Part shown: positions 1-48,524 of the stretch, piece by piece
How positions within the stretch are numbered: the first letter of the stretch is position 1
Layout: every line of letters starts with the position of its first letter
From: a virus
DNA length: 48,524 nucleotides
Virus record (IMG/VR): IMGVR_UViG_3300037635_000456
Coordinates: 1-48,524 of that record
Direction: 5' to 3' (one strand)
Notes under the pieces: model-generated
What the model was told of the DNA's origin: nothing
What the model saw: the letters and a program-made list of their open reading frames with translations, nothing else
Database searches by the model: none
Position numbers and translations under genes: made by a program

Positions 1-3000
1 TGTGCTTTAGCACCTGTTTGTTTGTCACTATATGTAGCTTTAGTTGTCGCCCCAGCGCGAGACAGTTCTTGTTCATTAAGTATAATATCTCCAGCTGATT
101 TATCAGCTATAGCTTTATCAGCTTGTACTACTCTGGATAGTCCAGGGATGCCTTCTTTCTCTAATCCCTTTTGTATATCAGGCATAATGTCTAATCGTTT
201 TGCGTACTTATACCAAGTTGGTTGCCCAGTAAAAGTAAGCTGATCAGTTGCACCAAGGGTAACTATGTTATCAATCGCTATTTCCCTTACAGCAGACGCA
301 GGGCCAAGCGGAACATTAAGTAAGAAACTACCAACGCGCTTCTGCACAGCTGGTGAGGCTGCACCTTGTGCAAACGCTATATCTATAAGAGTACCTAAGA
401 CACCTGGCATCTCAGTAGCCGTAGCGTTTATATAATTATCTTGTAGTATCTGCGCTTGTGTACCTTCTGGTAACGATTCAAGGATAGCTTGGTCAGTCCA
501 AACACTAGCCATCTCTTCAGCTGTCATAGCACTAAATATCTTGACGGCTTTCTGATCTGTAATATCAGCTAGGGAAGGTGAATCAGGATATGGTTTGTTG
601 TCATCCCACATCTCTGCAGGAGTTTTACTTGCAGCAGGTTTCTTCACAACAGGTTTAGGTGTCTCTGTCGCTGGCTCAGGTTGAGCGACTACAGCAGGAG
701 CAACCTTTGCTTTGCCGCGCTTTAGTGTTGCTACCTTGGGCTTACTCTGCGGCTCAGCTTGAACACTTTGTTCCTCGACTTTTTCTTTTTTGAGGCTTTT
801 GTTTTTAGTACGTACCCTGGGGGTTTCTTGTACTTCTTCTCCCACTCTTTCGCCATCTTGGGTTTGTTCTTGTGCATCCACCTGCGTTGGCTCTGGCTCT
901 TGAACGGCATCTGGCTCCTCCTTCTTCGCCCCTTTCTTTAGTTTGTCTGCTTTAGTTTGTGCTTTTACTGCACGATCTTGTGCTCTTTTTATAGGGGCAT
1001 TTATAGTAGTGAAGTCACCATCAAAATATTCAGTTGCTTTTGTTACAATCCTACCAATACCAATGGGGAATGTTTTACGATCAACGACTAGATCAGGTGC
1101 TTGCTCTACTGACTCTAGCAATGCAGAAAGATTTGGTGCTACCTGAGATGCCTGCTCTGGGTTAGCCAACCTAAGTACGTTGAACTCAGCGATAAGCTCT
1201 TCTGGTGACAGCAGATAGTTAAAAAATTCGTTGTCTAGTTTCTTACCATCGGCAATAGCTTGTAATACTGTGGCTCGTAAGTCTGGATACAGCAGGTTTT
1301 CTATGGCTTGCAACTCTGCCAGCACAGCAGGATTATCGTTAATCTCACCAGCTAATAATGAGTGTGATGCATGCCCTAACTCATGCGCAACTATATTGGG
1401 GAACACAGGCTGTGCAGAAGTATATTTACCAGCTAGAACTATACCACCGTTGTGGTGTGCACCTGTAAAGTTAGTAAAGTTCCTAGCTACTTTTATCTTT
1501 TTAATAGCTTCAGCATATCTATCTAGAACAAATTGAGGTAGCAAGTTCAACCGTACACCCTGGGTGTAGTTGATAGTATCAAATTTCTTTTGCCGTTTGT
1601 CAGGATCAACAATGTTGTCCTCTTGTTTACCACCTGAAATTTGCTGCTTACTTTTAACAGTAGCAGCTATGTCTTTTTTATTTCGCCTGTTCTCAAGCTG
1701 TGGCGATGTGGACGGAGCAAACTCTGTCTCTGGTTGTGGTATGTTATCAGTCAGTGGCTTAGCAGGAGGCTTCTGCTTTGGCGCTTCCTGTGGTGTAAAT
1801 AGAGGTAGTTGTACCTCCCTAGGTGGTGGGGTTGTTACTGTCTCTGGCTCAACATCAAGCGCTAAATCCAGTTGGTTTGGGTCTGGTGCAGGTGGTCTAC
1901 CTGGTGGCATTGGTGTAGGTACAACAGCAGTTGAATCAGATATAGGTGTACCAAAGTTTTGGTTGACTTCATTTAATGTGGTAACTGGAGGTGTTACGTT
2001 TAATGCACCTTGTGGTTGCTGTTCAGTCCCTGGAATAAACGCACCTTCAATGCTGACAGGCTGATCCATAGGATCAAATACCTGTGGGTTAGGATCAACT
2101 ACCCCTTCAGGATTAACAGTAAAGTCAGGATCTTCGATAGTAGCTACAGCAAAAGGTCTATTGTCTTCTAGTGTAGGCTCTTGAAACTCTAATTGATTAA
2201 CTGGAGTTATAGTAAACGCTGGATCTGTTGGGCCTCCTCCCATAGGCGTAGGTTCTACAGGATCTGTAGGGACTAATGCGCCACCCTGCTGTGGCTCCTC
2301 AGGGTTAAGCAGGTCAGCCTCTTGCCCTTTGCGTAGTCCACTTAACCCAGAGATTGGGCCACCAACTGCGGCACCCGCAGCTATAGAGTTGATAAGGCGT
2401 ATACCGTTATCTACTGTAAACGCTTCTCGGTCAGATGTAGCAGCATCCAGACCAATAACAGTAGATTCTTGAAAACCTTCTGTTATACCTTCTGCAACTG
2501 CACCTGTGCCTGTTGCTTTCGCCACACGCTTAAGCATACTAGCTGTGGCAGACGGATTAAAAAATTTACTGGCTACAAAATACTCTGAGAAAGTCTCAGC
2601 CGCAGCGTACGGTATACCTCCAGCTAACGCAGTAAGACGTTGTGCTGTACCTGGAACTTCTCCTTCTGCGTTCTCAAGCATTTCAAGATATATATCGCTA
2701 ACACCAGTTCTAAAGTTATTTAGTGACCCAGCGATTACTGCCCCTGTACCTGCAATAAGTTTTTTCTCTGCGTTAGATAAAGCCTCACCCGCCCGCTTCT
2801 TGACAACAGCATCCATAAGTTTTTTCTTAAATGCCGTCTTACCAAATGCCGCAGCTATACCACCCATAGCACCAGTGACAGGATTACCTGTAGAGCCAGT
2901 AGCAACAAGGCCACCAACAAAAAACGCAGCTATAGATTCAAGTAAGTTTGGCCCTTGTTGTGCTAAGTTTGCTAAGAACCAGTCTGTAACTTCACCTTCT

Positions 3001-3605
3001 GCTAATACATCATCTGTAAACGTACGCTGGAACGGTTCTTGTCGCCTTAGATCTTCTTGTTGTTGCTCAATAACATCACGCCCGTAACCACTAATAGCCT
3101 CAGAACCAAGTGCATCACCAAGGTACGCCGCCCCAGCACCAAATAACATCTGAAAGTTATCAGCACCAATGCTAATATTTTCGCCCATTAGACGTAGTTT
3201 ACCTGGGTCTCTTATGCCTTCGATGTATTTGCCATACATCTGTGGAGTCATTTGACTGAATCCATCTGGTAAACCTGTGGGTGTTCTAGTCAGGATCTCT
3301 TCACTGGCAGATCGGTCTGCAGTCTGATAATCATCAGCATCAAACATAAGGCCATTAACAAATACTTGGTTTGTAGCCTTATTAAATCCTACGCTAGGTT
3401 GCTGAATATCAGGCTCTGCGTATAATGATTCTCCAAACGCAGCAACATCAGCCATGTTTGGGGCTGACATTTGATCCATCCCATATATAGAATAGTTGTC
3501 TGTGACTCTAGCTATGTCAGGGCTAGCGTCCATTGAATCCATAGTTCTTGATTGGAATGATTGCAGGCCTGCTTTCCCGTAGGGATTTAGATCCTCAAGA
3601 CCCAT
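1..3605 (-). CDS. Very large virion protein with internal zinc-metallopeptidase motif (C-terminus off the window)
   Basis: This frame is open for 1201 codons from the ATG at 3605 to the left edge, with no stop seen. Residues of about 200-300 hold hydrophobic, Gly/Ala-rich stretches that could touch a membrane. A Pro/Gln-rich linker follows. Residues 741-745 read HELGH within FPNIVAHELGHASH, the zinc-binding and catalytic signature of gluzincin-type peptidases; Glu807 in PEELIAEF could be the third zinc ligand (inference). After it comes a Lys/Glu/Pro-rich segment and then a helical region. It is the last gene of the late operon, one base past the transglycosylase gene. That place and size fit the internal ejection proteins of podoviruses (T7 gp16 is the classic case). 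The peptidase may cut host envelope proteins or process virion proteins. Sure of the gene and motif, moderately sure of an ejection role. Confidence 0.8.
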   Translation of the reverse strand, partial: MGLEDLNPYGKAGLQSFQSRTMDSMDASPDIARVTDNYSIYGMDQMSAPNMADVAAFGESLYAEPDIQQPSVGFNKATNQVFVNGLMFDADDYQTADRSASEEILTRTPTGLPDGFSQMTPQMYGKYIEGIRDPGKLRLMGENISIGADNFQMLFGAGAAYLGDALGSEAISGYGRDVIEQQQEDLRRQEPFQRTFTDDVLAEGEVTDWFLANLAQQGPNLLESIAAFFVGGLVATGSTGNPVTGAMGGIAAAFGKTAFKKKLMDAVVKKRAGEALSNAEKKLIAGTGAVIAGSLNNFRTGVSDIYLEMLENAEGEVPGTAQRLTALAGGIPYAAAETFSEYFVASKFFNPSATASMLKRVAKATGTGAVAEGITEGFQESTVIGLDAATSDREAFTVDNGIRLINSIAAGAAVGGPISGLSGLRKGQEADLLNPEEPQQGGALVPTDPVEPTPMGGGPTDPAFTITPVNQLEFQEPTLEDNRPFAVATIEDPDFTVNPEGVVDPNPQVFDPMDQPVSIEGAFIPGTEQQPQGALNVTPPVTTLNEVNQNFGTPISDSTAVVPTPMPPGRPPAPDPNQLDLALDVEPETVTTPPPREVQLPLFTPQEAPKQKPPAKPLTDNIPQPETEFAPSTSPQLENRRNKKDIAATVKSKQQISGGKQEDNIVDPDKRQKKFDTINYTQGVRLNLLPQFVLDRYAEAIKKIKVARNFTNFTGAHHNGGIVLAGKYTSAQPVFPNIVAHELGHASHSLLAGEINDNPAVLAELQAIENLLYPDLRATVLQAIADGKKLDNEFFNYLLSPEELIAEFNVLRLANPEQASQVAPNLSALLESVEQAPDLVVDRKTFPIGIGRIVTKATEYFDGDFTTINAPIKRAQDRAVKAQTKADKLKKGAKKEEPDAVQEPEPTQVDAQEQTQDGERVGEEVQETPRVRTKNKSLKKEKVEEQSVQAEPQSKPKVATLKRGKAKVAPAVVAQPEPATETPKPVVKKPAASKTPAEMWDDNKPYPDSPSLADITDQKAVKIFSAMTAEEMASVWTDQAILESLPEGTQAQILQDNYINATATEMPGVLGTLIDIAFAQGAASPAVQKRVGSFLLNVPLGPASAVREIAIDNIVTLGATDQLTFTGQPTWYKYAKRLDIMPDIQKGLEKEGIPGLSRVVQADKAIADKSAGDIILNEQELSRAGATTKATYSDKQTGAKA

Positions 3606-3606
3606 A

Positions 3607-5982
3607 TCATTGACCCTTACCTATTTTTGAAACTTGATCCAAGTACGCATTACCCACACCCATATTAAACTGAGTGACATCAGTGTCTAGTACAAAAGTT
3701 TGCACCTCCATTGTATTGCCATCAGGGCCCTCTACCTCAACATATTCTCTTGAGTAAGATTGGTAAGGTTTACCGTCTTTAGTAATTAGCAGTTTCTCGC
3801 CATCAGTCGTTGTTGTTGTTTCGTAGCCTAGGCCTTTCACGCGCTCCAACATTATATCCATCTGACCTTTTGTAAGTATTTTGCTCTGCTCTTCTTGTTG
3901 TTTTAACTGAGACTCAAACATAGCCTGATTCTTAGCAGTCACTGCTGCCTCAATAGACGCTCTATACTTAGAATCAAATATTGTACGAGAGTTAAGCTCA
4001 ACACCGTTCTTATCAAGGCCAGTTAGGCCTTCAATAGGTGAGCCATCGGGGCGAATAAAATCAAACTTACCATCTGTTCTAGCTTGGATTCGCGCAGTAC
4101 CCCCAGAAAAAGCATCAATCACAGAGTTTAGTCTGTCTGGATTACCTGAGTTACCAAATTGATTTAGTGCATCATAAGCCTGCATAACGTACAGAGATGA
4201 ATCAAGCACCATAATATCAGCAATACCCTTGGCATACTCTGGTCTGTTGATACCTGTCATACCAGCCCTGCGCATATTTTCTGTACGCTGTGCTATAACG
4301 TTCCGTATCTTTAGAGCCTCGCTAAATTCAAACCCAAGTTGATCTGGATTTTTAGCCAGCTTTGTAATTAACTTAGGAGCATCTTCAGGCTTCTTAAGAA
4401 TCTTATCTGTAGAACCACCGCCATCTTTCTTTAGTCCACCCCCTGAGTCTGTCACTCCTTGTGGGTTAACATCCATAGACCTACCAGTGTTATCCACCAT
4501 TGCACCAGTGGTATCCGCTAAATCAGCGTCAAAGCCATCAGTACCGCCTGTAAGAGTACCTTGAGCAACTCTAGTAGTTACGTCAGGGTCAGTTTTCTTA
4601 ACAATAACTGGGCGATTAGTAATCGGTGATTGTTTAAGCAGTGGTTTACCTACACCTGTACCTTGTATCTGAGCAAGATCCAGAGTGGCTAAGTTTCCGT
4701 ATGTTTGGGCTAATTTAGCACCGTGATTGGTTATGATGTCGTTATACAAATCAACGTATGCACGGTTGTAGTCGCTGTTGCTGATGTTGCCATCATCGTT
4801 AAGAGTTGGTTTACCACCAGCTAAAACACTATTTGCATTACCTTGATAGCCTGCACCCCAAAGGTTTTTATCAAGCCCAATAGCTTTGTTATATATCAAC
4901 TGGGCCATACCCATTTCTATTGAGTTGTCTCTAGATGTACCTATCTTACGTAGAATATAGTCAACTTGTTGTTTGTTGACTTGCCCACCCAAAGTAAACG
5001 CAGCTTCAATCTTTGCTCTGTTAGCTGGATCACCAAACCATTTTTTTAGATTTTTAGCTTGAGCAGGCATAACCTGCATAGCACCCCTAGCACCTTTGGC
5101 TGACTTGCCTGTATTAGCGCCAAAGTCAGATTCAATACCCGCTATTGCCAGCGCAGCAATAGGGTCAACACCCATATCATTAGCTGCTCTTATAATCTCA
5201 GCTGCTTGTTTTTTATACAAAACATCATCTGCTAATCTTTTCTTACGTGAAGCAATAAGAGTATCAGTACGTGCTGTAGATTGCTGTGTTACTTCATTTG
5301 ATACCCTAGATGGACGTTCAGCTTGATAGCGATCCGCAAAACCTTCGGGGTCTTCTTTTATCTCATCTAAAAACTGTGGGTTTTGGTAAATAAAATCTTG
5401 AAACTCTTTGCTAGTATAAAATTTCCGTAAATCACTAAAGATAAACCCTGTCTGGTTATTCTTCAAAGCTGACATGACTTCAGAATTTATCTTACGCCTG
5501 CGTAAATTCTCAGCAATTCTAGCTTCTTTGTACCCTGCACCCATACTAGCATCAGGTAGACCCGTTTTGTCTGGGTCAACAGCAGGGTATGTTAAGTCTG
5601 TTTCTTCTGTAGGTACGAGTGTACCTTGTTCTATAACGCCGCCATCTTTTGGTGCTAATACACTTGTACCATCCAATCCCACTTCTGGTGCTGGTGTAGT
5701 ATTTGGTATTGGTTTCTGCAGCGGTGCAGGCGCAGTCTCTGTATTAAGGCCTCCCGGCGAAGTGGCCAATCCTGTATCAATACGATCTCCAAATGCGTTT
5801 ACATCATACGCAGGAACAGCACGGTTCATTTCCATTTTACGGAAATTTTCTTCACGATTCAGACGCTGGTTCTCAAGCCCAGCCCGTCTTCGCGTCATAT
5901 AATCCTGCGCACCCTGAGTAAAGCCGCTTTGTGCGTTAGCATCTACGGGTAAGGCAGAGGCCAGAAAATCTAGTAGTGCCAT
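3607..5982 (-). CDS. Virion-associated lytic transglycosylase (SLT domain), 791 aa
   Basis: Residues of about 262-345 form an SLT-type lysozyme-like domain. The segment AALAIAGIESDFGANTGK places the likely catalytic glutamate at residue 284, and GARGAMQVMP follows as the family's second motif. Further on, MAQLIYNKAIG and GYQGNANSVL match the usual Y-N-G region of the fold. The rest is long, polar and helical, with Gln/Glu-rich C-terminal stretches. Such enzymes cleave the beta-1,4 MurNAc-GlcNAc bond of peptidoglycan, and in short-tailed phages they are injected to open a local hole in the wall during DNA entry. An AGGGGGT sequence precedes the ATG. The gene sits between two other putative ejection proteins, which supports a virion role; the soluble endolysin is a separate gene at 11645-12097. 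Confidence 0.88.
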   Translation of the reverse strand: MALLDFLASALPVDANAQSGFTQGAQDYMTRRRAGLENQRLNREENFRKMEMNRAVPAYDVNAFGDRIDTGLATSPGGLNTETAPAPLQKPIPNTTPAPEVGLDGTSVLAPKDGGVIEQGTLVPTEETDLTYPAVDPDKTGLPDASMGAGYKEARIAENLRRRKINSEVMSALKNNQTGFIFSDLRKFYTSKEFQDFIYQNPQFLDEIKEDPEGFADRYQAERPSRVSNEVTQQSTARTDTLIASRKKRLADDVLYKKQAAEIIRAANDMGVDPIAALAIAGIESDFGANTGKSAKGARGAMQVMPAQAKNLKKWFGDPANRAKIEAAFTLGGQVNKQQVDYILRKIGTSRDNSIEMGMAQLIYNKAIGLDKNLWGAGYQGNANSVLAGGKPTLNDDGNISNSDYNRAYVDLYNDIITNHGAKLAQTYGNLATLDLAQIQGTGVGKPLLKQSPITNRPVIVKKTDPDVTTRVAQGTLTGGTDGFDADLADTTGAMVDNTGRSMDVNPQGVTDSGGGLKKDGGGSTDKILKKPEDAPKLITKLAKNPDQLGFEFSEALKIRNVIAQRTENMRRAGMTGINRPEYAKGIADIMVLDSSLYVMQAYDALNQFGNSGNPDRLNSVIDAFSGGTARIQARTDGKFDFIRPDGSPIEGLTGLDKNGVELNSRTIFDSKYRASIEAAVTAKNQAMFESQLKQQEEQSKILTKGQMDIMLERVKGLGYETTTTTDGEKLLITKDGKPYQSYSREYVEVEGPDGNTMEVQTFVLDTDVTQFNMGVGNAYLDQVSKIGKGQ

Positions 5983-5991
5983 GTTTACCCC

Positions 5992-7437
5992 CTAAGAATA
6001 GAATGAACCGAATGCGTCTCTTAGCCCTGCACGATAATCATCATTACCATCTCCGCTTGCTAGTCCAAATGAACCAAACATCTGGTTAACACCCTTTTGA
6101 GCGTTTGACTTTTTCTGGGCCAGATTGGCGTACGTCTGCTGAAGACCAGTTAGTGCAGAACTATAGCTACCACCCGATGACGGATACGCAGCTGAGGCTT
6201 TGTTTAGATAATTAGCTTGCTGATTAAGACCTTGGATCATGCCCCTGTCGTAAGCTGAGCCTGTATTGGCAGCAGTACCAAGATCAAACCGTCTTTCTTC
6301 TGCAGCTCTCAATGCGCTGTTACTTGGATTAATCTTGCGTAACGCATCACGCTTGGCTAGTCCTGCTCTTGACGCAGCTTTGCCATAAGCCTGTCTAGCA
6401 ATCTGCTGTGGGTCAAAATCATCGCCCAGCTTTAAAAACTTTTTAGCTTGCGCCATAGCAAAGTTATATGCCTTTTCATCTTTAGCTTTAAGATCTTCCA
6501 TCTGCTGCTTTTGCATTGCTAGAAGTTCTTTTTCTTCGTCAGACATTTTGCCTACGCCCATAATCTCAGCACCAATTAGGTTAATACCCGCCTGAATAGA
6601 CACATCTGCTAACTTAGTTGGGTCAGTAAACCTATTACCAATTTCGGACATAGTGTTACCAAACACGTTGTCACCAAACATTGGCGTATTTGGGGAACCT
6701 GCATAATTTTTAAGTTGCGCTGGTGAATATCCAGCATCAAGCATTGTTTCATAACTTGGTCTTGGCAGAGGTGTTGACACACCTGGTGCAGTAGCTGCCG
6801 TAAAAGTATTAGCATTAGGTGGTTGGGGCAAGCTGCCGCCAGGATAATTTGCTTGTATTATACCGCCTTGGTTTGCGGTAGCATTTGTTGTTACAGTGTT
6901 TTGCGAGGCCCCCAGACCGTCAACTCTAGTATTATTAAGAGAGTTTGCTGTAGTGTCACCGCCGCCAACAAAAGTAGATGCCTGTTGTTGATTCACTGAC
7001 GCATCTGTTACATAGTTCCCTGACACGGGATCAATAGCACCTGGGCCATAGGCATCTGCGTACACACTGTTTTGGTATGCATCAGGGCGGAAAGACTCAC
7101 CAGAGAATGCTTGGTTTTCAACACCGCCTGCAGATGTTCCTGGGTTGGAGTAGCCCGCCAAGCCCCCACTAAGTGCGCCCATTAACGCACCTGCTTTCAT
7201 GCCTTGTCCAGTGTATGACCCGACTGCCGCACCTAGTCCTGCACCAACCAAGCCCGAGGCCATTACAGAACCAATTGCTGTTGACAACCCAATAGAGCCT
7301 GCGATTGCAGGAGCCGCGATTGGTATTGCAACCATTGCTGCAACAGCCACAAGTTTTTTAAAACCCCCGCCTCCATGTTCTGTATATGGTTCAATGGGTG
7401 TTAAAGCTGTAGTGCTAACATAATCAATTTGTCTCAT
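5992..7437 (-). CDS. Probable internal virion or tail protein with Gly/Ala-rich N-terminal hydrophobic region, 481 aa
   Basis: Function not recognised from a catalytic motif. Residues of about 28-95 are rich in Gly and Ala (VGAGLGAAVGSYTGQGMKAG), the pattern of glycine-zipper membrane-inserting segments in phage DNA-ejection proteins. The middle (about 100-220) is Asn/Thr/Gln-rich and low in complexity. The C-terminal half is helical, with Lys/Glu/Gln-rich likely coiled coil around 300-340 (EEKELLAMQKQQMEDLKAK). Its start overlaps the end of the upstream acetyltransferase-like gene by 14 bases, and the transglycosylase gene follows after 9 bases. The order small GNAT-like protein, Gly-rich protein, transglycosylase, giant protein resembles the internal-core gene block of podoviruses, so an ejectosome role is a reasonable inference. 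Confidence 0.7.
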   Translation of the reverse strand: MRQIDYVSTTALTPIEPYTEHGGGGFKKLVAVAAMVAIPIAAPAIAGSIGLSTAIGSVMASGLVGAGLGAAVGSYTGQGMKAGALMGALSGGLAGYSNPGTSAGGVENQAFSGESFRPDAYQNSVYADAYGPGAIDPVSGNYVTDASVNQQQASTFVGGGDTTANSLNNTRVDGLGASQNTVTTNATANQGGIIQANYPGGSLPQPPNANTFTAATAPGVSTPLPRPSYETMLDAGYSPAQLKNYAGSPNTPMFGDNVFGNTMSEIGNRFTDPTKLADVSIQAGINLIGAEIMGVGKMSDEEKELLAMQKQQMEDLKAKDEKAYNFAMAQAKKFLKLGDDFDPQQIARQAYGKAASRAGLAKRDALRKINPSNSALRAAEERRFDLGTAANTGSAYDRGMIQGLNQQANYLNKASAAYPSSGGSYSSALTGLQQTYANLAQKKSNAQKGVNQMFGSFGLASGDGNDDYRAGLRDAFGSFYS

Positions 7438-7924
7438 CTTGGGCCTCCGTTAAATCTAATCTCATGTGGGTGTATACTGGCTTAAACCCTAATCTTTTAA
7501 TAACACGTTCCATAGCTGGGTTACACACTAACCCCTCTATGGCCCTCACATTATTCATATACGCCCAACCTAGTAGTTTTTCCCAGTATTTACCAGATAG
7601 AGACATAAGGTCAGAGCCGCCTAGAGCTAATAGATTTAATGCTGAAAGATTTGGGTATACCCTAGGTTCAAACACTAGCACCAATTTAACTTTGGGTTCT
7701 GGGCCTGCGTCTGATTTAACTATGATTATGTACATCTGCGCAGCTAATGCACGTTCATATATATGATGTGTTTCTATTTCGCCGTGCGTAGTTTTATCAA
7801 GGCAGTCTTTGATATACGGTTCAGCATACGCCCAATATATATCAAATTGCTCCCTAGTACTAAGAAGCAAAGGCTCAAATGAGTTTTCTGGAAACTCTAT
7901 TATGTTAGCTGACTTTTGAACCAT
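7424..7924 (-). CDS. GNAT-like acetyltransferase-fold protein, 166 aa
   Basis: The C-terminal part, GLVCNPAMERVIKRLGFKPV, has the typical end of a GNAT domain: a helix followed by the K-x-GF-x-P strand. A beta-rich centre (MYIIIVKSDAG, KVKLVLVFEP) comes before it. I do not see a clear acetyl-CoA pyrophosphate loop (R/Q-x-x-G-x-G/A), so the fold may be structural instead of catalytic. Small GNAT-like proteins next to internal virion genes are common in podoviruses. The gene overlaps the end of the upstream gene by 20 bases and the next gene by 14, so it is tightly coupled to the ejection-protein block. No substrate can be proposed. Confidence 0.6.
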   Translation of the reverse strand: MVQKSANIIEFPENSFEPLLLSTREQFDIYWAYAEPYIKDCLDKTTHGEIETHHIYERALAAQMYIIIVKSDAGPEPKVKLVLVFEPRVYPNLSALNLLALGGSDLMSLSGKYWEKLLGWAYMNNVRAIEGLVCNPAMERVIKRLGFKPVYTHMRLDLTEAQDETN

Positions 7925-8882
7925 TGTTTGCCTGCGTTAGTTTATCAAAAAATTCTGTGCCTTTTCTAGCTACAACTTCTTTAGGTATTACATACTCACC
8001 TTCGTGGGCCATAATGGGTATTCCACCGCCTGGGTTAGGACTGTTTTCTGGTAATGCACCGCCGCTTCTCATACTAGGCATACCCTGCTGCATAGGTTGC
8101 CCCATCCCTGGAACTTCCATACCTAACGCAAGTTTACATGCAAGTATAATTACAAACGCAAGCCCCTCATCATACTCCATAGGCAGATCTTCTTGTTCCG
8201 CCAACCCTTGTTGGAGCGCATACTGCCGCAGCTGAGGATACACACTAGGATCTTGCACGGCTGACATTGCCAGCTGTAATCCCATGTTTACTTGATCAGC
8301 GTTAATCTCACCAGATGCTATAGCGTTCTGTAACTCACCAGCTAACTGTTGAATAGCCTGAGGATTGTTTTGGACAGTACGAGCCATTTCTCCGTCCATA
8401 TCTTCAGCACTCATAGGAGCTGTGTTTTGAGGCTGTGGCATACCTTGCTGTATCGGCATACCTCCTGGGCCAACCATGCCGCCCTCTTCAAAAGCATATG
8501 GCTGAAAACGATAGTCCAAAGCTGGGACTGCTTTATTACCAGTGCCTGTACCTGTAGGAATAGGTCTATTAACAGCCTGCATATTTACCATAGGTAGGTT
8601 GCCACCTTGGATAAGATTCTTTAGCGCTGGTGGTACATCTAGTGAAGGCCCTAGGTTTGGTGCTTGCGCACCTAAAGGTCTACCAGCGGAGGCTGGTCTT
8701 GATATTTGAGCCGTAGCTGCTGTAGTACCAGTGGGCTGCGATAAACTAGAAGGCGCTGCCTGTATCATACCCCGTTGAGGAGTGCGTATCTGAGTGCCTC
8801 CTGCGGTTGTGGACTGTGTATTTAGACCAGCGGATTGCTGGTTCTGCCCGCCACCACGGCGCCGTCTCCTAAAAAAACTCAT
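7905..8882 (-). CDS. Pro/Gln/Gly-rich phage structural protein with EYVIPKEVV motif, 325 aa
   Basis: Begins with a very basic stretch (FFRRRRRGGG), then a long Gln/Thr/Ala/Pro-rich low-complexity region. Residues of about 165-240 look helical. The end contains PIMAHEGEYVIPKEVV and then GTEFFDKL, a signature I recognise from uncharacterised proteins in tail regions of marine and other phages, where it often follows Gly-Met-Pro repeats such as the GMPIQQGMPQ and GMGQPMQQGMP seen here. GGAGGAAGTA lies directly before the ATG. Function unknown; its place between the tail-nozzle-like gene block and the ejection proteins suggests a virion component or chaperone. Confidence 0.65.
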   Translation of the reverse strand: MSFFRRRRRGGGQNQQSAGLNTQSTTAGGTQIRTPQRGMIQAAPSSLSQPTGTTAATAQISRPASAGRPLGAQAPNLGPSLDVPPALKNLIQGGNLPMVNMQAVNRPIPTGTGTGNKAVPALDYRFQPYAFEEGGMVGPGGMPIQQGMPQPQNTAPMSAEDMDGEMARTVQNNPQAIQQLAGELQNAIASGEINADQVNMGLQLAMSAVQDPSVYPQLRQYALQQGLAEQEDLPMEYDEGLAFVIILACKLALGMEVPGMGQPMQQGMPSMRSGGALPENSPNPGGGIPIMAHEGEYVIPKEVVARKGTEFFDKLTQANNGSKVS

Positions 8883-8891
8883 TACTTCCTC

Positions 8892-9251
8892 CTATCCTCT
8901 ACCTTTTAACTGCGCTATTAGTGTGTTCAATGCTTCTCTAGTTGCGAACACATCATTCATCAATGTCTGAACATCGTTTATTAACTTTACATAGTCGTCA
9001 TAGTTAGGAACATTTGTACCCGAAATAGTATTGCCAGTGCCTTTAGCATTTACTGCTAGTGCATCTTGATTACTAAGTGTGTTTAGTTTTATCTGATCAA
9101 TCGCCACAGCTTTACTAGCAAGATCATCTTCACCACGGGTACCGCAAAGTAACTCAACATTTTCTTTTAGCGCAGTCACCAATACTATGGTGGCCCCTCC
9201 AGAAAGTTGCCCTTGTGGTACAGCAGGTACTGCAGCGTAACGTGTTGCCAT
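8892..9251 (-). CDS. Hypothetical protein in tail region, 119 aa
   Basis: Not recognised. The N-terminal half has short beta-prone stretches (GATIVLVTALKENVELLCG) and the C-terminal third is helical (KLINDVQTLMNDVFATREALNTL), possibly a short coiled coil. The start ATG is directly beside the stop of the upstream nozzle-like gene, so expression is coupled to it, and the next gene starts 10 bases on. Context suggests a small tail or connector accessory protein; this is inference from position only. Confidence 0.6.
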   Translation of the reverse strand: MATRYAAVPAVPQGQLSGGATIVLVTALKENVELLCGTRGEDDLASKAVAIDQIKLNTLSNQDALAVNAKGTGNTISGTNVPNYDDYVKLINDVQTLMNDVFATREALNTLIAQLKGRG

Positions 9252-11645
9252 CTATGATGCCCTCAATCCGAATGGCGTCTCACCTAAGTGTATACTTCTT
9301 ATCCTAGCTGAGCCAGCCACTCCCACTTCAAATGTATCACTTCTGTAACCTGTAGGCAATCTAAATATGCTGTCAGATGTTATTGTGTTTTCGTAAACTA
9401 ACACCTTGTCAACCCAAAATCTAAAGGTAACAGGTAATGCTCCAGGGATGTCTTGCAAATATGATGTCAAGTTATCTTCATGTATAGGCGCTGAGTTTAG
9501 CGTATCAAGCTCTAGTACCGTAGCATTATTAGCATTTGCAGTAGGCCCATTGACTGTACCTATCTCTGCATTGTTCGCCCATATTGTGGTGTTTGTCACT
9601 GGCACTTGCGCATTTACACCGATTAAAGCATTAGTTTGAGAATCAGGTGTCGCGTAATCAGCAATAACCCTAGCCGCCCCAAGATTAAGGTAATCTTTTG
9701 TTGTGATTGTTTTTGACTTCCACTCTAGCGGGGCAAGCGGTTCAGTACCTTTATCCCACTCAAACAAATCCCCTTGCTGCCCAGATACAAAATAGAAATT
9801 ATTAGTGTCGGGGTCTGCGTAAGCCGCAGTAAATGTATAATCTACAGATACAAAATACCCGCCAATCCGTTGGTCTTGTTCAAAGATAAAAGACCCTGAT
9901 GAGTGTGATCCAAAGTATTTGCCGTTATAATAAGCACCTACTACAGTTTTAGGGTCAACTGTATCATTCCATGTATCCCAATCGTGAACAAATTTGGTAA
10001 TCAAATCTAGCCCTGCAGCTGGGTTATACACAGCCATACCCGCATACGTAGCGTACATAACACCAAATCCCATATTAACTACTGAGTCTTTTGATAGGCA
10101 TGGATATGGTGTATCAATTCTAGCGATGTCCATATTTTGCGGTGTACTACCCGTAATCTGATAGGCGTACTCTTCAGTTAAAGCCACAATAAATCCAGAG
10201 GCTACCCCTAGCGCTACAATGTTATACTCTGTAGTTAGCCTAAATTTTGCAGGCCATGCGTACGGCTGGTACGGTAGGGAGAAACAAACTTGGTTTCCAA
10301 AGAATCCAACGAACACACCGTTTGCAGCAAGAGCTAAGCCTTGCATATTCTCAGGCGGTGCATCGTTATCAGCGCTACCTAATATTGTTGAAAGATTGCT
10401 GAACAAGAAATCATCTACAAAATGAAAAGGATCACTTAAAGCTGGATCTCCAAAATATCTAGCATCTTCATCTTGTGACTCAGCAACATCAAAATACCGT
10501 TTACCTGCAGTATCAACCGTAGTAACTTTGTCGGCTCCAGAATCTGCATATGTAATAGTTTTGTGTCCAGTAACAGAAAGCACAATACCGTCTGTTATGT
10601 TAAAAGAAGAATCTGTACACCCCGATATTTTAAATCTGTCACCCTCAGCTAAGTTGTGGTAATCAGAAAACTCAACTGTGGCTATGTTGTTTGTCCTAGC
10701 TACAGTAGCTAAGCTAACAGGATACCAAGCATCAGTAAGCTTATAGTAGGCTGTTCCTGATGCTGTAGGTATTGTACGATATAGCCTCATACCTCGTATA
10801 AAGTTATAAGTGGGAACAGCAGGTGGCGCTGTAGGCAAATTCGTAAGCGTTACAACCTGCCCCTCTTTAATAAAATCACTGTCTGACGGTTCAGAGGGTA
10901 TAGACTCTTCACCCCAAGGTGTGATCCAAGTGTAGATATAATTGCGTGATTGAGTAGTACCAGCGAGATCAACTTTACCATTTGTATCAGCTGTAGATGC
11001 GGTGTTATCACCTGTATTAAAATACTGAAGGCTTGTGTCACTAAGTTTTGTGGCTGTTACGTTAGTAGAATTAAACGTTTCTGGAGTAGTACCTGTAAAA
11101 TCACGTACAGTTATAATGTTGCCAGTCTTAATGTTATGATTCCCATTAGTCACAACAGTAGCTTGATTAGATGAATCTCTTGCGAAAGACGCTGTATCAA
11201 GTGTGGTAAACGGTGTAACCGATGTATTAGGTTTAACATCTGGTAACGGTAAGCCCAGTTGGTAGTACCCGTTAGCTGTGGGATACGGAGCTGCACCAGA
11301 CACAGCTAATTCAAAAGTGGATACTTTCGGTGGGCCATCACCCGTATAATAAAACCGCTGCTCATCTTCCTCAAACGCATCACCTTGTGACGCCTTAACA
11401 ACATCTACACTGGTAGTCCAAGAAAGCCATTTTACATCTGAAGTACTGGGGTCAGTAAGCGGGTATAAAGTTTTGACTGTACCAGTTCGTCCTATATTAG
11501 AATCTAGTACAGGCTTTCTGTAAGGTATTAAATCTCCTGAATACAGCTTAGCATTGTAGGCAGTTTGAGCTGCGCCATCAGGCAACAACTCTGTAGTTAT
11601 TCTGGGTGCTTCGCCTAGGAATTTTAATAACTTAACTGACGCCAT
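9252..11645 (-). CDS. Tail nozzle or tubular-protein-B-like tail protein, 797 aa
   Basis: The N-terminus, LGEAPRITTELLPDGAAQTA followed by YNAKLYSGDLIPYRKP, matches the pattern at the start of podovirus tail hub or nozzle proteins (T7 gp12-like), where L-PDG-A-Q-A-N-SG-L-P-R recurs. The rest is almost all beta-strand prone: VTLTNLPTAP, YNFIRGMRLYRT and PFGLRAS at the end, as expected for a beta-propeller-based nozzle. Its length is close to the 794 residues of T7 gp12. It begins with a TAATG overlap with the endolysin stop. Placement after the lysis genes and away from the adaptors at 21346-22643 is unusual but seen in mosaic phages. The assignment rests on pattern and length, so it is moderately sure. 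Confidence 0.65.
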   Translation of the reverse strand: MASVKLLKFLGEAPRITTELLPDGAAQTAYNAKLYSGDLIPYRKPVLDSNIGRTGTVKTLYPLTDPSTSDVKWLSWTTSVDVVKASQGDAFEEDEQRFYYTGDGPPKVSTFELAVSGAAPYPTANGYYQLGLPLPDVKPNTSVTPFTTLDTASFARDSSNQATVVTNGNHNIKTGNIITVRDFTGTTPETFNSTNVTATKLSDTSLQYFNTGDNTASTADTNGKVDLAGTTQSRNYIYTWITPWGEESIPSEPSDSDFIKEGQVVTLTNLPTAPPAVPTYNFIRGMRLYRTIPTASGTAYYKLTDAWYPVSLATVARTNNIATVEFSDYHNLAEGDRFKISGCTDSSFNITDGIVLSVTGHKTITYADSGADKVTTVDTAGKRYFDVAESQDEDARYFGDPALSDPFHFVDDFLFSNLSTILGSADNDAPPENMQGLALAANGVFVGFFGNQVCFSLPYQPYAWPAKFRLTTEYNIVALGVASGFIVALTEEYAYQITGSTPQNMDIARIDTPYPCLSKDSVVNMGFGVMYATYAGMAVYNPAAGLDLITKFVHDWDTWNDTVDPKTVVGAYYNGKYFGSHSSGSFIFEQDQRIGGYFVSVDYTFTAAYADPDTNNFYFVSGQQGDLFEWDKGTEPLAPLEWKSKTITTKDYLNLGAARVIADYATPDSQTNALIGVNAQVPVTNTTIWANNAEIGTVNGPTANANNATVLELDTLNSAPIHEDNLTSYLQDIPGALPVTFRFWVDKVLVYENTITSDSIFRLPTGYRSDTFEVGVAGSARIRSIHLGETPFGLRAS

Positions 11646-12097
11646 TATGTCACCTCAAAATGTGGAGCATCTATAAACGGGCGTTTACCTTGACGCCTAC
11701 GCAAATCAATATACGCAAGCATAAGCTCTTCCATAGTTCCGCCCCAATCTCGTATATCTTCTACATGCCATGCTGCACCCCAACGTATTGACAGGTCATG
11801 TTCCATAGCTGCTGTTTTCATAGCCTCGGCAACATCGTCATAAACATTCAACTCCCAACTTATTTTGGGGCCTACATATGCAACAAGATCTACAGCATTA
11901 CCATCAAGGTGTTTGCTATTCATTGTCTGTGACGCGCCTGACTCCACCAGCTCTCTCTGTTCGTCCACAGTTCTGAGCCCACAGGTTACGCCGAAGTCAA
12001 CCTTTGTGTAGTCAATAGCCGATTTAACAACTTTAGCCAGTGTGCTATCTACACCTTCAAGCCTTCCAAGGCTACGTTCTGATAATACATAACTCAT
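11645..12097 (-). CDS. Endolysin, M15-type L-Ala-D-Glu or D-Ala-D-Ala peptidase, 150 aa
   Basis: Contains the M15/VanY zinc motif S-K-H-L-D-G-N-A-V-D-L, with His63 and Asp70 as likely ligands, and the C-terminal motif DAPHFEV, with His146 as third ligand and Glu148 as the probable catalytic base. TCGLRTVDEQRELVESG before it is the usual R-x-x-x-x-Q helix of the family. Length fits single-domain phage endolysins such as the T5 type. The enzyme would cut peptide stems of peptidoglycan at the end of infection. There is no signal peptide, so export needs the holin encoded next to it. Its ATG overlaps the holin stop as ATGA, tying the two together. Confidence 0.9.
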   Translation of the reverse strand: MSYVLSERSLGRLEGVDSTLAKVVKSAIDYTKVDFGVTCGLRTVDEQRELVESGASQTMNSKHLDGNAVDLVAYVGPKISWELNVYDDVAEAMKTAAMEHDLSIRWGAAWHVEDIRDWGGTMEELMLAYIDLRRRQGKRPFIDAPHFEVT

Positions 12098-12471
12098 TTC
12101 TTAATTCCTTTTAAACCGCGTAGTCCAAAGCTCGCAGCTATTGAAGCGTAAACTGCGTACTGAAACCAGTCAGGTGTACCATCCAAAGCCTCAAAACCAC
12201 GCTCAACATAAGGCTGAGTAAAGGGAATGAAGCACATAGCAATTATAGCTATAAACAAAATAGTCCAAGCTTCGTCTTTCCAGCTATTATCGCTGGACTT
12301 AGCCATAATCTTTTCCCAACCAGCTTCATGAGTAGCCGCCACTTTCATTACTTCAGCTTCTGCCTCTGCTTTAGCTTGAGCAACTTTACCTTTGGCTTTA
12401 GTTTGCTCAACCTTGGATTCCATCCAGCTACCAGCTAGTGACGCAATCGGCCCTATTAATGCTTGTATCAT
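12094..12471 (-). CDS. Holin of the 3TM (gene-transfer-agent holin) type, 125 aa
   Basis: An N-terminal hydrophobic patch (MIQALIGPIASLAGSW) precedes a charged Ala/Lys/Glu helix (about 18-60). A conserved block follows: SWKDEAWTILFIAIIAMCFI, then PFTQPYVERGFEALDGTPDW and a second membrane segment, FQYAVYASIAASFGLRG. W-K-D-E, PFTQPY, a bulky residue before DW and the ASFGLRG ending are what I recall of the GTA_holin_3TM family. It would make the membrane lesion that lets the M15 endolysin reach the wall. It lies directly before that endolysin with a four-base overlap and after an EF-hand membrane protein, also with a four-base overlap. Confidence 0.8.
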   Translation of the reverse strand: MIQALIGPIASLAGSWMESKVEQTKAKGKVAQAKAEAEAEVMKVAATHEAGWEKIMAKSSDNSWKDEAWTILFIAIIAMCFIPFTQPYVERGFEALDGTPDWFQYAVYASIAASFGLRGLKGIKK

Positions 12472-12782
12472 TTTCTAGCCATCCATGCTGTAGTTCCCAT
12501 ATATGCGCCTACAATACCAGCGCCTGATATATAGAAAAGGTTACTTATATCTGAGAGAGCTTGTACTCTTTCCAAAGGTACGAAAAACATGGCTGCAGTA
12601 AATGCGCCCATAGCAATAAGTGTAAATCTTGCCATACGCAACTGCGCTACGTTTTTCCGTAATGCTGTTTCAGTTTCTTTAATAGCCTTTACGTGAGATA
12701 ATTCTGCGTCACTTACAATGCCGTCACCGTCTTCATCATACTCAGCGTATTTAGATTCTTTCTGCAATTTTTTCTGAGTCAT
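12468..12782 (-). CDS. EF-hand membrane protein in the lysis cassette, 104 aa
   Basis: Residues 16-27 (DEDGDGIVSDAE) form a textbook EF-hand calcium loop: Asp at positions 1, 3 and 5, Gly at 6, a hydrophobic residue at 8, Ser at 9 and Glu at 12. A charged helix follows, then two likely membrane helices (FTLIAMGAFTAAMFFVPL and LFYISGAGIVGAYMGTTAW). The EF-hand sits on the N-terminal tail, with positive residues (RKNVAQLRMAR) before the first helix, so it is probably cytoplasmic. Single EF-hands usually pair, so the protein may be a dimer. It overlaps both neighbours by ATGA and lies just before the holin, so a role in lysis or holin control is a reasonable inference. No phage function is known to me. 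Confidence 0.75.
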   Translation of the reverse strand: MTQKKLQKESKYAEYDEDGDGIVSDAELSHVKAIKETETALRKNVAQLRMARFTLIAMGAFTAAMFFVPLERVQALSDISNLFYISGAGIVGAYMGTTAWMARK

Positions 12783-13252
12783 CTAAACATACTCCTAAAG
12801 AAGAAATACACACCAACAACCGCAGCAACTATTCCTATCATAACAGTACCGCCAATAGTGACAGTCTCTGTTATTTCTTCGCGTTGTTTCATGCGTTGGC
12901 GTTGTACCTCTTTTTCTGCTTCTTTCGCTTCCTGTATTCTTTTCGCCCTTTCCGCTATTATAGAAGACCAAGTACCAAACCCAAACCTATGGTCAATAAG
13001 CTGACGCATCTCATCAAGGTGTTCTTCAGCTAGCTTCGCATTTATAGTCTCTTCTGCAATGCTTTTTATACTAAAAGGATCGCTACTAGCTTTCCTTTTA
13101 TCTGCGTTAGCTTGATCTCGGCCTTGCAATAATTTATCTACATACCCAGCTATTTCGCCTATATCATTAGCACTGCCTATGGCACTTTTGATACCATCCA
13201 CGCTTGCTTTCACAAGCGCTATACCAGCTAATGCAGTGCTAATAGGTTCCAT
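12779..13252 (-). CDS. Hypothetical protein with C-terminal membrane anchor, 157 aa
   Basis: The N-terminus is mildly hydrophobic (ALAGIALVKASVDGIKSAIG). Residues of about 45-125 are highly charged and helical, with a likely coiled coil (RIQEAKEAEKEVQRQRMKQR). A clear single membrane segment near the end (MIGIVAAVVGVYFFF) is followed by RSMFR. A coiled-coil domain tethered by a C-terminal anchor suits an accessory to the holin or a membrane scaffold. A spanin is less likely because inner-membrane spanins carry their anchor at the N-terminus. The start overlaps the stop of the Lys-rich gene as TAATG. Family not recognised. Confidence 0.65.
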   Translation of the reverse strand: MEPISTALAGIALVKASVDGIKSAIGSANDIGEIAGYVDKLLQGRDQANADKRKASSDPFSIKSIAEETINAKLAEEHLDEMRQLIDHRFGFGTWSSIIAERAKRIQEAKEAEKEVQRQRMKQREEITETVTIGGTVMIGIVAAVVGVYFFFRSMFR

Positions 13253-13374
13253 TATTTTGTCTTCTTTGTCTTTTTCTTTTTCTTTTTCTTTTTTGCTAAC
13301 TCAGCTTTAGCTTTTGCTGCAGCTTCCTTGCCTTTTTTAGTATAGGCATACTTTTTTCCTGCTACGTTTGGCAT
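13252..13374 (-). CDS. Small Lys-rich phage protein, 40 aa
   Basis: The frame runs from the ATG at 13374 to the TAA at 13254-13252 and is too short for standard cut-offs. It begins MPNVAGKKYAYTKKGKEAAA and ends in eight consecutive lysines followed by TKKTK. The opening P-N-V-x-G-K-K-x-x-Y-T-K-K-G-K is a pattern I recognise from small basic proteins in many marine phages. The lysine run is encoded by a hexamer microsatellite (AAAAAG on the coding strand). It overlaps the next gene by TAATG and follows the XhlA-like gene by one base, so it is inside a continuous coupled operon. It may bind DNA or anionic lipid; function unknown. Confidence 0.75.
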   Translation of the reverse strand: MPNVAGKKYAYTKKGKEAAAKAKAELAKKKKKKKKTKKTK

Positions 13375-13375
13375 C

Positions 13376-13558
13376 TTATCCTCCTAATCTGAAAAGTACT
13401 GCTGTTAATACTGATCCTGACCCCACGATCAAGATCCCTGCACAAGCGACCAGAATACGTTCTAGTCGGTTGATCCTAAATAAAATCATATCATAACGCT
13501 CAGCACACACTGCTTCATGAGTTGCTAAATCTTTTTCTACTTCAGCTGCTCTAGCCAT
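13376..13558 (-). CDS. XhlA-like small coiled-coil membrane protein, 60 aa
   Basis: Begins MARAAEVEKDLATHEAVCAE. A charged amphipathic helix of about 37 residues (including ERYDMILFRINRLERI) leads into one membrane segment (LVACAGILIVGSGSVLTAVLF) and a short tail. This layout matches the haemolysin XhlA family found next to holins, where XhlA works with a holin to release an endolysin. I place the start at the ATG at 13558, which overlaps the upstream stop as TGATG, and not at the TTG one codon earlier. It is the first membrane gene of the lysis block. Family assignment is by layout only. Confidence 0.65.
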   Translation of the reverse strand: MARAAEVEKDLATHEAVCAERYDMILFRINRLERILVACAGILIVGSGSVLTAVLFRLGG

Positions 13559-13932
13559 CAATCACCTACCAATGCGTTCTTAAGAGCTTGATGTGTTGTA
13601 ACGATAGCACCTATAGCATTTAATACTTCCGTATCATTTGTCCTGTGTGCTTTTAACTCATCGTTAATAGTGTAAGACTCTCGTATTTTTTCTAAACAGT
13701 CGTTATCAATGGTGTTAGCTTGAGGTGAGTTTTTCTTAACCCAGTCTTTAGCCGTTGTAGCTGTGGTAACAGCCAAATCGGTAGCGGTACAATCAGCAGC
13801 AAAAGCTGTATCTAAAAGAGCGTAAGACACACCATTATCGTCTACCCCGTACCATTCGGGGGCTGGCAAAGCACTATCCCAAGACTCTGGGCTGGTAATA
13901 TCACCTGTCCATTTATATAATTTTTGTGCCAT
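13558..13932 (-). CDS. Hypothetical protein between RCC1 fibre and lysis genes, 124 aa
   Basis: Opens MAQKLYKWTGDITSPESWDS, with two Trp early on, then a Thr/Ala-rich middle and a helical C-terminal third (DNDCLEKIRESYTINDELKA). Not recognised. Small proteins just after a fibre gene are often fibre-assembly chaperones, so that is the first hypothesis, but no family motif supports it. It starts 8 bases after the RCC1-type fibre gene and its stop overlaps the XhlA-like start, so it bridges tail and lysis blocks. Confidence 0.6.
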   Translation of the reverse strand: MAQKLYKWTGDITSPESWDSALPAPEWYGVDDNGVSYALLDTAFAADCTATDLAVTTATTAKDWVKKNSPQANTIDNDCLEKIRESYTINDELKAHRTNDTEVLNAIGAIVTTHQALKNALVGD

Positions 13933-13940
13933 AAAACCTC

Positions 13941-15956
13941 CTAGTTAATCTGCGTCCAAGTCCCTGTAAACGCATCATCCTCATCTAACTGACCTTGTGC
14001 ATTGTAACCTATACCAAATATTGTACCATCGGACATGTAAGCATATTGAGTGCCCGCACTGCTGTACGAATACCCAACACCTTGGAAAGCAATAACTTTA
14101 CGAGAAACTTGCCCCGACCAAAAATGATCAGCTGAAAAACTTTCAGTGGTATTCCACGGGGCTGCATCCAACCGAGGCTTGTTTAGTACAATATTAGCTG
14201 TTAAATTTCTGTAGTACTCAGTGTTTGAGTTATAGCCAAATTTCCAAATCCTACCGTCTCCGTCTCGCATGTACCACTGGCCTGTATTTTGTCCATTAAT
14301 ACCTTTAGCAGGCCATACCTGTAAGATATTAGTCTGTGGAAACGCAACTGCTGTAGAAGTAGGAGCACCCTCACAATCAGTAGATGAACAAGTATTAGTA
14401 TATAGTGTAGCCGTGCCAGGGCCAGAAGGAGAATTTACGGTAGTGGTAGTTCCGTTGCCGCAAGCGCCTGTAGCGTTATAACCCCACGTATAGACTTGAG
14501 CGCCAGAGGTAAGCATGCCACCTGGAGTTCCTCCTATACCAGCGCAACTAAGATCCCTAGAGTTACCTGTGTAATAAAAACTAGAAAAAGTTATAGAAGA
14601 CCCAGCTCTGGTAAACCCATTTTTATCTGTAGTGGTGCCATCACCTACTTGCCCATTGCCGTTTTCTCCAGCGCCATACAGCTCACCACTTGTATTTAAA
14701 TAATGGCTGGTGCCGTCCCATGTCCAAGAAGTTGTGTAGTAAACAGCTGTAATAATGTTAAATTGGTAAACGTCAGACGCTGCTGTGGTTTGTGTGAATA
14801 CTGATCTAGATGTTGTAGATCCATCACCAAAATGCCCGTGACCATTAGACCCTGTAAAATACAATTTCCTGTCTGTGTCTACAATAGCGGAAGATTGATA
14901 CCCACTTTGCACCATCATAACATCATCAACTTGATCAATGAGCTGTGGGCGTGATTGGTTAGCGGTGCTACCTGTACCTAACCCATTACTAGCACCATAT
15001 CCCCAAGCGAATAGTCTAAGGTTTTCATCAATAGCAAAACATCTATTGTAGTTACGATACCCATCCCCACCGTCAGATAAATGGAACCCAACGATTCTTG
15101 TACCTAGATTGTTATGTGTCTTTCCTGGCCCGAAGCATGGGACTTTAACAAGCCCGTAATAATGAGTTGTGTTGCCTGTGCCAAGTTGTCCATAGCCATT
15201 ATAGCCTGCCATAAACAATGACCCTTTATTTGTAAGGCAAGCTAACACACCACCTGTACACCAAAGTCTTACAAAATATTCACCATCAGCTAAACCACCA
15301 TACTCATGAAATATTGGGACACTAGTACCAGTTTTACCTTTATTACCTGCGCTTGCGCCTCCAAAAAAATATTCATCAAAACCCCATGTTACAACTTCAT
15401 GGTTCTGATTTAGATATACAGTACTTCTATATTTTCCGTATATATGATTGCTAGGGAACATAACTGGCCCCATAGCGGGATTAGGTATTCCGCACTCAGG
15501 AACCCAGTTATTAGCATAGTCTGCTAACCAAGCCCTGGAACCAGAAGCTCCGTATGTGTTACTGGCGTTATGAGCTACAACTTGATCATAGTTAGGTAGT
15601 AAGTACTTATCAGACTGAACATTAGTTTGTTGTACGTTACCAAATACAACATCGTTGCCGCTTACTGTAAGTACTTGTCCAGCATTACCCCTAGCTAATC
15701 TAACAGTGCCATTACCATCATGTGTAAGTATATCACCTTGCGTAGTTAGTGGGTTAGACCCTGCGGCCATGACATTCCAATGTGCTGAGTTAGCATTAGT
15801 AGGCGCACCAGCTGCCGTGCCTGTCTTTGCCGCAGCATTTACGTAAACCCAAGAGGAACTTGCGTAGCTAACAACATCATCTTTTTCATAAGTTGTACCT
15901 GTGGCAAACGCCCCTTTCCAAGTAAACTTAATTTTTCCTACATCTATTGTTGCCAT
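13941..15956 (-). CDS. Tail fibre or spike with RCC1-type beta-propeller repeats, 671 aa
   Basis: The N-terminus (FTWKGAFATGTTYEKDDVVS, then W-V-Y about 10 residues on) looks like a carbohydrate-binding module 5/12-type segment followed by a linker. From about residue 247 to the end there are repeated RCC1-like units: LFMAGYNGYGQLGTGN, LFAWGYGASNGLGTGS, LYFTGSNGHGHFGDGS, LYGAGENGNGQVGDGT, VYTWGYNATGACGNGT, IWKFGYNSN and IFGIGYNAQGQLDE. The G-x-N-x-x-G-Q-L-G-x-G core is the hallmark of RCC1 blades, and seven to eight units would close one propeller. Eukaryotic RCC1 binds chromatin, but in a phage fibre position such a propeller is better read as a receptor-binding head (inference). It follows three other fibre-like genes in the same operon. 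Confidence 0.85.
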   Translation of the reverse strand: MATIDVGKIKFTWKGAFATGTTYEKDDVVSYASSSWVYVNAAAKTGTAAGAPTNANSAHWNVMAAGSNPLTTQGDILTHDGNGTVRLARGNAGQVLTVSGNDVVFGNVQQTNVQSDKYLLPNYDQVVAHNASNTYGASGSRAWLADYANNWVPECGIPNPAMGPVMFPSNHIYGKYRSTVYLNQNHEVVTWGFDEYFFGGASAGNKGKTGTSVPIFHEYGGLADGEYFVRLWCTGGVLACLTNKGSLFMAGYNGYGQLGTGNTTHYYGLVKVPCFGPGKTHNNLGTRIVGFHLSDGGDGYRNYNRCFAIDENLRLFAWGYGASNGLGTGSTANQSRPQLIDQVDDVMMVQSGYQSSAIVDTDRKLYFTGSNGHGHFGDGSTTSRSVFTQTTAASDVYQFNIITAVYYTTSWTWDGTSHYLNTSGELYGAGENGNGQVGDGTTTDKNGFTRAGSSITFSSFYYTGNSRDLSCAGIGGTPGGMLTSGAQVYTWGYNATGACGNGTTTTVNSPSGPGTATLYTNTCSSTDCEGAPTSTAVAFPQTNILQVWPAKGINGQNTGQWYMRDGDGRIWKFGYNSNTEYYRNLTANIVLNKPRLDAAPWNTTESFSADHFWSGQVSRKVIAFQGVGYSYSSAGTQYAYMSDGTIFGIGYNAQGQLDEDDAFTGTWTQIN

Positions 15957-15965
15957 AACTTCACC

Positions 15966-16472
15966 CTAACTCGTTGTTAATATTAGATGCCCGCTAGTGT
16001 TTATACTTACCTGCATATCCCCAGGTACAAACAGAGTTGCTGGGTAATCTGAATCTACATAATTATCTGTGCTGCCAGAAGCTGTGTAATCAATTTTTAA
16101 GTCGTCACCGTCTACGTAAAACCCATAGTATTCTATACGCTGCCCACCGCCGCCTTGAGTCTGTGTGAACAGATCATTTATAAGAGCTGCTACAACTCGC
16201 ATCTCTACTCTATCACCAGTACTAAACGCTCTAGCTGTAGTGCCATCTTGCGCCCGCACAATAGTCAAAGCATCAGCAGACCTATTAGTACATTTTACAA
16301 TCTCTGTGTTTAACGCTGTGTCAATAAGTGTAATGTAAAAGTAATCTGTGCCAGAGCTTGTCACAGCTGGAAATAACGCTCCCTCGCCTGAGGTAAGGTT
16401 TATAGTAGTATCTGTAGTGTTTATACCACCTGTCAACGTGCTCTTAGAACTATTTGAAGCTACAGCTACCAT
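15966..16472 (-). CDS. Short tail-fibre protein with shared N-terminal module, 168 aa
   Basis: Residues of about 8-102 (STLTGGINTTDTTINLTSGE, FPAVTSSGTDYFYITLIDT, LTIVRAQDGTTARAFSTGDR) are the same module found at the start of the next two upstream genes. This pattern (strand, sharp turn, E-I-V-K, L-T-I-V-R-A-Q-x-G-T-T-A) is typical of the N-terminal adaptor of phage tail fibres. After it come GGGGQRIEYYGFYVDGDDLK and a short beta-rich tail ending near ILTTS. It is much shorter than its siblings, so it is either a minimal fibre or the remnant of a longer one. The start is the ATG at 16472, one base overlapping the neighbour's stop. Confidence 0.75.
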   Translation of the reverse strand: MVAVASNSSKSTLTGGINTTDTTINLTSGEGALFPAVTSSGTDYFYITLIDTALNTEIVKCTNRSADALTIVRAQDGTTARAFSTGDRVEMRVVAALINDLFTQTQGGGGQRIEYYGFYVDGDDLKIDYTASGSTDNYVDSDYPATLFVPGDMQVSINTSGHLILTTS

Positions 16473-17650
16473 TAGCTATTTACCTCCAACGGGGCGTCAG
16501 TAGCCACTTTAGTAGTGCCCGTACCATCTAATTCTGTCACAGTCATAGTAGCTACACCACCAAAAGGTAAATACATGTTATGGTTTGATGATATAGTAAA
16601 ATGTATACAATACCTTACAAAATCTGTTGTACTTGGTGTATCATAGGTAGCAAACCCACCTGTGTGAACATGAGCAGCGCTGTTCCAAGAAGCTATAGCA
16701 TCAGCTTCGTCATTGCTTGTACCATCGCCCCCGCGTCTAATATGCCCAACATTTTTTGTAGTCGCTGATGCTGTTGTACCCGCTGTAGTAGTAGCCGTAC
16801 TTCTTCCAATCGTAGCGTAACTATAACCTGAACTACTATAAAAAGTTCCTGATACTTCTATAAGGAATACGCTTTCATCAGACATAGGCTTAAGAATTAC
16901 TGCTAAAATATTATGTGTTCCGTTATTTACAGGGGTTAGCGAAAACTCATTTGTTGTAAACCCTGCGGTAGTCCACGTTTGGCCAGTTGTAGGAAACTTA
17001 CCATTATTATTACCAGCTTCCCCTGAAGCACTGGCTGAAGCGCACACTACATATTTATTTAATATAGGTGAGTTAAGTGGTAGCCATTCACTATTCTGAG
17101 CGTAAAACTCTGGTCTAGCTCCTCCGTAATGATCGGTGTTATATCGTATGTGGCCTGTTTGAGGTGACACTGGCCTTTGAGCTGTAGTACCTTTCGGAAG
17201 ACTAAAAAACCCAGTGTTAGTGTTATTTTGGCTAGAAAAATCAGTAACATCTAAGGCTGAAAATCCTGCAGCGCCACTTGTGCTTGTCAGTACTTGCCCG
17301 TTAGCAGCAGCCTGACTAGGAAGTATTTCATCTAGATCAGATAATATAATAAGCCCGCCAGCTGTAACTCGTAGCTCAACTCTGTCATTGGTGCTAAAAG
17401 CTCTAGCCGTAGTTCCTTCTTGTGCTCTAACAATAGTTAATGTGTCAGTACTTCTAGCAGTTACTTTTACTATCTCTAAATTATTTGATGTATCCAGCAG
17501 TGTGGCAAAGAAATATTGACTACCTGTAAGCGTAGGAAACCTAGCTCCGTTACCTGCAGTTAATACAATAGAGGTAGCAGTAGTAGCGTAGGCTTGTGAC
17601 AACGTACCATAAGCATTGTTAGCAAACTGTATATCGTGATAATTTGTCAT
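16472..17650 (-). CDS. Tail-fibre protein, second member of the module array, 392 aa
   Basis: I start this at the ATG at 17650, which overlaps the upstream stop as ATGA, instead of at the in-frame TTG at 17668 inside the upstream gene. Residues of about 8-100 carry the shared module (FANNAYGTLSQAYATTATSI, EIVKVTARSTDTLTIVRAQE). Then come TGFFSLPKGTTAQRPVSPQT and GHIRYNTDHYGGARPEFYAQ, a common phage fibre linker, and a beta-rich C-terminal domain (about 200-392) with FLIEVSGTFYSSSGYSYATI, which resembles the distal domain of the next upstream gene. Probable receptor contact at the far end. Confidence 0.75.
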   Translation of the reverse strand: MTNYHDIQFANNAYGTLSQAYATTATSIVLTAGNGARFPTLTGSQYFFATLLDTSNNLEIVKVTARSTDTLTIVRAQEGTTARAFSTNDRVELRVTAGGLIILSDLDEILPSQAAANGQVLTSTSGAAGFSALDVTDFSSQNNTNTGFFSLPKGTTAQRPVSPQTGHIRYNTDHYGGARPEFYAQNSEWLPLNSPILNKYVVCASASASGEAGNNNGKFPTTGQTWTTAGFTTNEFSLTPVNNGTHNILAVILKPMSDESVFLIEVSGTFYSSSGYSYATIGRSTATTTAGTTASATTKNVGHIRRGGDGTSNDEADAIASWNSAAHVHTGGFATYDTPSTTDFVRYCIHFTISSNHNMYLPFGGVATMTVTELDGTGTTKVATDAPLEVNS

Positions 17651-19776
17651 ACTAAATTCCCGTTCCAATGTGCGGTAGTATCAAGACCACCTGGAATATC
17701 AAACCCAAAAGACCCATAGGGGTACACGTATTCCTCCACAACCATTACAGTACTACTACCAGGTTGATATTGAAGAGATGCCGTGCCAGTGTTAGTTTCT
17801 CTATAAAGCTGTAGTCTAAACCTTATTTTATCAGTTACCCCAGGTCTAAAATATTGTACCCCCATAATACCATTATGTACGTGAGCGTTAAGATGCCACA
17901 GTCCCGCAAGATAATTATTGTCGTCTGAAGCACCGCCTACGTTATCGCCATCATTGTGGGTGACGTAATCTCCAGTCGATCCGTTTTCAGTGAAAGGCTG
18001 CTGGGTAACGCCAAAAACTGTATCAGTACTATCGGTGTCAGGCCATGTGCCAGGAGTAACCTGCCCTCTAGAAAACCCAAATACTTCGGCAGCACTCGAA
18101 AGTGGTGTAGTACTGTTAACACTAGAGTTAAACTCAGGCTGCTTGAACCTGTCTATATGCATATGCCGACCCACTAAAAACACTGCTTTAGCTGCGCTAT
18201 TATCTAAAGGATTTTTATATGTTCTGCTATTATTTGGCTGTGGATCAGCGTCAATGTAATCACAATAAAACCCTAATCCTGCATAACTTGCACCCTGGTA
18301 AGCGGTGCTATAAAGTTTAATGGTAAACACAGAATTTACACTTAATGGTTTAACAGTTATACCAAAATGACCGCCAGCAGCTGTTGGGTAATCACCATTT
18401 GTTTCATTTGTCGCGTAGTTAAAATAATATTGTGTACTAGAAATCCGCCCCGAACCTGAATGATTATGTCCTGTGGCTACATATACATTTGCAATTTGCC
18501 CTGACACGGGCATATAAGCGTCTTCTTTTGTATTAGTTACAGTCTGGCTATTCATAGTTCTAGCTGCAGGTGCTGTAGCTTCTCTCTTATAATAAACACC
18601 ATCGAATCTAGAAGCGCTATACTCTTCTCCGAGTTGAGTAACCCTAGAGTTATAGAATTGTATCCTAACTCCGTTGGGGATAGTTATATTATTATTTAGT
18701 GTTAATGTGACATTCCCAGATGGTGGCCCCGCAGTCTTCTGGCATCCTGTTACATGTGTCCCTGGTGGTACATTTACCAAGCTAGCATCTACTGCAGGGG
18801 GAAACACAAATTTACCAATGTAATCTTCAGCTGACTCAGAACCATCAAAAGTAAGAAAGCTACCTGGGCCACCGCCCCTTGGGTTCATGTTAAGTAAGCG
18901 TCTTACATTATTAATAATCAGTGTTTGACTCGCACTAACAGCCCCGATTACTTCAGCTGTGGCCCATTCTCCGTACGCACCATACTCATCATTATTATCA
19001 GATACGTTAGCTAGATACACTAACGAACCTTCTTGTATAGCTATATCATGACCTTCAGCATTTCCGTACTTGTCAGCAATATCGGTTGACATTGCATAAC
19101 CACCGCTAGCATTTACACTAGTAGAAGCGTTTAGATATCTGGCAAATGTAGTCCCACGCATGTGTGATAAATCATAGTGCCCTCGCACAGGAATACTTAA
19201 AAACCCCGTACTAGTGTTGTTATCGTCAGATATATCGGCTGGGTTAAGGGCTGTGTAAGTAGCATTTGTGCCATCGGATTTTATTGCGAATTTAATATCC
19301 CGATCACGCCCTCCCACGCTGGATGGTAAACCTCCTGTAGTAACTACACCGTTAGGCCCTATGTACTTTGTAGCAGTAAACGAGGGTGTAGTAGATCTAA
19401 ATTCAAATCTATCAGGCTGTGTAGGAACATCGGGTAGTACGTTTTCTAGATCAAACAAATCGTTGACAGCGTTAGCTGTAGTTCGTAACTCTACAGAATC
19501 TCCAGCTGAAAATGTATTATTGAGGTTTCTAGCAGACCCATTTGCTTGCTTAACAGTAAGCGTATCCGCAATCCTATCAGTAACCCGCATAATTTCTGTG
19601 TTAGTACTAAGCGCTGAAGAAGTAACTGTGATATAAAAATATTCACCATTTGTTACAGTGGGGAACTTTGACCCCTCACCACCTAACAAAGATAAAGTAC
19701 CTTGGTTAGCAGAAACACCTCCTGCTAAGGTGCCTTTACTATTATTAGATACTTTTACTTCAGAGTAGCTTGCCAT
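17647..19776 (-). CDS. Large tail-fibre protein, first member of the module array, 709 aa
   Basis: Residues of about 8-115 are the shared module (GTLAGGVSANQGTLSLLGGE, EIMRVTDRIADTLTVKQANG). A beta-rich shaft follows with TGFLSIPVRGHYDLSHMRGT, close to the TGFFSLPKGT linker of its sibling. The C-terminal part (about 410-709) has many short strands and His/Asn-rich turns (VATGHNHSGSGRISSTQYYF, NAHVHNGIMGVQYFRPG) and an aromatic end. The matching AHVHTGGFATYD in the sibling suggests the distal domains are also related. Probably a fibre with a binding tip. It starts right beside the stop of the 146-residue tail gene. Confidence 0.75.
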   Translation of the reverse strand: MASYSEVKVSNNSKGTLAGGVSANQGTLSLLGGEGSKFPTVTNGEYFYITVTSSALSTNTEIMRVTDRIADTLTVKQANGSARNLNNTFSAGDSVELRTTANAVNDLFDLENVLPDVPTQPDRFEFRSTTPSFTATKYIGPNGVVTTGGLPSSVGGRDRDIKFAIKSDGTNATYTALNPADISDDNNTSTGFLSIPVRGHYDLSHMRGTTFARYLNASTSVNASGGYAMSTDIADKYGNAEGHDIAIQEGSLVYLANVSDNNDEYGAYGEWATAEVIGAVSASQTLIINNVRRLLNMNPRGGGPGSFLTFDGSESAEDYIGKFVFPPAVDASLVNVPPGTHVTGCQKTAGPPSGNVTLTLNNNITIPNGVRIQFYNSRVTQLGEEYSASRFDGVYYKREATAPAARTMNSQTVTNTKEDAYMPVSGQIANVYVATGHNHSGSGRISSTQYYFNYATNETNGDYPTAAGGHFGITVKPLSVNSVFTIKLYSTAYQGASYAGLGFYCDYIDADPQPNNSRTYKNPLDNSAAKAVFLVGRHMHIDRFKQPEFNSSVNSTTPLSSAAEVFGFSRGQVTPGTWPDTDSTDTVFGVTQQPFTENGSTGDYVTHNDGDNVGGASDDNNYLAGLWHLNAHVHNGIMGVQYFRPGVTDKIRFRLQLYRETNTGTASLQYQPGSSTVMVVEEYVYPYGSFGFDIPGGLDTTAHWNGNLV

Positions 19777-20217
19777 TTACGACACCGTTACTGTCCATGT
19801 AATTGCTAATGTATCGTTAGCACCTTTGTTAATCACACTAAATACTGTGCGGCACAACATAGTACCACCGCTAGATGCGTTGAGGATAGCCGCCTCTGTT
19901 AAAGCGCCAGTACCTTGCCCGTTACCAAATGTAGCTGAATAAGTCACATCACCACCTGATACTGCTGTGCTCGTAAGCGCCTGTCTATTAGCCTCTGTAA
20001 CCAAGGCTGTTTGCGCTACATCAGCTGCTGTAGTACCAGTACCCACTGCCATATGACTCATAGCAGTAGCAGTAGCATCTTTCATACGTGACGCTATATA
20101 ACCCTTACCCGTGGTTACGACTAGGTTATCAAAATCGTGTTCTTCTTTTACAAGCCCCAACTGGTCGATAAGTACTATGCTTAACCGCCCTTTAACTGTA
20201 ATTTCATCTTGTAGCAT
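19777..20217 (-). CDS. Phage tail protein of fibre-base type, 146 aa
   Basis: Contains the recurring features of a small tail protein family I recognise: LVVTTGKGYIASRMKDATAT, MSHMAVGTGTTAADVAQTAL, then EANRQALTSTAVSGGDVTYS and TLAITWTVTVS at the end. The G-K-x-x-I-A-x-R and M-x-V-G-T-G-T-T segments are typical and are followed by immunoglobulin-like strands. It probably sits at the fibre attachment point, since it directly precedes three fibre genes. AGGTATAC before the ATG gives a modest ribosome binding site. Confidence 0.7.
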   Translation of the reverse strand: MLQDEITVKGRLSIVLIDQLGLVKEEHDFDNLVVTTGKGYIASRMKDATATAMSHMAVGTGTTAADVAQTALVTEANRQALTSTAVSGGDVTYSATFGNGQGTGALTEAAILNASSGGTMLCRTVFSVINKGANDTLAITWTVTVS

Positions 20218-20228
20218 GTATACCTCCG

Positions 20229-21005
20229 TCAGGTGCTAAAGAGTTGCAACGCGAACTCTTTGTTCAAAGGAGGCGTTTCGCTGATTAGCCCCGCTGAATT
20301 AAATAACCCGCCGTCCCCCTCAAAGAATGCACCTATCTCATACGTGTTGTCAGATGCACTAATTGAATCTACCACGGGCTTACTGCTTTGTAAAACTATA
20401 TTTTGAGAAATTGACACACTGTCTGACGGTGTTAAAGTAGGTAAAATCCTTGTGTAATCAAATACATCAGTCATACTAACTGAGTCGGTAGCCATTGTAG
20501 CTGACACACTGAAAGTTAGGTCATCAGCTATATTAGCTGTGTCTTGTGGGTTAATACCGACATTAAACAACTGCGCATCAGATAAACCAAAAGAATCGGC
20601 TAGTGGCCTGCTCACAGTAATAAACGGGGTGTCAGCTATACTAGCTGTGTCAACTAGACTAGCGCTTGCGTCAAACGTTAGTACTTCGTTAATAGTCACA
20701 GTGTCAATATACAATGGCTCTATAGAAAATAGTGGGGTACTATCCGCTACAGAGAAATTGACTGCTGGAATAAAAGTTACAGGTATAGATTTAGTAGTAA
20801 GGAATATCTCGTGGTTTAGTGTATTAAACGAAGCTCTATATATCACCTCAGTTATTATAGGTGACGCGGATATAAATACTTCGCCGTCTTGTGGTTCTGC
20901 TCTAAGTACTATCCCAGGATTATCATACTCAGCTTTAGCCGTACTAGCCGATACGCCCAGAGCCAACGCACCTTTAGCAGCGGCTTCTACGCGTATGCGA
21001 GCCAT
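20229..21005 (-). CDS. Tail protein with seven 18-residue D-S/T-x-x-x-x-D repeats, 258 aa
   Basis: Residues of about 98-230 contain seven tandem units that open with DTVTINE, DTASIAD, DSFGLSD, DTANIAD, DSVSMTD, DSVSISQ and DSISASD. The spacing is 18 residues for most units, 19 and 21 for two. Each unit is Asp, Ser/Thr, alternating hydrophobic, Asp, then a beta-prone stretch, as expected for a repetitive beta fold. The ending is EIGAFFEGDGGLFNSAG and then a short tail. Such repeats occur in long phage structural proteins and adhesins. The paired acidic residues could bind Ca2+ (inference). It starts with a TAATG overlap after the Ig-like protein. Confidence 0.7.
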   Translation of the reverse strand: MARIRVEAAAKGALALGVSASTAKAEYDNPGIVLRAEPQDGEVFISASPIITEVIYRASFNTLNHEIFLTTKSIPVTFIPAVNFSVADSTPLFSIEPLYIDTVTINEVLTFDASASLVDTASIADTPFITVSRPLADSFGLSDAQLFNVGINPQDTANIADDLTFSVSATMATDSVSMTDVFDYTRILPTLTPSDSVSISQNIVLQSSKPVVDSISASDNTYEIGAFFEGDGGLFNSAGLISETPPLNKEFALQLFST

Positions 21006-21337
21006 TAGAAGCTATCCCGCACTCTAAACTTCATAAGATCGTAGACTGTCTGTATAGCCCCGTTAAAATCTATATTGACTTCGCCCTCATACATTCCAGG
21101 GTTTACGTTAAGTACACCCCCAGAAAAATCAAACTGTACTTGCCCTGTAGCACCGCCGCCAACTTTGCTAGTGCTTATAGTAGAAAGCACAGTAGTAGTG
21201 TTAGCAGCCCTAAATTTTATTGTAACTGTAGTAGTACCTGAACTAAGATCTATTGCAGATCCAGTAGTATCATCAGTTAGTGTAGCTACAATGTCAGGTT
21301 TAGAATTACCTTTTACTAATCTAATTACATCTGCCAT
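21005..21337 (-). CDS. Ig-like, BppU-N-type structural protein, 110 aa
   Basis: The segments KGNSKPDIVATLTDDTTGSA, DLSSGTTTVTIKFRA, GQVQFDFSGGVLNVNPGMYE and GEVNIDF form a beta-sandwich pattern that I recognise from the N-terminal domain of baseplate upper proteins and from small phage structural proteins: K-G-D/N-x-x-P-x-I followed by L-T-D and ending G-x-Y-x-G-E. Whole length is one domain. It likely decorates a tail or head-neck component. It sits between the adaptor genes and the repeat protein, in an operon with overlaps on the left side. Confidence 0.6.
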   Translation of the reverse strand: MADVIRLVKGNSKPDIVATLTDDTTGSAIDLSSGTTTVTIKFRAANTTTVLSTISTSKVGGGATGQVQFDFSGGVLNVNPGMYEGEVNIDFNGAIQTVYDLMKFRVRDSF

Positions 21338-21345
21338 AAATCACC

Positions 21346-21996
21346 TCACCCAAAAGCCACTGGTTTAACACGTAGCGAGTTTCTAGCAGCACCAAGGTTA
21401 GCCCTAGCTCTACGTTCTGCTGTCTTGTGTAAAAATTGTTTAGCATGATACGCTGCTAGTTCTCTATCTGACCAAGTTCTCTCAGGTAAAATCAATAAAT
21501 TCTGAAGCGCCCCGTGCATTATAATATTTTCTAGTTCATCAAAAGCTGTAGTGTCCATCTCTACAGATGTACGCAACGGTTTGACTGCGATTATCATACG
21601 TATCTCGTAAGTCTTTGCAGCATCTGGAGTAGGCCCGACAATAAATGTATCAGCGTCAAGCTGTGATATATGTGTAGGAACGCCATAATCAGCTGGAGCA
21701 GAGTCAGGCCATTTGGGGAATCTATCCTGGAACTCTTCCAGAGATAAAGTTCTCATACGTGCGCCATCGACAGTAGCACTAAGAAACGCATGAACCTCAG
21801 TGTTAGTAGGGGGGTCATAGGGATAATCATACACCCCGTTTGTTAGTGGTATCTTATTCTGAATATGTCTATACGCTAAAGTTTTTTCACATGCATCTAT
21901 AGCAGAGTCTCGTACATACTGCTCTATTACAGGCTGTGGACAACCTGGGACACTTGGAGATAGCCTTGTCACTAAACTGTCGAATCTTGTTGGCAT
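21346..21996 (-). CDS. Head-tail adaptor or tubular-protein-A-like protein, 216 aa
   Basis: No catalytic motif. The opening, VTRLSPSVPGCPQPVIEQYV and then RDSAIDACEKTLAYRHIQ, is the helical start of a common podovirus neck protein family. A YDYPYDPP turn, a short beta region, and a C-terminal ENIIMHGALQNLLILPERTW segment followed by an Ala/Arg/Lys-rich helix also fit. Its neighbours in the order portal, scaffold, capsid, adaptors support a connector role. Start overlaps the upstream adaptor stop as TAATG. Confidence 0.65.
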   Translation of the reverse strand: MPTRFDSLVTRLSPSVPGCPQPVIEQYVRDSAIDACEKTLAYRHIQNKIPLTNGVYDYPYDPPTNTEVHAFLSATVDGARMRTLSLEEFQDRFPKWPDSAPADYGVPTHISQLDADTFIVGPTPDAAKTYEIRMIIAVKPLRTSVEMDTTAFDELENIIMHGALQNLLILPERTWSDRELAAYHAKQFLHKTAERRARANLGAARNSLRVKPVAFG

Positions 21997-22643
21997 TAGA
22001 CAACCTCCTCTTCAGATATTCCACCACCTTCTGTATCAGTAATCTGCCTTGTCTGCGATGATATACCAAGTGCTTGTGAGAAAGACTGTTGGAAAAGTGC
22101 AGCTCGATTTGAGTTAACATGCTCATTGTCTATAGACTCAGCTAAGAATACTGTACCATCAATTATAGCAGGAAAATAAGCATCTGGTAAGAGGGCTACA
22201 GTAGCAGTACCTAGATAATCTGGAGGAGTCTGCGCGTACTCAATTTCAATCTGGTGACTAGTTGGAGCTTTAGGGTATATAAAAAATTTATTTGGATTAC
22301 GAATATTTCTAATCCAGTTTATGGTATTAGCCGCATTGTCTGTCATCCATGCGGGGTATGCTTGATCTAAAACTTCACGGGTGGTTTCTATAATACCATT
22401 CCCGTTAGTATTGTAATAGACCTCCATAAGTCTTATAGAATCAGAAGGAGCTGATTGTACTACTGTACCGTCAGCACAAGTAAGAGTTGTCTGCAGCGCA
22501 AATAAATCAGGTCTGAATATAGCCGCACGTTTCAGCGTTTGATTTGCAAATTTAAGAAGCATAGCGTCTGTATAGCGATATGCGTTTGAATCTGAATCCT
22601 GAATTATATTACGAACTTCTGCTACAACATCATTTAGAATCAT
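21996..22643 (-). CDS. Phage adaptor protein, DUF6682-like, 215 aa
   Basis: Residues 1-45, LNDVVAEVRNIIQDSDSNAY followed by RYTDAMLLKFANQTLKRAAI, match the opening of DUF6682-type phage adaptors that I recognise. Then come RPDLFALQTTLTCADGTVV and a C-terminal GTATVALLPDAYFPAIIDGT helix-rich part. These proteins bridge portal and tail in short-tailed phages. Its partner is the next gene downstream (21346-21996), with a TAATG overlap. It overlaps the end of the 105-residue gene by 14 bases. Confidence 0.7.
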   Translation of the reverse strand: MILNDVVAEVRNIIQDSDSNAYRYTDAMLLKFANQTLKRAAIFRPDLFALQTTLTCADGTVVQSAPSDSIRLMEVYYNTNGNGIIETTREVLDQAYPAWMTDNAANTINWIRNIRNPNKFFIYPKAPTSHQIEIEYAQTPPDYLGTATVALLPDAYFPAIIDGTVFLAESIDNEHVNSNRAALFQQSFSQALGISSQTRQITDTEGGGISEEEVV

Positions 22644-22947
22644 CTACCCATGCCTCATTCTCGGGCGTATCAGGGTCATCAGCTATGAAATGGCCTTTAT
22701 CATCTCTAGCCCTACTTAATCCCCTAGTAGCCTCATCCTCTAACTCTGCAGATACTTTTGGTGTGTCATCTACAACTTCAGTTTCCAAGTTTACTTTTGC
22801 TTTACGCCCTTTTTGTTTCTTTGGCATAAATTTTTCTGGGAATGCTTCTTCCTCAGTTACTTCTTTACACATAGGATTATCGGCAAGAATTTCATTCCAC
22901 CCGTAGATCTCACCATCCTTTATATTTTTTAGCCATCTTCCAGCCAT
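22630..22947 (-). CDS. Hypothetical acidic protein with short Lys-rich middle, 105 aa
   Basis: The start MAGRWLKNIKDGEIYGWNEI, with N-P-M-C-K-E-V-T-E-E-E-A-F-P soon after, is a pattern I have seen in phage proteins near the capsid genes, where the first part describes a small folded domain. A Lys-rich stretch (KKQKGRKAK) follows and the rest is acidic and probably disordered. GGAGGACAGA precedes the ATG. Function unknown; a head or neck accessory is the default guess. Confidence 0.6.
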   Translation of the reverse strand: MAGRWLKNIKDGEIYGWNEILADNPMCKEVTEEEAFPEKFMPKKQKGRKAKVNLETEVVDDTPKVSAELEDEATRGLSRARDDKGHFIADDPDTPENEAWVDDSK

Positions 22948-22956
22948 TCTGTCCTC

Positions 22957-23202
22957 CTAACTTTTCGCTTTATGATACGCAGCGTCATGTTTTTTTCTAA
23001 GCTTTCTGGCCTTGTTACCCATATAGCCCGTTGCACCAGCGCCAAGCGCACCCGTTCCATACATCAAAGCTTCACCAATCTGCCCAGCGTGTGGGGCAAT
23101 CTGAATAATTACATCCATAGCTGATGCTGTCTGTATATTCTTCTTGGGGGCTTTGCTAGTATGTTTAACCCCTTTAACTTTTGCACCAGGTTCGTAAGCC
23201 AT
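22957..23202 (-). CDS. Hypothetical small protein with Gly-rich membrane-like segment, 81 aa
   Basis: The N-terminus is basic (KVKGVKHTSKAPKKN). The middle (IGEALMYGTGALGAGATGYM) is Gly/Ala-rich and hydrophobic enough to insert in a membrane. The end is strongly basic (GNKARKLRKKHDAAYHKAKS). It belongs to a run of four short basic genes directly after the decoration protein. AGGAGTATAAA precedes the ATG. Function not recognised. Confidence 0.55.
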   Translation of the reverse strand: MAYEPGAKVKGVKHTSKAPKKNIQTASAMDVIIQIAPHAGQIGEALMYGTGALGAGATGYMGNKARKLRKKHDAAYHKAKS

Positions 23203-23211
23203 TTTATACTC

Positions 23212-23457
23212 CTATGTAACCGCTTTAACACGCTTTGAGCTTTTCTTCTGCGCAAGACGACTACGCTTTTCTGAAGCTGAAATCTCTGACGCAGTTTTAG
23301 GCGTCTTAGATGACACCCGCTTAGATGGGCGACAATAAGGATAAGCTCGGCTCTCTCCCTTTCGTCTGCCACAAGGTTTGCCCGTACGAACGTCAACCCA
23401 CTTCTCTTTAAACCACCTCTTTAGTTTTGCACCTTCTGCTGTTTTTCTGACCGCCAT
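23212..23457 (-). CDS. Small basic phage protein, DUF5872-like, 81 aa
   Basis: From the ATG at 23457 it reads MAVRKTAEGAKLKRWFKEKW, then VDVRTGKPCGRRKGESRAYP and YCRPSKRVSSKTPK. The K-R-W-F-K-E-K-W-V-D and PCGR motifs followed by Y-C-R-P are what I recall of the DUF5872 family, common in marine phages. The frame is open further upstream, but the added residues overlap the 51-residue gene and do not fit the family, so the shorter start is chosen. Very basic, with two Cys in the core. It may bind nucleic acid or be packaged in the head; not known. Confidence 0.75.
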   Translation of the reverse strand: MAVRKTAEGAKLKRWFKEKWVDVRTGKPCGRRKGESRAYPYCRPSKRVSSKTPKTASEISASEKRSRLAQKKSSKRVKAVT

Positions 23458-23458
23458 C

Positions 23459-23614
23459 TTACTTCTTCTTTCTGGTAGTCTTCTTAACTTTAGAATTACC
23501 CCAGTTAGATGCTCCAACTTTTCTGCACTTAGCCAAAGCCCCTGAAGCATAGGCACTTGGCCAAACTTTGTAGCGGCTTTTCACCTTATGATAACAAGCA
23601 TCTTTTTTACTCAT
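23459..23614 (-). CDS. Small basic Cys-containing phage protein, 51 aa
   Basis: Short frame from the ATG at 23614 to the TAA at 23461-23459: MSKKDACYHKVKSRYKVWPS, AYASGALAKCRKVGASNWGN, then SKVKKTTRKKK. The K-V-K-S-R-Y-K-V-W-P-S-A-Y-A-S-G-A-L pattern is highly conserved in small proteins of many marine phages, sometimes found as a domain next to DUF5872. The two Cys and the basic charge resemble its neighbours. It ends two bases before the next start, so the two are co-translated. Function unknown. Confidence 0.8.
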   Translation of the reverse strand: MSKKDACYHKVKSRYKVWPSAYASGALAKCRKVGASNWGNSKVKKTTRKKK

Positions 23615-23618
23615 AACA

Positions 23619-23864
23619 TCACCATTTCTTACAAGACCAGTATCTAGCTGTCATCTTAGACGGTGGCCTGCTATCACAACCATGCCTAGCGCGAAAATTC
23701 TTTCTGCGTCCTGGCTGGTTCTTTTTAATTTTCATGTTGGCATCGCCAAATCTAATGACTTTTTCTTTGCCATTCTGGCATGCTTTAACAACAAATTTCT
23801 TACCACCCGAAACCTGACGCTTGGGCTTGTTACAAGCCATCTTAGATTTATCAATCTTTGCCAT
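23619..23864 (-). CDS. Small basic Cys-rich phage protein, 81 aa
   Basis: Opens with MAKIDKSKMACNKPKRQVSG, then KKFVVKACQNGKEKVIRFGD, ANMKIKKNQPGRRKNFRARH, GCDSRPPSKMTARYWSCKKW. The four Cys (C-N-K-P, K-A-C, H-G-C, S-C-K), with G-x-R-x-x-F-R-A-R-H and A-R-Y-W-S-C, mark a family I recognise in many marine phages and place next to the DUF5872-like gene. The Cys/His spacing could make a zinc site. It is the first gene after the stem-loop that follows the decoration protein. Function unknown; a virion or DNA-packaging role is a guess from its place. Confidence 0.75.
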   Translation of the reverse strand: MAKIDKSKMACNKPKRQVSGGKKFVVKACQNGKEKVIRFGDANMKIKKNQPGRRKNFRARHGCDSRPPSKMTARYWSCKKW

Positions 23865-23882
23865 AGCTTACCTCAAGTAAGA

Positions 23883-23918
23883 GGGGGGCATCGCAGTGCG
23901 AAACCTGACCCGCCCCCC
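23883..23918 (-). terminator. Stem-loop after the decoration gene, possible attenuator
   Basis: GGGGGGC at 23883-23889 and GCCCCCC at 23912-23918 can pair as a seven-base G-C stem. A small inner dyad TCGCAGTGCGA lies at 23891-23901. On the minus strand the stem is followed by CTTACTTGAGG and no U-tract, so it is more likely an RNA-stability or attenuation element between the abundant head genes and the small basic genes than a full terminator. Confidence 0.5.
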
Positions 23919-23924
23919 AATCGT

Positions 23925-24389
23925 TTATGCACAATCAGCAATGATTGCCCACACTTTGATTTTAGCTGCAGTCGGGTTAGCACCTGAAGCACCGATTGTA
24001 ATATCAATCGTGTCCGCAGCTGCGTAGTATTTACCCGCATTGTTAGCGATCAGTAGCGCACCGTTGGAAGCTGTGCCCCCTAGTACGTTAGCATTACCGC
24101 TAGCAACATAACCGTCAGGATCTGCGCCATCTCCAATATGGAAAGTTGACGCTGCACCTTGAGCAGTCTGAGTAACCGCACCACATGCCATGACATATGA
24201 ATCCGCTGGAACTGAAATCACTTCAATAATGTCGCCAGCAGCAAGCGCCGTAGCACCTGCTGTAGTACGAGCTGTAGTGATTTTAGCGAAATCAAGAGTC
24301 ACTTCTTCCATAGTCAATCGGGTAAGACCTTTAGCCGAATGACCTGCACTGCCTTTGTTAAAGCCGTGTGAGTCTGTATATGTAGCCAT
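23925..24389 (-). CDS. Head decoration or minor head protein, 154 aa
   Basis: I start it at the ATG at 24389, ten bases after GGAGG, instead of at an in-frame start 30 bases earlier that overlaps the capsid gene. It opens MATYTDSHGFNKGSAGHSAK. The rest is Ala/Thr/Gly-rich and beta-prone: GATALAAGDIIEVISVPADS, YVMACGAVTQTAQGAASTFH and a C-terminal AAKIKVWAIIADCA. Small proteins with G-D-I-I-E-V-I-x-V-P-A are typical head decoration proteins that follow the capsid gene. It is separated from the capsid gene by only 16 bases, so the two share a transcript. Confidence 0.7.
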   Translation of the reverse strand: MATYTDSHGFNKGSAGHSAKGLTRLTMEEVTLDFAKITTARTTAGATALAAGDIIEVISVPADSYVMACGAVTQTAQGAASTFHIGDGADPDGYVASGNANVLGGTASNGALLIANNAGKYYAAADTIDITIGASGANPTAAKIKVWAIIADCA

Positions 24390-24405
24390 ATCTGATTTCC
24401 TCCTA

Positions 24406-25311
24406 CTACAGGGTAACAATCATTGTGGCAAGAGCTTCAGGCTTAACGACTTTATAGCCGTAAACTTGAAGACCACGAATGATATTACCAAAGGTTGTTT
24501 CAGAACGAATAGTTTCCATATTTGTCATCTGTGATGCAAATGTGAAGCCCATCTTATGTCCACCGATAACGCTGAACTCAGAACCGTTCTTGTAAAGATT
24601 GTGGCTTACAAACACTGTAAACCGATCAATCATACCTAAACGTCCATTACGGAGAGGTGTATTACCATCGCCAGTGATAGACGCATCTTTGAGGTCAGAT
24701 TGCTTAATTAAGCCAGCCATCTTAGCAGGAATCACTAGAAAGCGATCACCTTCAGGAGCGTTAGCTTCGTCAAGCACAGTACCCATATCAATAATCTTAC
24801 TAATAACATTAGAAGACGTAATTGCTTCTGGAGTACCAGCTACACCAAGATCAATATCACCAGAAATTCGTCCAGCTGTTTGACCTTTGTTGTCTGCAGA
24901 CACATCAGGAAGAAGATCAGTTAAGACACGCTGGTCAATCTTAATCTTCATGCGCTCTGAAGCGTCTTTTGACCACTGATCCATCATGTTGATGTCAGCT
25001 TGTACTTCGTCTACATCGTCTTCGATACATGCAAAGTACTCACCTTTGTCGATCATCAGCTGCAACTTAGGCTTATCTGGCTGCTCGACATTAAGTGTCT
25101 GACCTTTAACATAGGTCTGGATAGTGATTTCAGGAGTAGTACGGATATTAACCGTATCACCCATGCTACGAATCTCACCTTCGTAGTCGGTGTTTGAGAT
25201 TGCTGCGAGCACTGTTGCATCGTAGAAATTCTCGATGAGCTTACCCGACCAGATTTCTGGAATAAAGTTACCAGTATACTGCGGGTGCCCAGGGGATGTT
25301 GCGTATGCCAT
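24406..25311 (-). CDS. Major capsid protein, P22-coat-like HK97 fold, 301 aa
   Basis: Typical segments are FIPEIWSGKLIENFYDATVL near the start, GDTVNIRTTPEITIQTYVKG, then MIDKGEYFACIEDDVDEVQA, RFLVIPAKMAGLIKQSDLKD, FTVFVSHNLYKNGSEFSVIG and GFTFASQMTNMETIRSE, with GYKVVKPEALATMIVTL at the end. I recognise these as the P22 gp5-like coat family of the HK97 fold. It is shorter than the 430 residues of P22, so the P22 insertion domain is probably reduced or absent. GGAGGCCAAG stands before the ATG. It lies between the scaffold and the decoration protein. Confidence 0.88.
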   Translation of the reverse strand: MAYATSPGHPQYTGNFIPEIWSGKLIENFYDATVLAAISNTDYEGEIRSMGDTVNIRTTPEITIQTYVKGQTLNVEQPDKPKLQLMIDKGEYFACIEDDVDEVQADINMMDQWSKDASERMKIKIDQRVLTDLLPDVSADNKGQTAGRISGDIDLGVAGTPEAITSSNVISKIIDMGTVLDEANAPEGDRFLVIPAKMAGLIKQSDLKDASITGDGNTPLRNGRLGMIDRFTVFVSHNLYKNGSEFSVIGGHKMGFTFASQMTNMETIRSETTFGNIIRGLQVYGYKVVKPEALATMIVTL

Positions 25312-25329
25312 CTTGGCCTCCTAACACGT

Positions 25330-26328
25330 TTAAGTAATGCGACCCTCTGCCTGTGCGGCAAAGATGTCACGTTCAATTTTAGCCCTCTCATCATCACGAC
25401 CTTTGAACTTACCTTTACGAATATCATCATAGAACGCGCCAATATCGGCTTGTGACCATGATTGTTTGTTATTCGATCCAGTAGGTGCGGCACCAGCGCT
25501 TCTGCTTCTTTTAGGAGCAACTTGCTGATTTAGCTCGTCTTGATTCGCAGACTTACCTTGGTGAGCAGATTGATTACCGTTTAAGCCAGACCAAGTTGAA
25601 AAGAACGTAGCTATCCTATCGACATCATAATTCCGCTGAGCATCATCCAAGTATGCCTGCCTTGCTATACCCGATAGTGGGTCAGTCTCTAGCAACCAAT
25701 CTTGAAAATTCTCATTGGCATTAATCTCCTGCCAGTTAGGTACAACAGCAGATAACTTATTCCAGAACATCTCTTCCTGAGTATTACCAACTTGCGCTGC
25801 AAGCTGCTGTACTTGAGGAACAGTATTCTGAGCCATCTGAGCAATCTGAGCTTTCAAAGCGCTAACTTCTCTTCCCAAATTACCTGTCTCTTCCTGGGTA
25901 ACTTTACGCATAATTCCGATAGATTCATCATACTCCTCAATTTCTTGCTCCGTAAGTAAACCCTTTGGAGCTTCCTGAGCTTGAGCCTGCTGTTGCTGAT
26001 TCATAGTAGCAAACAGATTCTCAAATTGATTAATCTTACCGCTTTGTTCCTGCAACTGTTGCTTTAGCTGTGGGACTTCAGCATTATACATACCCTGAAG
26101 AGTTCTGTACTTCTGTTGCCAGTTTGTACTATCTTCTTGGTTTCCCCCTGAATGCTCTTCAGAAGGAGTAGCCGCAACTTCGTCTACACTGTCGGCATTG
26201 GGTTCGGACTCAGAGGCTGACTCAACTGCTTCCTCAGCAGGGGCCTCCTGAACTTCGTCCTCATTTAACTCCTTGTACAACTCTTGTACTGCCTCAGACT
26301 GTTTTTGAACTTGCTTTGGTATTGCCAT
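25330..26328 (-). CDS. Scaffolding protein, 332 aa
   Basis: An acidic, Glu/Ala/Ser-rich N-terminal part (about 15-75) is followed by WQQKYRTLQGMYNAEVPQLK and a long Gln-rich coiled coil (QQLQEQSGKINQFENLFATM). A helical middle contains FWNKLSAVVPNWQEINANEN, and the C-terminus is basic (KGKFKGRDDERAKIERDIFA). This is the standard layout of podovirus scaffolds: low complexity, helical, with a basic tail that touches the coat protein. Place between portal and capsid gene fits. AAGGAGCGAAAA precedes the ATG. No prohead protease gene is seen near it. Confidence 0.85.
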   Translation of the reverse strand: MAIPKQVQKQSEAVQELYKELNEDEVQEAPAEEAVESASESEPNADSVDEVAATPSEEHSGGNQEDSTNWQQKYRTLQGMYNAEVPQLKQQLQEQSGKINQFENLFATMNQQQQAQAQEAPKGLLTEQEIEEYDESIGIMRKVTQEETGNLGREVSALKAQIAQMAQNTVPQVQQLAAQVGNTQEEMFWNKLSAVVPNWQEINANENFQDWLLETDPLSGIARQAYLDDAQRNYDVDRIATFFSTWSGLNGNQSAHQGKSANQDELNQQVAPKRSRSAGAAPTGSNNKQSWSQADIGAFYDDIRKGKFKGRDDERAKIERDIFAAQAEGRIT

Positions 26329-26366
26329 TTTTCGCTCCTTACGGTATGCGTGTTAGTCAGCTGACA

Positions 26367-26582
26367 CTATGTCTTTGCTGCTATAGTAGGGGATTGATTA
26401 ACTAACTTGGATATTTCACCAAGAACCTGACACCGCCCCTGTTGTAGTGTCACGTTACTAGTTACACTTGGTAAAGTTTCTAACTCATGCTGCCGCCATG
26501 TGTCAAGAAATTGTACTATCTCTGGATACTGGTTGGCAACTGTTGCTAGAGCTTTAAGTGTTCTCTCGTCAGGTCTAATCAT
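26367..26582 (-). CDS. Small phage protein between portal and scaffold, 71 aa
   Basis: MIRPDERTLKALATVANQYP, then EIVQFLDTWRQHELETLPSV and a polar end. This is a short helical protein of a kind I recognise between portal and scaffold genes in many podoviruses. Its start overlaps the portal stop by ATGA, so it is translationally coupled. Function unknown; perhaps a portal-assembly helper. Confidence 0.7.
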   Translation of the reverse strand: MIRPDERTLKALATVANQYPEIVQFLDTWRQHELETLPSVTSNVTLQQGRCQVLGEISKLVNQSPTIAAKT

Positions 26583-28633
26583 TGACTAGCCCCTGTTGAT
26601 CTATTCATAACTGTGTTTCCATCCATACCACCTGCAGGATTTCCAGCGGGATCAGTTACCTGCGCCTGCTGTGGCTGCTGTGCTTGCTGCGCTGCCTGTT
26701 GCTGCTGTTGGTTTTTCAGGATTCTAGTCTTAAAACTTTCTTTCTCTCTGGATGGTATAATGTCATCCACAGGCATCTGAAGTCCTTTAGCAACCTCTCT
26801 AAGGATAGCTGCGCGACCTTCCTGCCCAATAATCTGTGAATCAATCTCGTTACCAGTAGCATTAAGAAACTCAATACGCCTGATATTAACTGTCTCTTTA
26901 ACTGCTAAGTTAACTGCGCCTTTTGGAACAACAGCTAAATCACCCTTAATAGATTCGTCATCATTATAACGCATGTTATACAAGAATATCCTGTGGATAA
27001 CTGGTTTAATAACATCATTATCAATATGCATTACAATCTGCCGAATACCTTTACCTGCTGACCCCATCAACATAGAAAGCCCAGAAGCAGTTCTACCTGC
27101 ACCCTGAACGTTTAGATCTCCAGTTACATAAGAAGGAATACCACTATGATCGTCTGCTAGCTTAGCAAACTTATCATATATAGCGGCTAGGGTATTTGCG
27201 TTGTCCTCAGGCTGTGTAAACCTTACAGCAGGAGCATTCGCTCCTAGAGGATCGTTTGTTACTTGCCAAATTTTCCAAGGATGAAGTTGCGTAATGTCTT
27301 CATTAGGTGGGATACGTTCAAGATTAACTTCGACTTGAGGGCCACTAGATATGCCCATGTTATTAACAAGCGCTCTTGTAGCTGCGTTACAAACATTCTG
27401 CACATCTTCAATAATTTCTGGTATACCTTTACCCCAAAATGCTCCAGGGCATTTAATAAACGATGTCTTAGCATAGGGTTTTTCTCCTAAGGGGTCGTAA
27501 TTTAAAACAGCTTTGATAACGTAATTGCCTATAACCCATACATTAGCATCGTACTCTTTGGTTTTATCTGGTACATTTTCTTCGTCCATGCCCCAATCAA
27601 GAAGCATTTTACCGCTTATTTTACCCCAAAACTCTAATGCGTCATACGTACTTGTAGGACGCCGATGCGTATTAAACTTACGCTCTTCCTCATCTTTAGT
27701 GTCTTCAAAATCTTGTGTTATCCAACTACCATAGTCACTGGCTCCTAGATCAAGCAACTCACGTATTGCTGCTTCATCATATCCAGGTAGACCGATAAGG
27801 TCAGATAAATCAGATCTACTAAGCTTATGGTGCTCAAATAAATACCCCTCGTTTATATGAGATACGCCTGGCTCAGGGTATATATTAAACGGATCTACAC
27901 GCTCAAACTCAGGCGCTATAACTTCATCTGCTGCTACTGTCGTACTTTCCCCAGACATATCGTATTTAATACGGCGCTGCCTGCGTATTACTGGCCCTTT
28001 AAGAAAAGCGCATGGGTAAGTTACTAAATCAGTAATAAATTCATTAAACGACTCAGACCACCCACCGTGAGCAAACTGATCGTTAATAGTAATCTTCATT
28101 TTGTCAGCGCGATTTTGTGCGCCCTGCAATATCCCAAACCGATAATCTTGAGTCACCATCTCTTTCAACTCACTGAGCTGAGATGGTGTGGGTGCTTGGC
28201 CCATCTGCTTAATCATATCAAGTACAGACTCAGCAAAAGCTTCTTGAATATCTGCTTGCTGTAAAGGGGTAAGCTCTGGGATAGGTGTAGGTTCTAAATC
28301 CCACGGGGGTGTACCTGAATCTAACAGTATGTCACGTAGCCAAGACTCAGCGCCTCGGCACTTGACCTCAGTTAACATCATGTAAATTTCTGAACCACCC
28401 TGAGATTGAATAGCTGCTAGCTTATCTGGCTCATACTCACCATTACGTTGCCGCAACGCCTTAAGCATAATAGTTTCAATAGGATCTTTAGCTTCTTTAG
28501 CTGCTGACCAACACTCTTTTATATACGAGTGTATACCCAGAATGTAAGGTTCATTCTGTCTATCAGCTAGTTCAGCTCGTGCCGCCGCTTCTTCTTGCTC
28601 TACAAGTTCAGAATTTCCTATGACCCTCAACAT
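26579..28633 (-). CDS. Portal protein (P22-like head-to-tail connector), 684 aa
   Basis: The opening is helical and acidic, then ESWLRDILLDSGTPPWDLEP and PIPELTPLQQADIQEAFAES. The middle has YPCAFLKGPVIRRQRRIKYD and DPFNIYPEPGVSHINEGYLF; then TSFIKCPGAFWGKGIPEIIE, NAATRALVNNMGISSGPQVE and GRTASGLSMLMGSAGKGIRQ, which I recognise as portal signatures of P22-like and related podoviruses. The C-terminus is Gln-rich. The dodecameric ring would anchor TerL and later the tail adaptors. Length is close to the 725 residues of P22 gp1. Confidence 0.9.
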   Translation of the reverse strand: MLRVIGNSELVEQEEAAARAELADRQNEPYILGIHSYIKECWSAAKEAKDPIETIMLKALRQRNGEYEPDKLAAIQSQGGSEIYMMLTEVKCRGAESWLRDILLDSGTPPWDLEPTPIPELTPLQQADIQEAFAESVLDMIKQMGQAPTPSQLSELKEMVTQDYRFGILQGAQNRADKMKITINDQFAHGGWSESFNEFITDLVTYPCAFLKGPVIRRQRRIKYDMSGESTTVAADEVIAPEFERVDPFNIYPEPGVSHINEGYLFEHHKLSRSDLSDLIGLPGYDEAAIRELLDLGASDYGSWITQDFEDTKDEEERKFNTHRRPTSTYDALEFWGKISGKMLLDWGMDEENVPDKTKEYDANVWVIGNYVIKAVLNYDPLGEKPYAKTSFIKCPGAFWGKGIPEIIEDVQNVCNAATRALVNNMGISSGPQVEVNLERIPPNEDITQLHPWKIWQVTNDPLGANAPAVRFTQPEDNANTLAAIYDKFAKLADDHSGIPSYVTGDLNVQGAGRTASGLSMLMGSAGKGIRQIVMHIDNDVIKPVIHRIFLYNMRYNDDESIKGDLAVVPKGAVNLAVKETVNIRRIEFLNATGNEIDSQIIGQEGRAAILREVAKGLQMPVDDIIPSREKESFKTRILKNQQQQQAAQQAQQPQQAQVTDPAGNPAGGMDGNTVMNRSTGASQ

Positions 28634-28645
28634 ATACGCTCCTAC

Positions 28646-28894
28646 CTAAACAGTACCTGTTCCGTAGCTACTGCCTTTTTTACGAGACCTCTTAGCCCTA
28701 GCCATCTTTTCTTCATCATCCTCATCGTCATCGTCTTTTTTCTTACGCTTATCCATATCATTACTATACTGCATAGCTGGGGCAACTAGCCCACCTGTAA
28801 TGTATGGTCTACGAAAATCACCAGCAGTCCCATTCATCTTGGGATTGTCTGACATCCGCATGTAAGGTTTTCCACCGCCGCATGAACCTGCCAT
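28646..28894 (-). CDS. Hypothetical protein with Asp/Glu and Lys/Arg clusters, 82 aa
   Basis: Starts at the ATG at 28894 behind GGAGGTACCT. It reads MAGSCGGGKPYMRMSDNPKM, then a short core (DFRRPYITGGLVAPAMQYSN), a run of acidic residues flanked by Lys and Arg (KRKKKDDDDEDDEEK), and RAKRSRKKGSSYG. The frame is open upstream to a TTG, which I reject. The charged clusters suggest a disordered nucleic-acid or protein contact. It is the first gene after the terminator that follows TerL, hence the first gene of the head operon. Function not recognised. Confidence 0.65.
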   Translation of the reverse strand: MAGSCGGGKPYMRMSDNPKMNGTAGDFRRPYITGGLVAPAMQYSNDMDKRKKKDDDDEDDEEKMARAKRSRKKGSSYGTGTV

Positions 28895-28931
28895 AGGTAC
28901 CTCCAATAACTGACAACTTGTTATAGTTTAC

Positions 28932-28980
28932 CAAAAAAAGGGGCCCCGTCAAGTAGAAAGGAGAAGATCTTAACGGGGCC
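28932..28980 (-). terminator. Strong rho-independent terminator after the large terminase gene
   Basis: On the minus strand GGCCCCGTTAAG pairs with CTTGACGGGGCC (12 pairs, one G-U) around a loop of about 15 bases, followed by CC and seven T. This is a classical terminator. A second weaker hairpin (AGGGGAT at 28987-28993 with ATCCCCT at 29014-29020) lies just upstream. Together they would stop or limit transcription from the terminase genes before the portal operon. Confidence 0.85.
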
Positions 28981-29044
28981 TAGTTCAGGGGATTTAACAG
29001 TGGAGTGTAAAATATCCCCTAGGGAGGAAGGTTCAATGAAAAAA

Positions 29045-30424
29045 CTAAGTCCAACCAACGGCTTTGACACGTTTAATATCTCGGGCCTGCGGTGCAAGTG
29101 TTCCTTCGCCTACTGAGTGTATATGCAACATTAAATATTGTAAAGCCTCTGCGACATGCGAGTGTTTGTTTTTCTCAACGTTACCATTCTTAGGATGGAA
29201 TCTATACCCACCCATCATTGCAGACTTAAGATGTGTACAGCGAGGGTCAACTATAAACGCTGCATCTCCATCAGCCTGTCTCATAAGAAAGTCATCAACC
29301 GCTGACAGTCTTGCTGACACACTGTTAGTTTTAGCAGGAAATACTTTAAACCCCTCTGCCTTAATAATATCGACAGCCGAACGTTCATCAGTCTGTGCTC
29401 GCTGCGTACCAGCAGGATCAACCACTATAACAATAGGTGCGCTAGAGAACCTATCATATATAAGCGGACGTATAACTGTACGCATAAATCTTTGAATGCC
29501 CATATCAAAGGACACCGCTTCGTCAAGTATTATTGCCCGCCCGCGAGGATCTTGCTGCCCAAACACAGCTGCAGGAGTTAATCCCAAGTCCATACCGATA
29601 ACAACAGGACGTACACCATTAACGATAGGCGCGAGTTTAGAACTCGCCATATGATAGTCTGGCCTGAAGTATTTATACACTGGTTGTCCTGCTGAGCTGA
29701 GTCCGTACTCACCGTCAATAAACACGCGTACATACTCTTCTGAGCGACCTTGGGTGTCATAATATCCATCGGGCAAATTCTCCACATTCTCAGCTAAGAT
29801 AGTTCTACCTGATGGCTGCTTGAATACATCCCAACCATTATCGTTAGGACTCACACCGTCCTTAGCGTCAAGGCCTTCCATCTGATAATACCACCACGTA
29901 TCCATAGTCGGGGGGTTAGTGTCACCCCACATACCAAACCATGAAGGGCCGCCATCTTTAGCAGATGGAAATCGACCAATACGTTTGGACATAGCGTCCA
30001 CGATCTCAGAGTTAATATCTCTACACTCGTTGAACCACGCGAACGTCAGCTCAAGAGAGTTAAGGTTTGCCACATCGTCAGCATCGTCAAGTGCACGAAA
30101 CATAATCTCGCACTCGACATCACCAACCTTAAAAAAGTAAGTCTTGGTGGTGCGCATAAAGTTGCCGCACACTCCTGGTGGGAACCAGTCGAGAAACGTC
30201 TTAATGGTCGTATCAGTCAACTGGCGAACAGTTTCACGAACAACCGCAGCACGGGAGCGTCTCACCCCGTCTTGACTTGGATGCTGTTGTGATGCCCTAC
30301 GGACAATTTCAAAACAGCTCGCTACTGACTTACCTGACCCGACTGGCCCCATAAGTACACGCATTTTTGCATCTGAGTTCATAAAGTCAGCAGCTGTCTT
30401 AGATGGTGTAAAGTCTATGTTCAT
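29045..30424 (-). CDS. terL: Terminase large subunit, 459 aa
   Basis: Walker A GPVGSGKS at residues 26-33. The Walker B region is LELTFAWFNECRD with the catalytic Glu. The C-terminal RNase-H-like nuclease has VVIGMDLGLTPAAVFGQQDP (first Asp), IVIVVDPAGTQRAQTDERSA (second acidic site) and HSHVAEALQYLMLHIHS (third). It cuts concatemers and pumps DNA into the prohead. The length fits P22-like and related large terminases. Its start overlaps the small linker ORF stop by ATGA. The stop is followed by a hairpin and a strong terminator. An open 26-codon frame with a good GGAGGAAGG site lies on the opposite strand at its 3' end. Confidence 0.95.
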   Translation of the reverse strand: MNIDFTPSKTAADFMNSDAKMRVLMGPVGSGKSVASCFEIVRRASQQHPSQDGVRRSRAAVVRETVRQLTDTTIKTFLDWFPPGVCGNFMRTTKTYFFKVGDVECEIMFRALDDADDVANLNSLELTFAWFNECRDINSEIVDAMSKRIGRFPSAKDGGPSWFGMWGDTNPPTMDTWWYYQMEGLDAKDGVSPNDNGWDVFKQPSGRTILAENVENLPDGYYDTQGRSEEYVRVFIDGEYGLSSAGQPVYKYFRPDYHMASSKLAPIVNGVRPVVIGMDLGLTPAAVFGQQDPRGRAIILDEAVSFDMGIQRFMRTVIRPLIYDRFSSAPIVIVVDPAGTQRAQTDERSAVDIIKAEGFKVFPAKTNSVSARLSAVDDFLMRQADGDAAFIVDPRCTHLKSAMMGGYRFHPKNGNVEKNKHSHVAEALQYLMLHIHSVGEGTLAPQARDIKRVKAVGWT

Positions 30425-30567
30425 AACTTACCATATAAAATTATAGCATAGGGATGAGTGGTAGTGCGGCTGCGCAGCACCTTTTGCCTGAAGCCAACGC
30501 CTTCAACCTCAAGCAACGCGGCCACTGTCTCGCATTCATCCAACGTTCTGAATGTCGCCATCGGCAT
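30421..30567 (-). CDS. Small linker ORF between TerS and TerL, 48 aa
   Basis: The frame is open upstream to a GTG at 30672, but that start would lie deep inside the small terminase gene. I choose the ATG at 30567 (MPMATFRTLDECETVAALLE), with a second ATG at 30561 as an alternative. It continues VEGVGFRQKVLRSRTTTHPY and ends AIILYGKL. The stop overlaps the TerL start as ATGA, so it could couple TerS and TerL translation. The fold looks like a small alpha/beta domain; family not recognised. Confidence 0.6.
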   Translation of the reverse strand: MPMATFRTLDECETVAALLEVEGVGFRQKVLRSRTTTHPYAIILYGKL

Positions 30568-31045
30568 TTTCTCGTAAGTCTTCGAGAACTGCTTCCTCAG
30601 GTTCTTGATCAATTGTGGCTGTTGCGATGTGCTCTTGGCCTCCGAGGTTAATTGTAATTTTAACTCCGCCACTTTGTCCCTCTACTGTTTCATTGTTCTT
30701 AGGTTCTAAACCGCCCCACTTAACAGTTGACTTTATCAAGTCAGCCTTAACTGCAGGCGATACTTCTGGAGAATGAATCAATGTCCAACTAGTTGTCAAC
30801 AGCTCTTCAGCTTGTGCTCGAGCCTTGAGCTTGAACGTCATGCCCTTCTCTTTAATGTCATCCCTATAAGAGTTGACCTGCTTGAGAAACACAGGGTCTT
30901 TGTTGAACACTAGTATAGCATCGGCTGTAACCGAGTGCCGTTCCTTTAGTTCATCCAGGGTCTCACCGCTGCCCTCTAGCATCAGGGCTATATCGAAAGC
31001 TAGTCGGTTCGACCACTTAGTATGTTTAAGCGGTAACGTATCCAT
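30536..31045 (-). CDS. Probable terminase small subunit, 169 aa
   Basis: From the ATG at 31045: MDTLPLKHTKWSNRLAFDIA, with LMLEGSGETLDELKERHSVT, a helix-turn-helix-like segment for DNA recognition, then DAILVFNKDPVFLKQVNSYR and a helical middle (MTFKLKARAQAEELLTTSWT). The C-terminus is acidic (EPEEAVLEDLRENADGDIQN). Small terminases bind pac or cos DNA as rings and regulate TerL. Place just upstream of TerL and length support this; the call is mainly by context and HTH appearance. It starts next to a TTGACA -35-like box (31076-31081) with TAGGAT 17 bases away, which would leave almost no leader. Confidence 0.6.
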   Translation of the reverse strand: MDTLPLKHTKWSNRLAFDIALMLEGSGETLDELKERHSVTADAILVFNKDPVFLKQVNSYRDDIKEKGMTFKLKARAQAEELLTTSWTLIHSPEVSPAVKADLIKSTVKWGGLEPKNNETVEGQSGGVKITINLGGQEHIATATIDQEPEEAVLEDLRENADGDIQNVG

Positions 31046-31361
31046 GTGGTTGATCCTATGTGTAATGTACAATCCTGTCAACAAACTTTGCTAACTTGAC
31101 ACCTTCCTTTTTTTGCACCGTGTTATGCGAGGGTTACTTATATACTATGCGGTCACCGTGTCCAGTCCATGTACCCCCCCTACCGACCCCCATGCGCCTA
31201 TCGCCAAGGCATAATATACCCCCCTCTGAAACCCGCAGAAACCCTAGTAATTTGACATTGTGTATGGTTTTTGCTTCTATGTATTTGTCGCTGGCAACCG
31301 CCACGACATAACCCGTCATGCACAGCGTGGCTGTGTGTGACTCTTACTGGAGGATATTGCT
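31046..31361. promoter_or_regulatory. Divergent intergenic region between left and right arms
   Basis: No gene seen. Minus strand: TTGACA at 31081-31076 and TAGGAT at 31058-31053, spaced 17, ending at the TerS start. Plus strand: TTGACA at 31252-31257 with TTCTAT at 31275-31280, spaced 17, about 80 bases before the next gene; a further TTGACA at 31096-31101 has no clear -10. The leader has a CACAGC/GCTGTG hairpin (31321-31335) and GGAGG before the ATG at 31362. The middle is rich in C runs. All promoters here are by eye. Confidence 0.5.
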
Positions 31362-31787
31362 ATGAGCAATTCATCTTTTGAAGGTAAGGTTGCCCTTCGT
31401 GTAAAGCAACCACGTGTCGGCTCAACTCTAACTATGTTAGACAGAGCCCGTAATGGTCAAGGCTGGGATGCCAAGACGCAGGCTGATAACATCCTCAAGG
31501 ATATCCTTGAGCATGCGGATGCGGCGTCAGGCGGACGGCTTGACCCCTGGTCAATCAACGTCATCGCTTTCGATACCAATCGCAAGCTGGCTGACAAGAA
31601 AGAGCAGTTGACCGTCAAGCATCTTAAAGCAGTACTTAAGAAGCTGGGCGATGACACTAAGGTTTGGGTGTCGGTTTCATGGAAATCCAAAGGATGTCCA
31701 CCGAAGCTGAACATTGCTCAAGCGTCTACGCTGAATCAGTACGCCTCGCGGACTGCCCAGCCGAACCCGTTTAGCAACGGTTCCTAA
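31362..31787 (+). CDS. Early protein of unknown function, 141 aa
   Basis: First gene of the right arm, with GGAGG eight bases before the ATG. It reads MSNSSFEGKVALRVKQPRVG, later LTMLDRARNGQGWDAKTQAD, DPWSINVIAFDTNRKLADKK and GDDTKVWVSVSWKSKGCPPK. It is alpha/beta in appearance, with no known motif. The first rightward gene after a divergent promoter region is usually an early gene that affects the host, but nothing here proves that. It is followed by a perfect UUCG hairpin. Confidence 0.75.
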   Translation: MSNSSFEGKVALRVKQPRVGSTLTMLDRARNGQGWDAKTQADNILKDILEHADAASGGRLDPWSINVIAFDTNRKLADKKEQLTVKHLKAVLKKLGDDTKVWVSVSWKSKGCPPKLNIAQASTLNQYASRTAQPNPFSNGS

Positions 31788-31794
31788 CAACCCA

Positions 31795-31816
31795 GAGAGG
31801 AGCTTCGGCTCCTCTC
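31795..31816 (+). other. Intercistronic UUCG hairpin
   Basis: GAGAGGAGC, loop TTCG, GCTCCTCTC: nine perfect base pairs with the very stable UUCG tetraloop. No U-tract follows; instead the ribosome site GGAGG of the next gene lies close behind. Probably protects or sets the 3' end of the first early message, or weakens read-through. Confidence 0.75.
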
Positions 31817-31836
31817 GCAACCCGAAGGAGGCTTTC

Positions 31837-32001
31837 ATGAGAAAGTTAAGTAAGACCACATACCAGGTTCGCGCTAGCGCGGATGGATTCAAGACCTACG
31901 ACACCACAGTAGTGGCAGAGTGGAAACGTGCGAAAGGCATAGCCAAGCGGCTAGTCGATAAGCACAAGGTCGAGGCTCGCATCTTAACAGTACGAACCTA
32001 A
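31837..32001 (+). CDS. Small basic early protein, 54 aa
   Basis: ATG at 31837 behind GGAGG. Reads MRKLSKTTYQVRASADGFKT, then YDTTVVAEWKRAKGIAKRLV and DKHKVEARILTVRT. A short beta hairpin and one helix are likely, and the charge is basic. It is exactly the same length as the next small gene and each has a hairpin behind it. Function unknown; short early proteins that bind host targets are common in phages, so host takeover is a guess. Confidence 0.65.
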   Translation: MRKLSKTTYQVRASADGFKTYDTTVVAEWKRAKGIAKRLVDKHKVEARILTVRT

Positions 32002-32008
32002 CACTAAC

Positions 32009-32035
32009 GGGAGCACAGTGTGATGCTGTGCTCCC
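32009..32035 (+). other. Intercistronic hairpin
   Basis: GGGAGCACAG at 32009-32018 pairs with CTGTGCTCCC at 32026-32035 around a seven-base loop. Ten base pairs, no U-tract. Same place in its unit as the UUCG hairpin before the previous gene. Confidence 0.75.
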
Positions 32036-32057
32036 TACTCCATGAAAGGAAGTAGTT

Positions 32058-32222
32058 ATGGACACTACACTGCAAGATCTACCGACTGTAGGTTTGAGAA
32101 CCTGGTTGCAACGATCAGAGAATACAGGCAGCTATCGAGGTTATTCAAGACACGAGATAGCAATGGAGTTCATGAAGCGGGTACGAAAGAACCGCAGCAT
32201 GAAGAGATGCCTGCTAACATGA
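32058..32222 (+). CDS. Small basic early protein, 54 aa
   Basis: I take the ATG at 32058, which has AAAGGAAG eight bases before it, over a longer frame from 32042 that reads through the following terminator. It reads MDTTLQDLPTVGLRTWLQRS, ENTGSYRGYSRHEIAMEFMK, then RVRKNRSMKRCLLT. A helical, basic C-terminal half follows a short N-terminal part. The stop overlaps the first bases of the terminator. Function unknown. Confidence 0.6.
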   Translation: MDTTLQDLPTVGLRTWLQRSENTGSYRGYSRHEIAMEFMKRVRKNRSMKRCLLT

Positions 32223-32261
32223 GAGACGGGGCTTCGGCCCCTCTCTTTTTCTTTTTGTTTT
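32221..32261 (+). terminator. Rho-independent terminator of the first early unit
   Basis: GGGGC-TTCG-GCCCC at 32228-32241, flanked by GAGA and TCTC that can pair around a bulge, followed by CTCTTTTTCTTTTTGTTTTT. A UUCG-capped terminator with a long U-rich tract. It separates the three small early genes from the AT-rich gap and the downstream operon. Confidence 0.85.
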
Positions 32262-32348
32262 TTATTTTTTATATATATGACCATAGCTCGGGGGGTCATC
32301 GGGCTATAAATGCAACGACTATATACTGGGGGGGCTCTAACATGACAC

Positions 32349-32657
32349 AATCTAACAATCTATATGGGCCTGTTTAGTAACTTGACACAACATGTAGTGT
32401 TTTAGATTGTATAACATGACACATCCAGTAGTGTTTTCGCCCTGTTTACATGGGGTTATCCCATATATGTACTACTAAACAATCTAAATAATCTAAATAA
32501 TCTACAGTTTTTACATATATCACCTATAGAATATCATTCTGTAGCCATGATACAGGTTTGCCGTGCTAACATTACTTATAGATTTGTAGATTATTTAGAT
32601 TGTTTGCCATTAAATCATTGATAACACGACACCTTTTGTAATCCATTTGACAATCTA
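32349..32657. repeat. Array of ten AATCTA hexamers, candidate origin or operator
   Basis: Direct copies start at 32349, 32357, 32481, 32490, 32499 and 32652. Inverted copies (TAGATT) start at 32403, 32579, 32587 and 32596. The central three direct copies are spaced exactly 9 bases (unit AATCTAAAT), and the facing inverted trio is spaced 8 and 9. The two blocks form a large inverted repeat with about 75 bases between them. The surrounding DNA is AT-rich and has no gene from 32223 to 32790. Iteron-like spacing and AT-rich context suit a replication origin or a repressor-binding array. Confidence 0.75.
32383..32437 (+). repeat. Duplicated 21-base element TGACAC-N8-AGTGTTTT
   Basis: Copies at 32383-32403 and 32417-32437 share TGACAC at the start and GTAGTGTTTT at the end, with only a few differences between. 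The ACAC and GTGT ends form a small dyad in each copy. An offset of 34 bases puts them on nearly the same helical face. The first copy also holds a TTGACA. Likely paired binding sites or duplicated promoter elements. Confidence 0.65.
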
Positions 32658-32696
32658 TTATAGCACCGTCTCACAGATTAAACAGAGGGGGGCGAT

Positions 32697-32722
32697 TTGA
32701 CAAACCCTCGGCAGGGTGTCAA
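32697..32722. promoter_or_regulatory. Dyad TTGAC-AA-ACCCT / AGGGT-GTCAA upstream of next gene
   Basis: TTGAC (32697-32701) and ACCCT (32704-32708), then loop CGGC, then AGGGT and GTCAA (32713-32722). As RNA it is a hairpin with a two-base bulge; as DNA it is a palindrome around TTGACA. It lies about 70 bases before the next gene. Possible operator or leader hairpin. Confidence 0.5.
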
Positions 32723-32790
32723 GTTCTGGGGGCTTGGCGAGGTGGTCTCGTTATAGCATATTTAACCTAGTTTAATTGGAGATTATGAAA

Positions 32791-33153
32791 ATGGCTAGAA
32801 CTTTTAATGGTAATGTTGAAGCTTTCGTTGCACCTATTGCAAAGACTGTAAAGATTCGCAGTGAGAATGACCCACGTTATACTGGTGAAGGCAATGTATT
32901 TACGGCTGATAAGGCGGATGAACTATTCAAGGCTATGGTATCTGCTGGTGAGAAGTACTCTATACCTGTGTCTGTATTTGCACCAGATATTGAGAAGGGT
33001 CGTAAAGGTGGCTTCACTGTAGCTGAATTACAATCGTTGGATATGGAGAAGTATTCAGCGAAGTTACTTGGCGGTAGGTTCGGAGCATATGTCGCTGTAT
33101 TAGCTGACGATGATAACTCTGTATCAACTGGTGCTAAGACTATCGTTCTTTAA
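32791..33153 (+). CDS. Hypothetical protein, first gene of the second early unit, 120 aa
   Basis: GGAG at 32778-32781 is followed by ATG at 32785 and 32791; I take 32791 for its better spacing. It reads MARTFNGNVEAFVAPIAKTV, NDPRYTGEGNVFTADKADEL, then FKAMVSAGEKYSIPVSVFAP and GGRFGAYVAVLADDDNSVST. The alternating beta/helix pattern suggests a small single-domain fold; family not recognised. It follows the AATCTA array and is itself followed by a hairpin. Confidence 0.65.
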   Translation: MARTFNGNVEAFVAPIAKTVKIRSENDPRYTGEGNVFTADKADELFKAMVSAGEKYSIPVSVFAPDIEKGRKGGFTVAELQSLDMEKYSAKLLGGRFGAYVAVLADDDNSVSTGAKTIVL

Positions 33154-33162
33154 CTTAACACT

Positions 33163-33189
33163 AGCAGGGTGTCTATATGGCACCCTGCT
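33163..33189 (+). other. Intercistronic hairpin
   Basis: AGCAGGGTG (33163-33171) and CACCCTGCT (33181-33189): nine perfect pairs, loop of nine. A short AT stretch follows and then GGAGG for the next gene. Fits an mRNA 3' stabiliser or partial terminator. Confidence 0.75.
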
Positions 33190-33212
33190 CAACCCTATTT
33201 ATGGAGGCTTAT

Positions 33213-33413
33213 ATGATACGTTGTTCTTACTGTCCTGATAACATCGCTGTCAAACGTGCTGAGCTAGGCTATACAACCTGCTTATCATGCGGTGCTAAAC
33301 AAGCCAGTGAAGTACGCCACTGTGTAGTTCCTTTACACAAATCTAATTACATCGTTGTTACTAATCGTGCTGAACTTATCGGCATCAACAGTAAGGGGGG
33401 GCTTGTTAAATGA
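33213..33413 (+). CDS. Small zinc-ribbon protein, 66 aa
   Basis: Start at the ATG at 33213 behind GGAGG; a longer upstream frame lies inside the hairpin and is rejected. It reads MIRCSYCPDNIAVKRAELGY, then TTCLSCGAKQASEVRHCVVP. Two C-x-x-C pairs (C-S-Y-C and C-L-S-C) about 20 residues apart, with an E-L-G-Y turn between, make a zinc ribbon. HKSNYIVVTNRAELIGINSK follows. Zinc ribbons of this size bind nucleic acid or RNA polymerase. The stop overlaps the next start as ATGA. Confidence 0.7.
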   Translation: MIRCSYCPDNIAVKRAELGYTTCLSCGAKQASEVRHCVVPLHKSNYIVVTNRAELIGINSKGGLVK

Positions 33414-33511
33414 AACTATCAATAATCTTTTCTTGGATACTATACGGCTTGGTGTCATCGGTCATGATGATACTGGCTGACAGTTACTTTGGTTGGGGGT
33501 TGTTCCAATGA
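33410..33511 (+). CDS. Tiny membrane protein, 33 aa
   Basis: Start overlaps the previous stop by ATGA. MKLSIIFSWILYGLVSSVMM then ILADSYFGWGLFQ: a single hydrophobic helix with one Lys at the start. The stop overlaps the next start by ATGA too. Such very short membrane proteins in phage early regions often act on host membranes, but this is inference. Confidence 0.55.
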   Translation: MKLSIIFSWILYGLVSSVMMILADSYFGWGLFQ

Positions 33512-33687
33512 GGGGGGCAATCACTCTACTGGGGGGGATACTTATGACAGGGTTTGTAAGTATCTTAATTGCATTCGTAATACTTAACTTGTTCCTAGGG
33601 TGTGAGTCTTGGGATGAGCAGTATTGGACAGCAACAAACAGTTGCGTAACACCTAGTCAGATATGGGAAGGAATAACCAATGGCTAA
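33508..33687 (+). CDS. Small membrane protein, 59 aa
   Basis: ATG at 33508 overlaps the previous stop by ATGA. MRGAITLLGGILMTGFVSIL followed by IAFVILNLFLGCESWDEQYW: one long membrane helix, then a short outside tail with two Cys (GCESWDEQYWTATNSCVTPS). The Cys pair could form a disulphide if periplasmic. The last 8 bases overlap the next gene. Function unknown. Confidence 0.55.
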   Translation: MRGAITLLGGILMTGFVSILIAFVILNLFLGCESWDEQYWTATNSCVTPSQIWEGITNG

Positions 33688-33859
33688 GAAGGCTTTGAAA
33701 CTATTCATGCTACGGCATGGCAAGGGTGGAGCACCAGTAACAGATGATGAGGGCAATGTCATCTATTACTCTAACAAAATGATTGCCAAGCATACAAAGA
33801 CTGGCACTCAAGTTGTGTCACTCGGCGTTGACCATCGCAAATATAAGGGAGATAAATGA
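33680..33859 (+). CDS. Small basic protein before the MoxR gene, 59 aa
   Basis: MAKKALKLFMLRHGKGGAPV, then TDDEGNVIYYSNKMIAKHTK, TGTQVVSLGVDHRKYKGDK. A strand-helix-strand pattern with a strongly basic charge. It overlaps the previous gene by 8 bases and the following MoxR-type gene by ATGA. Not recognised. Confidence 0.6.
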   Translation: MAKKALKLFMLRHGKGGAPVTDDEGNVIYYSNKMIAKHTKTGTQVVSLGVDHRKYKGDK

Positions 33860-34854
33860 TGCGAGCTACACTATTGAAAGATACCTTGACTGAATTGTTC
33901 AAGGCTAAACGTCCTATCTGCATTGAAGGTATGCCAGGGGGCGGTAAGACCACCATCGTACAACAGACTGCCAGTAGTCTGAAGGTTGGATACATCGAGA
34001 AGCATACACCTACCATGTTGGTAGAAGACTTCGGTGTACCTAACATGGCTGTTGATGGTGACTCATTCAACTACAAGCTACCTGATTGGTATCCTGCTGA
34101 GAGTCGTACCGATATACCTGATGAGGGTGTACTCTGTTTCGATGACAGGAACCAAGCACCTGCTGACATTCAGAAGGTACTAGCTAACATACTACAAGCT
34201 AGGACATTGCATGGTGTATCACTCAAGAAAGGTTGGCATGTTGTATCTACTGGTAACAGGCAGGCTGACAGAGCAGGTGCTAACCGAATCTTATCTCACT
34301 TGCGTAATCGTGAGACTGTCATTGAGCTTGAGACACACCTTGATGACTGGACTAGTTGGGCTATCGAACATGATGTCAAGCCAGAACTAATCTCGTTCAT
34401 TCGGTTCAGACCTAATCTGTTACATGACTTTGATCCACAGCGTGATGTCAATGCTACACCACGTTCATGGGTTGAGGGTGTATCTGATGTGATTGGTGTT
34501 GTACCTGCTGATGCAGAGTATGAATGCTTCAAGGGTGCAGTTGGTGAAGGTGCTGCGGCAGAGTTCGTTGGCTTCCTAAAGATACATCGTAAGCTACCTA
34601 ATCCTGACAGCATACTGATGAACCCATCACAAGCTAACGTACCTGATGACCCTGCTACTCTGTATGCATTGTGTGGCTCCCTTGCTCACAAGGCTACGCT
34701 AGCTAACTTCGATAGGGTTATTACCTACGTTGGCCGTATGCCTAAAGAGTTCTCTGTCCTGTGTATCTCATATGCTACTCGCAAGAATGATGAACTTGCT
34801 AGTAGTGGTGCGTTCACCAAGTGGGCAGTCGATAACCAAGATGTATTATTTTAG
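33856..34854 (+). CDS. MoxR-type AAA+ ATPase, 332 aa
   Basis: Walker A is GMPGGGKTT at residues 25-33, in a short MoxR-like opening. Walker B is GVLCFDDRNQAP (Asp-Asp followed by an Arg), sensor 1 is VVSTGNRQADRAGANRILSH, and LRNRETVIELETHLDDWTSW follows. The C-terminal part is helical. MoxR ATPases act with VWA-domain partners as chaperones that insert cofactors or remodel complexes. Here the VWA partner is two genes on, with one unknown gene between. The DD in place of the usual DE at Walker B should be noted. A tight operon (ATGA overlap on the left) supports co-function. Confidence 0.85.
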   Translation: MMRATLLKDTLTELFKAKRPICIEGMPGGGKTTIVQQTASSLKVGYIEKHTPTMLVEDFGVPNMAVDGDSFNYKLPDWYPAESRTDIPDEGVLCFDDRNQAPADIQKVLANILQARTLHGVSLKKGWHVVSTGNRQADRAGANRILSHLRNRETVIELETHLDDWTSWAIEHDVKPELISFIRFRPNLLHDFDPQRDVNATPRSWVEGVSDVIGVVPADAEYECFKGAVGEGAAAEFVGFLKIHRKLPNPDSILMNPSQANVPDDPATLYALCGSLAHKATLANFDRVITYVGRMPKEFSVLCISYATRKNDELASSGAFTKWAVDNQDVLF

Positions 34855-34865
34855 TGGAGGTATCT

Positions 34866-35726
34866 ATGAAACTAACAGACAAAGCATTACTTGCTCAACT
34901 TAACGTGTCACAATGGACGGCTCGTAAGTATGACAAGAAAGTAACTCAGCAGATTGCTGACCAACACAACACTATCGTTGAAGCAGGGAGATATAACAAG
35001 TCTCTGCTTCCGCTGAATGACTACCTTGGTAACATCCATAAGCTTACCACTACCATACGGACAGAGTACTACAAGAACACTCTGCCTTGGGGTATCAATG
35101 GTACGCAGATGCTACCATCTAAAAACTACCTGTCATTCATGACAGAGTTCCGCAACTACAAGGCTAACTGGATGTCACTAGTTGACCAGTTCGTTGATGT
35201 GTATCCGCAGTTGAAGCTAGATGCACAGCGGTTGCTACCCAATGGGTTGTACAAGGAAGATGACTACCCCACTATTGATGGGCTACGAGCTAAGTTCGGT
35301 ATGGACATGGTAATCATGCCAGTACCTGCCGATGACTTCCGAGTACAGATTGCAGATGATGAGCTGTCTGCTATCCAACAGCAAGTTACTGAGCGTGTAA
35401 CCAGTGCATCACAAGATGCTATGAAGGAAGCATGGCAACGTCTGTATGATGTAGTCAAACATGCTAGTGACAAGCTAGACAACCCCACTGGTATCTTCCG
35501 CGACTCATTGGTTGAGAACATCAATGACATCTGCGGTATCTTACCTCGCCTTAACTTTGCTGATGACCCTGACCTTGAAGCCATGCGTCAACAGGTTGAG
35601 AGTTCATTGGCTAACGAGAACCCTGAAGCATTGCGTGTCGATTGGGATTTGAGAGAGCAGAAGGCAAGAGAAGCTAAGGCTATCGCAGATAAGATGGCTG
35701 TATTTATGGGAGAGTTGAATGACTAA
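34866..35726 (+). CDS. Linker protein between the MoxR and VWA genes, 286 aa
   Basis: Start at the ATG at 34866 six bases after GGAGG; a GTG 12 bases earlier is rejected. MKLTDKALLAQLNVSQWTAR and KYDKKVTQQIADQHNTIVEA are followed by LGNIHKLTTTIRTEYYKNTL, LPWGINGTQMLPSKNYLSFM and a long helical tail (SAIQQQVTERVTSASQDAMK). No catalytic motif. Its stop overlaps the VWA start by 8 bases. The set MoxR, this gene, VWA suggests that it is a constant partner of the pair. Confidence 0.7.
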   Translation: MKLTDKALLAQLNVSQWTARKYDKKVTQQIADQHNTIVEAGRYNKSLLPLNDYLGNIHKLTTTIRTEYYKNTLPWGINGTQMLPSKNYLSFMTEFRNYKANWMSLVDQFVDVYPQLKLDAQRLLPNGLYKEDDYPTIDGLRAKFGMDMVIMPVPADDFRVQIADDELSAIQQQVTERVTSASQDAMKEAWQRLYDVVKHASDKLDNPTGIFRDSLVENINDICGILPRLNFADDPDLEAMRQQVESSLANENPEALRVDWDLREQKAREAKAIADKMAVFMGELND

Positions 35727-36843
35727 TCTTGAAACACGATTGGCTAAAGCCAAGACATCACTGATGCTGGAGTACCCCTTCTGGGGTACTCTGGTGATGA
35801 ACATGCCGTTCAGAATATCAGATGCAGTACCTACTGCCGCTACTGATGGCAAGCAAGTTCTATTCAATCCAGAGTTCTGTGACAAACAGAATGATGAGGA
35901 GCTTAAGTTCCTTGTAGCTCATGAGATTGGGCATCCAATGTTTGAGCATACCACAAGGCGTGGTGAACGCGATGGCTACAAGTGGAACCAAGCGGCTGAC
36001 TATGTAATCAATCAGATACTAACCGATGAAGGTCTAGGCAAGATGCCAGAAGGAGGACTATATGACCCTGACTTATACAATTCTTGCGATGGGATTACTG
36101 ACCGTATTTATAACAGCCTACCTGACACACCGAAAGGAGAGCAGGGTTATGGCGGAGAGGGGCAACCGTTTGATGCAGTTGAAGATGGCGGAGGAACACA
36201 GGCAGAGATTGCACAACAGCAGGCAGAGTGGAAAGTTAAGGTAGCCCAAGCAGTACAGTCTGCCAAGATGATGGGCAAGTTGAGTGCAGGTGTTGAACGT
36301 CTAGTAGGTGAACTACTAACACCCAAGGTGCTATGGGCTGATGTACTACAACGCTTCATCGTCAAGGCTAAGACTGATGACAGAACATTTGCTAGACCTA
36401 ACAGACGTTTCATTCAACAGGGTATGTACCTACCTAGTATTACTGGCGAGGTAATGGGTGAGATTGTATGGGCAGTTGATTGCTCTGGGTCTATCGGTCA
36501 AGCAGAGATAGACCAGTTCGCTACTGAAATCATTAAGGTATGGGAAGACCACAAGCCTACTAAGACTCATGTTATCTACTTCGATAGTGAGGTGAGTCAC
36601 TATGATTCCTTTGGTCAAGACGATAGACCAGAGATTAAACCACATGGCGGTGGAGGTACTGCCTTCTCACCAGTATTCAATTACATGCAGGACAACGACA
36701 TAGACCCAGTTGCTTGTGTGTTTCTAACTGACCTCTGTTGTAATGACTTCGGTACTGAACCTGACTGTCCAGTACTGTGGGTTACTACGCACATGGAAGA
36801 TGCACCATTCGGTGAAGTTGTTAAAATGGAAGGAGTAAACTAA
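35719..36843 (+). CDS. Metallopeptidase-like plus VWA-domain protein (DUF2201-like), 374 aa
   Basis: Residues 68-72 are HEIGH in FLVAHEIGHPMFEHTTRRGE, a zinc-peptidase motif. Then KWNQAADYVINQILTDEGLG, an Asn/Asp-rich part and a linker (about 150-175). From about residue 248 begins a VWA fold: WAVDCSGSIGQAEIDQFATE with D-x-S-x-S (Asp254, Ser256, Ser258), the MIDAS metal site, then THVIYFDSEVSHYDSFG and ACVFLTDLCCNDFG, with Thr and Asp as further MIDAS residues. This layout equals DUF2201 (N-terminal putative metallopeptidase plus VWA-like). With the MoxR ATPase it likely makes a phage chaperone or protein-remodelling pair. Confidence 0.85.
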   Translation: MTNLETRLAKAKTSLMLEYPFWGTLVMNMPFRISDAVPTAATDGKQVLFNPEFCDKQNDEELKFLVAHEIGHPMFEHTTRRGERDGYKWNQAADYVINQILTDEGLGKMPEGGLYDPDLYNSCDGITDRIYNSLPDTPKGEQGYGGEGQPFDAVEDGGGTQAEIAQQQAEWKVKVAQAVQSAKMMGKLSAGVERLVGELLTPKVLWADVLQRFIVKAKTDDRTFARPNRRFIQQGMYLPSITGEVMGEIVWAVDCSGSIGQAEIDQFATEIIKVWEDHKPTKTHVIYFDSEVSHYDSFGQDDRPEIKPHGGGGTAFSPVFNYMQDNDIDPVACVFLTDLCCNDFGTEPDCPVLWVTTHMEDAPFGEVVKMEGVN

Positions 36844-37523
36844 TGGCGACAGTAAGATTTTCAGATAGTCTCAAACATGAGATACAGAACAATGCAAAGG
36901 TAATGTTCCACGGCAAGATACAGCAGGCAAAGAACAACGTGCCTGCTCATTGGGCAGACAAGGTGTATGAGTGTTTGTTTTCGCAGGTTGTAAGAGACCA
37001 GATGAAAGCGTTGCCAGACTATGTACTGCGTAAATCAGAACATATTGATATATCTGGTTGGTCTAATGCACCATCGGATGTATGGCAGACTAGCTCTTAC
37101 ACACATGACACATGGCAACTACAAGGTAGTGTTAGGTTGTCGTTCAGTACACCTATGCCTTGGGTTGATAGCTTTGACTCAGCACCTACTGGGTTTAGTA
37201 AGAGCTATAGTAAGAATGAGTTTGATTACAATGACTCACGTTGGGATTGGCTGAAGCCAGAGTTCAAGGAATACAATCGCAAAGTCTTTGAAGCTACCAA
37301 CAAACAAGAATCATTCTTGTCATCTGTCAACAAGTTGATGGAGACATACACCACACTAGCACCTGCTCTCAAAGCATGGCGTCCATTGTGGGATTTGTTA
37401 CCAGATGAAGCCAAAGACAGACACAAGACTGTCAAAGAACGTAAGGTAGTCAAGGCAGAGGAGCTAGACCTTGACCTTAACGCAATGACTAGTGCCGTAA
37501 CACTCAGTAAGATAACAAGATAG
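36843..37523 (+). CDS. Hypothetical protein, 226 aa
   Basis: MATVRFSDSLKHEIQNNAKV, then MFHGKIQQAKNNVPAHWADK and VYECLFSQVVRDQMKALPDY. The middle is rich in Trp, Ser and Asp (WSNAPSDVWQTSSYTHDTWQ), and the end is helical with a KDRHKTVKERKVVKAEELDL tail. The opening faintly resembles phage proteins annotated as nucleotide-modification-associated (Nmad5), but I cannot confirm that. It starts on TAATG with the VWA gene, so it belongs to the same transcript. Confidence 0.65.
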   Translation: MATVRFSDSLKHEIQNNAKVMFHGKIQQAKNNVPAHWADKVYECLFSQVVRDQMKALPDYVLRKSEHIDISGWSNAPSDVWQTSSYTHDTWQLQGSVRLSFSTPMPWVDSFDSAPTGFSKSYSKNEFDYNDSRWDWLKPEFKEYNRKVFEATNKQESFLSSVNKLMETYTTLAPALKAWRPLWDLLPDEAKDRHKTVKERKVVKAEELDLDLNAMTSAVTLSKITR

Positions 37524-37534
37524 GGAGATAAAAC

Positions 37535-38473
37535 ATGAGTTATTTTAACAAACCAATACTAGAAGACTACGCTGATTGTAAGCGTGTGTTTTCTACATGC
37601 AGAACCCCTGCAAAGGGCAAGCCTATACGCCAATGGTGTAGGCTATTTAAGAACCAAGATGTGTACGAGTTAAAGTACATGTCATGGGGTGGTGAGACTA
37701 CACCGATTGCTGAGTTTCACCCAGATGGTAGGATTGTCCTGCCATCTGACAGCCACAGTTGGCAAGCTATGCACACTTCTCTGTCAATGGCATTGCACAA
37801 TGCTATACCTATACTCACCGAACGTATGGGTAAGGGTCGGTATCGTATCGCACATACTAGTTTGATGGACAGACTAACACCTGCCATAGAACAACAACCA
37901 TCTGGCATGGTAGCAGAACGATGTCAATCGGCAGGTAACTACTACCACAATTGGTGGCAAGCGTTCAAAGAACATAGCGTAGAATACTTTGCAGGTATGG
38001 CGTTTGATAGCAACGGTGTATGCATCAACGTGCAACACGCTGTGAGTGGTGAGGTTGACCCAGAGAAACGCAAGGTGTGGCTTCGTATGCTCAAGCGTTT
38101 CAAACGTGGGTTGAAAGCAAGAGCTAAGGTAGGTGCATTGCAACAACACGCCAAGCGTATCTATGATAAACACGCAGATATGGAACGCAATGGTCAACAT
38201 CGTTGGCAGTGGAATATGCCTAACTGGCATTCAGATAAGTATTACTCTATGCTCAAAGATAGTATGCAGTCTAATGAGTTCACACCAGAGTTTCTTGATG
38301 CCTTTGTTGAGTCGGCTACACCCAATACCTATGGCAACACGATGGCTACAGACGCACATATCTTAGCATATGTTGATACGTTGATGAATGATTTGTCCTA
38401 TCAACTGCGTAAGGATTTTGGTGTGTTTGTTCAAGAGCCTTTGACTGCTGATGGAAAGGTAGTGCAACGATGA
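37535..38473 (+). CDS. Hypothetical protein, 312 aa
   Basis: MSYFNKPILEDYADCKRVFS, then TCRTPAKGKPIRQWCRLFKN. The following block has aromatic and His residues (HPDGRIVLPSDSHSWQAMHT, WQAFKEHSVEYFAGMAFDSN). A basic stretch (MLKRFKRGLKARAKVGALQQ) may contact nucleic acid. The end is helical and polar. No family motif recognised. The start has AGGGAGATAAAAC before it and the stop overlaps the Ntn-hydrolase start by ATGA. Confidence 0.65.
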   Translation: MSYFNKPILEDYADCKRVFSTCRTPAKGKPIRQWCRLFKNQDVYELKYMSWGGETTPIAEFHPDGRIVLPSDSHSWQAMHTSLSMALHNAIPILTERMGKGRYRIAHTSLMDRLTPAIEQQPSGMVAERCQSAGNYYHNWWQAFKEHSVEYFAGMAFDSNGVCINVQHAVSGEVDPEKRKVWLRMLKRFKRGLKARAKVGALQQHAKRIYDKHADMERNGQHRWQWNMPNWHSDKYYSMLKDSMQSNEFTPEFLDAFVESATPNTYGNTMATDAHILAYVDTLMNDLSYQLRKDFGVFVQEPLTADGKVVQR

Positions 38474-38934
38474 CAGTTATAGCATGGGATGGCGAGGTAC
38501 TCGCTACCGATACTCAATGTACTATGGGTAACGCCAAGTACCAGTCACCTAAAGCATGGTATGAATCCATTGGGGGGGAGGTCTGTATTGTGTCTGGTGT
38601 AGGCACACTAAAAAATATACACAGACATAAGCAATGGCTCATTGAAGGGGGGGATAGTCCATTCCCCTACTCTGATATAGAGAACCATTACTATCAACTC
38701 ATCCTAGTAACTAAAGAAGGACTGCTACGTTACGAGGGTACACCTTACCCCATACATCATGGGGTAAACGCTTGTGCATTTGGTGAGGCATCTGACTTTG
38801 CCTATGGTGCATTGGCTATGGATGCTACAGCAATACAAGCTGTTAAGGTAGCCATTCAATACTCTCATCAATGTGGTGGGAGCGTGGAATCATTTTCGTT
38901 ATTGAAAGGAGACGGACATGAAGAAAAAAACTAA
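38470..38934 (+). CDS. Proteasome-beta/HslV-like Ntn hydrolase, 154 aa
   Basis: MTVIAWDGEVLATDTQCTMG: after Met removal, Thr becomes the N-terminal nucleophile, and T-V-I-A-x-D-G-x-x-x-A-x-D-x-x matches the opening of proteasome-type Ntn hydrolases, with Asp at the usual place and Lys candidates at residues 23 and 28. A Gly-rich loop (SIGGEVCIVSGVGTLKNI) follows; then KEGLLRYEGTPYPIHHGVNA and ACAFGEASDFAYGALAMDAT, like the G-S-G-x-x-x-A-x-G-A-L-x-A segment of the family. HslV subunits are about 175 residues, so this is slightly short. Self-processing is not needed since Met removal exposes Thr. Overlaps its neighbours by ATGA and 17 bases. Substrate unknown. Confidence 0.75.
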   Translation: MTVIAWDGEVLATDTQCTMGNAKYQSPKAWYESIGGEVCIVSGVGTLKNIHRHKQWLIEGGDSPFPYSDIENHYYQLILVTKEGLLRYEGTPYPIHHGVNACAFGEASDFAYGALAMDATAIQAVKVAIQYSHQCGGSVESFSLLKGDGHEEKN

Positions 38935-39352
38935 AGCTGAAAAGGTATGGGCGTACCTACTTAAACACCCTACTGCAAAGACTAAGAATGTAGCCAAGGC
39001 TTGTGGGTGTACCGCTAAGTATGTCTACACTTTGCGGAGCAAGGTGGGTACACCGACTGAAGTATTGGTTCAATCAACTGACAAAACTGACAAAGAACGT
39101 ACTCGTGTCAAGCTGTTGTCAGAAGCTATCGCATTGGTTGACGGCGACAGGGAAGAAGAACACGGAGACTTTGCAGATAACGCAATGATTATTGCTGAAC
39201 TGTGGTCTGCCTATAAAGATGTGGACTTCACACCACATGACGTACCTATGATGATGGCTCTGTTGAAGATAGCTAGAGCCAAGAGTAACCCTGCGAATGA
39301 AGATAACTATCGTGATGGGTGTGGGTACTTAGCATTAGCGAGTGAAGTATGA
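38918..39352 (+). CDS. DUF6378-like protein with N-terminal HTH, 144 aa
   Basis: Residues of about 5-45 (AEKVWAYLLKHPTAKTKNVA, KACGCTAKYVYTLRSKVGTP) look like a winged or homeodomain-like helix-turn-helix. The C-terminal half (ALVDGDREEEHGDFADNAMI, IAELWSAYKDVDFTPHDVPM, MMALLKIARAKSNPANEDNY, then GYLALASE) matches the DUF6378 family of phages: G-D-R-x-x-x-x-G-D followed by L-W-S and M-M-x-L-L-K-I-A-R. That family is thought MazG-like in shape. The fusion suggests DNA- or nucleotide-linked work. The stop overlaps the polymerase start by ATGA. Confidence 0.75.
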   Translation: MKKKTKAEKVWAYLLKHPTAKTKNVAKACGCTAKYVYTLRSKVGTPTEVLVQSTDKTDKERTRVKLLSEAIALVDGDREEEHGDFADNAMIIAELWSAYKDVDFTPHDVPMMMALLKIARAKSNPANEDNYRDGCGYLALASEV

Positions 39353-41223
39353 ACATAATAACAATAGACTTTGAAACCTATTACGCTAGGGATTTCTCGT
39401 TGTCCAAGATGACAACGGAAGCCTATGTTCGTAGCGATAGGTTTGAGGTTATTGGGGTTGCTGTCAAGGTAGATGGCAACCCTACCACTTGGTATGCAGG
39501 TAGCGATGTAGGTGGGTTCTTGCGAGGGCTTGACTATTCTAACTCTGCTATACTGTGTCACAACACTATGTTCGATGGAGCTATATTGTCATGGCTATAT
39601 AATATAAAGCCAAAGTTTTGGCTCGACACTATGTTGATGGCTAGACCATTGGTCGGACAAACTGTGGGCGGCTCGCTAAAAAATCTCGCTATACATTATA
39701 ATATAGGGGCGAAGGGCGATGAGGTTCTCAACACGCTCGGCAAACGCAAGTCGGACTTCACACCACAAGAGCTTGACAGGTTTGGGGATTACGCAATCAA
39801 TGACGTTGACCTTACATACAAATTGTTTGGTAAGTTGAAGTCGCAGTTTCCTGTTCGGGAACTGATGGTGATTGACCAGACTATTCGTATGTATACACAG
39901 CCTGTGATTGAACTGGATAAGAGTACTCTTACTTCTCACCTGGAAACAGTGCAGACAAACAAAGCACAACTTCTTGACAGTATAAACTCAGCAGGTGTTG
40001 ATCCAGATAAGCTGAAGAAACTACTGATGAGTAATGAGAGGTTCGCTAAATTACTCAAGGCTGTTGGTGTTGAACCACCAAGGAAGGTAAGCCCTACCAC
40101 TGGTAAAGAGACATGGGCGTTTGCCAAGACAGACGCAGGGTTCATTGACTTACTAGAGGGTGGCTCGTCTAAAGTACAAGCCATATGTAATGCAAGGTTG
40201 GGTACTAAATCTACCATTGAGGAGACTAGGACAGAGAATCTAATCAAGGTTGCTGACAGGGGCAAGCTACCTATCATGCTTAATTACTATGGCGCACACA
40301 CTGGTAGGTTTAGTGGCGGTGACAAGCTGAACCTACAGAACCTACCAAGGAATGGTGCTATACGTTCTGCTCTAACTGCCCCTGAAGGACATAAGCTAAT
40401 TGCTTGTGACTCATCACAGATAGAGGCAAGGGTACTAGCCCATGTTGCAGGGCAGGATGATTTGGTTGAAGCCTTTAGGCAAGGGCGTGATGTGTACAGT
40501 GAGTTTGCATCTACTGTATATGGCAAGACTATAACTAAAGATGACAAGCTAGAGAGGTTCGTTGGTAAGACTTGCATACTAGGACTAGGCTATGGCATGG
40601 GTGCTGAGAAGTTTCGTAACACCCTAGCTCAAGGCATGGGTGGCTTGAAGGTAGACATATCAGAGAGCGAAGCTAAACGTATTGTCTATCTATATAGAGA
40701 CAAGAACCACCGCATCACTGCACTGTGGCAACGATGTCAATCGGCATTGTCTGACATGATAGCAGGACGTAGTGGTGTTATATCTAGCTATGTATCATAT
40801 GATAAGCAGGGCATCTTACTACCTAGCAAACTGCGTATACAATACCCTGCCTTAAATCATACTGACAATCAGTTCAGATATATCTCTGACTCTCGTACCT
40901 ATCGCAAGGTTATGAAAGCCAGAGTCATAGGGGAGGATATACCCCACAACAACTGGACTTATATATACGGAGGAAAGGTCGTAGAGAATATTGTTCAAGC
41001 ACTGGCACGAATTGTAGTGGCAGAACAAATGGTAGCCGTGGGTCAATCATATCCTGTTACATTTCAAGTACACGATGAGTTGATCATCTCTGTCCCTGTA
41101 CAGGACTTGACTGACGCACAACAACTTATTGAGAGAAGAATGTCAACCGCACCCTCGTGGGCTATAGACTTGCCAGTGGCTTGTGAGTCTGGGATTGGTG
41201 CTAATTATGGAGAAGCGAAGTGA
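39349..41223 (+). CDS. polA: Family A DNA polymerase with 3'-5' exonuclease, 624 aa
   Basis: Exonuclease I is ITIDFETYYA (Asp7, Glu9), Exo II CHNTMFDGAI (Asp76), Exo III YAINDVDLTY (Asp152). Polymerase motif A is LIACDSSQIEARVLA (Asp354, Glu359). Motif B is R403-x3-K407-x3-L411-x3-Y415 in RFVGKTCILGLGYGMG. Motif C is QVHDELI (His575, Asp576, Glu577). The residue at the E. coli 762 position is Leu411; Phe or Tyr is common in lytic phages. Published marine surveys link Leu there to a slower or lysogeny-prone lifestyle, which I cite from memory. No 5'-nuclease domain. It is the phage replicase. Confidence 0.95.
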   Translation: MNIITIDFETYYARDFSLSKMTTEAYVRSDRFEVIGVAVKVDGNPTTWYAGSDVGGFLRGLDYSNSAILCHNTMFDGAILSWLYNIKPKFWLDTMLMARPLVGQTVGGSLKNLAIHYNIGAKGDEVLNTLGKRKSDFTPQELDRFGDYAINDVDLTYKLFGKLKSQFPVRELMVIDQTIRMYTQPVIELDKSTLTSHLETVQTNKAQLLDSINSAGVDPDKLKKLLMSNERFAKLLKAVGVEPPRKVSPTTGKETWAFAKTDAGFIDLLEGGSSKVQAICNARLGTKSTIEETRTENLIKVADRGKLPIMLNYYGAHTGRFSGGDKLNLQNLPRNGAIRSALTAPEGHKLIACDSSQIEARVLAHVAGQDDLVEAFRQGRDVYSEFASTVYGKTITKDDKLERFVGKTCILGLGYGMGAEKFRNTLAQGMGGLKVDISESEAKRIVYLYRDKNHRITALWQRCQSALSDMIAGRSGVISSYVSYDKQGILLPSKLRIQYPALNHTDNQFRYISDSRTYRKVMKARVIGEDIPHNNWTYIYGGKVVENIVQALARIVVAEQMVAVGQSYPVTFQVHDELIISVPVQDLTDAQQLIERRMSTAPSWAIDLPVACESGIGANYGEAK

Positions 41224-41465
41224 CAAAACTGACAGATATAAAAGCAGTTGTTAATGATAGAAGTAAGAAAGAATTGCTTGAAGGACTCAAAGAAGTCATC
41301 GAAGAAATTAAAGAAGCTGACACAGCAGAGAGTATGCTAGTCATGGTTAAGTTGAATGGTAACTATGTAAGGTTCTCATCACAGCTTAATGATACAATGG
41401 CTCTCATTGCACAGCTAGAGCTACTCAAGTTTGATATTATGAAACGCATGAAGCAGGAGGACTAA
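41220..41465 (+). CDS. Hypothetical helical protein, 81 aa
   Basis: GTG start at 41220 overlaps the polymerase stop as GTGA, with GGAGAAG eight bases before. MTKLTDIKAVVNDRSKKELL and EGLKEVIEEIKEADTAESML are helical and acidic; GNYVRFSSQLNDTMALIAQL and a Lys-rich end follow. Coiled-coil chance is high for residues 15-45. Possibly a polymerase helper, from its place only. Confidence 0.65.
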   Translation: MTKLTDIKAVVNDRSKKELLEGLKEVIEEIKEADTAESMLVMVKLNGNYVRFSSQLNDTMALIAQLELLKFDIMKRMKQED

Positions 41466-41466
41466 C

Positions 41467-41754
41467 ATGGGTAAAGTTAAAGCGTTGTTGATGGAGGCAG
41501 AGGAGACACTTGATTGGTGTCTTACTGAAAAGGGTATGACTAACACCCAAGCTCTGCATTATATAAATGGTAAGCATGGTGGCATGGCTATGAACCATTG
41601 CGAATGGAAGCTAAAACATTTTATAGAGAGCGATAAGAGTCCTACCAGAGAACAAATTAAAGATACTCTTAAAGTACCAGAGATAACTGAGAAGTATGAT
41701 AATCTTGGTAGGGTAGTGCGAAAGAAAAATTATAGTAGCTTGACCAAGCGTTGA
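41467..41754 (+). CDS. Hypothetical protein, 95 aa
   Basis: MGKVKALLMEAEETLDWCLT, EKGMTNTQALHYINGKHGGM, then KLKHFIESDKSPTREQIKDT and a basic end. AGGAGGACTAAC precedes the ATG. Helical, family not recognised. It sits between the polymerase and the RecB-like nuclease, which suggests replication or repair work but no more. Confidence 0.6.
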   Translation: MGKVKALLMEAEETLDWCLTEKGMTNTQALHYINGKHGGMAMNHCEWKLKHFIESDKSPTREQIKDTLKVPEITEKYDNLGRVVRKKNYSSLTKR

Positions 41755-41774
41755 CAGTAGGGTAAAGTTACAGC

Positions 41775-42443
41775 ATGACACAAGTAAGCCATTCATATTC
41801 ATCGTTAAAGATGTACGAGAACTGTCCGAAGCGTTACTACCACCAGAGGATTACTAAGGAAGTATCTGACAGTGGTAGTGAAGCTACTAGATACGGAGAG
41901 CGTGTGCATAAGGCCTTAGAAGATAGGCTCACTGGTGACAGCAAGTTGACAGATGAGACTGTAAAGTACGAAGCCCTGTGCAATAGTATATCTAAGATGA
42001 AAGAACACCCAGAGTTTAGTGAATTGCTACTGGAAGAAAAGCTAACTGTAACTGAACACTACACACCAACAGGTTGGTGGTCTGATGATGCTTGGTTGAG
42101 ATCCATACTTGACGTATTGGTTTTGTTTAAAGACAGAGCCATTGTCATGGATTGGAAAACAGGCAAGCGTAGACCAGACTTTACACAGTTGGAGATGTTC
42201 GCATTGCAAGTGTTCTCGCATTTCCCACACATAAACAGGGTGACTACATCCTTTGTGTGGTTGAAGGACATGAAGCAAGACAGGCGTTCTTTCTGTAGAG
42301 ATTTATCTGGCGAGATGCAAGGTCATCTCAATGGTAGAGTAGCTAGAATAAACCAGTCACTAGCTAATGATGATTTCCCTGCCAAGCCTAGTGGACTATG
42401 CCGATGGTGTCCTTGTTATGAGTGGTGTGAATATGCCTCTTGA
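41775..42443 (+). CDS. RecB/Cas4-like PD-(D/E)xK nuclease with Fe-S cluster, 222 aa
   Basis: The order of motifs fits: Cys17 in MYENCPKRYY, His45 in YGERVHKALED, Asp113 in SILDVLVLF, then MDWKTGKRRPD (Asp126, Lys128), Gln in TQLEMFALQ, and Cys209, Cys212, Cys214 and Cys218 at the end (CRWCPCYEWC). Cys17 with three of the C-terminal Cys would hold a 4Fe-4S cluster, as in Cas4 and AddB nucleases. It would process DNA ends for recombination or replication. It stands beside the VRR-NUC nuclease and the SNF2-like helicase. Confidence 0.9.
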   Translation: MTQVSHSYSSLKMYENCPKRYYHQRITKEVSDSGSEATRYGERVHKALEDRLTGDSKLTDETVKYEALCNSISKMKEHPEFSELLLEEKLTVTEHYTPTGWWSDDAWLRSILDVLVLFKDRAIVMDWKTGKRRPDFTQLEMFALQVFSHFPHINRVTTSFVWLKDMKQDRRSFCRDLSGEMQGHLNGRVARINQSLANDDFPAKPSGLCRWCPCYEWCEYAS

Positions 42444-42463
42444 CACTGTTGTAAGGTTATGCT

Positions 42464-42790
42464 ATGGCTACTACCCCAGAAGGTCGTGTAAAGAATAGAC
42501 TCAAGGCTATGCTGAAGAAGCTCAACGTGTGGTACTACATGCCACAAGCAGGGCCATTTGGTAGAGCAGGTATACCTGACTTAATACTTATCGTGGAGGG
42601 TAGGTTTGTTGGGGTAGAGTGTAAGGCTGACAGAAGAAAGAAGCCGACACCGTTGCAGGTAACAGCCATGCAACAGATAGAAGACGCAGGAGGTAAGTGT
42701 TTTGTTGTATGTGATTACGATACACAGGATGAATTAGAAAGGTGGATAACAGATGCTAGTGATACCGAAGGTTCAAGGTTTAGCACTTAA
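42464..42790 (+). CDS. VRR-NUC nuclease (Holliday-junction-resolvase-like), 108 aa
   Basis: AGPFGRAGIPDLILIVEGRF followed by VGVECKADRRKKPTPLQVTA holds the family motif: G-x-P-D-L, then V-G-V-E-C-K and T-P-x-Q. Asp, Glu and Lys form the PD-(D/E)xK centre. Phage stand-alone VRR-NUC proteins act on branched DNA such as junctions before packaging. The stop lies 38 bases inside the helicase gene, so the two are coupled. TTGACAC lies before the start at 42440, but no -10 fits it. Confidence 0.9.
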   Translation: MATTPEGRVKNRLKAMLKKLNVWYYMPQAGPFGRAGIPDLILIVEGRFVGVECKADRRKKPTPLQVTAMQQIEDAGGKCFVVCDYDTQDELERWITDASDTEGSRFST

Positions 42791-44300
42791 ACTAAACAAT
42801 CCGCAGATTGTACTGGACAGTATACCAACTGCCAAGGAGTTGACAGTTCGTGGTAACAACGTGGTTGTACTGCCGCATAAACTCACAGAGGTGTGGGCAT
42901 TGCGTAAGTTGGGTATCAACGCACCATCACCTATCATGCACTACTATGATTGGAAGGGTAAGTTCAAACCTTACGACCACCAACGTAACACGGCTAGCTT
43001 CTTAACTATACATAGGAAGAGCCTAGTATTAAATGAGATAGGCACAGGTAAAACACAGTCTGCACTATGGGCGGCTGACTATCTAATGGAGATAGGCGCA
43101 GTAAAGAAGTGCCTTATACTATCCCCTCTGTCCACACTGGAGAGGGTGTGGAGTGATGCTATCTTTATGAACTTTATAGATAGACGCGCCACTGTACTAT
43201 ATGGTTCAGCAGAGCGTAGACGTAAGCTACTTAAGATACCGTCTGACTTTTATATAATTAACCATGATGGTTTCCAAGTAGTAATGGATGACCTCAATGA
43301 TTTCGATCTGGTCATTGTAGATGAAGCGGCTGTGTATAGAACACCATCCACCAACAGGTTCAAACTCTTTCGTAAGTGGCTTAACAAGAACCCAGATACA
43401 AGACTGTGGTTGATGACAGGTACACCTACACCCAATGACCCTACAGATGCGTGGACTCTAGCTAAGATGGTAGATAACCCACATGTAGCTAAGACATACA
43501 CTGCGTTCAAGGAAACTACCATGATGAAGATAGGGCAATGGAAGTGGTTGCCTAGACCAGAAAGCGTAGAGCTAGTTAAGCATGTACTACAACCTTCTGT
43601 TAGATACACTAGGGATGAATGCTTTGATTTACCTAGTACCGTATACCAAACAAGACAGATAAAGCTAACCAAAGAACAAGAGCAACACTACAAGAGTATG
43701 CTCCGTAGCTTTGTCACAGAGGTACAAGCAGAGGGTAAGATTACTGCTGTCAATGAAGCAGTCAAGATGCAGAAGCTAGTGCAGATAAGTTGTGGTGTGG
43801 CGTACGGTGATGATGGCCGTAATATAGAGCTTGATGCATCACCCAGAGTAAACGTTCTTAAAGAAATTATTGATGAGGCAGGTGGCAAAGTCATAGTGTT
43901 TGTACCACTGACAGGAACTTTACACATGCTCAATAAGGAATTGTCCAAGCACTACACAACAGCAGTAGTGAATGGAGAAGTCTCGGCAAAGAATAGGAAT
44001 GATATATTCCACAACTTTCAAGAGACAGATGACCCAAGAGTATTGATAGCACACCCTGCTACTATGGCTCATGGGCTTACACTAACTGCGGCTAGTACTG
44101 TTGTATGGTACGGCCCAATCAACAGCAACGAACAATACACACAGGCTAACGGTAGAGTGGAGCGTATAGGCAAACGTCATACGTCTAACGTGGTTCATAT
44201 AGAGGCTACTCAACTTGAGTATAGGATGTATGAAAGGCTTAAGAACAAGCAAGCATTACAAGGTGTGTTGTTAGATTTAATACAAGAGATGGGAGATTGA
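42753..44300 (+). CDS. SNF2-family (superfamily 2) helicase, 515 aa
   Basis: Motif I is NEIGTGKTQSALW (about residue 95), Ia ILSPLSTLERVW, II LVIVDEAAVYR (DEAA, about residue 188), III LWLMTGTPTPND. The C-terminal half has VFVPLTGTLHMLNKELSKHY, HPATMAHGLTLTAASTVVWY (motif V) and QANGRVERIGKRHTSN (motif VI). This is a common phage replication or recombination helicase of the SNF2 class. It may move on duplex DNA to remodel forks or junctions. It overlaps the VRR-NUC gene by 38 bases; a GTG six bases later is a possible second start. Confidence 0.9.
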   Translation: MLVIPKVQGLALKLNNPQIVLDSIPTAKELTVRGNNVVVLPHKLTEVWALRKLGINAPSPIMHYYDWKGKFKPYDHQRNTASFLTIHRKSLVLNEIGTGKTQSALWAADYLMEIGAVKKCLILSPLSTLERVWSDAIFMNFIDRRATVLYGSAERRRKLLKIPSDFYIINHDGFQVVMDDLNDFDLVIVDEAAVYRTPSTNRFKLFRKWLNKNPDTRLWLMTGTPTPNDPTDAWTLAKMVDNPHVAKTYTAFKETTMMKIGQWKWLPRPESVELVKHVLQPSVRYTRDECFDLPSTVYQTRQIKLTKEQEQHYKSMLRSFVTEVQAEGKITAVNEAVKMQKLVQISCGVAYGDDGRNIELDASPRVNVLKEIIDEAGGKVIVFVPLTGTLHMLNKELSKHYTTAVVNGEVSAKNRNDIFHNFQETDDPRVLIAHPATMAHGLTLTAASTVVWYGPINSNEQYTQANGRVERIGKRHTSNVVHIEATQLEYRMYERLKNKQALQGVLLDLIQEMGD

Positions 44301-44301
44301 T

Positions 44302-44697
44302 ATGAATATGGATGACGTTGTTAAAGCGTACATCACCCTGCGTAACCAGAAGGACGCAATAGAGGGTGAAGTTAAAGACAAGGTGAAAGCTATTAAAGAG
44401 AAGATGGTAAAGCTAGAAGCCTACATAAAGAAACAAGCTGACGAACAAGGTGTTACATCGTTCAAGACTACTAGTGGTACAGCGTTTGTTACCACTACAG
44501 ATTTTGCACAGGTAGCAGACTGGGATGCAGTACTAGGATTTATCAAGAAGAACGAAGCATACGACATGCTAGAGAAGCGTGTGAGTAAGAACGCAGTAAG
44601 AGGGTACATCGAAGAACATAAAACAGTACCTGATGGTGTGAACTTTGGCACTCGCATAGACATCAATGTTCGTAAGCCAACCGCAAAGGTAGAGTAA
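44302..44697 (+). CDS. Conserved phage protein with N-terminal coiled coil, 131 aa
   Basis: DDVVKAYITLRNQKDAIEGE, then a Lys/Glu helix (VKDKVKAIKEKMVKLEAYIK), then EQGVTSFKTTSGTAFVTTTD, FAQVADWDAVLGFIKKNEAY and VSKNAVRGYIEEHKTVPDGV, and NFGTRIDINVRKP. I recognise this as a widespread phage protein near SSB or helicase genes, whose fold recalls the Gam-like nuclease-protection proteins. That link is from memory and weak. GGGAGATTGAT before the ATG. Confidence 0.75.
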   Translation: MNMDDVVKAYITLRNQKDAIEGEVKDKVKAIKEKMVKLEAYIKKQADEQGVTSFKTTSGTAFVTTTDFAQVADWDAVLGFIKKNEAYDMLEKRVSKNAVRGYIEEHKTVPDGVNFGTRIDINVRKPTAKVE

Positions 44698-45365
44698 TGA
44701 TACCTAGATTATCAACAAAAGGGATGACGTTCTCGTTGCTGTCCGCTGCGGGCGACATCGACACTCTTGCCACAACACGTTTGTCGGTAATTGTTGTAGG
44801 TGCTAACCCCGCGCTGTCAAAGAGTTGGTACAAGGGCAGTTATACAAATGACTCTGCTTTACCAGATTGTTATTCCTTGAATGGTTCAACACCAGATAAA
44901 GAATGTGCTGACCCTCAATCGGATTTATGTGCAGTGTGTCCTCAGAACGCATGGGGTTCACGCACTACACCAACAGGTCAGCGTGTGAAAGCATGTGCTG
45001 ACCAGAAAAGACTCGCAGTGGTATTAGACGATGACCCTAAGGGTACAGTCTATCTATTGCAAGTAACCCCTACATCACTGAAGAACTTAAACAGTTATCA
45101 GAAGATACTACAGAGTAAGTCTATCTCACCAGAGATCGCAAAGACTAGGGTTAGCCTAGACCAAACTCTTGCCTATCCAAAGTTAGTGTTTGAGTTTGGA
45201 GGTTTTGTAGATGAGTCCATACAAGATTACATTGATAGTCTGTGTGGCTCAGAAGAAGTTAAGATTGTAACAGGCGAGTTGTCTGCCTCTGAACGACAAC
45301 CAAAGTTTAGTGAATATGGTTTCACTAATGAAGAAGGTTTTACGGAAGGAGTTACCAATGAGTAA
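44697..45365 (+). CDS. Conserved Cys-rich phage protein paired with the SSB, 222 aa
   Basis: Starts on TAATG. KGMTFSLLSAAGDIDTLATT, then a Cys-rich middle (LPDCYSLNGSTPDKECADPQ, SDLCAVCPQNAWGSRTTPTG, then KACADQKR), which has six Cys and could hold zinc. LYLLQV-like strands follow, then a helical and acidic end. The gene always lies next to DUF2815-type SSB genes in phages I know, so a role in single-strand DNA handling is likely, though no function is proven. The stop overlaps the SSB start by 8 bases. Confidence 0.7.
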   Translation: MIPRLSTKGMTFSLLSAAGDIDTLATTRLSVIVVGANPALSKSWYKGSYTNDSALPDCYSLNGSTPDKECADPQSDLCAVCPQNAWGSRTTPTGQRVKACADQKRLAVVLDDDPKGTVYLLQVTPTSLKNLNSYQKILQSKSISPEIAKTRVSLDQTLAYPKLVFEFGGFVDESIQDYIDSLCGSEEVKIVTGELSASERQPKFSEYGFTNEEGFTEGVTNE

Positions 45366-46071
45366 AACATTTACAACACCAAAAGGCGTAGCATTCTACC
45401 CTTACATTTCATCACCTGATACTAAGTTCGATGAGCAAGGACATTACAAAGTCAATCTGTGTATTCCAAAGGAAGAAGCAGAACCAATCATCGAACAGAT
45501 TAAGGGTGAGTTGGTTGCAGGTATCAAGGCGTTGAAAGAAGCCAAGCCTAACGCCAAGATTAAACAAGCACCACTGCCGTTTGAAGATGAGTTAGATGAT
45601 GACGATGAACCTACTGGTAACGTAATCATTAAATTCAAATCAAAAGCCGCCTATAAACCTGCTGTCTTTGATAGCAAGGGTACACCTATGATGAACTCTA
45701 ACATCTATGCAGGTTCTATACTCAAGGTGAATGGGTCTGTTGCTTTCTACAATTCACCTGCCGTTGGTGCAGGAACTACACTGCGACTAAGAGCAGTACA
45801 AGTTATTGAATATGTCGAAGGTTCTAGTGGTGCAGGTAAGTTTGGTTTCGGAGAAGAGACTGGGTTTACTATCGAAGATACTGAAGAGGTTGAAGACACC
45901 ACGCCTGAGGCTGTTGTCGAAGAAAAACCTGCGAAGCCAGCCCAGGCAGCCAAGCCTACACCCAAACCACAACCTGTTGAGCCAGCCCCTGTTAAGGAAG
46001 CGAGTTCTGATGCAGATGACTTAGCTAATGAGATAGCTAATCTATTGGATGAGGTGAACACTGATGACTAA
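45358..46071 (+). CDS. Single-stranded DNA-binding protein, DUF2815-like, 237 aa
   Basis: Start at the ATG at 45358, overlapping the previous gene by 8 bases; 48 further upstream bases are open but not fitting. MSKTFTTPKGVAFYPYISSP, KVNLCIPKEEAEPIIEQIKG, then VIIKFKSKAAYKPAVFDSKG, NIYAGSILKVNGSVAFYNSP and GTTLRLRAVQVIEYV: the DUF2815 pattern, an OB-fold SSB of phages. Then a Glu/Pro/Ala-rich linker and an acidic tip (ANEIANLLDEVNTDD), as in SSBs that recruit partners. Coats single-stranded DNA at the fork. Confidence 0.88.
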   Translation: MSKTFTTPKGVAFYPYISSPDTKFDEQGHYKVNLCIPKEEAEPIIEQIKGELVAGIKALKEAKPNAKIKQAPLPFEDELDDDDEPTGNVIIKFKSKAAYKPAVFDSKGTPMMNSNIYAGSILKVNGSVAFYNSPAVGAGTTLRLRAVQVIEYVEGSSGAGKFGFGEETGFTIEDTEEVEDTTPEAVVEEKPAKPAQAAKPTPKPQPVEPAPVKEASSDADDLANEIANLLDEVNTDD

Positions 46072-46342
46072 ACCCTTGGACTTTACCAAGGTTGAGGCGT
46101 TAAGGCGACACATGTTGCTGAGTGTACGAGACATAGCTATGGTTCTAGGTGTGTCTCGTATGACCTACTATGGTTGGCTTAAAGGCAAGCCATTGCGTAA
46201 ATCTAATGACGCTAAAGTTAGGGAGAAACTAAAGCAGTTGCTAGAGATTATGAAGGACGGATGGCCTCAACCAGATGTGATAGCTCTTGAGTCTGTCTCT
46301 CGCAGACAAAGACTCCTTGAGTTATTAAGTAATACAAGCTAA
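46064..46342 (+). CDS. Small HTH DNA-binding protein, 92 aa
   Basis: LRRHMLLSVRDIAMVLGVSR followed by MTYYGWLKGKPLRKSNDAKV is a helix-turn-helix of the Cro/XRE kind (D-I-A-x-V-L-G-V-S-R-x-x-Y-Y-G-W). The rest is helical (REKLKQLLEIMKDGWPQPDV). The start overlaps the SSB stop by 8 bases. As the only stand-alone HTH protein in the window, it is a candidate reader of the AATCTA sites. That is a hypothesis. Confidence 0.8.
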   Translation: MTKPLDFTKVEALRRHMLLSVRDIAMVLGVSRMTYYGWLKGKPLRKSNDAKVREKLKQLLEIMKDGWPQPDVIALESVSRRQRLLELLSNTS

Positions 46343-46350
46343 GTTAATAA

Positions 46351-46385
46351 GGGCAGAGGGGTTGATTCCGAACACCTTTCTGCCC
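46351..46385 (+). other. Intercistronic hairpin before the primase gene
   Basis: GGGCAGAGGGG (46351-46361) pairs with CCTTTCTGCCC (46375-46385): 11 pairs with two G-U, loop of 13. CCATATAAAGGACAG follows, with the ribosome site of the primase gene. No U-tract, so an attenuator or stabiliser. Confidence 0.7.
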
Positions 46386-46404
46386 CCATATAAAGGACAG
46401 TGGA

Positions 46405-48524
46405 ATGGATACGCTAGGATTTTTACAGCGAGTCCTACCGTCTGAAGGCTATTATGTTTCTATAGTTGTCAACCCTGATGGGAGAAAACAGGGATTTTTT
46501 CAGACGATAGAAGAACTTGCTACTGCATGTAAACGGTTAGATAAAGCAGGTAACAATACTTATTTTGCCATATCATCTTTCATAGATAAGAGTAACCGCA
46601 AGCAAGAGAACGTAAACAAAACTAAGGTCATCGCTATTGACGTTGACTGCGGTGATGGCAAACCCTTTGCCGATTGGCGAGAGGGATTAAAAGCATTACA
46701 AGATTACATCGTTAGGATGAAGCTACCCAAGCCTATGGTAATAGGAAGTGGCAACGGACTGCATGTGTATTGGGTGCTTACCAAAGAGTTAGAGCCTGAC
46801 GATTGGAAACGTATTGCCAGTGGTGTCAAGGCTTCCGCATTAGATAAAGGTTTCAAAGCAGACGCAGGGTTGATAGCTAATAGCTCCCTTGTGTTACGTC
46901 CTATAGGTACGCACAACCCCAAGAATGGTAAAGAAGTTAAGCTACTCATAGATGCTGAACCTGTTGAGCCAGAGGTCATCGAAGCGAGGGTTGCTAACTA
47001 CGTCACTGCAGGGCCCGTGCAGTCAAGACATACATCTGACAACTCGTTGTTAAATAGTCTAGCGGCTAACGTAGAGTTCCCTCCATCAATTAGTTCTTCT
47101 ATCTACAACAAATGCCAGCAAATTAAATACGCTGTAGACAACCAAGACTCAGTAGCTGAACCAGTATGGTATAACGCTATAGGTATAGCCGCGTTCTGTA
47201 TTGACCCAGAAGATACTGCTCGGATGTGGAGTGAGAATTACCCTGCATACTCAGAGGTAGCCACCCTGTCCAAGCTACGTCATTGGAAAGATGGTGCCAC
47301 TGGCCCAACTACATGCGCTAAGTTTGATGTAGACAACCCTGATGGATGTAAAGGTTGTAAGTATAAAGGTAAGATAACTAGCCCCATACGCCTTGGCATA
47401 AGCTACAAAGAGGTACAGCTACAAGAGACCCTTGATAAAAAAGCTAGCCAAGTACAGCTACCCAAGCCATTCAAAAGAACTAACGATGGCATTAAGATAA
47501 CGCTAGACGATACAGATATAGATGTTTGTAAGTTTGATATATACCCTGTCTCTTATGGAAAGGACGAAACACTAGGCTACGAAACAGTACGTTACCATTG
47601 GAAGAGACCCCACGTTGGATGGCAGGAGCTTGTATTAAGACAAGCATACCTTACTGAAGGACACCGTGAGTTTGCTACCGCAATAGCAGACCAAGGTATA
47701 GTCCTTTACAACAAGAAACAAACGGAGTTTTTTCAGCTGATGTTAAGAACATATATGGATGAACTGAGGCACATAAGGTCGATGTCAAACCTATATGCTT
47801 CAATGGGATGGAAAGAAAACAACACACAATTTGTTCTGGGTAACACGTTGTTCCGCAGCTCGGGCGGCGAAGTAACAAAAGAAACAATATCTTTAGCCTC
47901 GGCATCAAACAAGACTAGCCAAGACTTGTATGGAACCAAAGGTACAGTAGCTAACTGGGTAGAGTTGACAAACCTACTAGAGAAAGCAGGTATGCCTTGG
48001 CATATGTTTGTGCTAGGCGTAGGATTCTCTGCACCCTTGTACAACTTCACAGGACTCAAGGGTTTAACTATATCTTTATACGGCCCTACTGGAGGTGGTA
48101 AGACACTAGCACAGTTCTGGGCGCAGTCTATATATGGTGATCCAGTGAAGCTACACTTTACAGCTAAGTACACACAGAACTCTTTGTTCAGTAGGTTAGG
48201 TCTTTATGGACACCTACCGCTAACAGTGGACGAAGTTACCATGATGCAAGACAAAGAGGTTGGTGATTTTTGTTACTGGGTATCACAGGGCAGAGACAAA
48301 GCTAGACTCAACCGTAACGCAGAAGAGCGTGATGCTAAGACATGGGCTACACCTGTTATAGTATCCACCAACAAGTCTTTGCAAAGCAAACTGATTGCCA
48401 GCGGATTAGAAACAGACGCACAGATGGCTCGGTTATTAGAGATAAACATACCGAAGCACAATATATTTACGAAAGATTCAAGTACTGGGCGTAAGATATA
48501 TGGCTTAATCAATTCAAACTACGG
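46405..48524 (+). CDS. Primase-helicase (AEP-like primase plus DUF927-like ATPase), C-terminus off the window
   Basis: Open from the ATG at 46405 to the edge, 706 complete codons. Residues of about 75-130 fit an AEP primase: KVIAIDVDCGDG (Asp79, Asp81) and GSGNGLHVYWVL (His120). A small Cys motif, C-A-K-F-D-V-D-N-P-D-G-C-K-G-C (about 304-318), could bind zinc. From about 540 on, GFSAPLYNFTGLKGLTISLY and then GPTGGGKTLAQFWAQ (Walker A at 560-567) mark a DUF927-type ATPase; HLPLTVDEVTMM holds Walker B and VIVSTNKS the sensor. One protein would prime and unwind at the phage fork. The hairpin before it may tune its level. Confidence 0.88.
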   Translation, partial: MDTLGFLQRVLPSEGYYVSIVVNPDGRKQGFFQTIEELATACKRLDKAGNNTYFAISSFIDKSNRKQENVNKTKVIAIDVDCGDGKPFADWREGLKALQDYIVRMKLPKPMVIGSGNGLHVYWVLTKELEPDDWKRIASGVKASALDKGFKADAGLIANSSLVLRPIGTHNPKNGKEVKLLIDAEPVEPEVIEARVANYVTAGPVQSRHTSDNSLLNSLAANVEFPPSISSSIYNKCQQIKYAVDNQDSVAEPVWYNAIGIAAFCIDPEDTARMWSENYPAYSEVATLSKLRHWKDGATGPTTCAKFDVDNPDGCKGCKYKGKITSPIRLGISYKEVQLQETLDKKASQVQLPKPFKRTNDGIKITLDDTDIDVCKFDIYPVSYGKDETLGYETVRYHWKRPHVGWQELVLRQAYLTEGHREFATAIADQGIVLYNKKQTEFFQLMLRTYMDELRHIRSMSNLYASMGWKENNTQFVLGNTLFRSSGGEVTKETISLASASNKTSQDLYGTKGTVANWVELTNLLEKAGMPWHMFVLGVGFSAPLYNFTGLKGLTISLYGPTGGGKTLAQFWAQSIYGDPVKLHFTAKYTQNSLFSRLGLYGHLPLTVDEVTMMQDKEVGDFCYWVSQGRDKARLNRNAEERDAKTWATPVIVSTNKSLQSKLIASGLETDAQMARLLEINIPKHNIFTKDSSTGRKIYGLINSNY

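Follow-up and report, generated by a model that had tools for sequence, protein, structure and literature searches.

Three neighbouring genes of the window (the whole stretch of 48,524 nucleotides analysed here), designated A, B and C, encode homologous fibre proteins that share one anchor-type N-terminal module and differ in their distal parts, as sequence alignments and a predicted fold support. The reading that we favour, by a modest degree, takes A, B and C as old paralogues on a GP4-type tail, from which the phage would display three types of fibre: A and B, which appear to bear heads of their own, and a two-piece fibre in which C would be the short anchor and the protein from the following gene, D, the other piece. 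The features concerned are as follows.

21996..22643, minus strand: relative of a 12-chain GP4 protein (8jov_2, E 2.9e-13), taken as adaptor ring
21346..21996, minus strand: relative of GP4 gp81 (8jov_G, 12 chains, E 3.5e-11; SU10_adaptor, PF24175, 2.6e-11), taken as adaptor ring
17647..19776, minus strand: gene A, an ORF for a tail-fibre protein of 709 residues (N-module, central part and head); phrog_8469 tail fiber 3.6e-19; 8jov_1 phmmer E 9.3e-7
19441..19776, minus strand: N-module of A, residues 1-112, from the alignment and 8jov_1; A clade 100/99 in the module tree
17728..18522, minus strand: head of A, about residues 419-683, homologous with that of B (hhalign probability 98%, E 2.7e-13)
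16472..17650, minus strand: gene B, an ORF for a tail-fibre protein of 392 residues (N-module, short shaft and head); 8jov_1 phmmer E 1.2e-21
17333..17650, minus strand: N-module of B, residues 1-106, from the alignment and 8jov_1; B clade 100/99 in the module tree
16529..17092, minus strand: head of B, about residues 187-374, from the hhalign comparison with A
15966..16472, minus strand: gene C, an ORF for 168 residues (N-module, helix and conserved tail); structure model of mean pLDDT 79.5
16161..16472, minus strand: N-module of C, residues 1-104, from the alignment and predicted fold
15966..16160, minus strand: C tail, residues 105-168 plus the stop codon, proposed from tail-profile matches as acceptor for D
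13941..15956, minus strand: gene D, an RCC1-repeat protein of 671 residues (RCC1 3.8e-18), in which the N-module was not matched; proposed, from the tail association, as a separate adhesin docking on C
15621..15956, minus strand: N-domain of D, residues 1-112, from a CBM_5_12 scan of relatives and the association with C-type tails
9252..11645, minus strand: relative of a 6-chain GP4 protein (8jov_A, E 5.8e-57), taken as nozzle

The earlier note on this DNA gave the three fibre genes and their lengths as they stand here. (B has 392 residues from the ATG at 17650 and would have 398 if started at an upstream TTG; the start of C and the stop of B share one base.) NCBIfam returned no matches for the six proteins scanned, and promoter- and terminator-like sites were no more numerous in a regulatory scan than in shuffles.

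The common N-terminal module of about 100 residues that the earlier note had recognized aligns far above shuffled sequence. Local alignments of the full proteins score 228 (A-B), 212 (A-C) and 254 (B-C), with maxima of 94, 65 and 71, respectively, in 200 shuffles each; none of the 18 pairs involving the tested neighbours D, E, F and G reached the top shuffled score of its own pair. The modules are 38% (A-B), 46% (A-C) and 55% (B-C) identical. A and B are also alike past the module, in a second short stretch of local alignment and in their homologous distal heads. The module corresponds to the N-terminal anchor domain of the GP4 fibre chain 8jov_1, which is recognized in A and B by sequence and in C by predicted fold (Foldseek 2.4e-8; Z 15.8, rmsd 2.3, 113 residues aligned; the next row lies at Z 11.1, which is also the most that fold families other than 8jov reach). 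The structure model of B, with a mean pLDDT of 35.5, was left out of the fold comparison.

Sequence relatives of three more 8jov proteins, the two adaptors and the nozzle, are encoded near the fibres (the chain counts in the PDB output for the 8jov entry are 18, 12, 12 and 6), and the three neighbouring genes that share the N-module lie between the adaptor and nozzle genes, which is the layout of Lessievirus-like arrays. The window would then represent a short-tailed phage whose tail is of GP4 type, and A, B and C would attach to that tail through the same type of N-module. All three are presumably trimeric, and their presumed position is taken from GP4, in which the 8jov_1 fibre reportedly sits on the nozzle.

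The sizes of the three proteins decrease in gene order, and the earlier note saw in this the tandem duplication of a fibre gene with distal parts changed or lost. A recent duplication, with distal parts progressively lost and C degenerating, is very improbable. The comparison of synonymous divergence that the earlier note had proposed goes against it: dS between the paralogue modules is 1.5-1.9, near saturation. The paralogues are old, since the nearest relative of each module is the module of the same slot (A, B or C) in other genomes, in 23 of 23 cases in the window group; in 17 two-copy IMG/VR loci the same holds for 34 of 34. (The module tree was made with near-duplicate loci left out and then six identical modules, taking 115 to 109. 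A, B and C may still have originated by tandem duplication within this lineage: the AU test does not reject the three together as a single clade, p 0.0546.) Of nine IMG/VR contigs retrieved with B, eight retain the order A-B-C and one ends inside B; two of the eight match the window at 100% identity in A, B and C alike. All three genes are under purifying selection, with dN/dS below 0.4 throughout: 0.27-0.38 for A, 0.13-0.31 for B and, lowest, 0.06-0.09 for C, next to 0.07-0.09 for the nozzle. C is not decaying; its dN/dS is nozzle-like, it has 168 residues in seven of the eight contigs in which it is visible, and its tail of 64 residues is 82-100% conserved among the 168-residue copies found. 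Simple loss thus fails for C; change of distal parts is borne out by the variation that the earlier note had suggested looking for at this locus in related phages. One C homologue (L028), 62-63% identical to that of the window over about 175 residues, keeps module and tail and then runs on into a Gly_rich_2 domain, and the third gene of another locus (L030) has a Peptidase_S74 domain near its end.

Do the three fibres compete? The earlier note had entertained mixed fibres, and A, B and C could be interchangeable, competing for one ring of equal sockets and giving mixed virions, with D unrelated and attached independently. That is a published idea for Lessievirus, and it is consistent with the common module, which is conserved in 21 columns across all three slots, and with the frequency of multi-copy arrays: 20 of 36 nozzle loci with an upstream adaptor gene (duplicates kept) have two or three module copies, 14 have one and two have none. 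(ORF sets of the locus comparisons were taken from the strand of the match only, and one locus scan covered the best 80 of 464.) We nevertheless consider it unlikely: the modules also have 29 slot-diagnostic columns, length differences included, which together with slot fidelity suggest differentiated rather than interchangeable anchors, and the association of C with D would be left unexplained.

That association is what bears on the two-piece fibre. C extends only 62-64 residues past the module and has no head of its own, as an anchor for a separate tip would. C is probably no damaged copy but a stub, with the receptor-binding tip made by the next gene. In the arrangement that we favour, the conserved tail of C would accept the product of D, the N-domain of D would dock on that tail, and the RCC1 propeller would serve as the receptor-binding part, the three types of fibre being displayed simultaneously.

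What is new here is that the tail of C resembles the C-termini of fibres encoded directly upstream of genes with the N-domain of D. A first tail HMM, built from seven C tails of the window group, was applied to the C-terminal 90 residues of the proteins encoded immediately upstream of D-type genes. The 90-residue ends of all other complete ORFs (at least 80 residues, same strand) in these loci served as controls, and the window group was left out of both sets. At E<=1e-3 it matched 28 of 80 upstream genes, in the best 80 of 516 D-type loci, many of them related (66 distinct tails, 25 among the first-round matches), against 2 of 453 controls. A second-round HMM matched 69 of the 80 upstream genes, again in the best 80 of 516 loci, against 2 of 453 controls; on the same footing it matched 41 of the 52 genes outside its building set, and at least one second-round match was found in 65 of the 67 loci concerned. 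Both rounds matched the same two control genes, of which one (L151) is followed by a D-type gene that runs off the contig. In 11 of the 80 upstream genes (best 80 of 516) no tail was found even by the second-round HMM; the fibres of L115 and L116 did not score significantly with the first HMM, and their likeness to the C tail was seen by eye. The 57 complete upstream fibres that bear the tail, from the best 80 of 516 loci and the window group, fall into nine N-terminal families by single linkage, and of the 86 upstream genes only the 6 of the window group carry the GP4-type module. In each of three marine phage records examined, 18-38 bases separate the annotated tail-fibre gene from the D-type gene after it. 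The putative docking elements, C-type tail and D N-domain, are thus kept together across differing fibres. This is an association only: tail and N-domain adjoin in the DNA and could therefore travel together without binding. (A candidate fusion of module and D N-domain in one protein was set aside: the sole match outside the window group, L095, covers just profile positions 71-112.)

Short or almost module-only genes also occur elsewhere (108 residues in L098; 167 in L032, L043 and L070). With near-duplicate loci left out and cut-offs (125/170) picked after the data had been seen, a non-module gene of at least 170 residues comes next in 12 of 14 cases for short module genes and in 7 of 67 for longer ones. 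A tree-independent test of the pairing of a short anchor with a large next gene was not significant, with averages at these cut-offs of 2.8 pairs going the same way, 0.5 the opposite way and 2.7 showing no difference. The notion that C is short only where D is present is contradicted by L028, which has D though its C continues into the Gly_rich_2 domain; the presence of D therefore does not demand a headless C.

These observations can also be accommodated if C is a complete short fibre, mechanical or a plug, whose tail is a C-terminal cap, and if the D-type gene is a hitch-hiker or encodes a sugar-binding receptor binder located elsewhere. The very low dN/dS of C fits such a role, as do the short genes of other loci and L028. 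The same tail, however, ends long fibres that have other N-termini and are encoded right before a D-type gene, and the remaining same-strand genes of these loci almost entirely lack it (the 2 of 453 above); we give this alternative little credence. It bears on the same question that CBM_5_12 matches were found near residues 16-46 in seven of ten D relatives scanned (none in D of the window), so that D-type N-domains might bind sugar rather than C.

The two-piece reading of C and D has a wider form, for and against which we find the balance about even: marine phages may have a portable connector, composed of a C-terminal acceptor tail of 60-70 residues and a CBM_5_12-like N-domain, that links T7-type, GP4-type and other anchors to heads, RCC1 propellers for example, that can be exchanged. 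Receptor-binding tips would then be swappable as whole genes between unrelated tails. If C and D do form one fibre, short fibre genes that look truncated would be anchors and their neighbours receptor-binding proteins, which would change how host-range genes are picked in phage genomes; the tail and N-domain would amount to a natural plug and socket on differing kinds of tail, a reading whose predictions can be checked with purified proteins.

Among known systems, GP4 (PDB 8jov) is similar in the N-module of 8jov_1 and in the relatives of three further chains; it differs in that the window has three module proteins, none with a Pfam Peptidase_S74 match. The arrays of Lessievirus (Bcep22-like) resemble the window in having three or four genes close together that share the module and, after them, a nozzle relative, and fibre arrays together with the mixed-virion hypothesis are already in print for them (PMC10269572). 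The earlier note would have taken the finding of only one of the proteins in virions as contrary to its proposal; in the portion of the virion proteomics table covered for a relative, Lessievirus JC1, one of the three annotated array fibre proteins is listed, which also counts against the reading favoured here. Lessievirus differs in that its 18 modules form a clade of their own (99/97), so that its arrays either expanded separately or evolved in concert, and neither a C-type tail nor a D-type N-domain was found in 18-24 kb stretches of five Lessievirus records.

T4-type gp37/gp38 is a two-piece fibre system. In the K1-5 adapter, G7C and KP32 systems a receptor binder from a gene of its own docks on a site of an anchored protein, as described in PMC6872550, and the proposed anchor and separately encoded binder, C and D, are comparable. 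These branched systems differ in the dock, which in the window is proposed to pair the C-terminal tail of one protein with the N-domain of another, the latter resembling CBM_5_12 in relatives; at E<=1, none of A, B and C matched a Pfam family for the T4gp10-like docking domain, a trait of G7C and KP32. Module matches occur in several Wifcevirus records (a likeness at record level), and a conserved second fibre of Wifcevirus has been proposed to be mechanical (PMC11990801); these phages, unlike the putative short-tailed phage of the window, have contractile tails. In the marine pelagiphages, a gene with a D-type N-domain comes right after the tail-fibre gene, as in the window, and the C-type tail is clear in HTVC024P. 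PMC3909814 counts carbohydrate-binding proteins among candidate receptor binders, and the tail fibres compared there are described as having a T7-like N-terminus and no discernible C-terminal similarity. The pelagiphage fibres of that paper differ from those of the window on both counts, the N-terminus being T7-like in place of the GP4-type anchor.

The window, a virus record of 48,524 bases, encodes three consecutive tail-fibre genes, here called A, B and C and placed just where the earlier note had them, and a large neighbour, D, that follows C.

17647-19776, minus strand: A, 709 residues
16472-17650, minus strand: B, 392 residues
15966-16472, minus strand: C, 168 residues
13941-15956, minus strand: D, 671 residues

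The proposal that A, B and C begin with one N-terminal module, about 100 residues long, is confirmed: Smith-Waterman scores of the full proteins, taken pairwise (228, 212 and 254), lie far beyond the maxima of 200 shuffles each (94, 65 and 71), and the neighbours D, E, F and G, examined as background, give nothing comparable. The top PHROGs matches are tail fibre families; in Pfam none of the three proteins matches a family above the cut-off, and NCBIfam lists no family for them. One collection of predicted viral structures includes a 168-residue protein identical to C, along with entries of 392 and 709 residues whose accession numbers are similar; a public protein record of this genome therefore appears to exist.

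The module matches the N-terminus of 8jov_1, a putative tail fibre protein from Ralstonia phage GP4. Sequence searches align residues 7-119 of B with residues 4-114 of 8jov_1 (E 1.2e-21) and A with the same N-terminus (E 9.3e-7). A structure model of C, made from a 41-row alignment of window and IMG/VR sequences (mean pLDDT 90-97 across blocks from residue 11 to 90), also has 8jov_1 as its top PDB match (Z 15.8, 113 residues, 2.3 A; next row Z 11.1). Also encoded in the window are relatives of three further proteins of this GP4 entry, two with 12 chains and one with 6, which are taken to be two adaptors and the nozzle; the GP4 paper reportedly locates the 18-chain fibre on the nozzle. The nozzle relative (window 9252-11645) exceeds most of its Lessievirus counterparts by about 215 residues, chiefly because of insertions near residues 125-215 and 306-407 that are common to the aligned members of the window group (relatives with the A-B-C array). 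The counterpart of window gene 20229-21005 at L012:3569-5440 is far longer (623 residues), with two separate stretches matching the window gene.

B was found on nine IMG/VR contigs. Eight have the order A-B-C, and in two of these all three proteins match the window's at 100% identity; the ninth contig stops within B. A tree of 109 distinct modules groups each of A and B into one clade (support 100/99 each), and likewise the Lessievirus modules (99/97) and seven of the eight rows of C (100/98), the most distant row, L030, being without settled placement. A module is nearest to one of its own slot in 23 of 23 window-group cases, in 34 of 34 at IMG/VR loci with two copies and in 15 of 18 among Lessievirus phages. 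The AU test does not reject a single A+B+C clade (p 0.0546), a result compatible with a tandem origin within the lineage but no proof of one. A and B have homologous heads, and in both genes distal dN exceeds module dN in every comparison. Comparison with four relatives gives dN/dS values of 0.27-0.38 (A), 0.13-0.31 (B) and 0.06-0.09 (C), with 0.07-0.09 for the nozzle in three of the four. By these values and the history of its slot, C is a protein under constraint and no wreck.

C has only 64 residues, its tail, beyond the module. Relatives vary at this slot: in L028 the body of C recurs (62-63% to the window, about 175 residues) and is followed by a Gly_rich_2 domain, and the third gene of L030 includes Peptidase_S74 (residues 353-417 of 459). 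At nozzle loci (the best 80 of 464 encoding stretches in a nozzle-alignment scan), a non-module gene of 170 residues or more comes next after 12 of 14 module genes with at most 125 residues beyond the module and after 7 of 67 longer ones, with cut-offs chosen once the data had been seen; six of the 12 are instances of C (one in L022, which is identical to the window, the others in five relatives), and tree-independent pairing of a short module gene with a large following gene is not significant. A 108-residue gene at L098:2644-2970, nearly module alone (6 residues beyond it), precedes another module gene, one with a pectate-lyase-like part.

D starts 9 bases downstream of C. Its N-domain recurs in seven phage records (six from pelagiphages, one from an uncultured phage); in all three opened, one of them classed in Autographiviridae, the D-type gene lies 18-38 bases after an annotated tail-fibre gene. 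The end of the HTVC024P fibre can be aligned with C's tail at a conditional E of 5.9e-7 (E 1.2e-4 for a search of 1000 sequences), and the other two fibres of the opened records score without significance against it. RCC1 repeats, best known from eukaryotic proteins, make up the presumed head of window D. They occur in 7 of 10 D-type proteins scanned, the seven of 656-722 residues (7/7 of those longer than 600), and are absent from the three of 253-292 residues. CBM_5_12 matches near residues 16-46 in seven of the ten (three above Pfam's cut-off), and the Pfam scan gives no such match in window D. L170:1447-5777 holds five D-type genes in a row, and the gene before the first of them bears the proposed acceptor tail.

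At the best 80 of 516 D-type loci in IMG/VR, the last 90 residues of genes directly 5' of D-type genes were searched with an HMM built solely from seven window-group C tails; window-group loci were left out of the test set of 80 upstream genes. This HMM matches 28/80 at E<=1e-3 and 49/80 at E<=0.1, against 2/453 and 3/453 controls (the remaining complete ORFs of 80 residues or more on the same strand of these loci). A second HMM, trained on the first-round matches, finds 69/80 (41/52 outside its training), with at least one match in 65 of the 67 loci concerned, and 2/453 controls. The same two control genes match in both rounds: one precedes a D-type gene truncated by the contig end, and the gene after the other does not begin with a D-type N-domain. 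The 80 upstream genes of these best 80 of 516 loci have 66 distinct tails, 25 of them in first-round matches. The 57 complete tail-bearing fibres fall by loose clustering into nine N-terminal families, one with 38 members; the GP4-type module occurs only in the window group. The T7 tail-fibre N-domain (Pfam) is present in one of ten upstream fibres scanned. Among nozzle loci (best 80 of 464), Lessievirus and other module-survey loci, the tail and the full-length D-type N-domain are limited to the window group. Some genes of 103-108 residues directly before D-type genes end in the proposed acceptor tail, as if they were small acceptor proteins:

L146:6101-6418, small acceptor-tail gene
L149:1170-1487, small acceptor-tail gene
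L150:2770-3081, small acceptor-tail gene
L152:1415-1726, small acceptor-tail gene
L192:2645-2971, small acceptor-tail gene

Fibre arrays of this kind are not confined to the window. At 36 loci with an adaptor gene upstream (from the best 80 of 464; not de-duplicated), the module HMM counts three copies in 6, two in 14, one in 14 and none in 2; the five Lessievirus phages fetched have 3-4. For Lessievirus, both the array and the mixed-virion idea are already published (PMC10269572, which credits the idea to Gill et al.). For the virion of phage JC1 (PMC9144972), the part of the table shown includes fibre gp56 and neither gp57 nor gp59, and the structural-protein section names no fibre protein among those detected.

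C's tail and D's N-domain are retained as a pair while their flanks are exchanged, the anchor on one side and the head on the other. This suggests a docking pair, through which C and D would form a third fibre beside A and B. As read from sequence, the link is an association, drawn from D-type loci that are not independent, and DNA adjacency alone could have kept tail and N-domain paired. Fibre C-termini without discerned similarity, and tail fibre and carbohydrate-binding protein genes among the variable host-recognition genes of marine phages, are described in the excerpt of PMC3909814; within the terms searched, open-access titles and abstracts yielded no description of a C-D kind of connector. 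L028 and 11 upstream genes without a tail match count against a strict rule tying tail to D. On the docking reading, the tail in L028 would have to serve as an internal branch point, much as in the branched fibre systems treated in PMC6872550.

Follow-up and report, generated by a model that had tools for sequence, protein, structure and literature searches.

A probable phage replication origin with facing iteron arrays, set apart from the gene of its putative DUF927 initiator

The non-coding gap and its neighbouring genes

The window analysed here, 48,524 nucleotides in length, is the whole of a 48.5-kb environmental virus contig for which no DNA similarity to phage records was found. The record is incomplete, since the contig breaks off within a primase-helicase gene; near relatives measure 53-57 kb. 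The virus encodes its own terminase, portal, major capsid and internal virion proteins, and its late genes run leftward from about 30.4 kb. The rightward operon contains genes for a CobS-like AAA ATPase (33856), a DUF2201 metallopeptidase/VWA protein (35719), PolA (39349), an exonuclease (41775), a VRR-type endonuclease (42464), an SNF2-type helicase (42753) and a gp2.5-like SSB (45310). A small HTH protein (46064..46342, plus strand; HTH_23, 1.5e-7) is encoded directly upstream of the primase-helicase. It is conserved in relatives, and its recognition helix is invariant although the iterons described below differ.

The primase-DUF927 helicase gene (46405..48524, plus strand; Pfam DUF927, 6.9e-27) is cut off by the end of the window, and the complete protein has 944 aa in relatives L141 and L057. 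It was recovered in eight of the ten relative records searched, the remaining two being fragments. Its matches in the PDB include 5dgk (SCCmec Cch, 1.3e-9) and 8tch (a pathogenicity-island protein, 4.5e-8). A model of the C-terminal third, of moderate confidence (pLDDT 63), has Cch as its best fold match (E 2.9e-4, probability 1.00, TM-score 0.27). A profile search of the window's helicase did not detect PF18662, the HTH domain of Cch.

Upstream of this operon lies a non-coding gap of 568 bp (32223..32790), between an ORF that stops at 32222 and a gene that starts near 32776-32791. The upstream small genes are closed by an intrinsic-terminator-like stem with a T tail (32228..32241, plus strand), both parts of which are kept in relatives. 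This agrees with an initial annotation of the sequence, which had described an AT-rich gap of this length after a terminator and before the replication-side operon. At the left edge of the gap, directly after the T tract, alignments reveal a near-invariant block, CCATAGCTCGGGGGGTCATC (32281..32300), which is almost unchanged across the clade and reads CCATAGTTCGGGGGGTTAT in the clade with TATCTA iterons. The first gene after the gap (32776..33153, plus strand) has no assigned function. A hairpin around GGCGAGGTGGTCTCG (32735-32753), in the 5' leader of this gene, is kept in 10 relatives, with 7 pairs and one compensatory change, and is possibly an RNA element.

The gap contains ten copies of the hexamer AATCTA, six direct (32349, 32357, 32481, 32490, 32499 and 32652) and four inverted (32403, 32579, 32587 and 32596). 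All ten had been listed in the initial annotation, and its spacings are correct as well. Core array 1 (32481..32504, plus strand) consists of three direct iterons with a 9-bp period, which are nearly invariant in the aligned group A. It faces core array 2 (32579..32601, minus strand), in which three inverted iterons follow each other in steps of 8 and 9 bp. Two inverted-repeat arms of 19 nt, 32477-32495 and 32587-32605, are perfectly complementary and include core iterons. Between the arrays is a spacer of 66% A+T with a conserved CCTATA (32505..32578). To the left are an outlying pair of direct iterons (32349..32362), where most relatives have two direct sites 7-13 bp apart, and a lone inverted iteron (32403..32408), which in most relatives lies 78 bp from core array 1, start to start. 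To the right is one outlying direct iteron (32652..32657); most relatives, and unrelated DUF927 phages too, have an outlying site on this flank.

A second motif, TAAC(A/T)TGACACA, occurs in three copies (32338, 32378 and 32412; 32338..32423, plus strand), and words related to it, AACTTGAC and AACTTTACA, are enriched in the gaps of relatives. The shorter form TAAC(A/T)TGACAC, found three times in the gap, is also present once in the divergent promoter region (31083-31105).

By nearest-neighbour energies, no other stretch of the window is as unstable as the gap, whether measured over 60, 100 or 250 bp. The same gap is the least stable DNA in G003 and, at 250 bp, in G001 and G002. Within the gap of the window, the least stable 80-bp duplex is 32463..32542. 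The spacer together with core array 1 is proposed as the site of melting. GC skew, which the initial annotation had recommended as a check, did not help to locate an origin: the minimum, at 31323, coincides with the divergence of transcription about 1 kb from the array, and it tracks the strand switch in the window and in four relatives. It was therefore set aside as evidence.

The array is far denser than base composition predicts. In 20,000 order-1 Markov copies of the gap, AATCTA occurred 0.43 times on average and at most five times, compared with the ten copies observed, and this bears out the earlier expectation of fewer than one copy by chance. Even when any 6-mer was allowed, the best count in 500 simulated gaps was 7. 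Since AATCTA is only mildly enriched in the window as a whole (46 copies, 32.6 expected), the enrichment is local. The initial annotation had considered that a similar density elsewhere would speak against the idea; a blind scan for the densest 6-mer cluster found no other place in the window equally dense in any 6-mer. In that scan AATCTA in the gap ranks first in the window, G004 and G007, TATCTA in the same gap ranks first in G001 and G002, and the gap of G003 ties for the top count.

Conservation of the array among relatives

Relatives were gathered by scans with the neighbouring genes, and they form a large clade; one early protein alone matches 367 stretches. At least seven copies of ATCTA are found within 350 bp upstream of the ATPase gene in 66 of the 70 loci that have enough upstream DNA, some of which are near-duplicates, and the maximum in the downstream control is 5. 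A stricter control, in which permuted pentamers were counted in the same AT-rich upstream DNA and the best of six was taken, centres near 6 with a tail to 13. Because these controls reach 13, a high count in AT-rich DNA does not settle the matter by itself. The case for an origin rests on geometry and gene linkage, and not on density alone.

The geometry of the clade can be written as '>> (7-13) -35- < -78- >>> (9,9) -80 to 111- << (9) -42 to 56- >', where distances are measured start to start and > and < stand for direct and inverted iterons. The 78-bp distance is kept despite poorly conserved DNA within it. In group A, where the median pairwise identity is 63%, iteron columns have a conservation of 0.87, compared with 0.70 in the rest of the gap, and no circular shift of the iteron mask reaches 0.87. 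The orientation of the central segment is identical in aligned relatives.

The iterons begin with A in one clade and with T at every site in others, while both A and G occur as the first base in L040; in a remoter clade CTATCT stands at the same place. Such joint change of the sites between clades would be as expected if all of them were bound by one protein. The array thus persists in close relatives, whose loss of it had been named by the initial annotation as an argument against a function. In several clades the gene to the right of the array has been replaced by different genes, while the array stays. No array was found 3' of the primase-helicase gene in 17 relatives, in 3' flanks of up to 700 bp.

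The pattern is not seen in every phage with related replication genes. The Rhizobium phage RHph_TM3_14A, a distant relative, has the same replication gene set, and neither this phage nor the Pseudomonas phage Rollin, which have related replication genes and repeat-rich gaps, contains a clear facing array. Upstream of its replication gene set RHph_TM3_14A has a 770-bp AT-rich gap with TCATAA/TAATGA repeats (L082, 19356-20000), possibly an origin of another form.

Arrays beside other DUF927 helicases

To look for the facing geometry elsewhere, 2.9 million viral contigs and 257 Gb of prokaryote genomes were scanned with a pattern for it, which returned 56 viral stretches and one bacterial stretch. 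Protein matches place 54 of the 56 in the present clade, and L273 belongs to it by its TCGGGGGG block and its array. The bacterial match, Bacteroides L275, consists of tandem CTAGATTTT-like repeats and was judged to be due to chance.

L256 is the only viral match outside the clade, and a comparison with twelve window proteins, covering terminase, capsid, portal and early proteins, gave no match in it. It has facing TATCTAACA arrays (6150-6500) with a very AT-rich spacer, directly 3' of a helicase gene. The product of this gene is a DUF927 helicase with a Cch-type HTH domain, and a profile comparison of it with the window's helicase gave a weak result.

Further DUF927-helicase loci were examined in five named phages (THSA-485A, FP_Epona, AC844P1, Jekyll and phiRg507T2_3) and the gut contig MT835739. 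Each of the six loci has its densest 6-mer cluster in a short-repeat array that occupies the gap directly 3' of the helicase gene or, in phiRg507T2_3, the gap after one further small gene. These arrays are unannotated (L280 5170-5460, L281 5354-5637, L283 3443-3740, L284 3426-3593, L285 3623-3823 and L286 3360-3661), and they are probably the origins of the phages in question. The iterons are GTAAC- or GGTGAAA-based and thus unrelated in sequence, and the spacings are similar. Among the eight replication-side window proteins compared with these loci, only the helicase and, once, the VRR protein were detectable (E<1e-3), the helicase in three of the loci with E values down to 1e-15.

The plan of L040, from the present clade, is '> -9- > -107- < -9- < -42- > -13- <'; that of THSA-485A is '> -9- > -106- < -7- < -52- > -13- <' and that of phiRg507T2_3 is '> -9- > -87- < -9- < -43- > -13- <'. 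The window itself reads '> -9- > -9- > -80- < -8- < -9- < -56- >', next to '> -8- > -8- > -87- < -9- < -8- < -43- >' in MT835739 and '> -7- > -9- > -95- < -8- < -8- < -42- >' in Jekyll. AC844P1 fits less neatly. The motifs for this comparison were picked after the clusters had been seen, so the agreement is descriptive and does not amount to a formal test.

Interpretation and comparison with known systems

Taken together, the gap is very likely a phage replication origin served by a DUF927 initiator, similar to those of SaPIs and other PICIs, and lying about 14 kb from the initiator gene. The observed basis consists of the arrays with their fixed, conserved architecture, the way in which all the sites change together, the low duplex stability and the link between such arrays and DUF927 helicase genes. 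The initial annotation had left the choice between an origin and a multi-site operator; the origin has gained strong comparative support, while the operator explains less and is much weaker. The annotation had also put forward the HTH protein encoded at 46064-46342 and the primase as candidate binders, and here the DUF927 helicase part of the primase-helicase encoded from 46405, rather than the HTH protein, is named as the likely initiator.

By analogy, the primase-DUF927 helicase would bind the ATCTA iterons and assemble on the two facing arrays with their 9-bp period, whereupon the AT-rich DNA between and beside them would melt. Helicases could then load onto the opened strands and the fused primase could begin new strands, with PolA, the SNF2-type helicase and the gp2.5-like SSB joining in synthesis. 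Replication would presumably run both ways from the gap. Several observations count against this reading. The array, at the head of the replication operon, is 13.7 kb upstream of the start of the initiator gene, whereas in PICIs, SCC elements and the other DUF927 cases the two are together. PF18662 is undetected, the structural model is modest (pLDDT 63, TM-score 0.27) and the profile comparison with L256 is weak. The GC-skew minimum is about 1 kb off, and RHph_TM3_14A is without a comparable array.

An alternative that changes only the binder is that the HTH protein, another early protein or a host factor recognises the iterons at the origin and recruits the helicase indirectly. The HTH gene sits directly before that of the primase-helicase, and every relative with coverage has both this gene and the array. 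However, the array plan persists in distant phages that share the DUF927 helicase, and for SaPI Rep and Cch2 direct binding to the iterons is reported (PMC7581432). We consider indirect recruitment improbable, though not negligible. The odds are similarly poor, and a little lower, for a multi-site operator or enhancer: a phage regulator, for instance the HTH protein, would bind here and govern the rightward replication operon, with the promoter to the right of the last site. The gap does lie at the operon head, the stretch from the last iteron to the gene has a TTGACA element (32697) and, after it, a conserved 5' leader, and the HTH gene is conserved in relatives. Yet operator sites should be near the promoter and travel with the regulated gene; here the sites are spread at fixed distances over 300 bp, the closest is separated from the putative -35 element downstream by about 40 bp, and the array outlasts replacement of the gene that follows it. 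Moreover, the recognition helix of the HTH protein is invariant, yet the first base of the site differs between clades, and L256 and the other DUF927 phages share the array plan although no HTH homologue is detectable in the loci examined.

The facing inverted arms, and a position near the terminase side of the genome, would also suit a packaging (pac/cos), partition or site-specific recombination site. This is very improbable, given that the geometry is common to phages sharing little but the DUF927 helicase and that the central segment has the same orientation in aligned relatives. Chance alone might be thought to have gathered an AT-rich word in this non-coding DNA, given the AT-richness of the gap and the slight enrichment of AATCTA throughout the window, but simulated gaps hold five copies at most, and positions and spacings are conserved across diverged phages. 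This reading is rejected as practically excluded because the array is conserved in relatives. Smaller readings of parts of the gap were dropped too. A match to Rfam ncr952 scored 25.4 bits against a gathering score of 100 and was put down to chance; a phage-RNA-polymerase promoter at the central CACCTATAGA has no second exact copy in the window; the folds predicted for a central hairpin differ between relatives, and it was not accepted as a conserved structure. Helical phasing of the variable central spacer, inspected by eye, was unsupported.

That DUF927 initiators use origins with two iteron sets is already known from islands. An autonomous phage clade in which such an origin is uncoupled from the initiator gene was not found in the freely readable literature, the original SaPIbov1 origin studies lying outside it. 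Nor was a spacing grammar shared with other phages that have unrelated iterons, in literature of the same scope, and priority is not certain. It is reasonably probable that the DUF927 (Cch/SaPI-Rep-like) helicases of unrelated phages and islands share an origin grammar independent of sequence (a direct set, an AT-rich spacer of 80-120 bp, a facing inverted set and an outlying site about 42-56 bp further), and that a widespread clade of environmental tailed phages has uncoupled the origin from the initiator gene. If so, an arrangement that has been reported, among bacterial replicons, for PICIs only would instead characterise the initiator family in general, with the phages described here as counter-examples. 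A testable origin and initiator would be available for a large environmental phage clade and for several named gut and thermophile phages. The iteron series AATCTA, TATCTA, CTATCT, TATCTAACA, GTAAC-type and GGTGAAA, beside related helicases, would make a natural comparison set for asking in what way helicases that load themselves recognise their origins, and how the spacing of sites guides their assembly.

Among known systems, fusions of DUF927 domains to AEP primases were predicted to serve mobile elements as replicative helicases (PMC5862659). The pRN1-type AEP primase-helicase replicons resemble the window in having a primase-helicase fusion and an origin in non-coding DNA, but pRN1 requires a 100-nt stem-loop 3' of the rep gene (PMC4234260), where the window has iteron arrays plus a short, weakly supported central hairpin. 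The SCCmec system is similar in that the window's helicase is related to Cch (5dgk) and that short direct repeats have been proposed as iterons (PMC7581432). It is different in that the Cch2 origin consists of AAGTG repeats downstream of its own gene, and Cch2, unlike the window's DUF927 helicase, is of another helicase family (PMC7581432).

In SaPI/PICI origins, two sets of short iterons flank an AT-rich segment and are served by a Rep helicase (PMC6092414, PMC7581432). By these published descriptions, the window is alike in its two iteron sets around an AT-rich segment and in a DUF927-type helicase encoded by the same element. Unlike the islands, its origin does not directly follow the initiator gene on the 3' side but is about 14 kb away, its helicase is fused to a primase, its iterons are ATCTA-based, and it belongs to an autonomous tailed-phage clade with its own virion genes, and not to a satellite. 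Closest in plan are the arrays of THSA-485A, FP_Epona, AC844P1, Jekyll, phiRg507T2_3, MT835739 and L256. These seven arrays are placed directly 3' of the helicase gene, unlike that of the window, and their iterons are GTAAC- or GGTGAAA-based, or TATCTAACA in L256; with the window they share a direct set, an AT-rich spacer of about 87-120 bp, an inverted set and an outlying site about 42-52 bp further.
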